Below, in pieces: positions 1 through 31,999 of a DNA stretch of 31,999 nucleotides (within the stretch, counting starts at the first letter, position 1; each line of letters starts with the position of its first letter). Position numbers and translations under genes: made by a program. Under the pieces are notes generated by a model. That model worked only from the letters and a program-made list of their open reading frames with translations, ran no database searches and was not told the DNA's origin. Origin of the DNA: a virus. The stretch lies in IMG/VR virus record IMGVR_UViG_3300043464_001199, positions 1 to 31,999 of that record. The stretch is one strand, 5' to 3'.

Positions 1-123
1 TGATGAAATGACCATCCGAAGTCCTCGGCCTGGGCGAATCCTGTTTTGCTCAATCTCCCTGCAAATATCTTGCAGGTGGGACGCGCGGATTGGCTCGCCA
101 ACGTTGATTCTCGGTAACGCCAT
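1..123 (-). CDS. N-terminal part (about 41 codons) of the tail-tip protein that wraps the contig ends
   Basis: An ATG at 123-121 on the minus strand begins a reading frame that runs off the left edge. It encodes the same first 41 residues as the complete gene at 31232-31975, with one Ile-to-Leu difference. On a circular genome it is the same gene, not a second copy. It starts 5 bases after the stop of the 129-830 gene, which places that gene and the wrapped gene in one operon. No Shine-Dalgarno sequence precedes the ATG; the leader is A-rich. Confidence 0.85.
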   Translation of the reverse strand, partial: MALPRINVGEPIRASHLQDICREIEQNRIRPGRGLRMVISS

Positions 124-147
124 TTTGGTTAACTGTACAAACCACTC
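1..147. repeat. Left copy of the 147-bp terminal direct repeat
   Basis: Bases 1-147 match bases 31853-31999 in the same orientation with one visible difference, G at 21 against T at 31873. The repeat lies inside a protein-coding region, where the difference would change one Leu codon (this copy) to Ile (right copy). The simplest reading is that the contig is a closed circle of about 31,852 bp whose ends overlap. A physical terminal repeat is the alternative. Confidence 0.9.
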
Positions 148-830
148 GGCCACCCCTTCCGGCTGCCCAGCCATTCGTAAGTGTTTTCCCAAATCCCGTT
201 TTTTCCATTCCACCGGCCCTGTCCGCTGTTGAGCAAATAATTTGTCATTCCCCCAACCAAAACCGGTGGCTCGTCGATTTTTCCAACCAGGCTGAGATTT
301 GGCGCCGCGTTTTCAAAGCGCGTCTGCCTGATGACGACTTTAGGCTCGTAGTACTCGCGGATTCCGCGCTGATAAAGCGCGTAAAGAGTCCCACCCGGTG
401 TGTTCACCCCAAGCAAAGATGGATCCCAAAAGCCACGTGAATTTGTCGGTGTTTGCCCAGACAGCAGGGGGTCCTCCGGGTTAGCCTTCCACCGGTTCCA
501 TTTGTCCCACTCGCTTGAGATGATGTCGTCAAACGCTGGGTGATTCTCAATCGGTTCGGCCGTCGATGCGCTTGAAACCTCCAACAACGGACTGTCCGCT
601 CCAGTTCCTTGCCCGCCGCCGCCGGTGCCACCGCCGCCACCATTAATCCCTCCCCAGAAGAAAACCGTTTCGCCCGAATATTCAAACACGCCATCTTTCA
701 GCGCATAACGCTGATTTGCCATGTTCTCACACTCTGTGCCGTAATCCTCCAACGACTGGTAAGTTAGGCGGACGGTTTTGGTGTTCGCGTCCGTATTGTA
801 TAGGATTTCCTGCGAAATCAGCGTGCCCAT
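129..830 (-). CDS. Putative distal-tail structural protein, family not recognised
   Basis: This 233-residue protein is encoded directly after the tape measure gene, where siphophages usually place distal-tail or tail-tip proteins. It has a Gly-rich linker at about residues 59-77 (runs of four and five Gly) between an N-terminal segment and a Trp- and Pro-rich C-terminal segment. I see no signal peptide, membrane segment or catalytic motif. The ATG lies just after the TAA of the tape measure gene, so translation is probably coupled. Position supports a structural tail role, but the sequence itself does not identify the family. A distal tail (Dit-like) function is a positional inference only. 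Confidence 0.7.
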   Translation of the reverse strand: MGTLISQEILYNTDANTKTVRLTYQSLEDYGTECENMANQRYALKDGVFEYSGETVFFWGGINGGGGGTGGGGQGTGADSPLLEVSSASTAEPIENHPAFDDIISSEWDKWNRWKANPEDPLLSGQTPTNSRGFWDPSLLGVNTPGGTLYALYQRGIREYYEPKVVIRQTRFENAAPNLSLVGKIDEPPVLVGGMTNYLLNSGQGRWNGKNGIWENTYEWLGSRKGWPSGLYS

Positions 831-831
831 A

Positions 832-2526
832 TTAGGATTGATATGCAGGCGGCTGTAGCCCGCCGCCTTTACTCGTGTTGGCCTCGATTTTAGCCAAGAT
901 TTGGTTGCTCTGCCGCTGCTGCATCACCATCGGATCCAGAGCGGTAAAGGATCCGCGGACAGTGCCCCCGCCCAAAGTGCCATACATGCCGAAGGTTTGT
1001 CCGATTCGGGAAATGGCATTCATCTGCTGTGTTGCTGCTTGCGGTCCTTGAAAGGTTCCAGTTCCGCCGGGAGTGATTGTTTTGAGAAGAGCCGCCTTTT
1101 CCTCCTCGGTCCGCTTCCGAAGCTCTTCCACAATTGTCTCAAATCCTTTTGCAGGTCCGCCGCCCCCGCCTTGGAAAATCTTCAAAAGCTGCTTCCATCC
1201 ATTTTCCACTTGCCCACTGATGTTTGTCGCAAGCGTTTTGACCCGCTCCGCAACCTGATCAAGACCGGTTTTGCCTGCTTCCAATTGATTGCGCCCACCG
1301 GCGCCCATCTCTCCGCTGAGTTTCGCACCTGCAAGGCCCACTCGTTCCGACACCAGCGGAATATCCAAGGCTTTCACAAACTGGGTGAACTGTCGCACGA
1401 TTTTTGAAAAGGCCATGCTCATTGCGCCTCCGAAAACGTCTGCAAGATTTTGCAGTCCGCTTTCAAGTTGTTTGAGAAAATCTGGAAGCTTTTTGAAGCT
1501 TGAAAAAATCGATTCAAACACGGACGAAACTAATGCCATCACAACCTGGAGCCCACTCGAGATTGCCGTGCCGCTGAAGATTTCCGAAATAAATCCCTTC
1601 AGCTTGGTAAATTGCTCCTGCGCAAGCGCGGTCGCTTCAATGAACGCCACCTTGAGTCCGACGCTCAAAACTTCACCCAGCCGCCCGTCGCGAATGGCTT
1701 GGGACATGATTGCTACCATTGCCCCAAACTTTTGCCCGATCACCGTTGGATCAAACATTGATCCTCCCCCTTTGCCTAGACTTTGGAAAACTCCAAGAAT
1801 CTGCGGCGCCACCTCCGACGCCACCCCCACAAAGAAGCCCTGTACCTTTAGCTTTAACGCATCCACAAACCCGAGGCCCTGGGTGAATTGTTTTTGCACC
1901 TCGCGAAACATTCCAGCGCTTGCCTGCATCACCGCGGCCTGTGATCCCATTGCCTGCGCCACTGACTCGATGTGCCCTCCCGTAGCAAACGCATCAATCA
2001 TGGCCTCGGCTCGCTGGCCCAAGAGCGCCATTGAAACCTGATTTTGCTCCACCGGATCCTTCAAGGTGCGAAGTGCATCTGCCACCTTCCGGATTCCAAC
2101 CTCCATCGAAAGCCCCGTGAAATCCGATGCTTTTAGCGAAAGTTTTTGAAAAGCATCCGCCGCCGGGCCCGATCCTCCACCAGCTGCGCCAACTGCGTCC
2201 CGAAGTTTTTTCACCGTGCTTTCGGCGTCGCCGGCGGAAAGTTCCACGGTTTTCATCGATGCCTGGAGCCGCATCAAATCTCCGACCGCAATGTCTGAAT
2301 CCCGAGAAAGCTTTGCAAGTTCGCCTCCGGCCGACATCGCCGCGTAGGTCCGTTGCACGGCGACTCCAAAAGCAACCGCTCCGGCCAAAAGCGTCTTTTT
2401 GACCGCGCTCATCTTTTGCTCCATGGGAGCGCTCAAAACATCCTCGCGTTTGATCAGGTCCTGCATCCGCTGGATGCCGGTGACAAACCCGGAAATGTCC
2501 AAAGATACTGCAGAGACGATGGCCAT
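832..2526 (-). CDS. Tail length tape measure protein
   Basis: This 564-residue protein is the longest in the tail block. It has the look of a tape measure protein: Ala-, Gly- and Ser-rich, largely helical, with an early segment of Ala/Ser-rich helices (about 45-110) and hydrophobic stretches around 215-250 and 285-340 that could act in membrane penetration. It follows the G/GT chaperone and one further gene, the usual siphophage order. The ATG overlaps the previous TAA by one base (TAATG), implying coupled translation. Tape measure proteins span about 0.15 nm per residue, so a tail of roughly 85 nm is expected by inference. No peptidase or lysozyme domain is visible, so it is the plain form. 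Confidence 0.88.
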   Translation of the reverse strand: MAIVSAVSLDISGFVTGIQRMQDLIKREDVLSAPMEQKMSAVKKTLLAGAVAFGVAVQRTYAAMSAGGELAKLSRDSDIAVGDLMRLQASMKTVELSAGDAESTVKKLRDAVGAAGGGSGPAADAFQKLSLKASDFTGLSMEVGIRKVADALRTLKDPVEQNQVSMALLGQRAEAMIDAFATGGHIESVAQAMGSQAAVMQASAGMFREVQKQFTQGLGFVDALKLKVQGFFVGVASEVAPQILGVFQSLGKGGGSMFDPTVIGQKFGAMVAIMSQAIRDGRLGEVLSVGLKVAFIEATALAQEQFTKLKGFISEIFSGTAISSGLQVVMALVSSVFESIFSSFKKLPDFLKQLESGLQNLADVFGGAMSMAFSKIVRQFTQFVKALDIPLVSERVGLAGAKLSGEMGAGGRNQLEAGKTGLDQVAERVKTLATNISGQVENGWKQLLKIFQGGGGGPAKGFETIVEELRKRTEEEKAALLKTITPGGTGTFQGPQAATQQMNAISRIGQTFGMYGTLGGGTVRGSFTALDPMVMQQRQSNQILAKIEANTSKGGGLQPPAYQS

Positions 2527-3323
2527 TAGACGCGAAGAGGGTTTCTGAAAAAATCTTGAACCTTGTGGTAAAACGCCGCCGCATGCAGTTCGGCGTTTGT
2601 CCTTATTGCCCTGTCGACTTTGTCAATGACATTGGATTCGTCGATTTTCTTGGAAACCTGATTTCTCCCAACCGTTGCCGCAAGTGTCGCAACCCGTCGA
2701 GCTTTCCGACTTCGCAAAACCAACGCACGGGCCTGCCTAAATTTCCGGAGCTTTTGCAGCTTCGTGAGCATTTGCAAAGCCCGCGCCCCGGCGTAAGTCT
2801 CTCCAACGGTCACCGCAATGTTAATTGCCACCAAAAAAATGTAACTTCCCAAGCCTGAATGACGTGTCACAGAGAACTCTTGAGGGATCCACCAGGTGCG
2901 TGAAACGTAGTCTCCCAAGTCTTCCTTCATCGTTCGCTTTTGGTCCTTCAAAATCTGTTCGTGCCAAAGACGCGAGATTTTTTCGGTTTCGAGCGTGGCT
3001 CCAATCCGGTCAACTGCGCTTTTGGTTGCCTGTTTGCTACGTCCCATTACCGCGTTGAGTTCCTCTTTGGAAAAAGAAACAAGACCCCGGGCTTTTGCAG
3101 CCAGCACCAAGTTCCGCAGCGTCGTCCGACCTTTGGCCCCGGGCTGATAACCAAATGTCTGCTTGAGCATTTCGGCGCCTTCTTTTTTTGCCAACGATTG
3201 AATGTGACTGCGCATTTTACTGCCGGCGGCCTGCAGCTGCGCCTGAAACTGCGCTTTGTTTATTTTGAACGCCCTCACACTCGGTTCAATCGTCAATCGC
3301 GCCAACAAAGGCCCGCAGCTCAT
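2526..3323 (-). CDS. Putative tail protein between the tail assembly chaperone and tape measure
   Basis: This gene of about 265 codons lies between the chaperone frameshift extension and the tape measure gene. The product is very basic in its second half, with dense Lys/Arg clusters at about 185-215. It contains one hydrophobic stretch (about 160-180) that could be a membrane or core helix. The start is uncertain: ATG at 3323 is chosen, but TTG at 3335 or 3296 and GTG at 3278 are in frame, and none has a Shine-Dalgarno sequence. With the ATG the gene overlaps the end of the chaperone T region by about 38 bases. Many phages have a minor tail protein here, but I do not recognise the family. The Lys-rich composition is unusual for a tail tube component. 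Confidence 0.7.
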   Translation of the reverse strand: MSCGPLLARLTIEPSVRAFKINKAQFQAQLQAAGSKMRSHIQSLAKKEGAEMLKQTFGYQPGAKGRTTLRNLVLAAKARGLVSFSKEELNAVMGRSKQATKSAVDRIGATLETEKISRLWHEQILKDQKRTMKEDLGDYVSRTWWIPQEFSVTRHSGLGSYIFLVAINIAVTVGETYAGARALQMLTKLQKLRKFRQARALVLRSRKARRVATLAATVGRNQVSKKIDESNVIDKVDRAIRTNAELHAAAFYHKVQDFFRNPLRV

Positions 3324-3896
3324 CAAACTCGGCAAAAGCCGCTTTGCCTTTGGGCACTGTCCAGATCCCGTTGGAATAAAGTTGGGCGTGGTAATACTGC
3401 ACTGCGCGAGTCAGTGGGAGCTCCCAAAGAATGAACGACTCTTTCCAACCGGTCGCGGACGCCAGGGCAAACGTGATGCTTGCCGCCCACCCTGGCGCAA
3501 TCAGTTTCCCGGCTCGTCAGGGTCCGGCGGCGTGTTGCGTTGAACGACATCCACGGCGGCGGCGTCCGCAAGTTTTGAGATGCGCGAAATCTCCGCTTGC
3601 AAAGACTCAATATCATTCGGAGTCAGGCCCCATTCAAAAGCATCAATCAACTCTTGAGCTTTCCCGTCCCGCAAAGCGCGCAAAACGTCGCCAAGTGGCG
3701 CCCCTTGAACCCAAGCAAAGGCCACCATTTGCCGTTGCAATTCTTCAACCGAGACATCGTTCGCCTCGCCCATAAAAATCGAAAGGCCAAGCTTTCGACA
3801 TGCCGTCATGCTGCCAATCGTGAACGGACGCAGCTTGAGTTTGCCAATCGTTAAATCCGATTGGAGGAACGCCTCGTCGAGAATTGGGTTACTCAT
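3286..3896 (-). CDS. Tail assembly chaperone GT fusion made by -1 frameshift
   Basis: The upstream frame (131 codons) stops at 3501-3503. A second open frame, shifted -1, continues for 72 codons to a TGA at 3286-3288 and has no good start of its own. It encodes a credible T-like segment containing ATGWKESF and WELPLTRAVQYY, close in style to T regions of lambda-type chaperones. The shift site is G GGA AAC at 3510-3504, immediately before the zero-frame stop. The fusion would be about 203 residues. In lambda, gpG and gpGT are made in a fixed ratio and coat the tape measure protein during tail assembly, and the same role is inferred here. The T region overlaps the start of the next gene. Confidence 0.85.
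3460..3510 (-). promoter_or_regulatory. Programmed -1 ribosomal frameshift signal
   Basis: The minus strand reads G GGA AAC (3510-3504), a canonical X XXY YYZ slippery heptamer, directly followed by the zero-frame TGA. Six bases further on, CGCCAGGG (3497-3490) can pair perfectly with CCCTGGCG (3467-3460) across a 22-base loop, with a G-U pair possible beyond it. Lambda uses G GGA AAG at the corresponding place. Slippery site, short spacer and stem together are the standard architecture for -1 frameshifting. Confidence 0.88.
3501..3896 (-). CDS. Tail assembly chaperone, short form (G-like)
   Basis: This 131-residue acidic protein begins with an ATGA overlap with the preceding gene. It contains a segment typical of tail chaperones (LKLRPFTIGSMTACRKLGLS at about 20-39), followed by helices predicted from FAWVQGAPLGDVLRAL. 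It ends at a TGA that abuts the GGGAAAC slippery site. Without frameshifting, ribosomes make this short product; with it, they make the 203-residue fusion. Its position one gene upstream of the tape measure gene fits the conserved chaperone locus of siphophages. Function is assigned from position, length and the frameshift architecture rather than from strong sequence identity. Confidence 0.82.
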   Translation of the reverse strand: MSNPILDEAFLQSDLTIGKLKLRPFTIGSMTACRKLGLSIFMGEANDVSVEELQRQMVAFAWVQGAPLGDVLRALRDGKAQELIDAFEWGLTPNDIESLQAEISRISKLADAAAVDVVQRNTPPDPDEPGN

Positions 3897-4348
3897 AACA
3901 TTCCGAGAAGCTTTGTCCGGACTTCTGGCGCGCAGTCCGCGGGAAGCACTACCGTCCTGTTTCCGCGTTGGACCAGAATTTGCGGTTTCTGCTGTTTGAG
4001 AAAATCCAGCAGTCGGTTTTCGTTGTCACAAAATGCGCGCAGGTACGAGATGGGATGATTCGGGTTCTGTTCACACCACTCAAGGGATCCGAAGCGTTTC
4101 CGGAATTCCACAAACGAGATTTCTTCTCGTTGGGCGATCGGTTCGAAGACTGCTTTGCTTCCACCGTCCACAGCCCAAGTGACAGTGCGTTTGTTGCCCT
4201 GGGTAGTCTGCTGCACTGTTTCCGAGTACGCCCCGCCCTCGAGCGGTTTGATGCCGCAGGAAAATGCGGCGTTCACGAGTCGAGTGTTTACACTTTTCAG
4301 CGGATCCTCGTTGTCCCGCACAAAATCAATAGTTTGTCCGATTTTCAT
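3893..4348 (-). CDS. Putative minor tail protein, family not recognised
   Basis: This 151-residue protein lies between the small paralogous tail proteins and the chaperone. It begins MKIGQTIDFVRDN and contains a Tyr/Thr/Gln-rich central part (about 40-62) and a C-terminal helix with LLDFLKQQKPQIL. No membrane segment or enzymatic motif is visible. Its TGA overlaps the chaperone ATG as ATGA, so the two are probably coupled. The leader has only a weak GAG before the ATG. Possible roles are a tail tube accessory or completion protein; a major tail tube role is less likely but not excluded. Confidence 0.65.
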   Translation of the reverse strand: MKIGQTIDFVRDNEDPLKSVNTRLVNAAFSCGIKPLEGGAYSETVQQTTQGNKRTVTWAVDGGSKAVFEPIAQREEISFVEFRKRFGSLEWCEQNPNHPISYLRAFCDNENRLLDFLKQQKPQILVQRGNRTVVLPADCAPEVRTKLLGML

Positions 4349-4387
4349 ATCTCAAAATCTGTGCCGGGTCCCACCCGGTGATCCAGC

Positions 4388-4699
4388 CTACGCGTTAGGG
4401 TAACAAGTGCCGGAGTATTCGAACTTTTCGAAGTCTTCGTTCGTTTGCGTTCTCTTAACCGACGTAATCACCACCTGCCCGCTCAATGAGCTAGGTCCGC
4501 CCCCGGATCCCCCGATGGAAACTCCGCTGGTGCCTGTGCCCCGAATCGTAAAGCTCTGCGTGACGTCCGAAATGCGGGCCTCCGAGAAATCTCCGTCAGA
4601 GGTCATCACGCTTTTGATCTCCGACTGGTAGTTGATTTCCACACTTTCAAGCGTGGCGCCCGTCGCTGCGGCGATTCCAAACCCGTTGGCTGTTGGCAT
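4388..4699 (-). CDS. Small tail protein, paralogue of the next upstream gene (tube-like candidate)
   Basis: This 103-residue protein is rich in Ser, Thr and Gly, with alternating polar and hydrophobic residues suggesting a beta structure. It shares an ordered set of features with the 4711-5025 product: a TIR motif, VSIG, a PS-LS/GSFSG turn, a K-hydrophobic strand, then NEDFEKFEYS here against NDDFRTAEIT there. The two are therefore probably tandem duplicates. Their position between a tail terminator candidate and the tail chaperone is where the major tail tube gene normally sits. At about 100 residues they are short for tube proteins. The leader is A-rich, with no Shine-Dalgarno sequence. Confidence 0.72.
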   Translation of the reverse strand: MPTANGFGIAAATGATLESVEINYQSEIKSVMTSDGDFSEARISDVTQSFTIRGTGTSGVSIGGSGGGPSSLSGQVVITSVKRTQTNEDFEKFEYSGTCYPNA

Positions 4700-4710
4700 G
4701 TGTTGGAAAA

Positions 4711-5025
4711 TTAAAGGGTTTCGTATTTGACGCAGGTGATTTCTGCGGTCCGGAAATCGTCGTTGCTTTCCGAAATTTTTGCGGCGGTGACCTTGAACCC
4801 GGAAAAGCTTCCAAGACTCGGCGCCGAGCCGATGCTCACTGCGCCTTTGCTCCGGATTGTCACGGTGGTCGTCACGACGCCTTTCGGCTGCGCAACAACA
4901 GTCTTACCCAGCTCATCTTTGATCGTTGCAACCTCCACCGATTTCTCCTCGGAGGATTCCTGCATATAGCCACCGGCTGGCGCGGTGCCGCCAAAATCAT
5001 CAACAACTCCAAATGTCGCGGGCAT
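4711..5025 (-). CDS. Small tail protein, paralogue of the next downstream gene (tube-like candidate)
   Basis: This 104-residue protein is encoded upstream of and in tandem with its probable paralogue at 4388-4699. It has a Gly-rich N-terminus (residues 1-20), then a predicted beta-rich region with TIRSKGAVSIG at about 58-68 and NDDFRTAEITCVKYE near the end. As for its neighbour, a tail tube or tube-associated function is inferred from genome position. The ATG is preceded by AAAAAGGT, and by TTGACA 12 bases further upstream, an arrangement seen before four other late genes. I do not recognise a named family. Confidence 0.72.
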   Translation of the reverse strand: MPATFGVVDDFGGTAPAGGYMQESSEEKSVEVATIKDELGKTVVAQPKGVVTTTVTIRSKGAVSIGSAPSLGSFSGFKVTAAKISESNDDFRTAEITCVKYETL

Positions 5026-5037
5026 ACCTTTTTAAAA

Positions 5038-5043
5038 TGTCAA
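5038..5043 (-). promoter_or_regulatory. TTGACA motif 12 bases before the 5025 start codon
   Basis: TTGACA lies in the gap before the gene starting at 5025 and overlaps the stop codon of the preceding gene. A spacer of 12 bases, ending AAAAAGGT, separates it from ATG. It is one of five such placements. It is too close to the start codon to be an ordinary -35 box of a leadered promoter. Confidence 0.5.
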
Positions 5044-5420
5044 CCTGCTGGAGCATACCCGACCGTGTAACGCATCGTGGTCCGCCACTGCATCCCGTCT
5101 ACGTCCGGCGCGGTCGTCGTTGCGACGATGCCGCACAAAATCACGTCGTCCGTGTCGACTTGAATCTGGCGCAGGTAAGCATCAACAGCCTGGCACAACT
5201 CCGCATGCTCAAGCGTTGTCGCGTCTTCCGCAGAGGAAATCACCATTGCCTCAAAAGTCCCCCTGTAAAGATTGGCTCCAACAACAGCTTCTCCCTCGAG
5301 TCGGATGAGGATTGCAGGCAATGCCAGCTCGGCCGAGTCGTGCATTTTGCCGACGTGCGCCCCGGGAAACTCCCCGGCCAACTGTCCACCAATCGCGTTG
5401 ATGAGGTATTGATCGATCAT
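5040..5420 (-). CDS. Putative tail terminator / tail completion protein
   Basis: This 126-residue protein starts MIDQYLINAIGG. It has the length and style of tail terminator (minor tail U-type) proteins: an N-terminal helix, alternating strands with PAILIRLEGE (about 45-54) and a helix EHAELCQAVDAYLRQI in the middle. These proteins cap the growing tail tube and join it to the head. The gene lies after the head-tail joiner candidate and before the small tail proteins, matching the expected order. The ATG overlaps the preceding stop as ATGA. The assignment rests on order and length, since overall similarity cannot be tested here. Confidence 0.65.
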   Translation of the reverse strand: MIDQYLINAIGGQLAGEFPGAHVGKMHDSAELALPAILIRLEGEAVVGANLYRGTFEAMVISSAEDATTLEHAELCQAVDAYLRQIQVDTDDVILCGIVATTTAPDVDGMQWRTTMRYTVGYAPAG

Positions 5421-5716
5421 TGCGTCGGATGCTCACAGTTGAGCGTGTACGAGATTGCGTCCTTTTGGATGGAGTTGATTCGGTACTGTGCGCCCTCAAC
5501 GGTGACCAGCTGCCCCACCTCGGGCACCGGAAAGCCGGTGCGCCTGACGTAGATCGCCAGCACTACGTTGGGCATCATCGCTCCAATCTCAAGGTCTGGG
5601 TTGGCCTCGATCTCGTTGATGACGCCGCTGTAAATCTGCCCTTGAAACGTGAATTGCCGTCCCATGTAAGCAATTGCCTGTTGCGCCGCAGTGCTGTTGA
5701 TTTCGAAGAAGCCCAT
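5417..5716 (-). CDS. Putative head-tail joining protein
   Basis: This 99-residue protein has a helix at the N-terminus (AAQQAIAYMGRQFTF) followed by a beta-rich region with GQLVTVEGAQYRINSIQKD at about 66-84. That V-x-x-x-G-x-x-Y-R-I-x-x-I pattern is typical of small phage head-tail joining proteins of the lambda FII type, which bind the portal-head complex and receive the tail. It is the second gene after the capsid gene and precedes the tail terminator candidate with an ATGA overlap. The family resemblance is moderate; position gives most of the support. Confidence 0.65.
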   Translation of the reverse strand: MGFFEINSTAAQQAIAYMGRQFTFQGQIYSGVINEIEANPDLEIGAMMPNVVLAIYVRRTGFPVPEVGQLVTVEGAQYRINSIQKDAISYTLNCEHPTQ

Positions 5717-5719
5717 GCG

Positions 5720-5935
5720 CTAGAGAAGCTTTTTGCGTGAAGGTGGACGGACTTCGGCCTCCGGCTCGGTTGCTTTAAGTTTCTTTGTCCGGTCGGCTCG
5801 GTTGCAGACAAAAAGGGAAATTTCCCCAGGCTGCGAAAACGCTTTGTAAAACTCAATTGCGCGGTCTGTCGGCCCGTGAAAAACGACATCCGTGCGAAGT
5901 CCGGTGCGGTGCGTAACAATGGAAATCTTAGTCAT
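5720..5935 (-). CDS. Small basic protein downstream of the capsid terminator
   Basis: This 71-residue protein has an N-terminal beta-like segment (MTKISIVTHRTG) and a Lys/Arg-rich C-terminal tail ending PPSRKKLL. It is the first gene after the intrinsic terminator that follows the capsid gene. The start is taken at ATG 5935; a TTG two codons upstream is possible. TTGACA lies 16 bases before the ATG, just after the terminator T-run. It lies in the head-completion region and may contribute to head-tail joining, but I do not recognise the family. Confidence 0.6.
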   Translation of the reverse strand: MTKISIVTHRTGLRTDVVFHGPTDRAIEFYKAFSQPGEISLFVCNRADRTKKLKATEPEAEVRPPSRKKLL

Positions 5936-5951
5936 CTGCAAAAGGGGGCGA

Positions 5952-5957
5952 TGTCAA
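5952..5957 (-). promoter_or_regulatory. TTGACA motif 16 bases before the 5935 start codon
   Basis: TTGACA directly follows the T-run of the terminator and precedes the ATG at 5935 by 16 bases. It belongs to the set of five intergenic TTGACA placements before late genes. A restart signal after the terminator is conceivable, but no matching -10 element fits in front of the gene. Confidence 0.4.
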
Positions 5958-5996
5958 AAAAAGAAATGCCTCCGCCGGGCGAGTCGGCGGAGGCAT
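5956..5996 (-). terminator. Intrinsic terminator after the major capsid gene
   Basis: On the minus strand a perfect 11-bp stem, ATGCCTCCGCC with GGCGGAGGCAT, encloses a 9-base loop and is followed by a T-rich tail including seven consecutive T (5962-5956 region). It begins about 27 bases after the capsid stop codon. It should end or attenuate transcripts after the abundant capsid message, lowering expression of the joiner and tail genes downstream. Confidence 0.9.
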
Positions 5997-6022
5997 CGGG
6001 GTTGAGCTATTTGCTCACCGCA

Positions 6023-6907
6023 TTAAGCGGAAACGATACGGACGCCCATGTCCGTTCCGGCGGAGGCGCCGAACAGGACGGAGAGACTGTATTTCAGGAC
6101 GCCCTCGTCCTGGTTGTACCAGCGGCGCCACTGCAGGGGGAGGTTCAACCCGGGCACAACCACATCAGCGATTTCGCCGCCGGACTCCACAAACCCCGTG
6201 CTGTCCACCGAACGGGCGGCCATGATCAGGGAAGACTTGTGCAAAGCAAAGCCGGTGAGGTTTGCGCTGTTGCCGTCCGCGAGGTCGGTTTCGTAAATGT
6301 CGAACCCGGCGACACGGGGGACGACACCCTCCGCCTTCTGAGCGGTGATCGTCGGGATTTCCGCGGAGTTCAAGCTTTTTACCAGAGAAGCGTAGTACGT
6401 CGGATTCACGATCAATGCGCGGTTGCTCTTGGGCGCCTTCTTCGTCCCGGTAAGAGTCGCGCTGATATCCGCGAGGTCGTCACGGTCGAAGTTTGCCGCA
6501 GTGATCGTGGTAGAGGTTGCAAAGTTGCCGACAACCACCAGGTTCCAAACAAAATCGAAGAGAGCCTGGCCGACCGCTTCCAGCGCTGGCGCGATGAAAA
6601 GATCGTTGAGGTTGATCGCAGATTTGGAGCGCTCCAAATCATTGAACCCCCACACATAACCCGGGAACTGGTTAAGCGTGATGGTTTTTGCAGTCGTGGT
6701 GGTGTCCTGTTGCGTGTAGCCGTTCGAAAGATCGACCGCCGTCGGGCGGGTCGGGATCCGAGTCGTGACAGATGCGCCGTTGGCGGCGATGTCCGCGCTG
6801 AAATCAGTGGTGAACGCTGCCAGGGGAGCAAACACGCTGGAAGCGTATTGCAGGGACTCCTGTGCGATTGCTGCGAGGTTGCACCCCGCGATGGTATTGG
6901 TAGCCAT
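6023..6907 (-). CDS. Major capsid protein
   Basis: This 294-residue protein occupies the major capsid position after the portal, protease and scaffold genes. The sequence is rich in Ala, Thr, Ser and Asn. It has an N-terminal helix (LAAIAQESLQYASSVFAPLA), a long central helix (APALEAVGQALFDFVWNLVV at about 126-145) and a strand-rich C-terminal domain, consistent with a P22/HK97-type coat fold. A strong terminator follows the gene, as expected for the most expressed virion gene. No Shine-Dalgarno sequence precedes the ATG; the leader is A/C-rich. It is shorter than lambda gpE but within the range of phage coat proteins. The fold assignment is inferred from pattern and position. Confidence 0.85.
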   Translation of the reverse strand: MATNTIAGCNLAAIAQESLQYASSVFAPLAAFTTDFSADIAANGASVTTRIPTRPTAVDLSNGYTQQDTTTTAKTITLNQFPGYVWGFNDLERSKSAINLNDLFIAPALEAVGQALFDFVWNLVVVGNFATSTTITAANFDRDDLADISATLTGTKKAPKSNRALIVNPTYYASLVKSLNSAEIPTITAQKAEGVVPRVAGFDIYETDLADGNSANLTGFALHKSSLIMAARSVDSTGFVESGGEIADVVVPGLNLPLQWRRWYNQDEGVLKYSLSVLFGASAGTDMGVRIVSA

Positions 6908-6935
6908 ATTTTGTTATTGCTTGGATGGTTGGGGT

Positions 6936-7346
6936 TTAGTCTCGCATTGTTTCGCGGTTCGCTTTGTAAAAAGCGTTCCGGTTTTCAACGGGAAGTTTGT
7001 GGTATTCGTCCCAGAGTTCCGCTTTGGTCGGCGCGGAAACGGGCGCTTCAGAAATTGCAACGGGTGGCACTCCGAGAGATGCGACCGCCTCGGTCACTTT
7101 GGTTTCGGCAATGGTCGCCGCGGTTCGAAGAGCGGCGTTTTCTTCCACGAGTTGCAAAATCTCGCTCTTGGAAGCTTCGAGCTTCACGGCCAATTCGGTC
7201 GCGTTTGCGTGCGCCGCGTCCAGCTGCGCCTTGAGACTGTCGCGAATCTCAACAAAAGTTTGCGCCTCGGTCTGCAATGCCGTCTCGCGCTCGAGAGCGG
7301 CGGACAAAGCTTCCCGGGCCTCGGTCAAAGTCTTTGGAAGGGCCAT
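6936..7346 (-). CDS. Putative capsid scaffold protein (coiled coil)
   Basis: This 136-residue protein has a long Ala/Glu/Leu-rich helical region (about 5-95) with heptad-like spacing, then a Pro/Ala-rich linker and a C-terminal segment, LWDEYHKLPVENRNAFYKAN. Such a helical rod with a short basic end, encoded between the capsid protease and the major capsid gene, is typical of scaffold proteins that direct shell assembly and are then cleaved. In lambda the scaffold Nu3 lies inside the protease gene, whereas here it is a separate gene. TTGACA and AAAAAGGC precede the ATG. Confidence 0.7.
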   Translation of the reverse strand: MALPKTLTEAREALSAALERETALQTEAQTFVEIRDSLKAQLDAAHANATELAVKLEASKSEILQLVEENAALRTAATIAETKVTEAVASLGVPPVAISEAPVSAPTKAELWDEYHKLPVENRNAFYKANRETMRD

Positions 7347-7359
7347 GCCTTTTTGGCCC

Positions 7360-7365
7360 TGTCAA
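7360..7365 (-). promoter_or_regulatory. TTGACA motif 13 bases before the 7346 start codon
   Basis: TTGACA lies in the 20-base gap between the protease stop and the scaffold start, 13 bases before the ATG, followed by AAAAAGGC. The sequence GTTGACA...AAAAAGG-N-ATG is nearly the same as that before the 5025 gene, although the two genes encode unrelated proteins. Confidence 0.5.
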
Positions 7366-7366
7366 C

Positions 7367-8179
7367 TCAAAGCCTTTCCTCCAGGTAGGCCAGCGCTTCA
7401 TCCTCAGAGAGAATGCCGTCGATCAAATTATTCTCAAGAGCCCGCGGCGCGAAGAATGCCTGCCCGCGCATGGCATCAGGTGATACCAATCGCGACCGCA
7501 GCACATTTGCGCGGAATTGCTCGAAAGCGTCCTGCACATACTGCTCCAAGGATGCCCGCTGGTCCGGCGTCAGGCTCGGCCCGTGCATTGCGCCTTTCAA
7601 GTCACCCTCGGCGTTGGTAATCGGTGCCCATTCCATACCCTGCATCGACCACATCGCGCTCTGATCGATCCACGGAATGATGGTGCCTATGCTGCCCCAG
7701 GTTGAACTCGGCGACCCAAACGCGTAATCGCAGGAAACTGCAATGTTGTACGCGGCCGAACAGGCGAGATCCTCAGAATAAGCCAGCGTCGGCACCCCAG
7801 CAGCCGCGACTGCCTCGGCAATCTCCGCATTTCCGACAACGGTTCCACCGGGGGAAGAAATTTCTAGGAAGATTCCACGCGCTCCGGCTTCCACGGCGTG
7901 CTGAATCTCGTCCGCAATGTCTTCGTAATCCGTGTTTCCGCAGCTTTTTTCGATCGGCGACAACCCTTTCCCAAGCACTCCGCAAACGTGAATCTTTGCA
8001 ATTCCAGAGGGAAGGATCTCCATTTCTTCCCGAGGATTCATGAACATTGAGAGATCCGGCGAATCTCCGTTTGCGCGCACCATTGCCGCCTGCACTACTT
8101 TCCGGACTGCAGCGTGGCCCTCGGCGGTAATAAACCAAGGACGATACATCACCTGCTCGATCACTCTCTGAAACCTCAT
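7367..8179 (-). CDS. Capsid maturation protease, peptidase family S49 (SppA-like)
   Basis: This 270-residue protein contains the S49 core: FLEISSPGGTVVGNAEIAEA (about 104-123), then LACSAAYNIA with probable nucleophile Ser141, and EGDLKGAMHG with probable general-base Lys195. A helix in the SLEQYVQDAFEQF style follows. Phage members of this family (lambda gpC type) cleave scaffold and portal or coat proteins inside the prohead. The ATG overlaps the portal stop as ATGA. Length and position are as expected, except that the scaffold is not nested within the gene. An SppA housekeeping role is excluded by the phage context and the lack of a signal peptide. Confidence 0.9.
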   Translation of the reverse strand: MRFQRVIEQVMYRPWFITAEGHAAVRKVVQAAMVRANGDSPDLSMFMNPREEMEILPSGIAKIHVCGVLGKGLSPIEKSCGNTDYEDIADEIQHAVEAGARGIFLEISSPGGTVVGNAEIAEAVAAAGVPTLAYSEDLACSAAYNIAVSCDYAFGSPSSTWGSIGTIIPWIDQSAMWSMQGMEWAPITNAEGDLKGAMHGPSLTPDQRASLEQYVQDAFEQFRANVLRSRLVSPDAMRGQAFFAPRALENNLIDGILSEDEALAYLEERL

Positions 8180-9645
8180 AGACTTTGCTCCGGTTGAACT
8201 TGGGGGATTGGTGCGCCAGGGATCACGCGAAACGCGGATTCAGGCAGCCCGCTGCGCTGCATACGCTCACGGATTGCCAGCTCTTCCGCTTCGCGCTCGT
8301 CGAGGTGGTCGGAAAGTGTGCGTCCGCCCTCGGCGAGGATCTCCGAGAGGTTTCGCATTCCGAGTTTGTAAGCCTCCCGGGCATCCGCGTTTGCATACCC
8401 AGCGTCCACCGTCACAAGCGGCGGCGTAGTAAATCCCCACCGAAGAGATCCACCGATGTCCGCCCCTCGGTATGGGGGAAGGATGCCGAGTTTGACCGCT
8501 TTGCTCACGGCATACCCAATCCGGCGCCGCGCAGCTGGTCGGAGAAGGTCCTGCCGGTCGGCCACTGTGCGGTTAACCTTGGCTACCATGGCCCGCACCG
8601 ATGCGCCTCCGAGTTTACTCGCGTCCCAGAAAAACTCATAAGGAAGGCCGGCGCCGTGAAGCGCGTTGCGCAGCAGTCGCTCCATCAAACTGTTGGTTGC
8701 CTCGCTCGGGATGTCGCTTTTGAACTGCTCGAGCTTTGAGCCCGATCCCGCACGGAAATAACGTACGGTCCCGGCCATGATTTCTTCCCCGACGACGCTT
8801 TGTTGCGTCGGCCCATTTTTTTGCAGCTGGTAGACGGGATCCGAAAGATCGGCGACGCCCATTTCGTTGTGCTCGATCAGCCCGATGCTGGCGGCCAGCT
8901 TCGCCGCCTGCCTGACGTAGTCCTGCATCGTCATCAAGTCCCGCAAGTCCATAATTGCGGATGTGAACGCAGGAAGCCCTCGCGTCTGATCCGGCGCCAC
9001 CGGCTCGCGCAGGAAATCCACGCTCCGGGCTGAGACTTGCCGATCTTCCTCGGCAGTTCGGCCAAGGATATTGAACGCCACCGCGCGGCCAAGCTCGTTA
9101 ACAATCACCCCGTTGTGCTGCCGGAGCCCTCGATAGGGACCTTTTTCCACAACGTCTTTTTGATCCCGGCTTCCAACCGCGTGCCAGGGGATTTGTTGGA
9201 ATTGCGGGTACCCGTCACGGGCCTCGGTGTAGAGGCAAAAGACGTCGCCGTCCCGGTCAACGCTCAATGAATCCAGGTAAAGACCGCTTTGGAAGTCCAT
9301 CCCGTTCACATACGCGACGCCGTAGAACTGGTTGATGAGCCACTCGGTTGCGGCTTTGCCCCATTCCTTATCCTCCCCTTCAAACCGCGGCAGCCAGGAG
9401 CGTCCGACAACGTAAGTCGCTTTTTCTTGCAGCGCTCCCTGGGCTGGTCCGAAATTCCAGAAAAGCTTTTGCGATGCGTTAACGATCGTCCTCCATTCGC
9501 CGACCGAGATGTTCCGATCGAGCGGCGCGGCGTAATTACCGAGAATCGGTCGGTTGGCGTACCATCCGCCGTTGACTAGCCGCATTTGATCCGGTCGCCC
9601 GATGCCCAGCGTGCTTTTGAGCCACTTTGTGATATTTCCGATCAT
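8176..9645 (-). CDS. Portal protein (lambda gpB-type)
   Basis: This 489-residue protein lies between the gpW-position gene and the S49 protease, the lambda order. It has features of lambda-family portals: an N-terminal part with NASQKLFWNFGPAQGALQEK, a mid-region DRDGDVFCLYTE, HNGVIVNELGRAVAFNI, and the segment LPYEFFWDASKLGGASVRAM (about 338-357), which resembles the conserved portal motif around the clip and stem. Portals form the dodecameric ring through which DNA is packaged and to which the tail attaches. The C-terminus is Pro/Gln-rich. The length is typical. The ATG follows the previous stop by two bases. Confidence 0.9.
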   Translation of the reverse strand: MIGNITKWLKSTLGIGRPDQMRLVNGGWYANRPILGNYAAPLDRNISVGEWRTIVNASQKLFWNFGPAQGALQEKATYVVGRSWLPRFEGEDKEWGKAATEWLINQFYGVAYVNGMDFQSGLYLDSLSVDRDGDVFCLYTEARDGYPQFQQIPWHAVGSRDQKDVVEKGPYRGLRQHNGVIVNELGRAVAFNILGRTAEEDRQVSARSVDFLREPVAPDQTRGLPAFTSAIMDLRDLMTMQDYVRQAAKLAASIGLIEHNEMGVADLSDPVYQLQKNGPTQQSVVGEEIMAGTVRYFRAGSGSKLEQFKSDIPSEATNSLMERLLRNALHGAGLPYEFFWDASKLGGASVRAMVAKVNRTVADRQDLLRPAARRRIGYAVSKAVKLGILPPYRGADIGGSLRWGFTTPPLVTVDAGYANADAREAYKLGMRNLSEILAEGGRTLSDHLDEREAEELAIRERMQRSGLPESAFRVIPGAPIPQVQPEQSL

Positions 9646-9647
9646 GG

Positions 9648-9914
9648 CTAGTTAAAAAGGGCTTGGGTCCGCGTCACGGGTCGGCAAATGTTCCTCGCGC
9701 GATGGTCGAGCGCCATCTGTGCAAAGGTCATCACCTGCATCTTGGAAAGACTGCTTGGGACGTTAAAAGTGAAGCTGGATCCGTTCACCGAACTGCTCAC
9801 CAGCGTGCCTTCCCCGGCAGCCACGGCATCAAAAGCCTGATCCCGCAGATTGCGCAGGAGAGCAACATCCTGCTGCAAAAAGAGGTTGAGAATTACTGAG
9901 GTCGGAGCGTCCAC
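9648..9914 (-). CDS. Small head-tail joining protein at the gpW position
   Basis: This 88-residue protein starts at GTG 9914 and sits between the large terminase and portal genes, where lambda carries gpW. It has an N-terminal helix (LFLQQDVALLRNLRDQAFDA), a beta-hairpin with SSVNGSSFTFNVPSS at about 41-55 and a second helix (MQVMTFAQMALDHRARN). That helix-hairpin-helix order matches gpW, which binds the portal after DNA packaging. Sequence identity to gpW is not obvious. TTGACA lies 13 bases before the GTG. Confidence 0.72.
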   Translation of the reverse strand: MDAPTSVILNLFLQQDVALLRNLRDQAFDAVAAGEGTLVSSSVNGSSFTFNVPSSLSKMQVMTFAQMALDHRARNICRPVTRTQALFN

Positions 9915-9927
9915 GCCCTGCCCAAAT

Positions 9928-9933
9928 TGTCAA
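9928..9933 (-). promoter_or_regulatory. TTGACA motif 13 bases before the 9914 start codon
   Basis: TTGACA sits in the gap after the large terminase stop, 13 bases before the GTG start, with GGGCAGGGC between. It has the same spacing as the motifs before the 7346 and 29441 starts. Confidence 0.5.
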
Positions 9934-9935
9934 AC

Positions 9936-11660
9936 CTAGCCCCCCCGTCTCAAGTTGTTGAGGATCCGGAAATACATTGCCGCAACCACCTGCATAGCCT
10001 CGCAATCCCACAGGTGGTTGTGTTTTTTCACCAAAACATACCGCTGTTTGACCTGCTTGGTTACCCGGTCCACAACATCCCGCTTCAACTCTGAATTCAT
10101 GTGCGCCGTCCAATCTGGCGACGCATCCCTAGGATGCTCCCAGTCCGGTGCGCCCTGGCCTCGGAGTCGGACCAGCTGGTCTTTCACGGGCTCGTTAGCG
10201 AAAAGAATCAGTTTGCAAACGTGCCCTCGGGGCGAACGTACAGGCCGGGGTTCAGAATACGCCCGCTGATGCCGGACCTTGCCGGCGCCGATCCAAAAAA
10301 AGTCATCTCCCCGACCCATCATCGCATTCCACCCAAACGCCCCGCATTCGTCGTACACGTTTCCGGAATCAAAGCCCGAGTCTTGGAAGACACAATAATC
10401 CTCAATCCGGAGCCTCTGTTGCAGGTCCCGCAGGCTCTCGAGCGTTAGCACTTTGCCCTCCCAAATCAACCGGCTTGTCCCATCAGCCCGCCACGCTCGG
10501 CAAAGTGCCCACCAGTGGTCTTGCTGGCGGTCTATCGTTAAAAACCGCCGTACCTCGCCGTCGATCCGTGCCCCATCCACAAATTCCTCTTTTGTGTAGT
10601 CAGCGCCACGCAGCTCCACCGGCGGGAGGTCATTCTCTTCGCGCCAAACCTCGGCGAGCCGTTTTTGAATGAACTGCCGGAGTGCCGAAACGTCCCCGGC
10701 TTTCTTAAGAATTTGCGCCTTTAGCCACTCCACCACCAGCGTGCCCCATGGTATCCAATACACGGCCAATGCTGAATAATGGAACGACACCCGGTGCGCC
10801 AGCGAGTTGCTTGGCATCCGCGCGTACCGTCCCCGGGAAGCCAGCGCCCGCCGTTCTTGCGCGGTGTCCCGAGTAACGTGCCCGCACGTTGGACATTCGT
10901 GCCGGACCGACGCGCTGATGGCTTCCCAATCCGGCGTCCCATCTTCGAGCGCGTGGTCGTCCCATTTGATGCCTGACCAAGTTAGCCGCTGCCACTGCTG
11001 GCACCCCGGGCACTCGACGCCCCAACAGCGCAGCTCGCCCGAGTCGAAAAACGCTGAGGCTTCGTGCGACTCGTCCCATCCTTGACTGACCCCTATCACC
11101 ACCGAGTTCCAACGGTCATGCGTTCGCCGCTGCGCCTCGCCGATCATTCCCGGGCGCCATCTCCAAAGCTCATCCATCCAGACGTACCGCATCGACTTTT
11201 CTTGCAGACTGCTAAGGTTCGCGCCCGCGATGAAGAGCGGCATGTGGGGAAAAAGAATCGAAGTCTTCCGCTTCTGATGCCGATCGCTTGGGAAAAGCGC
11301 CGCCGTCTTTTTGCAGTTTTGCAGGACTGGCAAAAGACGGGTTTCAGCAAAGTCCTTTGCCATGTCGTCACTCTGTCCAACCAGCAGCATTCCCCCGGGG
11401 GCCTCGGCAACCACATAAGTCACGAGTAATTCCAGCAGAGTCGTTTTTCCCCCGCCAACCGGCGCCCGAATTCCAATCTGCCGAAAATGACCGCTGGCAA
11501 ACGTCCCGACAATTTCGTTTAGCCAAGGCGCAACCGTCCGGTCAAACAGCGTCGCCCTCGCCGAGTGCGGCAACACGACATTTTGCTCGAGCCAGTCGAG
11601 CGGGTCGCCTTGAAAGCGCGCCTGAAAGCCCAAAAGGAACCCGTCAATGATCTGCCGCAT
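9936..11660 (-). CDS. Terminase large subunit, GpA family
   Basis: This is the DNA packaging motor of about 574 residues. A Walker A motif (APVGGGKTT, about 66-74) and a Walker B (MRYVWMDEL, acidic pair about 163-164) mark the ATPase. A zinc-ribbon-like insertion has CPGC (about 217-220) and CPTC (about 256-259), as in lambda GpA relatives. The C-terminal part carries acidic nuclease-type motifs (TIDRQQDHW, FQDSGFDSG and HLWDCEAM). It cleaves concatemers and translocates DNA into the prohead through the portal. The start is set at ATG 11660 because GGAGG lies just before it; a TTG at 11684 is in frame. It overlaps the small subunit gene by 17 bases. Confidence 0.93.
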   Translation of the reverse strand: MRQIIDGFLLGFQARFQGDPLDWLEQNVVLPHSARATLFDRTVAPWLNEIVGTFASGHFRQIGIRAPVGGGKTTLLELLVTYVVAEAPGGMLLVGQSDDMAKDFAETRLLPVLQNCKKTAALFPSDRHQKRKTSILFPHMPLFIAGANLSSLQEKSMRYVWMDELWRWRPGMIGEAQRRTHDRWNSVVIGVSQGWDESHEASAFFDSGELRCWGVECPGCQQWQRLTWSGIKWDDHALEDGTPDWEAISASVRHECPTCGHVTRDTAQERRALASRGRYARMPSNSLAHRVSFHYSALAVYWIPWGTLVVEWLKAQILKKAGDVSALRQFIQKRLAEVWREENDLPPVELRGADYTKEEFVDGARIDGEVRRFLTIDRQQDHWWALCRAWRADGTSRLIWEGKVLTLESLRDLQQRLRIEDYCVFQDSGFDSGNVYDECGAFGWNAMMGRGDDFFWIGAGKVRHQRAYSEPRPVRSPRGHVCKLILFANEPVKDQLVRLRGQGAPDWEHPRDASPDWTAHMNSELKRDVVDRVTKQVKQRYVLVKKHNHLWDCEAMQVVAAMYFRILNNLRRGG

Positions 11661-12162
11661 CTTCCTCCAAATCTGTCCGTTCAACTGCCGAAAGAGCGTC
11701 CAATTTTGCCCGCGCTTTTGTCACAAGCAAATCCAACCGCACCAGCAACCGGTCACGGATCTGGATTTCTGAAAGCCCCGCCAGGTGTCCAGGCAAATCA
11801 TTTGCCAGCGCGTTCAATTCCGCTACCAGAATGGAACCAATGCTTGTCGCCGCCTCACGCACCTCGTCGATCCGAAGATATTCGGCCTTTTCCACCGCGG
11901 TCTTAAACTGGATCCTTTCTGTCTCCGCGTTGAGCTTAGCCAACCGGGCATCAGCAATATTGCCACTCTTCGCGACCGCTTGAATGGTCGGCTTTGCCTC
12001 CCTCCAGGCTATTGCGCCCTCGATCGTTTTTGGCATTCCCTTTGCGCAGGCATCGTACACGGTCGACTTGTCGAGCCCGAGAAGGTCTGAAAGCTCCTGC
12101 ACGGACAGTTCGCCCTCCTTTTTGGCTTTTTTTCGTCCCGTTGATGGTTTTTGACCGCTCAT
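11644..12162 (-). CDS. Terminase small subunit (Nu1-like, helix-turn-helix)
   Basis: This protein of about 172 residues has a Lys-rich N-terminus and then a helix-turn-helix, LSVQELSDLLGLDKSTVYDA (about 19-38), like the DNA-recognition domain of lambda Nu1 that binds the packaging site. The rest is helical and charged (LNAETERIQFKTAVEKAEYL), suitable for oligomerisation and contact with the large subunit. It directly precedes the large terminase gene and overlaps it. The start is uncertain: ATG 12162 is chosen, but GTG codons at 12183 and 12186 are in frame and sit just after an AAGAGG. Confidence 0.85.
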   Translation of the reverse strand: MSGQKPSTGRKKAKKEGELSVQELSDLLGLDKSTVYDACAKGMPKTIEGAIAWREAKPTIQAVAKSGNIADARLAKLNAETERIQFKTAVEKAEYLRIDEVREAATSIGSILVAELNALANDLPGHLAGLSEIQIRDRLLVRLDLLVTKARAKLDALSAVERTDLEEDAADH

Positions 12163-12186
12163 AAGTTTGTTCAAGTCCCACACCAC

Positions 12187-12244
12187 ACCTCTTGAAAGAG
12201 GCCGGTTAAAGAGATTCCTTATGCTTTAAAGTTAAAGTTCAACG
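12187..12244 (-). promoter_or_regulatory. AT-rich gap before the packaging operon, possible late promoter/operator
   Basis: This 58-base gap separates the replication block from the terminase genes and is clearly more AT-rich than its surroundings. On the minus strand it holds TTGAAC followed by an AT-rich stretch with repeated ACTTTA elements, then an inverted repeat CCTCTT-TC-AAGAGG directly before the terminase start. These features would suit a promoter and operator for late transcription. No canonical -10 element at the right spacing is convincing. Confidence 0.3.
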
Positions 12245-12706
12245 TTATTGCTTATTTTCAAAGCCATTGCCACGCGTCAGAGCCTGCTTTGTGACTTTCA
12301 AGCTGTTTTCCGCCTCTTGAATGTTGCTTGATTGCCGCCGCTTCATCTCGAAGCCCCGCGTATTGATGCGGTAATTCCTGGCTCTCCGATTAGCCTCCTC
12401 CTCAATCGTTCGACGAAAAGACCTACAATGCGCTCCGATTCTTAACGCCGCAACATTTGCATCATAGCCAATGTCGATCAACGCTTGCACCCATTCATCA
12501 AGGTCCGGCTCATCCGTTGTCTGCAAATATTTATCCAAAAGGTTTGAGCGATTGGGTACCAGTCTATCCCCAAAGTAATCCCACCACACAAGTCGAGCAA
12601 CCGGAGCGCGCAAATGCTCCGGCAAATCCTCAATCATCTGTGCCCATTCATGGGCCTTGCGTGCTGCAAGTGTCGGGTTTCTGTAGTATGTTTTTCCTCT
12701 AGCCAT
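12245..12706 (-). CDS. Uncharacterised protein between helicase and terminase
   Basis: This 153-residue protein begins MARGKTYYRNPTLAARKAHE. It is helical and Arg-rich, with WAQMIEDLPEHLRAPVARLV near the N-terminus, DEPDLDEWVQALIDIGYDAN in the middle and a very basic stretch around 105-135. I see no known motif. The Arg/Lys-rich helices could bind nucleic acid. The ATG at 12706 lies 12 bases after the helicase stop; a GTG five codons upstream overlaps that stop and is an alternative. It is the last gene before the late block, so a replication or late-switch accessory role is possible but unsupported. Confidence 0.65.
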   Translation of the reverse strand: MARGKTYYRNPTLAARKAHEWAQMIEDLPEHLRAPVARLVWWDYFGDRLVPNRSNLLDKYLQTTDEPDLDEWVQALIDIGYDANVAALRIGAHCRSFRRTIEEEANRRARNYRINTRGFEMKRRQSSNIQEAENSLKVTKQALTRGNGFENKQ

Positions 12707-12717
12707 AATCTGTAATC

Positions 12718-14001
12718 TCACTTCAATTCATAAAACCGCGAGCATCCCCCGTCAAAGCCCATTTCGAGTTCGCCGCATTCCCCGTCTCGAATTTTGCGGA
12801 TCTCAAGTATGCGCTTGTTCCGATCCTCTTCCTCCTCATCGTCCGTTGGGTTGTGTCGCTTACCCTCGGTGTTTGCGCGGTGGATTGCCAGGAACTGCGT
12901 GGCATCCATCGTGATTGCTGCAGACTCACGGGCCTCACCGTTGCGGTTGAGTTGGCAAAGGGCAATGACCACCGCGCCAGTCTCAAGCGCAAGCAACCGC
13001 AGCTCCCGGGAGATGGCTGCCACCTGTTGTTCCCGCAGCTCCTTGTCCGGCCCTCGGATAATCTGGAGGTAATCGACCAGCAGCACCCGCAGCCCTTTCT
13101 GCGCGTGGAGGGCTCTAGCATTTGCTAAAATACTCTGTAAATCGTGGCAATCGTCGCGGATGTGCAGCGCGCGGTTGAGCGTCCGGCCAATGGCGCCTTG
13201 GATGCGGGTAAAGTCTGCTTGGGTAAAGAGTCGGCGCTTTAAGGTCGATCCGTACACGCTCGCCTCCCGGGAGATGATGCGGTCTATGATTTGAGCGGTC
13301 GGCATCTCGAGGGAACAAATCAACGCTGCCTGGTCGGATCCCTCGAGCATTTGGCAGGCCAGCTGGATCCCTAGCATTGATTTGCCTGCGCCAGTTGCTC
13401 CGCCGATGACTAGGTAATCCCCACGCTCAATGAGAAACCGATCGTCGAGAAGCGGGAAGCCGGTGGAAAGAATACGATTGGGGTCGGGGGGTTGAGCGTA
13501 AGCCTCAATCTGCCGAGCAATCAGCGCCTGCCAATCGTCTTTCGGTCGCTCAGTCTGCTGCGCTACGGTGTCGGCCCATCCTCGCGCACTGCTGGCAATC
13601 TCTAGCAAAGGCTCACCGGCCTGTACGCGCTCGAGTTGCTTTTGCGCTAAGGCCCGGGCTGTGCGGCGTTGAGCAAACTCCCGCAGGATCCGCAGCCATT
13701 CCGGCAGGCCCCGAGGATCGAAAGCCATCTGCGCATACTCGGTTATAACAGCGGAGGATGAACCAGGCGCACGAATGGAAAGCTCGGTCGCCAATTGTAC
13801 AAAGTCCGGCGCTTTGCCTTTTGCTGCTTCGCTAATAACAAATTGAATGATCACTTTCGGAATCGGGAGCAATACATCCTCAACCCGAAACCCCGATTTA
13901 TTTAAAGTCTCAAACGCTCGCAGCGGATCATTTATGCAGTAACCGGCAACCGCCATCTCCGCCTCGGTCGCTACGGTAGGAAAGGAGGCCTCGGCAGTCA
14001 T
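12718..14001 (-). CDS. Replicative DNA helicase, DnaB-type
   Basis: This 427-residue protein has the two-domain DnaB layout. An N-terminal helical domain (about 8-110) opens with TVATEAEMAVAGYCI. A RecA-like motor follows with Walker A GATGAGKS (201-208), ICSLEMP (228-234), Walker B VLLVDYLQII (306-315) and the sensor/H3 segment ALCQLNRNGE (348-357). It unwinds DNA ahead of the replication fork as a hexamer. The C-terminal IRDGECGELEMGFD is typical of the end of DnaB helicases. No separate primase or DNA polymerase gene is visible, so host enzymes are probably recruited. The start overlaps the preceding stop as ATGA. Confidence 0.93.
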   Translation of the reverse strand: MTAEASFPTVATEAEMAVAGYCINDPLRAFETLNKSGFRVEDVLLPIPKVIIQFVISEAAKGKAPDFVQLATELSIRAPGSSSAVITEYAQMAFDPRGLPEWLRILREFAQRRTARALAQKQLERVQAGEPLLEIASSARGWADTVAQQTERPKDDWQALIARQIEAYAQPPDPNRILSTGFPLLDDRFLIERGDYLVIGGATGAGKSMLGIQLACQMLEGSDQAALICSLEMPTAQIIDRIISREASVYGSTLKRRLFTQADFTRIQGAIGRTLNRALHIRDDCHDLQSILANARALHAQKGLRVLLVDYLQIIRGPDKELREQQVAAISRELRLLALETGAVVIALCQLNRNGEARESAAITMDATQFLAIHRANTEGKRHNPTDDEEEEDRNKRILEIRKIRDGECGELEMGFDGGCSRFYELK

Positions 14002-14192
14002 TTTGCTCGAACCTCGATTGCTGGCGATTTAAAGGCCCTCTGCCGTACTGTCCGCAGTATCCTATCAGCCTGACGCTTTGAAAGGCGGGAATGCTGGTTT
14101 TTATTCCAGCGCCGAGGGGTTGCGTTGTCGGAGTCTGAGCGAAAAACGGGAACCGCTACACTACCCAAGCACCCCCGCTTCCACACCCCCAT
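13998..14192 (-). CDS. Small basic protein upstream of the helicase
   Basis: The frame ends with a TGA that overlaps the helicase ATG as ATGA, like most genes here, so I regard it as a real gene of up to 64 residues. The credible part is the C-terminal 50 residues, a very basic helical region (SKRQADRILRTVRQRAFKS). The start is unclear: ATG 14192 lies inside the G-rich inverted repeat and GTG/TTG codons follow. The frame stays open further upstream but then translates the repeat and the antisense-like part of the preceding gene. The original N-terminus may have been altered when the repeat inserted. Function unknown. Confidence 0.5.
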   Translation of the reverse strand: MGVWKRGCLGSVAVPVFRSDSDNATPRRWNKNQHSRLSKRQADRILRTVRQRAFKSPAIEVRAK

Positions 14193-14532
14193 CCCCCCCT
14201 CTAAGGGGGGTGGAGGGGGTGGTGAAAGGGGGGGCTTGGTGTTGTCGTTCGCCCCGCAGCTTTTCAGCCAAGGCTTGGAAGTCTTGAGCCACCTGCTCTT
14301 GGTTATTACTTTCTTTTGTGCTTTGTTTATCATCTTTCCGTGTGTTGTTGTTAGTGTCTTCTGGCTCAAACTCGCCCTGAAATAGCTTACAAATTCCGGC
14401 CAGTTTTATCGCATCTTTGCGGCTAAACGGCCCTAGGTGTCGGTGCAGGCGGTACAGTTCGGAGGCTATGCGCTTAGCCTCCAAATACTCCGCCTCGGCG
14501 TCGAGCTGCCGGGCGTCGGTGCGCTTTGTCAT
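14161..14532 (-). CDS. Uncharacterised helical protein with a repeat-derived C-terminus
   Basis: This 123-residue protein starts with an ATGA overlap with the resolvase gene. The first 60 residues form charged helices (DAEAEYLEAKRIASELYRLH) and a segment FSRKDAIKLAGICKLFQGEF. A polar Asn/Gln/Lys-rich stretch follows (about 60-85). From about residue 98 the frame reads through the C/G-rich inverted repeat, giving the low-complexity end PPFTTPSTPLRGGDGGVEAG. That tail probably reflects the insertion rather than the ancestral protein. It ends inside the region overlapping the next gene. Function unknown; a replication-block accessory protein is likely from context. Confidence 0.6.
   Translation of the reverse strand: MTKRTDARQLDAEAEYLEAKRIASELYRLHRHLGPFSRKDAIKLAGICKLFQGEFEPEDTNNNTRKDDKQSTKESNNQEQVAQDFQALAEKLRGERQHQAPPFTTPSTPLRGGDGGVEAGVLG
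14168..14236. repeat. C/G-rich imperfect inverted repeat (REP-like element)
   Basis: The plus strand has a C-rich arm (14170-14202, with CCCCCATCCCCCCCTC), a central CTCTAAG, and a G-rich arm (14204-14235, with GGGGGGTGGAGGGGGTGGTG) that pairs imperfectly with the first arm over about 30 bases. The composition is unlike the rest of the genome. It resembles dispersed palindromic repeats of some bacterial chromosomes, which suggests capture from a host. It forms the end of one gene and the start region of the next. Confidence 0.65.
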
Positions 14533-14999
14533 TTACCCTGGCGCAAATCCCACGCCGTCACCGCCACCGCCAACGCCGCCCAGCCGTGGCTCTTGATGTC
14601 GTAGAGCACCCCCGGCTTGCCTTTAGTCCCCGGTGGGCCAAAGCGGTCAATCAAAGCCTGTCGAACGTTGGCATCCTTGGCTCGCATCGAGCCGCACAGA
14701 TGCAGTTTGATGTCTTTGCGGTAAAGCAACTCGGGTTCCGAGTAGCCGCAGTGAACAAACTGCTGCTGAAATCGTCCGATCCAGCGCACTGTCTCAAAGG
14801 TTTCGCGACCAACCGGCATCCCGTAACTGGCGATCATCTCAATTGCCACAGAGCAAACATTTGCAGGCGTGTTTGGATTCAGCGCAGAGAGAACGGTAGC
14901 GTTTTCCAAATACCGATACCAACAAACTGCCTTACCATCCCACCATACCAACGCCGAGTGCGTCGTGCCTGGATCAATCCCTAGTATCATCTCGCTCAT
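14529..14999 (-). CDS. RuvC-like Holliday junction resolvase
   Basis: This 156-residue protein has the RNase H-fold signature of RuvC: LGIDPGTTHSALV with Asp9, then CSVAIEMIASYG with Glu54, and near the end YDIKSHGWAALAVAVTAWD. A central segment, AKDANVRQALIDRFG, matches the RuvC-type xxVRxAL pattern. It would resolve branched replication or recombination intermediates before packaging. The final acidic residue expected near the C-terminus is not obvious, but phage RuvC relatives often have SH-WxAL here. It is preceded by a hairpin and a CACAACACACT leader and followed by a gene with an ATGA overlap. Confidence 0.88.
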   Translation of the reverse strand: MSEMILGIDPGTTHSALVWWDGKAVCWYRYLENATVLSALNPNTPANVCSVAIEMIASYGMPVGRETFETVRWIGRFQQQFVHCGYSEPELLYRKDIKLHLCGSMRAKDANVRQALIDRFGPPGTKGKPGVLYDIKSHGWAALAVAVTAWDLRQGK

Positions 15000-15035
15000 G
15001 TCGTAGTGTGTTGTGCGCGTTTGTCGGATACGCGC
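15000..15035 (-). promoter_or_regulatory. Hairpin plus CA-rich leader before the resolvase gene
   Basis: On the minus strand GCGCGT (15035-15030) pairs perfectly with ACGCGC (15020-15015) across a 9-base loop. The leader then reads CACAACACACTACGAC before the ATG at 14999. The same CACAACACACT occurs before the ATG at 18753, also after a hairpin. No Shine-Dalgarno sequence is present. It probably governs translation or transcript stability of the resolvase gene. Confidence 0.5.
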
Positions 15036-15053
15036 CCCCCGGTAGGGTGCAAA

Positions 15054-15581
15054 TTAGAACGGGATCTCGTCGCCGTCTTCCTGTTGTTGAGCCGCTGTCG
15101 GGGTTGCCGGATGCAGAAGTTCTTTGAATACCTCCACGCCTAGCACCTTACCCGCATCGTCCGAGTCGATCGGGAGGACGCTGGACAGGTTCGGAAAAAA
15201 GCGCGACGGATCTTTGCGCCCTGGCTGATGCTCGATGCGGATTTCTGCCGGAAAGCCGACAAGGGAAGCCGTGTCGAGGCCCGCAGTTGGCGGTTTTTCA
15301 AGCCACTTTTGCAGAAATCCAAAGAGCGCCGCCTTTTCATGGATAATCGGCTTCATCTCCCGAGTCTGAATCACCCAAGGAAGTCCCTGTTTGCACTTGA
15401 AACCGAAATAAAAGCTCGTCAGGTCTACCACCTCGGTTTCCGCCGAGTCGAACTTTTGCCGCTCGACGCCGAAACGGTCTTCGATCGCGATGCAGGTGGC
15501 GATGTATCGGCCCTTCGGGGGCAGCTCGCCGGATTTAATGCGGGAGGATTTCCCGCCGGTGTTGATTTTCAGGATTGCCAT
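15054..15581 (-). CDS. Single-stranded DNA-binding-like protein with acidic C-terminal tip
   Basis: This 175-residue protein begins with a strand-rich region (LPPKGRYIATCIAIEDRF and VDLTSFYFGFKC) compatible with an OB fold. It ends with a Gln-rich linker and EDGDEIPF. The Asp/Glu-Ile-Pro-Phe end is the tip by which bacterial SSB recruits DNA-processing enzymes. It lies beside resolvase, helicase and exonuclease genes. I infer that it is the phage SSB or a similar replication/recombination protein. The N-terminal fold is not an obvious match to bacterial SSB, so an SSB-interacting recombination protein is the alternative. The leader carries two AACACGAA copies and no Shine-Dalgarno sequence. 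Confidence 0.75.
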   Translation of the reverse strand: MAILKINTGGKSSRIKSGELPPKGRYIATCIAIEDRFGVERQKFDSAETEVVDLTSFYFGFKCKQGLPWVIQTREMKPIIHEKAALFGFLQKWLEKPPTAGLDTASLVGFPAEIRIEHQPGRKDPSRFFPNLSSVLPIDSDDAGKVLGVEVFKELLHPATPTAAQQQEDGDEIPF

Positions 15582-15617
15582 ATGTGTTCTGTATTTTCGT
15601 GTTTTCGTGTTCTGCGT
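15582..15617 (-). repeat. Gene leader with two AACACGAA copies (copy 1 of a near-identical pair)
   Basis: The 36 bases before the ATG at 15581 contain AACACGAA twice at 8-base spacing (15611-15604 and 15603-15596) and then a CAGAACACA segment next to the start codon. About 31 of 36 bases match the leader of the 15877 gene. The two downstream proteins are unrelated, so the leader itself was duplicated or is conserved by function. Confidence 0.7.
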
Positions 15618-15637
15618 TAAATTAGTTACGTCACTGA

Positions 15638-15877
15638 CTATCTCAGGGACTTGCGGCGTAATTCACTCATCAACGCGTCTGCTAGTTCTACGGCATCGGT
15701 TGCGATTTCGTTGTCAGACCATCTTGTAGATTTTCCCTGCAAAAGCATTGCAGCCATTGCTGCGATTGCGGCTTGTGTTCGGATTTCAGCCATTTTTTCC
15801 CGTTTCACTCGGTTTCTATTTTTAGTTGCATCGGCTTTACGCTTTGCACCTGTTGGTTTGACCTGATTTATGTTCAT
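15638..15877 (-). CDS. Small uncharacterised protein upstream of the SSB-like gene
   Basis: This 79-residue protein starts at ATG 15877. The first 35 residues are very basic (Lys/Arg/Asn-rich, with AKRKADATKNRNRVKREK). The rest is a predicted helical segment (AAIAAMAAMLLQ, then DAVELADALMSELRR). A longer frame upstream runs through a non-coding-looking leader, so ATG 15877 is preferred because the AACACGAA leader lies directly in front. An internal ATG (MAEIRTQ) is possible. The acidic/helical end and basic head suggest a small nucleic-acid-associated protein, but no family is recognised. Confidence 0.6.
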   Translation of the reverse strand: MNINQVKPTGAKRKADATKNRNRVKREKMAEIRTQAAIAAMAAMLLQGKSTRWSDNEIATDAVELADALMSELRRKSLR

Positions 15878-15913
15878 CTGTGTTCTGTGTTTTCGTGTTT
15901 TCGTGTTTTGAGT
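15878..15913 (-). repeat. Gene leader with two AACACGAA copies (copy 2 of a near-identical pair)
   Basis: The leader before ATG 15877 holds AACACGAA at 15907-15900 and 15899-15892 (8-base period), then a CAGAACACAG segment abutting the start codon. It is almost the same as the leader at 15582-15617. It lies between two genes and has no Shine-Dalgarno sequence. Confidence 0.7.
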
Positions 15914-15930
15914 CGGCTTCCGCCGTGGTC

Positions 15931-15999
15931 TTACTCGCGATGCCGCCACCATAGGACTGCTGCGAGCAAAAGCGATGCTGCGGCAATTAGACACCGCAT
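15931..15999 (-). CDS. Possible 22-residue single-pass membrane peptide
   Basis: An ATG at 15999, directly after the AACACGAA triple repeat, opens a 22-codon frame. The product has a short N-terminus, a hydrophobic core rich in Ala and Leu (AAASLLLAAVLWW) and a charged end (RHRE). The layout resembles very small phage membrane peptides. It fills what would otherwise be an empty gap between two leaders. A competing frame from GTG 15994 fuses into the next gene but translates the leader repeats. Given its size, chance occurrence cannot be excluded. Confidence 0.35.
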   Translation of the reverse strand: MRCLIAAASLLLAAVLWWRHRE

Positions 16000-16003
16000 G
16001 TGA

Positions 16004-16040
16004 TTCGTGTTCATTTCGTGTTCAATTCGTGTTCAATTCG
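16004..16040. repeat. Three 10-bp repeats at 11-bp spacing (TGAACACGAA on the minus strand)
   Basis: The plus strand has TTCGTGTTCA at 16004-16013, 16015-16024 and 16026-16035, and a partial TTCG at 16037-16040. The 11-bp phasing puts all copies on one face of the helix, as in iterons or operators. The array overlaps the last codons of the 16011-16250 gene and precedes the small ORF at 15999. It shares the core AACACGAA with the two leaders downstream. Confidence 0.8.
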
Positions 16041-16250
16041 CCGGTCATCATCCGCGGCGGAAATGCAGATTCGAAGCTGTCTGACAACGGCGGCCGAAAT
16101 GTCTCCGCGTTGCGTCGGAGGGATCTTCTGGAAGAGCATGCCGCAAAGCATGCGTAGGATTCCCACCTCCGCTGCCAGCCGCAAATCGTCCCGGCCTTGG
16201 CTGTTGGCGTCGATCGCCAACGCCAGGTAATGGTTGATCTCCGGGCTCAT
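16011..16250 (-). CDS. Uncharacterised 79-residue protein
   Basis: The ATG at 16250 overlaps the preceding stop as ATGA. The product is helical, with INHYLALAIDANSQGRDDLR and LAAEVGILRMLCGMLFQKI, then a TQRGDISAAVVRQLRICISA helix. The last residues (EHELNTK) are encoded by the TGAACACGAA repeat, so the repeats and the coding end share DNA. It belongs to the tightly coupled row of early genes that runs from the exonuclease. No function is recognised. Confidence 0.65.
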   Translation of the reverse strand: MSPEINHYLALAIDANSQGRDDLRLAAEVGILRMLCGMLFQKIPPTQRGDISAAVVRQLRICISAADDDRRIEHELNTK

Positions 16251-16720
16251 GGCTCCACCTCCAGCCAATTCTCGCGAGCGGACATCCCCTGAAACTTTTC
16301 GTACATTGCCCACAATGACCGTTGCTCCCGGGGCTCCAATGGTCGACGGTCGATGACCGTGCGCTGCACCACATCGTAAAACCGCGCCAGCATCCGGTTC
16401 CGGAGTAACTGCAGCTCGAATACTTCTCCCTGCGCCTCCCGCAGCTGGTTCTCCAGCGCCTGCACCCGCTCGCGCAGCGTTGGCTCGTCGTGCCGGGTCT
16501 GTTGCAACCCAGCGGCCTTCCGCAACTCGTTGTATGTGCCGAATCCGAAATTGCCGCGCTTGAGGAAACGGTAATCCCGCCGCACTTTGTCCCGCAGTTT
16601 GTCGAGAGACTCGAGCCGATGCTCGATGCAAAAGGCGGTTGCCCGCCAACTCAACGGCTGATCCAGCCCGAGCTTGTGCGCCAACGCTTGGCGCTCCCGC
16701 AATCGTTCTTTTTGGGTCAT
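16247..16720 (-). CDS. Uncharacterised protein with central coiled coil
   Basis: This 157-residue protein starts at ATG 16720 (ATGA overlap). The basic N-terminal half (TQKERLRERQALAHKLGLDQ, and FCIEHRLESLDKLRDKVRRD) could include a helix-turn-helix-like fold. A coiled coil follows at about 75-105 (LRERVQALENQLREAQGEVF). The C-terminal helix contains RMLARFYDVVQRTVI. A dimeric DNA-binding or structural role would fit, but no conserved motif is seen. It is translationally coupled on both sides. Confidence 0.65.
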   Translation of the reverse strand: MTQKERLRERQALAHKLGLDQPLSWRATAFCIEHRLESLDKLRDKVRRDYRFLKRGNFGFGTYNELRKAAGLQQTRHDEPTLRERVQALENQLREAQGEVFELQLLRNRMLARFYDVVQRTVIDRRPLEPREQRSLWAMYEKFQGMSARENWLEVEP

Positions 16721-16920
16721 TCGGCCACCTCCCACTGTCCCCGCGGCAGCTTGAGCGCTTGAACATGCTTCTCCTTTTTCTGACGCATATCATGGATCAG
16801 ATTTGCCGCTGTTTGCAGCATCACTGACACTCTGATGCATGTATCCGTAGGCACTTCACGGAACTTTGCGGCCTCCTCAATCATTTCCCGCGTGAGCTTG
16901 TCGATGTATTCGTCAGTCAT
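16717..16920 (-). CDS. Small uncharacterised helical protein
   Basis: This 67-residue protein begins MTDEYIDKLTREMIEEAAKF and is predicted to be almost entirely helical, ending with the basic/acidic tail PRGQWEVAE. Start and stop both form ATGA overlaps with neighbours, which is strong evidence that it is translated. The MTDE start is shared with the upstream 226-residue protein and with the product of 21764-21991, but the resemblance does not extend far. No function is recognised. Confidence 0.7.
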   Translation of the reverse strand: MTDEYIDKLTREMIEEAAKFREVPTDTCIRVSVMLQTAANLIHDMRQKKEKHVQALKLPRGQWEVAE

Positions 16921-17597
16921 TCCACCCCTCCTTTCGCTGCTTCAATGAGCGCATCCGCCTGCGCGAGCCACCAGTCATGCTGATTGTCGATTTCCGATTC
17001 CGGATTTGCCAGCCAGCCTGCTTGCAACATCGCCGCAATCTCCAGCCGAGAAGGTTCGGGGCGGATCATTTTCGTGGCGGCAGGAATATGATTTTTCAAT
17101 CGCTCCACCTCGACGCGGGCCTCGTCGCGCTCTGTAAGAAGTTTGTTGATGGTTGCATTGTAATGGTTGGTTGCTGCGGTGTACTCGTCGCGCAGCTTCT
17201 CTTCCTCGGCCCGGCCCTTCTCTAACTCATTGCGCACTCTCGTGTTGTACTTAACCACCTTTTCCAAATCGGCTTTGGCAATGTCTCGTTCCTCGCCCTC
17301 CCATTTGCCCAGCGTTCGCAGAAAAGCCTTAGCGCGCTGCCGTGCGGTTGCGTGTGCCACCTGAATCCATGTGTCGGCCAATAAATCCACGAAAGTTTCC
17401 CATTCGCTGCCTCGAAGCATTTTCTCCGCCTCGTGCATCGCGTTGAGGTCGGCACAATAGTCAGGAATCGGCTTTCTGTGCGCCTCGTGCCGATCTGGCG
17501 GAAAACCGCGAAGTCTAAAGCCACCGTTTTCACACTCGCCCACATTCGTCCACCCGCAAACTTCCGCAATCGTTACGTTAATTTGCTCGTCAGTCAT
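16917..17597 (-). CDS. Phage ABA-sandwich domain protein with coiled coil
   Basis: This 226-residue protein opens MTDEQINVTIAEVCGW and has IPDYCADLNAMHEAEKML at about 45-62, the signature of the phage ABA sandwich domain, a small alpha/beta domain common in early phage proteins of unknown role. Residues about 90-170 form a charged coiled coil (EKGRAEEEKLRDEY). The end, HDWWLAQADALIEAAKGG, resembles C-terminal helices seen in other such proteins. It is coupled by ATGA overlaps to the exonuclease gene upstream and a small gene downstream. The biochemical role is unknown. Confidence 0.7.
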   Translation of the reverse strand: MTDEQINVTIAEVCGWTNVGECENGGFRLRGFPPDRHEAHRKPIPDYCADLNAMHEAEKMLRGSEWETFVDLLADTWIQVAHATARQRAKAFLRTLGKWEGEERDIAKADLEKVVKYNTRVRNELEKGRAEEEKLRDEYTAATNHYNATINKLLTERDEARVEVERLKNHIPAATKMIRPEPSRLEIAAMLQAGWLANPESEIDNQHDWWLAQADALIEAAKGGVE

Positions 17598-18229
17598 TTC
17601 GCCACCTCCATCCGTTTTGCCAGCGCCTGGACCAGTTCCACGTCCCGCCGGAGGTACGCTTCCGCCGCGAGCGGGTCGGTCTTCAGCAGCTCCGCAAAGT
17701 CCGCTCCGCTCCCAAGCTTGTCGCCCAGATTGAACAGCTTAGCAGCCATTTTAAGGGACAAACGCTCCTGGGGATTATTGTGAGACCAAATTAACATCAG
17801 GTCACGATGAGTCCACGCTAGGTTGCGGTTGTCGGCGGGGTAAATCCATTCCGGCGGGGTCACGCCGAGGATCCAGCTGCGCCGCCGGAGGAACGGCAGG
17901 TCAAAGCCGCAAATGTTCCAGCCGCAAAGCCGGGGGACCATAATCTCCCTGGCTCGATCCTGAATCAGACTCCACGCAGCCAGCAGCAAATCCCGCTCGG
18001 TGGTAGATCGAAGCAAACTCACCGGCGCCTCGCTACCAAACGCCAACCCAACGGCCAGTACCTCGCCGGTGACCGCGGAAAGAGCGTGCCGACTTTCCCA
18101 CTCGGTTTTGGCCTCTTCGATCGCCGCCGCAATCTTGACGGGATCCTTGATGTTTTTTGGCGCCCGGAACTCAGGCGCGTAGTTGGCTGCATGGGGACTC
18201 GGTCCCGTTTCAATGTCGATGTAAATCAT
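17594..18229 (-). CDS. DnaQ-like 3'-5' exonuclease (DEDD superfamily)
   Basis: This 211-residue protein has the three exonuclease motifs: IYIDIETGP at the N-terminus (Asp5, Glu7), GWNICGFDLPFLRRR in the middle (Asp about 109) and YLRRDVELVQALAKRM near the end (third acidic residue). The YLRRDVELVQ form is of the DEDDy type. The spacing is that of the stand-alone or PolB-related exonuclease group. It could proofread for the host polymerase or degrade DNA ends. It lies in the replication block, coupled to its neighbours by ATGA overlaps. No polymerase domain is present. Confidence 0.87.
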   Translation of the reverse strand: MIYIDIETGPSPHAANYAPEFRAPKNIKDPVKIAAAIEEAKTEWESRHALSAVTGEVLAVGLAFGSEAPVSLLRSTTERDLLLAAWSLIQDRAREIMVPRLCGWNICGFDLPFLRRRSWILGVTPPEWIYPADNRNLAWTHRDLMLIWSHNNPQERLSLKMAAKLFNLGDKLGSGADFAELLKTDPLAAEAYLRRDVELVQALAKRMEVAK

Positions 18230-18441
18230 TCTGGTGTGCTGTTTGTGTTTCGGTTTTTTTTGCGGCGCGTCGCGAACTGGTGGAATGTCGCCATTTCCTC
18301 AGCCCTAAGGCCCCGACGCTGGAGCCATTCGAGGTAAGCCTTGCGAACGCTTACCATGTTGATTGCCGGGAACGCCTGTTCCCCTTGCGCGGGTTGAAAC
18401 TCCCGCCCCGCCCTTTGTTTGTCGCCTGGGCTGCTATTCAT
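18226..18441 (-). CDS. Small basic protein upstream of the exonuclease
   Basis: This 71-residue protein has a polar N-terminus rich in Gln, Arg and Gly and then a helical region (VSVRKAYLEWLQRRGLRAEE, ATFHQFATRRKKN) that is strongly basic at its end. Its TGA overlaps the exonuclease ATG as ATGA, and its own ATG lies inside the last codons of the membrane-protein gene upstream. The EMATFHQFATRRKK segment could be a DNA- or RNA-binding helix, but no family is recognised. Confidence 0.65.
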   Translation of the reverse strand: MNSSPGDKQRAGREFQPAQGEQAFPAINMVSVRKAYLEWLQRRGLRAEEMATFHQFATRRKKNRNTNSTPE

Positions 18442-18595
18442 TGGTCAACTCGGCAAAAGCCAGCAAGACGACGGGCACCGTGCAGACGGACAGCGCAGCC
18501 CAAACTAAACCCTCCCAAGTCCCAGCTACGCGCTGAAGCCAGTACAAATCCGAGAAACAAAGGACAACGGACGAAACGCAAATCAGAGGCCTCAT
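18434..18595 (-). CDS. Small membrane protein (53 residues)
   Basis: The ATG at 18595 overlaps the stop of the upstream gene as ATGA. The 53-codon frame ends with TAG inside the next gene, overlapping its start by 8 bases. The product has two hydrophobic segments, residues 3-15 (PLICVSSVVLCFS) and about 29-47 (GLVWAALSVCTVPVVLLAF), separated by WLQRVAGTWE, and ends in acidic AELTNE. A two-pass inner-membrane protein is likely. It may act in superinfection exclusion or membrane association of replication, but nothing in the sequence decides this. A different frame covering the same bases lacks coupled starts and looks spurious. Confidence 0.62.
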   Translation of the reverse strand: MRPLICVSSVVLCFSDLYWLQRVAGTWEGLVWAALSVCTVPVVLLAFAELTNE

Positions 18596-18753
18596 TTGCA
18601 GGCCTCCAATGCTTCCGTGGCTTCCTGCACCGCTGCTTCAAATGAGGCCAAATCGCATCCTTCTCCGGCTCTGTTTGCCCAGCTAAATTTTCCTGACTTG
18701 GTTTGCCAGATGCTTGAAATTCCAAGCCCTGGGTGAATGTATTCGGTTTTCAT
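18592..18753 (-). CDS. Small soluble protein (53 residues) after structured element A
   Basis: The ATG at 18753 directly follows the CACAACACACT leader, and the frame ends in an ATGA overlap with the membrane-protein gene. The product starts MKTEYIHPGLGISSIWQT, has a likely beta-hairpin (GKFSWANRAGEG) and ends in an acidic helix (LASFEAAVQEATEALEAC). It resembles small phage beta-beta-alpha proteins but matches no family I can name. The leader architecture and coupled stop support it as a real gene despite its size. Confidence 0.65.
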   Translation of the reverse strand: MKTEYIHPGLGISSIWQTKSGKFSWANRAGEGCDLASFEAAVQEATEALEACK

Positions 18754-18832
18754 AGTGTGTTGTGTGAGTTGCTGACGGCCTCGTCAGTGCCCGCATCACG
18801 GGTCAGACGCCCCGGAGGGCGTTTCGGCCTTA
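18754..18832 (-). ncRNA. Structured intergenic element A (three hairpins)
   Basis: The element begins with the TAA of the upstream gene, TAAGGCCGAA, then has hairpin 1 (ACGCCC-TCCG-GGGCGT, 18822-18807), hairpin 2 (CCCG-5-CGGG, 18802-18790), hairpin 3 (CTGACG-AGGC-CGTCAG, 18787-18772) and the CA-rich leader of the 18753 gene. Element B at 19100-19188 has the same order. Neither is followed by a T-run, so ordinary termination is unlikely. A cis-acting RNA or processing signal is inferred. Confidence 0.6.
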
Positions 18833-19099
18833 TCTGCCAATCTGGCGCGCCACAAGGGCCTTCCCATCCCACTTGGCGTCAAACGAGTGTATCCAATCGC
18901 GCTCCCGATCCCCGATCGGCCCAGAGAGGGCGTAAACGTCAATGATTAAGTCCGTGATGTCCTCCGGCACGTCTTGGATGGGTCGAAATTCGCGGCCTCC
19001 AGAGCGGGGGCAAGTGTAGGCGGCCTCGAAGGCGTACAGTCCCGGGCGGGCGTATGCGGTGGTCTTCTTGAAGGCGCGGAATGCTTTGATCAGTTTCAT
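18830..19099 (-). CDS. Uncharacterised 89-residue protein between elements A and B
   Basis: This protein begins with a basic helix (MKLIKAFRAFKKTTAYARPG), continues with YAFEAAYTCPRSGGREFRP, and then an acidic segment VPEDITDLIIDVYALSG. The end, WDGKALVARQIGR, is basic. It has two Cys and no membrane segment. The gene is flanked by the two copies of the structured element: its ATG follows element B and its TAA is the first codon of element A. The leader (ACACACACATACC) has no Shine-Dalgarno sequence. It may be an early host-takeover protein, by position only. Confidence 0.62.
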   Translation of the reverse strand: MKLIKAFRAFKKTTAYARPGLYAFEAAYTCPRSGGREFRPIQDVPEDITDLIIDVYALSGPIGDRERDWIHSFDAKWDGKALVARQIGR

Positions 19100-19188
19100 G
19101 GTATGTGTGTGTATGTTAGTAGGTTAACTCAGACGGCCATCGTCAGGCAGGGCCTTACCCTGCGACGCCCGAAGGCGTTTCGGCCTTA
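19100..19188 (-). ncRNA. Structured intergenic element B (three hairpins)
   Basis: From the TAA of the upstream gene it reads TAAGGCCGAA as in element A. It then has hairpin 1 (ACGCC-TTCG-GGCGT, 19078-region at 19178-19165), hairpin 2 (GCAGGG-5-CCCTGC, 19163-19147), hairpin 3 (CTGACG/CGTCTG with one mismatch, 19146-19130) and the CA-rich leader before ATG 19099. Hairpin 2 differs in sequence from that of element A but keeps the fold and the 5-base loop, as expected for selected RNA structure. Hairpin 1 closes a stable TTCG loop. Confidence 0.6.
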
Positions 19189-19392
19189 GAGCAGCACCGT
19201 CCAGCCGTGGATTGACTCGATGCGGTCTGCTGCAATCGTCAGCTCGTCGCGGCGATGAGCCGCTGCTCCGATTGCAATCACATCGCCGCAGTGTGCGACG
19301 CTGACGCCGGTCGCAATTACAAACCCGTCAGCGTTGAGGATGGTTGCGGAGTCAGAAATGATGCTGTTGGCAAAAGAAGTGGAGTTGGACAT
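19186..19392 (-). CDS. Small uncharacterised protein (68 residues)
   Basis: The ATG at 19392 follows an A/C-rich leader (ACACACAAAAAA) without a Shine-Dalgarno sequence. The product begins MSNSTSFANSIISDSATILN and is then likely beta-rich, with FVIATGVSVAHCGDVIAIGA forming mainly hydrophobic strands, and ends HGWTVLL. It is hydrophobic but lacks a clear continuous membrane helix. A longer frame upstream exists but would translate the non-coding leader. Its stop codon is the first codon of structured element B. No function is recognised. Confidence 0.55.
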   Translation of the reverse strand: MSNSTSFANSIISDSATILNADGFVIATGVSVAHCGDVIAIGAAAHRRDELTIAADRIESIHGWTVLL

Positions 19393-19490
19393 TTTTTTGT
19401 GTGTGTTGGTTGTTTGCGTCCGCGTTACTGCGAACGGTTGCGAACCTATACGGTCACATTCCGGTTGCAAACTTTTTTTCGAGGGAATCT
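19393..19490 (-). promoter_or_regulatory. Intergenic gap with direct repeats, possible early promoter/operator
   Basis: This 98-base gap separates the ParB-like gene from the small early genes. On the minus strand it has a run of seven A, then TTTGCAACCG and TTCGCAACCG, a direct repeat about 36 bases apart, with TATAGG between. These could be operator half-sites around a promoter, but the -35/-10 spacing is short (14 bases). The A/C-rich leader of the 19392 gene fills the end of the gap. Confidence 0.35.
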
Positions 19491-20081
19491 CTAAGCCGTT
19501 GAGACTTCCCGCTTTAACTCCGATAAAAATTTCAGCACAGGCTCAAAATCAGCCAGAATCTGGCGTTTATCCTCCACCGTCCACCGATCCTGCGGAACCC
19601 GGCCAAGCCATTTGGTAAACCGCTCTGCGATAAGCACTGGCGACGCCACGTTCAGACTTTCCCGCTGTTCCTTGATTTCCTGCTTGGTCAACTGCACTTT
19701 AACCCGCACCGCGTGAGCAAGTTCCGCCGCTGTCAGGCCCTGCTCAAACGCCCAATCCAACGCAAGTTCCGGCTGCACCGCGCGCACTGCCACCGCGTGA
19801 TGTTCAAAGGTTAACGACGGATGCCGCTTGCCTCGCGGGATCTTTGTTGCAACTTCGTACGCTCGGGAAGCCTCCTCGAAAGAAAACGAGGAAAACTCCA
19901 ACTGTTTGTTTACAAACTCATTGCCAAATACGGCAGCACAATGCGCCATCCAGTCGCCCAACCCAAAAAGCATGTCGTTTCGAGCCCATTCAAGAATCCC
20001 AAGAAGCTGCACGGCGGTCGCTTCGTCCTTTACGTTTTCCAGCTTTAAGCCCTGCGGCGAAATGAGTTCCTCGGTGTTCAT
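19491..20081 (-). CDS. Putative ParB-related / HTH DNA-binding protein
   Basis: This 196-residue protein has a layout seen in a widespread phage and mobile-element family. A segment like FGLGDWMAHCAAVFGNEFVN is followed by a helix ending in YEVATKIPRGKRHPSLTFEH (about 76-95), then HHAVAVRAVQPELALDWAFE and GLTAAELAHAVRVK. The last part resembles the helix-turn-helix end of ParB-like proteins. A role in replication control or partition-like DNA binding is inferred. The ATG overlaps the preceding stop as ATGA, so it is coupled with a second putative DNA-binding protein. No nuclease motif is visible. Confidence 0.6.
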   Translation of the reverse strand: MNTEELISPQGLKLENVKDEATAVQLLGILEWARNDMLFGLGDWMAHCAAVFGNEFVNKQLEFSSFSFEEASRAYEVATKIPRGKRHPSLTFEHHAVAVRAVQPELALDWAFEQGLTAAELAHAVRVKVQLTKQEIKEQRESLNVASPVLIAERFTKWLGRVPQDRWTVEDKRQILADFEPVLKFLSELKREVSTA

Positions 20082-20524
20082 TGAATCCTGAATTTGCGTT
20101 TTCTGAAGTGTTTGACCTTTTGGACGGCAGAAAAAACCGTCGAAGCTTCGTCGCTTTTATTGTGCGACGTTCTTGGAAGCCCTAGCGAGTCTTGGACATT
20201 CCGGACAAGTTTGCTGAGCGCTGCAACCGTGTATCCGCTCGCTGCCGCGGCCTCGCGCATGCTCCGGAAAGGGAGTTGCCGGTCAAGGCCTGCGGCAAAC
20301 GCCAGCGCAAGCGCAAGCATTTTGCCGTTGGATCCGTAACGCCAAAAAAGCCTGATCACCGCAATCAACTCGGCATTCCCGGTGCGCTCCTGCCCTGCCC
20401 GCTGCCGCTCCGCCCACGCCAACACGCGCCGCGCCTGATCCAGCGTAAGCCCGAGTTCCTCGGCCAGCAGCTCTTCCGGCTTGTCCAGAGATCCAGGGTC
20501 CCAGATGTCGGATGGCTCAGACAT
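20078..20524 (-). CDS. Putative helix-turn-helix regulatory protein
   Basis: This 148-residue protein has an acidic N-terminus and two helical segments that may bind DNA: LLAEELGLTLDQARRVLAWA (about 19-38) and, in the middle, FRSMREAAAASGYTVAALSK (about 90-109), which has the spacing of a helix-turn-helix. The C-terminus is basic (VQKVKHFRKRKFRIQ). It begins at ATG 20524, overlapping the glycosyltransferase stop by 8 bases. Upstream in-frame codons belong to the glycosyltransferase region. It is the first gene of the putative early block and a good candidate regulator, but the family is not certain. Confidence 0.6.
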   Translation of the reverse strand: MSEPSDIWDPGSLDKPEELLAEELGLTLDQARRVLAWAERQRAGQERTGNAELIAVIRLFWRYGSNGKMLALALAFAAGLDRQLPFRSMREAAAASGYTVAALSKLVRNVQDSLGLPRTSHNKSDEASTVFSAVQKVKHFRKRKFRIQ

Positions 20525-21665
20525 AGAGGGGAGAGAAATCGATATTTCCGAGTTGGATGCCTGCGCGCTTAAACGGCTCGTACCAGCCTGCGCCAGTTCG
20601 AACGTCCTCAATCAGCCCAAAGTACTCCAAGTATTTCGGCACCACCGCCGCCACGCTAAAGTTGCGGGCTGCAAAAACTCGGATGGCTCGCCGGTTTAGC
20701 AGGTGGACGTTGTTGATCGCCCAAACGTATTGCCCCATGGTGCGGCACCGATAGCCGTTGTGTCCTGGTAATACCCATTCCGTAAAAGCGCCGGTGTCTG
20801 ATGTCACCACCGGCGTCCCCGAAAGCATTGCCTCCACCGCCACGCCGCCAAAGGGCTCAATGTACTGCGACGGGATCATCAGGCAGGCAGCCCGCCGCAT
20901 CAAGTCGCGCCGTGTCTCCTCGTCCGCGTAGCCGATCAACTCGATATGGTCTGTTGGCCCCGCATACTCCTTCACTAAATCCCCCTGCCCTGCGATTTTA
21001 AGCCGCCTTCCTGCCTTTGCCGCCGCTTCCGCGACAATATGGACACCCTTGGCTCTCGTTATGCGCCCGAGGTACAAAATGTAATCCTCCGACTCGGTCA
21101 CCACCGGCCCGAATTTGTCAGGCTCAAAGTAATTCGGAATCACAATTTCGTAGTCGTCGTTATTCGCAAAAGCGACTCGGTCGGAGCCGTGGACGGCATT
21201 GCGGACAGCATAGGACTCGTACACCTTCCATCGCGCCAGCTCCCGAGGCAGTACCCACGGGTATCCGATCCCTGACTCGACAACGTGAATGTCCTGGTTG
21301 GCCTCGCAAACGCGCTGATGTCCCCAACCGAAGGGCGCCAGCAGGAAATCCCCGGGCTGTTTGCGGGATTTAATTTCACGGTTAAACCGCTCGGCAAAGT
21401 TTGTGTAGGCGATGTCGTTTGAATCGTGCCGGAAAAACTCCTTGCGCCAATTATAGGAGCCATAGGCTGCCTGCAAATCGTCGTTGGTCGTCACCGTGAC
21501 GTGCTCGCTGCAATCCGCTTGGCTTTCCTCGTGCCCGTAATGGATCACCTCTTGCCCTGCGGCTTTAAGCCCCGCGCAGAGCTTAAGAACCTTTTGAGTG
21601 AACGCGCATGCGTTGTACTCGGGACTTGTGACAGTATGCGGGACGCCAGGGCAATGAAATCTCAT
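20517..21665 (-). CDS. Glycosyltransferase, GT4-like (GT-B fold)
   Basis: This 382-residue protein has the C-terminal donor-binding domain of GT4 enzymes: YILYLGRITRAKGVHIVAEA (about 195-214), KIAGQGDLV, LIGYADEETRRDLMRRAACL, and the motif PSQYIEPFGGVAVEAMLSG, in which the two Glu of E-x7-E are present. The N-terminal domain has HYGHEES and TNFAERFNREIKSRK. Such retaining enzymes transfer sugars from nucleotide donors. The target here is unknown: host surface polysaccharide, virion proteins (the collagen-like fibres are Thr-rich) or DNA are options. It is not in the usual DNA beta-glucosyltransferase groups. A strong hairpin lies just before the ATG. Confidence 0.9.
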   Translation of the reverse strand: MRFHCPGVPHTVTSPEYNACAFTQKVLKLCAGLKAAGQEVIHYGHEESQADCSEHVTVTTNDDLQAAYGSYNWRKEFFRHDSNDIAYTNFAERFNREIKSRKQPGDFLLAPFGWGHQRVCEANQDIHVVESGIGYPWVLPRELARWKVYESYAVRNAVHGSDRVAFANNDDYEIVIPNYFEPDKFGPVVTESEDYILYLGRITRAKGVHIVAEAAAKAGRRLKIAGQGDLVKEYAGPTDHIELIGYADEETRRDLMRRAACLMIPSQYIEPFGGVAVEAMLSGTPVVTSDTGAFTEWVLPGHNGYRCRTMGQYVWAINNVHLLNRRAIRVFAARNFSVAAVVPKYLEYFGLIEDVRTGAGWYEPFKRAGIQLGNIDFSPLYV

Positions 21666-21681
21666 AATCTGAAGCGTGAAA

Positions 21682-21718
21682 CCCCCCCGCGGGAAAAAGC
21701 ATAAAACCCACGGGAGGG
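21682..21718 (-). promoter_or_regulatory. 12-bp hairpin 16 bases before the glycosyltransferase start
   Basis: On the minus strand CCCTCCCGTGGG (21718-21707) pairs with CCCGCGGGGGGG (21693-21682) across a 13-base loop. All 12 positions pair, two of them as G-U; the plus strand would instead have two C-A mismatches, so the fold is specific to the minus-strand RNA. Only three T follow, so it is a weak terminator at best. A translational control or RNA-stability element is likely. Confidence 0.6.
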
Positions 21719-21763
21719 AAACAACACACTAGATCAGCGGTTTGATGAGCCGCGGCAGGAAAG

Positions 21764-21991
21764 TCAATCCTCTTCTTCGTCGTCCGATTCCGTTGCGGGT
21801 TCGTGATAAACTTCCTCGCTCCAACGATGAACGTGCAGCTCGCGCGCAAACATATTGCCAAAACCAGCCTCCCATCCTTGCGTATGATCGCCACCGTGGT
21901 GGACTTGAACGAATAGCTGGCAAACCTCGAAATGCTCTGCCAACAGGTCAAGCGCCCGCTGGATAATAGCCTCGCGTTGCTCGTCGGTCAT
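21764..21991 (-). CDS. Small acidic protein
   Basis: This 75-residue protein starts MTDEQREAIIQRALDLLAEH, contains VCQLFVQVHHGGDHTQGWEA (His-rich) and ends with a very acidic tail (ESDDEEED). The ATG overlaps the preceding stop as ATGA. The helix-strand-His pattern resembles a small conserved phage protein type, but I cannot name a family. The acidic end could mimic DNA or mediate protein contacts. It is followed by the 98-base gap with the hairpin before the glycosyltransferase gene. Confidence 0.65.
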   Translation of the reverse strand: MTDEQREAIIQRALDLLAEHFEVCQLFVQVHHGGDHTQGWEAGFGNMFARELHVHRWSEEVYHEPATESDDEEED

Positions 21992-22236
21992 TTGATGGGG
22001 AAATAATAGTGGATCACTGCTCTTTTTCCGCCCTCCGGCCGAAAAAGTTTTGTTTCAACCCCGAATTCCTCAATTCGGCGCCGAGTATGAGTCTCCGAAC
22101 ATCGGATATGCTTCGCCAGCTGCGCGAGCGTGTACCAGCCCTCAGGTGGGGGGTTAGCCGCGACCGAATCGACAAGCGCCTGTAGCGTTACACGGGCAGG
22201 CGAATCGTTCCGTTTTGGAGTTCTTTTGCGAGCCAT
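21988..22236 (-). CDS. Putative small winged-helix DNA-binding protein
   Basis: This 82-residue basic protein begins MARKRTPKRNDSPARV and then has GWYTLAQLAKHIRCSETHTR, a helix-turn-helix, followed by RRIEEFGVETKLF and a predicted wing ending KRAVIHYYFPIK. That arrangement fits a small excisionase-like or winged-helix DNA-binding protein. It overlaps the metallophosphoesterase gene by 49 bases, so its translation probably depends on that gene. The exact regulator type is not identifiable. Confidence 0.65.
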   Translation of the reverse strand: MARKRTPKRNDSPARVTLQALVDSVAANPPPEGWYTLAQLAKHIRCSETHTRRRIEEFGVETKLFRPEGGKRAVIHYYFPIK

Positions 22237-22940
22237 ACTTGAGTCTCATTTTCGCAGTACTCTCCCCAGGCAAACCCCCGGGACCATGACGTGGTTGCTC
22301 GGCGCAGCGCAGCGTAATGCGCCAGCGATGGATCCCCCAGCCACCCGACACAATAGCCCGTCGGATGATCGCGCCGCCGGCCCTCGTGCTGCGAAACGCG
22401 ATGGAGATGTGCGATAATGACCTTGGTCTGGGTGCCGGTGCAGATTGATTCGGCGTGATCGCGCAGCGCCATCTCGTTGACCATGTACCCGTGCCCGGTG
22501 ACAGCGTCGGAGCCCAGAGGTGTCCGCCATCCATTCTGGAAGTTGTACGGCACCAATTCACATTTAAGTCGCTCCGCCTGCAACTCAATGTCGCTATAAA
22601 TACGAGCCGCCAACCCCGAGACAATTGCCCGAGGATGCTCCATGAGTCGCACTAAGCGGGCTTCATGGTTGCCTAGGTGCCAAACGTTGGGCGCCAGCTG
22701 CTCAATAAACGCAAGCCCGGCTTCAAGGTCTGCGTCCGGCGACAGCGCATCGTCCGCAGTGTGGATGGCGCCTTCTCGCAGACAAGCGAGGTCAATGGCG
22801 TCGCCCAGGTGAATCACCTTATGCGGCTTCCATCGATCGCGAAACTTTAAGACGCCCCGCAACAAGCGCTGGTCCGCCAAGTGCCCGTGCGAGCATCCCA
22901 CGGCTAAAAACCGCTTCCAGCTGCGCGTGATGTTAGCCAC
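22188..22940 (-). CDS. Metallophosphoesterase (calcineurin-like)
   Basis: This 250-residue protein has the order of metallophosphoesterase motifs: FLAVGCSHGH near the N-terminus, KVIHLGDAIDL, HLGNHEARL, VTGHGYM and IIAHLHRVS. These bind two metal ions and hydrolyse phosphoesters. The first motif reads CSH where a D-x-H is usual, so one metal ligand may be missing or supplied otherwise. It starts at GTG 22940, because GGAGG lies about six bases upstream inside the endolysin gene, overlapping it by 8 bases. The substrate is unknown; phage relatives may act on nucleic-acid ends or nucleotides. A longer TTG start at 22955 is possible. Confidence 0.85.
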   Translation of the reverse strand: MANITRSWKRFLAVGCSHGHLADQRLLRGVLKFRDRWKPHKVIHLGDAIDLACLREGAIHTADDALSPDADLEAGLAFIEQLAPNVWHLGNHEARLVRLMEHPRAIVSGLAARIYSDIELQAERLKCELVPYNFQNGWRTPLGSDAVTGHGYMVNEMALRDHAESICTGTQTKVIIAHLHRVSQHEGRRRDHPTGYCVGWLGDPSLAHYAALRRATTSWSRGFAWGEYCENETQVWLAKELQNGTIRLPV

Positions 22941-23529
22941 GCAGCCCCTCCTCAAAGAGCGCCGCCTCGGCCTCCCTGCGCTTTGGCAAGCCTGATGTGC
23001 CCGGCCACAATCGCTTCATGCTCCTGATCAGCCTTGGTATTTCGTCGAGGTGGTTTGTGGCCAATGCATCCTTGATCCCCAGCATTTCGCTTCTGCGCTC
23101 GCCCGTTAGGGATGTCCCGCGGTTGAATACCAGGCTAAACAGTGCCGACGCACAATCTTCGTGGATGCTCGCGGCCTGCGGATAAATGCGCAGTGTGCGC
23201 AGCCAGTGGATGGGGCACTGTTGATCCAAAAACACTTTCAGCGCCATCTCCCACGGCACCTTAATCCCATTCAGCCCGCGGCAGGCTTGTTGAGCTTCCT
23301 GTGCCGTCAAACCAATCACGCTGCGGAGCCTGCCAGCGCAATCCAAGTCGCTCCACGCCCGGTCAAACTCTGCTCGGTTGCAATATCCGAGGTCGAATCC
23401 GATGCCGATCGTCACCCCCGAGGAAAAGCCCGGCACCGTCGGCGCGGCTAAAAATTTGCGGTAGTACGGCTCCCCGCCGCCCACCTCGTAATCCAGCACC
23501 AATTTAAGCCCTTTTTCGGAAAGAATCAT
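22933..23529 (-). CDS. Endolysin, lysozyme/muramidase-like
   Basis: This 198-residue protein starts MILSEKGLKLVLDYEVGGGE, with a probable catalytic Glu15, and contains SSGVTIGIGFDLGYC (about 36-50), the TIGIG-type motif of T4-like and pesticin-like muramidases. The rest is helical and includes CASALFSLVFNRGTSLTG, as in this superfamily. It would cleave the glycan backbone of peptidoglycan at lysis. No signal peptide is seen, so it depends on the two holin-like membrane proteins encoded just upstream, with ATGA overlaps. The length is typical. Confidence 0.88.
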   Translation of the reverse strand: MILSEKGLKLVLDYEVGGGEPYYRKFLAAPTVPGFSSGVTIGIGFDLGYCNRAEFDRAWSDLDCAGRLRSVIGLTAQEAQQACRGLNGIKVPWEMALKVFLDQQCPIHWLRTLRIYPQAASIHEDCASALFSLVFNRGTSLTGERRSEMLGIKDALATNHLDEIPRLIRSMKRLWPGTSGLPKRREAEAALFEEGLRG

Positions 23530-23696
23530 TCAGGCTTGGTGCGCTCGTTGCGGACAACATCGACCGCGCCAAAAATAGCGATGACGGCCTGCGCCACTGC
23601 GCCGCCGACTCCGGTTGAATACAGCCCGAGGGCAGCGCCGAGTTTGAGGATTCCCAGCCACGTTGAGGGCTGCTTGACGTAGTCTTTTATTTTCAT
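23526..23696 (-). CDS. Small holin-like membrane protein (56 residues)
   Basis: Both ends form ATGA overlaps, with the gene upstream and with the endolysin. The 56-codon product has a basic N-terminus (MKIKDYVKQ) and a hydrophobic region from about 13 to 49 (WLGILKLGAALGLYS, then GGAVAQAVIAIFGAVDVV) that could form two membrane segments. The tail is charged (RNERTKPE). Size, topology and position next to the endolysin support a holin or holin accessory. It is too short to have been picked by length-based gene calling. Confidence 0.7.
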   Translation of the reverse strand: MKIKDYVKQPSTWLGILKLGAALGLYSTGVGGAVAQAVIAIFGAVDVVRNERTKPE

Positions 23697-23899
23697 TTTG
23701 AAAGTTTTTCCCAGAGGGCTTTCCGGTCCCGTTCACACTCAGCAATCGCCGTTTCCAAGCGGTCAAGGCGTTCATTCCGTTCCTGATGAAGCCGGGCGAT
23801 CAGTTCGGAGTTGTTCCGGTTCATCGCGTAGATAGCCAGCAGCAAAATCACGACGATAAACGGCTGCCCTTGGGCTATTTTGAGAATCTCGTCGACCAT
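23693..23899 (-). CDS. Holin-like protein with N-terminal membrane helix (BhlA/UviB style)
   Basis: This 68-residue protein has one N-terminal membrane helix (about 11-26, QPFIVVILLLAIYAM) and then a charged coiled coil (LIARLHQERNERLDRLETAI) ending in a basic tail. That layout resembles BhlA/UviB-type holins, which form lesions that release the endolysin. It begins two bases after the stop of the short collagen-like gene and overlaps the next small membrane gene as ATGA. A u-spanin-like role is possible, but it lacks a lipobox. Confidence 0.72.
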   Translation of the reverse strand: MVDEILKIAQGQPFIVVILLLAIYAMNRNNSELIARLHQERNERLDRLETAIAECERDRKALWEKLSK

Positions 23900-23901
23900 A
23901 A

Positions 23902-24453
23902 TCAGGAAAGCGTCGTGCTCACTCTACGCACCACAATGTTAACTCCAACGGCAGGTGCCTCGGCAAAAGTCACTGCATTTGCAGCGATTACAAACGCACC
24001 ATTGGTCGGATCTGGATCCTGCAAGAGTCCGTCAAGACTCACGGTATAACGGCTGCCGGTGTCGCCGGTCGTGAAGCCTGCGAGCGGGGTGAAGGCGAGC
24101 GTGCTGCCGTCGCCGGTGAAACGCGAGGTTGCAAAAGTTGTCGCCGCCCCGGTCGCGACTGGCCCGGTGCTGCCGGTCGCTCCACGTTCACCGCTTGGCC
24201 CCTGCTCCCCCGGGATGCCGCTGACCCCTTGCAACCCTTGCGGGCCCTGCGTCCCTGTTGGCCCGATCTCGCCAGCAATGCCCTGCACTCCCTGCAGCCC
24301 GCTGGCCCCTGTAGCGCCCTGCGGCCCCGGGGTGGTAGACGCGGGCCCTGTAGCGCCAGTTGCCCCCGGCAACCCTGCATACAGCTCCACGCCGACGGTT
24401 TTAACGCCGTCAACGCATGGCTCAACCTCGATGCGGTATGTGGTGCAACTCAT
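23902..24453 (-). CDS. Short collagen-like tail fibre protein
   Basis: This 183-residue protein begins MSCTTYRIEVEPCVDG and carries Gly-X-Y repeats from about 27 to 99 (Thr-, Gln- and Pro-rich). It ends in a beta-rich domain (104-180) with RFTGDGSTLAFTPLAGFTTG, then YTVSLDGLLQDP and NGAFVIAANAVTFAEAP. That end domain is homologous to an internal domain of the 801-residue fibre. The ATG overlaps the 61-residue gene stop as ATGA; a longer upstream start is unlikely. The trimer-forming collagen rod and end domain suggest a receptor-binding or accessory fibre. A 34-base stretch is identical to part of the large fibre gene. Confidence 0.85.
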   Translation of the reverse strand: MSCTTYRIEVEPCVDGVKTVGVELYAGLPGATGATGPASTTPGPQGATGASGLQGVQGIAGEIGPTGTQGPQGLQGVSGIPGEQGPSGERGATGSTGPVATGAATTFATSRFTGDGSTLAFTPLAGFTTGDTGSRYTVSLDGLLQDPDPTNGAFVIAANAVTFAEAPAVGVNIVVRRVSTTLS

Positions 24454-24635
24454 TCGGTCGGCTTTGTAAACCGTGGCGACTTCATCCCGTCGTAAACCCA
24501 CCCGATGTCGCATGGCTCGCCTTCCTCAAGGCGCACAGTTGCAATGGCGCCCAGAGGATTCCACTGCGTTACGCCATCCCAGATGACGATGTTTTCAACC
24601 ACGTTCGTACTGAGCGAAATGACTGCGTGCTTCAT
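24450..24635 (-). CDS. Small fibre-associated accessory protein
   Basis: This 61-residue protein begins MKHAVISLSTNVVENIVIWD and has CDIGWVYDGMKSPRFTKP near its end. The pattern of an NIVIWDG segment followed by a GWxYDG segment is common in small proteins encoded beside phage tail fibre genes, where they may be assembly chaperones or fibre parts. It lies between the Gly-rich adhesin gene and the short collagen gene, with an ATGA overlap to the latter. Confidence 0.72.
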   Translation of the reverse strand: MKHAVISLSTNVVENIVIWDGVTQWNPLGAIATVRLEEGEPCDIGWVYDGMKSPRFTKPTE

Positions 24636-24637
24636 GC

Positions 24638-25636
24638 TTAGAAATAAGTCGTGATGATTGCAATCCCTGTGGCGCCCGCGCCCCCTGCGCCCGATACACC
24701 GGCGTTCGATGCTCCACCGCCCCCACCGCCGGATGCTGGAAATCCCCCATCTCCTCCATTGCCTGCGTCGCCTGAGCCGCTCGTTCCGTTCCCGCCCCCA
24801 CCCCCGGATCCGACGGCAAACAAGCCCGTAGTCGCAGCGGTGTTTGAAAGTCCAGAGATTCCGGGGATGCCGCCCGCGCCCCCGTTTAAGTTGAGCACAA
24901 CGGACCTCCCGCCAGCCCCTCCTAAAAATGCAGCTTGATTATTTGCGACCCCTCCACCAGCGCCTCCACCAGCGCCGCCGTATTGCGCGGGCAAAGCCGT
25001 TGTCACTGGCGAGGGGATTGGGGAGCCCGGAGCTCCGTTGCCGCCATTGACTGCAGCGGAGCCACCATGATTTGCGTTGAGGATTCCGGCGCCGCCTGAT
25101 CCTGTTAAGCTTGTGCCACCACTTCCGCGCGTGCCCCCCGGGGCCGTGAATCCGTTAAAACTTGTGGTCCCCCCTGAGACGCCGTCACTTCCGTTTGCAC
25201 TGCTCGAGGCACCAACCCCGGCGCCACCTGCGCCACCTGCGCCAACGGTAACAGCTTCCGTCGCATTCAGTGCCGTCGCCGGGACGAGAATTGAAAGAAA
25301 ACTGCCGCCACCGCCACCGCCGCCTGCACAGCGTACGGTTCCGGTCACAATATCGCGGCGCCCTCCGCCTCCTCCGCCACCACCACCCAGCAACTCAATC
25401 AACACAGCTTTTGCGTTTGCGGGTTTGGTCCAAGTTCCGTTTGCCGTAAAAATCTGCACCACAGCGCTTGATGCGCCACCACCGCCGCCGCCCGTGATTG
25501 TCACGTTCGAAGCGCTCGTAATGCGGCCCGCGCCATCAATAGTGATTGCCGGCACCTGAGTGCCACTGCCGTACGTTCCGGCGGCAACCCCGGTTGTTTT
25601 CATCATGTCGCTGCCGACTCGAGTAAGGGATGGCAT
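24638..25636 (-). CDS. Glycine-rich tail adhesin-like protein
   Basis: This 332-residue protein has an N-terminal segment with VGSDMMKTTGVAAGTYG. It then has the motif IFTANGTWTKPANAKAVLIE (about 62-81), which opens a very Gly-rich domain with runs of up to nine Gly from about 83 to the end. The GTW-x-P-A-x-AKxVxIEL-(Gly)n pattern is typical of a phage tail fibre domain, thought to fold as a polyglycine-II-like sandwich that presents variable loops for receptor binding. It ends GATGIAIITTYF. No membrane segment or enzyme motif is seen. It is likely a host-recognition protein at the fibre tip. Confidence 0.82.
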   Translation of the reverse strand: MPSLTRVGSDMMKTTGVAAGTYGSGTQVPAITIDGAGRITSASNVTITGGGGGGASSAVVQIFTANGTWTKPANAKAVLIELLGGGGGGGGGRRDIVTGTVRCAGGGGGGGSFLSILVPATALNATEAVTVGAGGAGGAGVGASSSANGSDGVSGGTTSFNGFTAPGGTRGSGGTSLTGSGGAGILNANHGGSAAVNGGNGAPGSPIPSPVTTALPAQYGGAGGGAGGGVANNQAAFLGGAGGRSVVLNLNGGAGGIPGISGLSNTAATTGLFAVGSGGGGGNGTSGSGDAGNGGDGGFPASGGGGGGASNAGVSGAGGAGATGIAIITTYF

Positions 25637-25642
25637 GGTTTT

Positions 25643-26710
25643 TTATGGTGAAATTCCGAGTTTGTTCAAACTTGTGTAAGGGAATGAATAGGTTGTTCCA
25701 AACCCCAAAGAGTTTACGAAAAACGGTGCGTCCCCGGGAAGACCCCACGACGCAACCTTTGCTGATTGCGTGATGTCAATGAACCGGGATCCGCCCTTCG
25801 AGTAAAAGGTAAACTCAACTGGATCACCGTAGGCAATCGGGTAATAGTAGCCGTTGATGATGTATGTGCCGTTCGAATGCCCAACACGATTAAACCCTGG
25901 CGCTTGAATGCTCTCCGTGTTCAGCACCGGGATAATGGACTCGTTCCAGTAAACCCCGTCTGCGCTGTAAAAAACGCGCAACGGGCTTCCTGAAACGATT
26001 GCCCAGAATTTATTTCCCGCAAAATCAAAAGCGGGTGTTCCGATGCCGTTAAAGAAAGGATTTGGCGTCCATGCAAGGCCGTCCGTCGAATACGATGCAC
26101 CGAGAATGCTGTTTGCTTCGACGAACGTGTCGTTTCCAAACGCGTGTGAAAACGAATTGGTGCGAATTTGCGTGTACGTTTCGAAATCAACCGACCTGTA
26201 CAACTCGTTATTGAAGTTAGACACCATCCAAGCGTTGTTACCATAAGCCGTCCGGCGCACAAAAGTCGGCACTGCCAAAGACGCATTCCAAGTAATTCCG
26301 TCCGTTGAAGAAATGTTATAGCACTGAAAGTTATTTGCCCCGGGCCCCGAGGTTTGATTTTTTAGCCCTACAAAACACGCCATGCCCTCCGAGACAACAG
26401 CATCGCGCGCATCGAAGCTTATCTGGTACTGCACCCCTTGCGTCGTAGTTCCGCGCTGCCCAGACAAAATGTCTCCCACCGTGGTCCACGCCACTCCGTT
26501 TGTGGATTTAAGCACCCTCAAATACATGTTAGCCGCCGGATTGGTGCCTCCGGTGGACACTTCGTGTGTCGTGAGCGCGTAAAAATGGCCGAATGCGTAA
26601 ATGATACGGCTGACGATGCCGTACCCCGCGGCATCACCGGTCGGCGTAATCACTCGCCAATCGATGCCTGGCGTGATGTGCGTTCTGATGAGTGCCCGTA
26701 ACGCGATCAC
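25643..26710 (-). CDS. Beta-propeller-like fibre protein with Asp-box repeats
   Basis: This 355-residue protein starts at GTG 26710, whose GTGA overlaps the large fibre stop. It has at least five Asp-box-like repeats: KSTNGVAW (68-75), SSTDGITW (134-141), RSVDFETY (172-179), YSTDGLAW (207-214) and YSADGVYW (248-255), each followed by strands. This S-x-D-G-x-x-W spacing is typical of sialidase-type propellers and related binding domains. Catalytic residues of sialidases are not evident, so sugar or protein binding is more likely than hydrolysis. It probably belongs to the tail adhesion structure. Confidence 0.8.
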
Positions 26711-29112
26711 GATGTTAAGTCACCAAGTAAGCGCCAGGTGTTGGCTGCGCATTTGACTGCACAGACGGTGATTTCTTGGCCGGTCGTTAAAAGCGCGCCG
26801 CCAAAACTTTTGAGTTGTGCTCCGGGTCCTGCCGCAAACTGAAGTTGACCAGCCGCGGCCTGCACAAACAAAATCTGTGCGCCGATTGGCAACCCAACGA
26901 CGTTGTCCGCGGGTAGAGTGACAACACAAGTCGTCGACGAGTTGTAAATCTCAATCTGTTTGCCGTTGTCGGTCAATTGCGGTTGAAAAGTCGGGATACT
27001 GTTTGTTCCCGCATCGCCATAAGTTGCGATCGTTAAGGTTTTAAATTCCGGACCTGTTGCGCCTGTTGGACCGGTCGGCCCGCCAGCTGGCCCTGTTGGC
27101 CCAATTGCGCCGCGAATAATCCGGACCGCAATCAAAGCTCCGTTCACGGGTGGCTCGTGAAAAGTAATCGTCCCGCCGTTGTCTGCGGTGATGATGTACC
27201 CTCCGTTGACCGTGCCTGGGTGCTGCAGAGCGGCGTCAATGGAAACGATGTAGTTTGCCAAATCGGTGCCTGTGAATCCGGTAATCGGAAAAAAGGAACT
27301 CGATGTGCCATTGCCAATAAACTCCGTCAAAACGCCAACGCCGACAGCTGCGGGACCAGTGGCTCCCGTGGCGCCAGTTACTCCGCTTGGACCCGTGAGT
27401 CCCTGCAAACCGCTGGGGCCTGAAGGTCCCTGAGAGCCGCTGGGCCCCTGAAGCCCAGAAACTCCGCTGGCTCCAGTTGCGCCACTCGGCCCAAGTTGGG
27501 TGTACATGACCTGCGCCGCAGTCAGAATGACCGACGGAATCGCAGGCGCGGGCGCCACCGCGGGTGAATACTGGAGGATGATGTCGGTGGAGGTCGTTTG
27601 CCAAAAAAGCTGCAGGTAGTCGCCAGCCGCCACTTTGAGAACGTAGTTCACCGTGCCGATGGCGTGCCCGGGGGTGCCTCCATGCGTTCCGACCACACTC
27701 CACTTAGAGTCCGTGTCGGGCACTGCAGTCCCGTTTTTTGCAAGCCAGATGTTCGCGTCATGTATCTGGTTGCTCGAATTTTGCCACTGCACCGAAAACG
27801 TGATCGAATACACGCCCGCGTTGGCAAACGTAACCCGGGAGCCCGAGACAATCGACACTCCCGACGAGTCGGGATCCGTGTTGTTTAAGGTAATCGCATA
27901 CCCCGTGTTGATTGCGCCCGCGGTCTGGTCTGCCGTGCTCCAAAAGCTGCCCCAGTAACCCTGCGCGCCTCCAGCTCCAGCTGGTCCAGTAGGTCCCACC
28001 GGCCCTGTAAGCCCGGTTGGCCCCGGAGGCCCTGATGGTCCTTCAATTCCGGACGGTCCAATTAGCCCGCTCACACCCGTCGGCCCTGTTGCGCCACTTG
28101 AGCCAGGCTCACCTGAAGTGCCGCTTGGCCCGGAAATGCCTGTTGGCCCGCTTGGTCCCGTTGATCCAGTCGCCCCTGTCAGTCCGGGCGTGCCACTCGG
28201 CCCTGTTAATCCAGATGGCCCAATTGGACCAGCCTCCCCGGTTAATCCCGTTGGTCCAGTTGCTCCACTGCTTCCGGTTGGCCCTTCAAGGCCCGATGGC
28301 CCTGCCGGTCCACTCACCCCTGTCGGCCCTGTTGCCCCCGTGGCACCACTGCTTCCCGTCGGACCTTCCGGCCCAGAAACTCCGGTGGGACCCGTGGATC
28401 CAGTCGCCCCTCGTAATCCCGCCTCGCCGGTCGGTCCTGTTGGTCCGGTCGCGCCCGTGGCGCCCGACCCGGTCGGCCCGGTCGGCCCGGTATCTCCCTG
28501 CGGTCCCTGCGATCCTGTCGGGCCAGTGCTGCCCGTGCTGCCACGGTCCCCGGTGTCCCCCTTAAGCCCTGCCGGCCCTTGTAGTCCGGTGCTGCCGGTA
28601 GCCCCCTGCACGCCGGACACGCCCTGCAGCCCTTGCTCTCCCTGCGGTCCGGTCGGCCCTGTATCGCCGGAAATCCCGGTCGGCCCGGCAAGACCTTGCA
28701 ATCCGCTGGCGCCAGTCGCCCCTTGTTCCCCCTGTGCTCCCGCATCGCCTGCAAATCCTTGTTCACCTTGTGGTCCGACTGGCCCGGTGCTGCCGGTCGC
28801 TCCACGTTCGCCGCTCGGCCCTGCATCGCCAATAAGCCCCTGCGGACCGTCTGGTCCCGTGCTTCCGGTCGCTCCACGCTCCCCACTCGGCCCCGGATCG
28901 CCTGTAATGCCTTGCAACCCCGAAACGCCCACCGGCCCCGTCGCACCAGTGCTGCCGCGAGGCCCTGTCAGTCCGGTCGCGCCCGTCTCGCCCGCGCCTG
29001 TGGCGCCGGTTGCGCCCTGCGGTCCACTCGGTCCAGCTGGCCCACCAAAAGCCCCAGGTGCGCCGGTCAAAATCTCACAAACAATAACTTCGCAAGAATC
29101 TGGGCAGCTCAT
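26707..29112 (-). CDS. Large collagen-like tail fibre with internal C1q/TNF-like domain
   Basis: This 801-residue protein has a Cys-containing head ([17 protein letters not shown]), then Gly-X-Y repeats from about 17 to 383 (Thr-, Ser-, Pro- and Gln-rich, with some breaks). A C1q/TNF-like jelly-roll candidate follows at 384-538, with [16 protein letters not shown] and [15 protein letters not shown] second collagen stretch (541-588) leads to a domain shared with the short fibre (590-668), then a short collagen segment and a beta-rich C-terminal region (689-801). Long trimeric fibres of this kind bind receptors. The overall make-up recalls BclA-type glycosylated collagen proteins. The ATG overlaps the preceding stop as ATGA. 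Confidence 0.9.
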
Positions 29113-29441
29113 AATTCGGTGACACTCCCGCTGATGGTTACCTTCCCTTCGAGTAATCGCATGCGCCGCCCATCAGGAAGCGTCGCCAACAAATCCCACC
29201 GCGCGTTCTGCGCCTGCAGTTGATCCGTCACCGTGGCATCCAGCCCGATGCGCAGCGTCTGGTTGTCTTCGCCAAGGTCGACGTTAAAGGTGGCAAGGAG
29301 TGCGCCATCAACCGTCGTGCGCAGCTCAGCTGCGAATTGCCAAAGGCTCAAATCCTGTAGGTCAGAGTTGATGCGGACGCGGATGCCGACAGCAAAGTCC
29401 GCCCCCTCTTCGATCGTGAAATTATAAGCGCCGGCGGGCAT
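29109..29441 (-). CDS. Small beta-sandwich-type tail protein adjoining the fibre
   Basis: This 110-residue protein begins [20 protein letters not shown]. It continues with a pattern common in small phage baseplate or fibre-adaptor proteins: a strand region like [16 protein letters not shown], a middle strand TFNVDL, and the end [20 protein letters not shown]. These proteins often precede receptor-binding fibres. ATG 29441 is preferred over TTG 29447. TTGACA lies 13 bases upstream of the ATG. It is coupled to the large fibre gene by ATGA. It may anchor the collagen-like fibre to the tail tip. Confidence 0.72.
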
Positions 29442-29454
29442 ACTCAAAAGGCCT

Positions 29455-29460
29455 TGTCAA
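29455..29460 (-). promoter_or_regulatory. TTGACA motif 13 bases before the 29441 start codon
   Basis: TTGACA sits in the 30-base gap after the 587-residue protein gene, 13 bases before the ATG at 29441, with a TTTTGAGT spacer end. It is one of five late-gene placements and the only one outside the head and tail region. Confidence 0.5.
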
Positions 29461-29471
29461 ACTCGATTGCG

Positions 29472-31235
29472 CTAAACGCCGCCGCCCTGCAGCGAGTCGC
29501 CCCATTCCTCCGTGACCTCCCAGACAACATCAAGCCCATCCAAGCTGCCGGTCTGCGTGTAGAGTGGCTGCTGAGTCAATGTGTCCCCGAGTTTGTTTAC
29601 AACCGTGAAGCTTCCGCATTCCGACACAACGTTTGTGACTTTAAGATTCTTGGCTTTGATTGCATCCGCCACGGATTGCCAGGCTGTTGCTAGTCCGGTT
29701 GCATCGACGCTCCCATTTGGGTCGCCGCTGTATGTCACTAGGCTCGTCTGAAAAGCCCAGGCTTTTTCCCCCTCGGCATTCTCCGCGTGGCTCGAATCAA
29801 ACGGGAGTTGTCGATCCCCGTTTGTGTCGAAGATTTGACCGAATCGGATGATGTACGGATCACAATCTGGGTTTTCCACCGGGCAGCTACCTGCGCCAGT
29901 TCCCGATAAAAATCCCGATCCGATTACCCGCAAAACGTCTGCCCGTTCCGGAATCTGAAACGGCACAAACGGCCCGATGTTGCACGCCTCTTCCGAAAGG
30001 CCAAGTGTGATTGGTCCAATGCTTGTCCGCACTAAGGCCTCGAGCTCCTCGGTTGAGCCGGCCAGCGTATACGGTGTTTTCAGCTCAAATACGCTTCGAA
30101 AAATGTCCGCCGCGCCTTGCGGGAGTTCATCGATAATCTCTTGGCTAGGCTGGCTTAAATCCAACGCGATTTTTGCGTTTGTCAGCGCTGGCAAAGCGGC
30201 TGTCGTGAAAGGGGAAATGGCTCCTGTGGAGAACAAATCGATCGCCGAGGAAACCAAGCTGGCTCCCAGCGATCCAAACCGCGCACCGCGTGCCCATCCA
30301 AAGTAAAGGTGGTTTTGTTTTCGAAGGAATTCGAAACGAAAAGGCTCCCTACGGTTTTTTAAAATACCCCCAAGAATTGCGTAGGCCTCGAGCTGTTCCT
30401 CTGCCGCAATCCAGTTTGCAAAAGATTCCTGTTCGGCGGTGATCAAGTTGGCCCCGAAATGCCCTGCCAATGCCTTTTTATCCGCAGGCAGAGCGTTATA
30501 AAGTACCATGTACTTATCGGACACAATGCTGACCATGTTGTCCGCCTGAAAGTTCACCTGCTCGGCAATCTTTGTTCGCGCCGCCAGCTGCCGCGTGATG
30601 TCAGCAATCAAAACTAAGTTCTGGGGGACTTTGGCCTGTTCGGCAATTAGCCAATTGTCCAGTCGTGTCTGCCATGCCTCCAGTGCGTCCGCAACAAAAA
30701 CGTAGAATGCGCCAACCAACTCTTCGTAATTCGAGTCGCAATTGTACCGCATTGATCCATCGACTGCGGACAAATCAATGTCGATGCCCCCATGTCCGAT
30801 CCCCATCCAATACCCGGGGTCCCCTGGGTGTCCGACGTTTTCAGCGGGACTCCCGGTTGGCTCCGACCAAGAGGTTACTGCATATCCGCGGATCCCATCC
30901 CGTGCAGCCTGGTCCGTCGCATAGGTGTCGACCACAATTCCGGTCGGCAAAGGCAATGGCTCGAGCATGTCGATATACCCCGATGAGATTGCGGTGTCGT
31001 TGTTCCACCCTGGCAAACTTTCGTAGGGAATCCGAACGCCCGGACCAGCTGCGAGCGGCTTGAACTTGTGCGTGTACTGGATTCTTTTCGCCTTGTAGTA
31101 CAGATAACTCGCCGCATCCATCGACATTTCGAGGAATGACATCGGCACCGGACTGTTGCCATTCGGACCGTAGCCGCGTTCTACCCCGGCGACTTCAAAA
31201 AGCGGGATCGGATATGGGACGCCGTAAGTGTTCAT
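29472..31235 (-). CDS. Large tail-tip protein of unknown family (587 residues)
   Basis: This 587-residue protein starts at ATG 31235, which overlaps the preceding TGA as ATGA; a GTG-initiated frame 31 codons longer would overlap the upstream gene and is less likely. It begins MNTYGVPYPIPLFEVAGVER. A long helical middle (EALEAWQTRLDNWLIAEQ, QLAARTKIAEQVNFQADN) is followed by a region with GARFGSLGASLVSSAIDLFS, and a C-terminal part with CPVENPDCDPYIIRFGQIFD that recurs as a beta-rich region. It is too long for a Dit protein, and position suggests a tail hub, tip or central fibre. No enzyme motif is recognised. Confidence 0.68.
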   Translation of the reverse strand: MNTYGVPYPIPLFEVAGVERGYGPNGNSPVPMSFLEMSMDAASYLYYKAKRIQYTHKFKPLAAGPGVRIPYESLPGWNNDTAISSGYIDMLEPLPLPTGIVVDTYATDQAARDGIRGYAVTSWSEPTGSPAENVGHPGDPGYWMGIGHGGIDIDLSAVDGSMRYNCDSNYEELVGAFYVFVADALEAWQTRLDNWLIAEQAKVPQNLVLIADITRQLAARTKIAEQVNFQADNMVSIVSDKYMVLYNALPADKKALAGHFGANLITAEQESFANWIAAEEQLEAYAILGGILKNRREPFRFEFLRKQNHLYFGWARGARFGSLGASLVSSAIDLFSTGAISPFTTAALPALTNAKIALDLSQPSQEIIDELPQGAADIFRSVFELKTPYTLAGSTEELEALVRTSIGPITLGLSEEACNIGPFVPFQIPERADVLRVIGSGFLSGTGAGSCPVENPDCDPYIIRFGQIFDTNGDRQLPFDSSHAENAEGEKAWAFQTSLVTYSGDPNGSVDATGLATAWQSVADAIKAKNLKVTNVVSECGSFTVVNKLGDTLTQQPLYTQTGSLDGLDVVWEVTEEWGDSLQGGGV

Positions 31236-31975
31236 TCGACGCCAAAAGGCCCATGCCACGGCACCAGCACTGGCGCCACTACGCCGCGCATCATCAACGC
31301 CTGCAGCCCAAGGTTTGTCGTCAGGCACTGCAGTACCTTGCGAACCTCATATTCTCCCTCAGTCGCCCCCGGAATGCTGTAGGAGTCACCTTTCCGCGGA
31401 TCGGCCCCATCAATGATGTGGCCAATGATAACCCGCGTAGCCGTCACCGCATAATTTCCGCCACCGGGCAACTGCTCGAGCTTGATGGGGTCAGGGTAAT
31501 TCTCCCAACCATCCAGCCCTGCCTTTCCGGTCCAAATGCTCGCGCTTGTAATGTCGAACCCGTCTACGGTCGCCTCAAGCCAGATAGAATCACCGACCGC
31601 AGGAATATCAAATTGCCCAGGATCCTCCTCGGTATCTTCCGCGCTCCCGGGAATTGCTCCGAGCCCGGTTATCGGGAAGGTCCCGCCGGTTTCGATGTTT
31701 GAGATATAGCTTTCGCCGTGGACGCGCAACCGCGGGATGTTATCGGCGGGATATCCGGCTATAATCGAAAAGGGGAGTGCGTACGGCACCCCAGCTCCTC
31801 CTCCACCACCGCCCCAAGTTTGATTCGTATCAGCCGACAAGGTTGTGCCGGCTGATGAAATGACCATCCGAATTCCTCGGCCTGGGCGAATCCTGTTTTG
31901 CTCAATCTCCCTGCAAATATCTTGCAGGTGGGACGCGCGGATTGGCTCGCCAACGTTGATTCTCGGTAACGCCAT
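31232..31975 (-). CDS. Tail-tip protein of unknown family, continuing across the contig ends
   Basis: This 247-residue protein begins MALPRINVGEPIRASHLQDI and has a helix-rich start (LQDICREIEQNRIRPG), then a Gly-rich bend (WGGGGGGAGVPYALPFSIIA, about 54-73) and a beta-rich body. Its first 41 codons are repeated at the left edge of the window. On the circle it follows the 129-830 gene by 5 bases and precedes the 587-residue protein gene with an ATGA overlap. It probably forms part of the tail tip. The opening LPRINVGEPIRASHLQDICRE resembles small phage tail-associated proteins that open with a loading motif before fibres, but no family is assigned. Confidence 0.68.
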   Translation of the reverse strand: MALPRINVGEPIRASHLQDICREIEQNRIRPGRGIRMVISSAGTTLSADTNQTWGGGGGGAGVPYALPFSIIAGYPADNIPRLRVHGESYISNIETGGTFPITGLGAIPGSAEDTEEDPGQFDIPAVGDSIWLEATVDGFDITSASIWTGKAGLDGWENYPDPIKLEQLPGGGNYAVTATRVIIGHIIDGADPRKGDSYSIPGATEGEYEVRKVLQCLTTNLGLQALMMRGVVAPVLVPWHGPFGVE

Positions 31976-31999
31976 TTTGGTTAACTGTACAAACCACTC
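31853..31999. repeat. Right copy of the 147-bp terminal direct repeat
   Basis: This block repeats bases 1-147 with a single difference (T at 31873 against G at 21). It covers the first 41 codons and start of the 31232-31975 gene plus 24 upstream bases, matching the gene order at the left edge. It supports closure of the genome into a circle at this point. Confidence 0.9.

Follow-up and report, generated by a model that had tools for sequence, protein, structure and literature searches.

Two predicted type II hammerhead ribozymes at the stop codons of small phage genes, compared with their relatives in other phages

The window, that is the whole stretch of 31,999 bases from a virus record that was analysed, carries portal, S49 protease, terminase and DnaB-like helicase genes, all on the minus strand. 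The top-listed cultured-phage match of the terminase was a Verrucomicrobia phage with 25% identity, so the host is a guess only. Three small minus-strand genes code for proteins of 68 aa (19186-19392), 89 aa (18830-19099) and 53 aa (18592-18753), and two gaps lie between them, 19100-19188 and 18754-18832, for both of which the coding strand of the gene block is the minus strand. The 68-aa and 89-aa proteins showed no match in Pfam or PHROG and no relatives among cultured phages; the 53-aa protein showed no match in PHROG and only a sub-threshold one in Pfam. A homologue of the 89-aa protein with 70% identity was found in loci L124 and L125. The leaders of the three small genes (19393-19412, 19100-19125 and 18754-18772, minus strand) are CA-rich, without an obvious Shine-Dalgarno sequence, and leaders in related loci (L016, L019) resemble them. 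Also on the minus strand, collagen-like GPT/GAT repeat proteins are encoded at 26707-29112 and 23902-24513, presumably in the tail region, and a glycosyltransferase-like gene, likely auxiliary, lies near the two gaps at 20517-21665 (phrog_3408, E 6.5e-107).

A preliminary description of this DNA had reported that the two gaps share one architecture, with a common start at the stop codon, three hairpins and a CA-rich leader, and that neither element is followed by a T-run. All the described pieces were recovered on the minus strand: the window contains exactly two occurrences of TAAGGCCGAA (18832-18823 and 19188-19179), and the leaders run to the ATG at 18753 and the ATG at 19099. In both gaps the parts follow the order stop codon, GGCC, GAAA, hairpin, GUC, hairpin, CUGACGA and (U)GGCC, where the two GGCC strands pair as stem II, hairpins 1 and 2 correspond to stems III and I, respectively, and the catalytic core includes GAAA and CUGACGA. 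The two gaps are, with near certainty on the grounds of homology, complete type II hammerhead ribozymes (HHRs) on the minus strand, with predicted cleavage. Hairpin 1 reads ACGCCC-TCCG-GGGCGT in copy 1 and ACGCC-TTCG-GGCGT in copy 2, hairpin 2 reads CCCG-TGATG-CGGG and GCAGGG-TAAGG-CCCTGC, respectively, and the two are stems of one ribozyme rather than the independent elements first described. The third hairpin, hereafter the clasp, is also present (CTGACG/CGTCAG, 6 bp, in copy 1; GACG/CGTC, only 4 bp, in copy 2) but cannot coexist with the active fold, since CUGACG forms the catalytic strand. The earlier proposal of a processing or stability element repeated at gene boundaries was borne out as to the repeated element; it had missed the hammerhead identity, and also that TAAGGCC joins a stop codon to the 5' strand of stem II.

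Copy 1 (18770-18829, minus strand) and copy 2 (19129-19185, minus strand) were each identified by our own covariance model, by Rfam RF02276 and by pattern match. In copy 1, the TAA of the 89-aa gene (18832-18830) touches the 5' strand of stem II (GGCC, 18829-18826), which is followed by GAAA (18825-18822), stem III up to U16.1, C17 (18806), stem I (18805-18788), CUGACGA (18787-18781) and the 3' strand of stem II (GGCC, 18780-18777). In the same way, the TAA of the 68-aa gene (19188-19186) touches stem II of copy 2 (GGCC, 19185-19182), followed by GAAA (19181-19178), C17 (19164), stem I (19163-19147), CUGACGA (19146-19140), an extra U (19139) and the 3' strand of stem II (GGCC, 19138-19135). 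The type II order of parts, with stem II open and stems I and III closed by loops, was confirmed by model alignments that run end to end in both copies (1-64 of 64). Concerning the pairs next to the core, A15.1-U16.1 is A-U in both copies, N1.1-N2.1 is U-A in copy 1 and G-C in copy 2, and N10.1-N11.1 of stem II is a G-C pair directly beside the core in copy 1, with the extra U placed between A9 and the G-C pair in copy 2. Only 3-4 weak pairs between loop I and the tail are possible in the window copies, as judged by inspection.

Hammerhead_II (RF02276) was the top Rfam match at both sites, with 31.6 and 22.7 bits, below the gathering cut-off of 37, which is a curator's threshold and not a structural feature. 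The Rfam search at the gathering threshold returned nothing, Hammerhead_II being visible in E-value mode only. Other Rfam matches in the region (snoR71, SAM-SAH and mir-703) were sub-threshold and were rejected as chance. The folding energy of the gaps does not stand out (z = -1.9 and -1.7) and would not establish a structure on its own; the homology evidence does.

Because energy folding was weak and the Rfam scores were sub-threshold, relatives were collected by DNA patterns that fixed stem III and the core and placed no constraint on stem I, stem II or the flanks. Among the matches listed, 382 distinct elements form all three stems. Within the CGCC set, 129/136 elements have a paired stem I (21.6 when partners are permuted), and 114/136 have three or more pairs in stem II (48 when partners are permuted), both among the matches listed. 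An alignment of 60 relatives, from which the window copies were left out, was the source of the covariance model. In this alignment, where stem III pairs were partly fixed by the search patterns, 96.1% of the cells are paired, 236 cells changed on both sides vs 72 in shuffles, and the covariation score is 0.761 vs 0.156 in shuffles. Selection on RNA structure, suggested earlier from the two copies, was thus confirmed, and the further copies with compensatory changes that had been named as a check do exist. The model scored copy 1 with 66.3 bits (E 5.4e-18) and copy 2 with 53.0 bits (E 5.9e-14), and gave no further convincing HHR in the window, filters off included, the next best match having an E value of 0.03. 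The annotated control, phage PaP3, gave no match with our model, as one might anticipate if its HHR corresponds to the core variant reported in PMC3088659.

The preliminary description had singled out, as evidence against it, homologous loci that keep neither the stems nor the common start. Locus L125 instead keeps an HHR (own model, E 3.2e-11) upstream of its 70% identical 89-aa gene, with a stem III wholly different from that of the window. No HHR was found downstream of the homologous 89-aa gene in L124 or L125. We also observed two contigs (L104 and L118) with two HHRs each, identical 25-nt upstream flanks gtcctagggtcaccatacctaggcc and a very short stem I, which have the look of repeat units.

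We regard it as highly improbable that the ribozymes have decayed and lost activity, or that the copies are no more than structural hairpins or terminators. The core consensus nucleotides (CUGACGA and GAAA) and the GUC triplet are all intact in both copies (pattern match), and stems I and III have diverged between the copies yet remain paired throughout, save for a single A that bulges out of stem I in copy 1. Decay would agree with the sub-threshold Rfam scores, with a minimum-energy fold of copy 1 that is not the active fold, and with the extra U of copy 2; this U between A9 and stem II is, however, common among relatives, being present in 82/520 type II HHRs of viral contigs, and commoner in the long-stem-I class (49/223) than in the short one (33/297), all among the matches listed. 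An intrinsic terminator was rejected, as neither a T-run nor a terminator-like consensus site was found in either gap, in agreement with the earlier view that the element is not a plain terminator.

We consider it likely that both elements are type II HHRs which cut the polycistronic minus-strand transcript in cis and give hairpin-capped mRNAs of small genes. From the position of GUC by homology, cleavage is predicted between C17 (18806) and U1.1 (18805) in copy 1, 24 nt past the TAA of the 89-aa gene, and between C17 (19164) and G1.1 (19163) in copy 2, 22 nt past the TAA of the 68-aa gene. By arithmetic, an RNA of 358 nt (18806-19163, minus strand) is predicted between the two cuts, and the 89-aa gene, the only one inside, would obtain a separate mRNA. 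The upstream fragment would keep the stop codon and end with the stem III hairpin carrying a 2',3'-cyclic phosphate, and the downstream fragment would carry a 5'-OH and open directly with the stem I hairpin. The purpose would probably be to provide each small gene with a hairpin-capped mRNA in which the terminating ribosome fits 5' of the cut. This reading draws on sequence, fold conservation, covariation and stop-codon position, from which we infer cleavage, mRNA stability and the role of the clasp. Points against it are the Rfam scores below the cut-off, the extra U in copy 2, the preference of copy 1 for the clasp fold, and the lack of a downstream HHR in L124.

The position of type II HHRs relative to the upstream gene was determined from the stop of the longest ORF ending nearby, with mechanical ORF calls, an element being counted as abutting when this stop lay at -14 to -4 of GAAA and the ORF had at least 60 aa. 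Among the matches listed, 269/382 type II relatives (70%) abut a stop codon compared to 2.7% when points were drawn at random from the same strands; the fresh set with other stem III sequences gave 92/138, and after clustering by flank similarity, with a single element kept per cluster, the count was 149/214, both also among the matches listed. An A directly precedes stem II in 88% of the abutting and 86% of the non-abutting elements (among the matches listed). With a frequency so alike in both groups, this A seems to be the ribozyme's own and often supplied by the stop codon, so that the choice of flush stops is shifted to TAG: these are TAG in 55% and TGA in 8% of cases, against 17% and 53%, respectively, in long ORFs of the same contigs (among the matches listed).

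HHRs of types I and III were taken from a further scan. The cleavage site is found at a median of 24 nt after the stop in type II, 37 nt in type III and 45 nt in type I, even though the stop of type I lies at or inside the ribozyme; it is mostly at least 20 nt and rarely less than 16 nt after the stop. In several type I loci (L359, L364, L368 etc.), the TGA stop of the upstream gene was seen to be part of the catalytic CUGA. Type III, whose own fold places no hairpin 5' of the cut, mostly lies 20-40 nt from the stop without abutting it, and the gap between stop and ribozyme contains a separate hairpin. Of 47 non-redundant gaps, 38 have z below -2 relative to letter shuffles, and 44 have a minimum free energy of -8 kcal/mol or lower, compared to 20% of equal-length stretches after other stops. 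The strong hairpin between stop and ribozyme is visible in type III loci such as L443, L463, L392, L685 etc., mostly with no T-run; a long T-run was noted in one displayed type III gap, that of L464. The common denominator across the topologies is stop codon, hairpin, cut.

Alternatively, the HHRs cut, and their placement at stop codons merely reflects the compactness of phage genomes and has no function, which we regard as rather unlikely. Genes in phages are densely arranged, only a short stretch separates the ribozyme core from the following SD-like ATG as well (median of 28 nt in relatives among the matches listed), and several copies in Streptomyces phage Diane lie 11-41 nt from the annotated stop. 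Compact packing predicts abutment in all types and explains poorly that type III stands off from the stop with a strong added hairpin, which costs space, nor does it agree with the rarity of cleavage sites less than 16 nt from the stop. Hairpin-ended, ribosome-compatible mRNA 3' ends are the purpose suggested by these correlations.

The clasp of copy 1 (CUGACG-AGGC-CGUCAG, 18772-18787, minus strand) joins the catalytic strand to the 3' tail, and is supported by the minimum-energy fold, by conservation in the short-loop class and by covariation at N7. The short class was defined by a stem I of 18 nt or less and mostly has a UNANG or UNANU loop. Among the matches listed, its tails are complementary to CUGANG over at least 5 bp in 76/159 elements vs 12 with shuffled tails, and this was repeated in the fresh set (62/138 vs 12, among the matches listed); the long-stem class showed no excess (9/223 vs 15, among the matches listed). 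In elements with CNUCRG tails, the core base N7 always matches the tail base, with 25 C-G, 26 T-A and zero mismatches among the matches listed, and the looser YNUCRG tails gave 12 and 15 flank clusters with one T-C exception (among the matches listed). No excess of clasp pairing was obtained when tails were permuted among elements, since the elements resemble one another in N7 and tail, and the claim rests instead on the letter shuffle and the N7 covariation. The pseudoknot between loop I and the tail is significant in the long-loop class (45/65 vs 12.3) and weak in the short-loop class.

According to the plain energy model, copy 1 is more stable by 2 kcal/mol in the clasp fold than in the active one, and the prediction for the downstream product, once free, is stem I together with the clasp. 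After cleavage of copy 1, pairing of the 3' tail with the catalytic strand may favour product release and hinder re-ligation. The clasp could also represent an OFF state. The ribosome terminating on the abutting stop would then sit over stem II and GAAA, leaving the catalytic strand to pair with the tail and delaying cleavage until translation is over. A ribosome covering the stop codon and 12 nt would mask GGCCGAAACGCC, copy 1 still folds the clasp with GGCCGAAACGCC masked, and the clasp is conserved with N7 covariation; such a switch nevertheless seems improbable, because clasp and stop-codon abutment are not associated in 297 short-loop elements (73% vs 67%, p = 0.31). We favour a role of the clasp in product release over a ribosome-controlled switch.

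Tentatively, and without going so far as to call it probable, we propose that all three phage HHR topologies serve as makers of mRNA 3' ends, placed so that the cut falls about 20 nt or more past the stop with a hairpin in between, and that the conserved clasp of the short-loop type II class, to which copy 1 belongs, in addition makes cleavage irreversible. In types I and II a stem of the ribozyme itself would serve as this hairpin, in type III a separately added one. Judging by hundreds of relatives, phages may use HHRs to obtain tidy, hairpin-capped mRNA ends. The locus alone has a modest value, with two more members of a known HHR family, and the wider regularities are of more interest: the placement rule, together with the hairpin added ahead of type III, sharpens the general idea of processing into a specific and testable proposal on mRNA 3' ends, and the N7 covariation points to a selected role for a hammerhead core position left free by the consensus.

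Type II HHRs, which are common in phages, and close groups of them that flank single genes were published previously (Perreault et al. 2011, PMC3088659); tandem phage groups cleave in vitro and in E. coli, and processing into single-gene mRNAs was already proposed (PMC3088659). A 2017 review (PMC6155905) mentioned small non-conserved ORFs and considered the role of HHRs in prokaryotes and their phages an open question. In the open-access literature, PMC3088659 and PMC6155905 included, we found no mention of stop-codon abutment, of a hairpin before type III or of the N7 clasp. The finding that about 70% of phage type II HHRs adjoin the stop of the upstream gene, the cut mostly at least 20 nt past the stop together with the added hairpin before type III, and the clasp with N7 covariation in the short-loop class thus appear to be new within this literature.

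The window copies share with the published type II HHR (RF02276; PMC3088659) the permutation, the catalytic core, the GUC site and the intergenic location in phages. They differ by a short stem I with a UNANG loop, where the published form has a long loop I that forms a pseudoknot with the tail, and the tail of copy 1 is complementary to the catalytic strand instead of loop I; the strict filter of PMC3088659 might reject copy 2 for its extra U beside stem II. Phage HHRs of types I and III have the same core, the same reaction and cleavage downstream of the stop, but represent other circular permutations, type I often overlapping the stop and type III lying farther 3' behind a hairpin. The cultured and annotated Streptomyces phage Diane (MF766046; L680, record 40521-50483) carries nine type II HHRs above the Rfam cut-off in about 7 kb. 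Their neighbours are small, mostly hypothetical genes, with an OCR-like antirestriction protein and an acetyltransferase annotated adjacent. The Diane HHRs belong to the same family as the window copies and likewise lie on the coding strand between small genes; they have a long stem I, without the clasp, and some abut annotated stops while others follow them by 11-41 nt.
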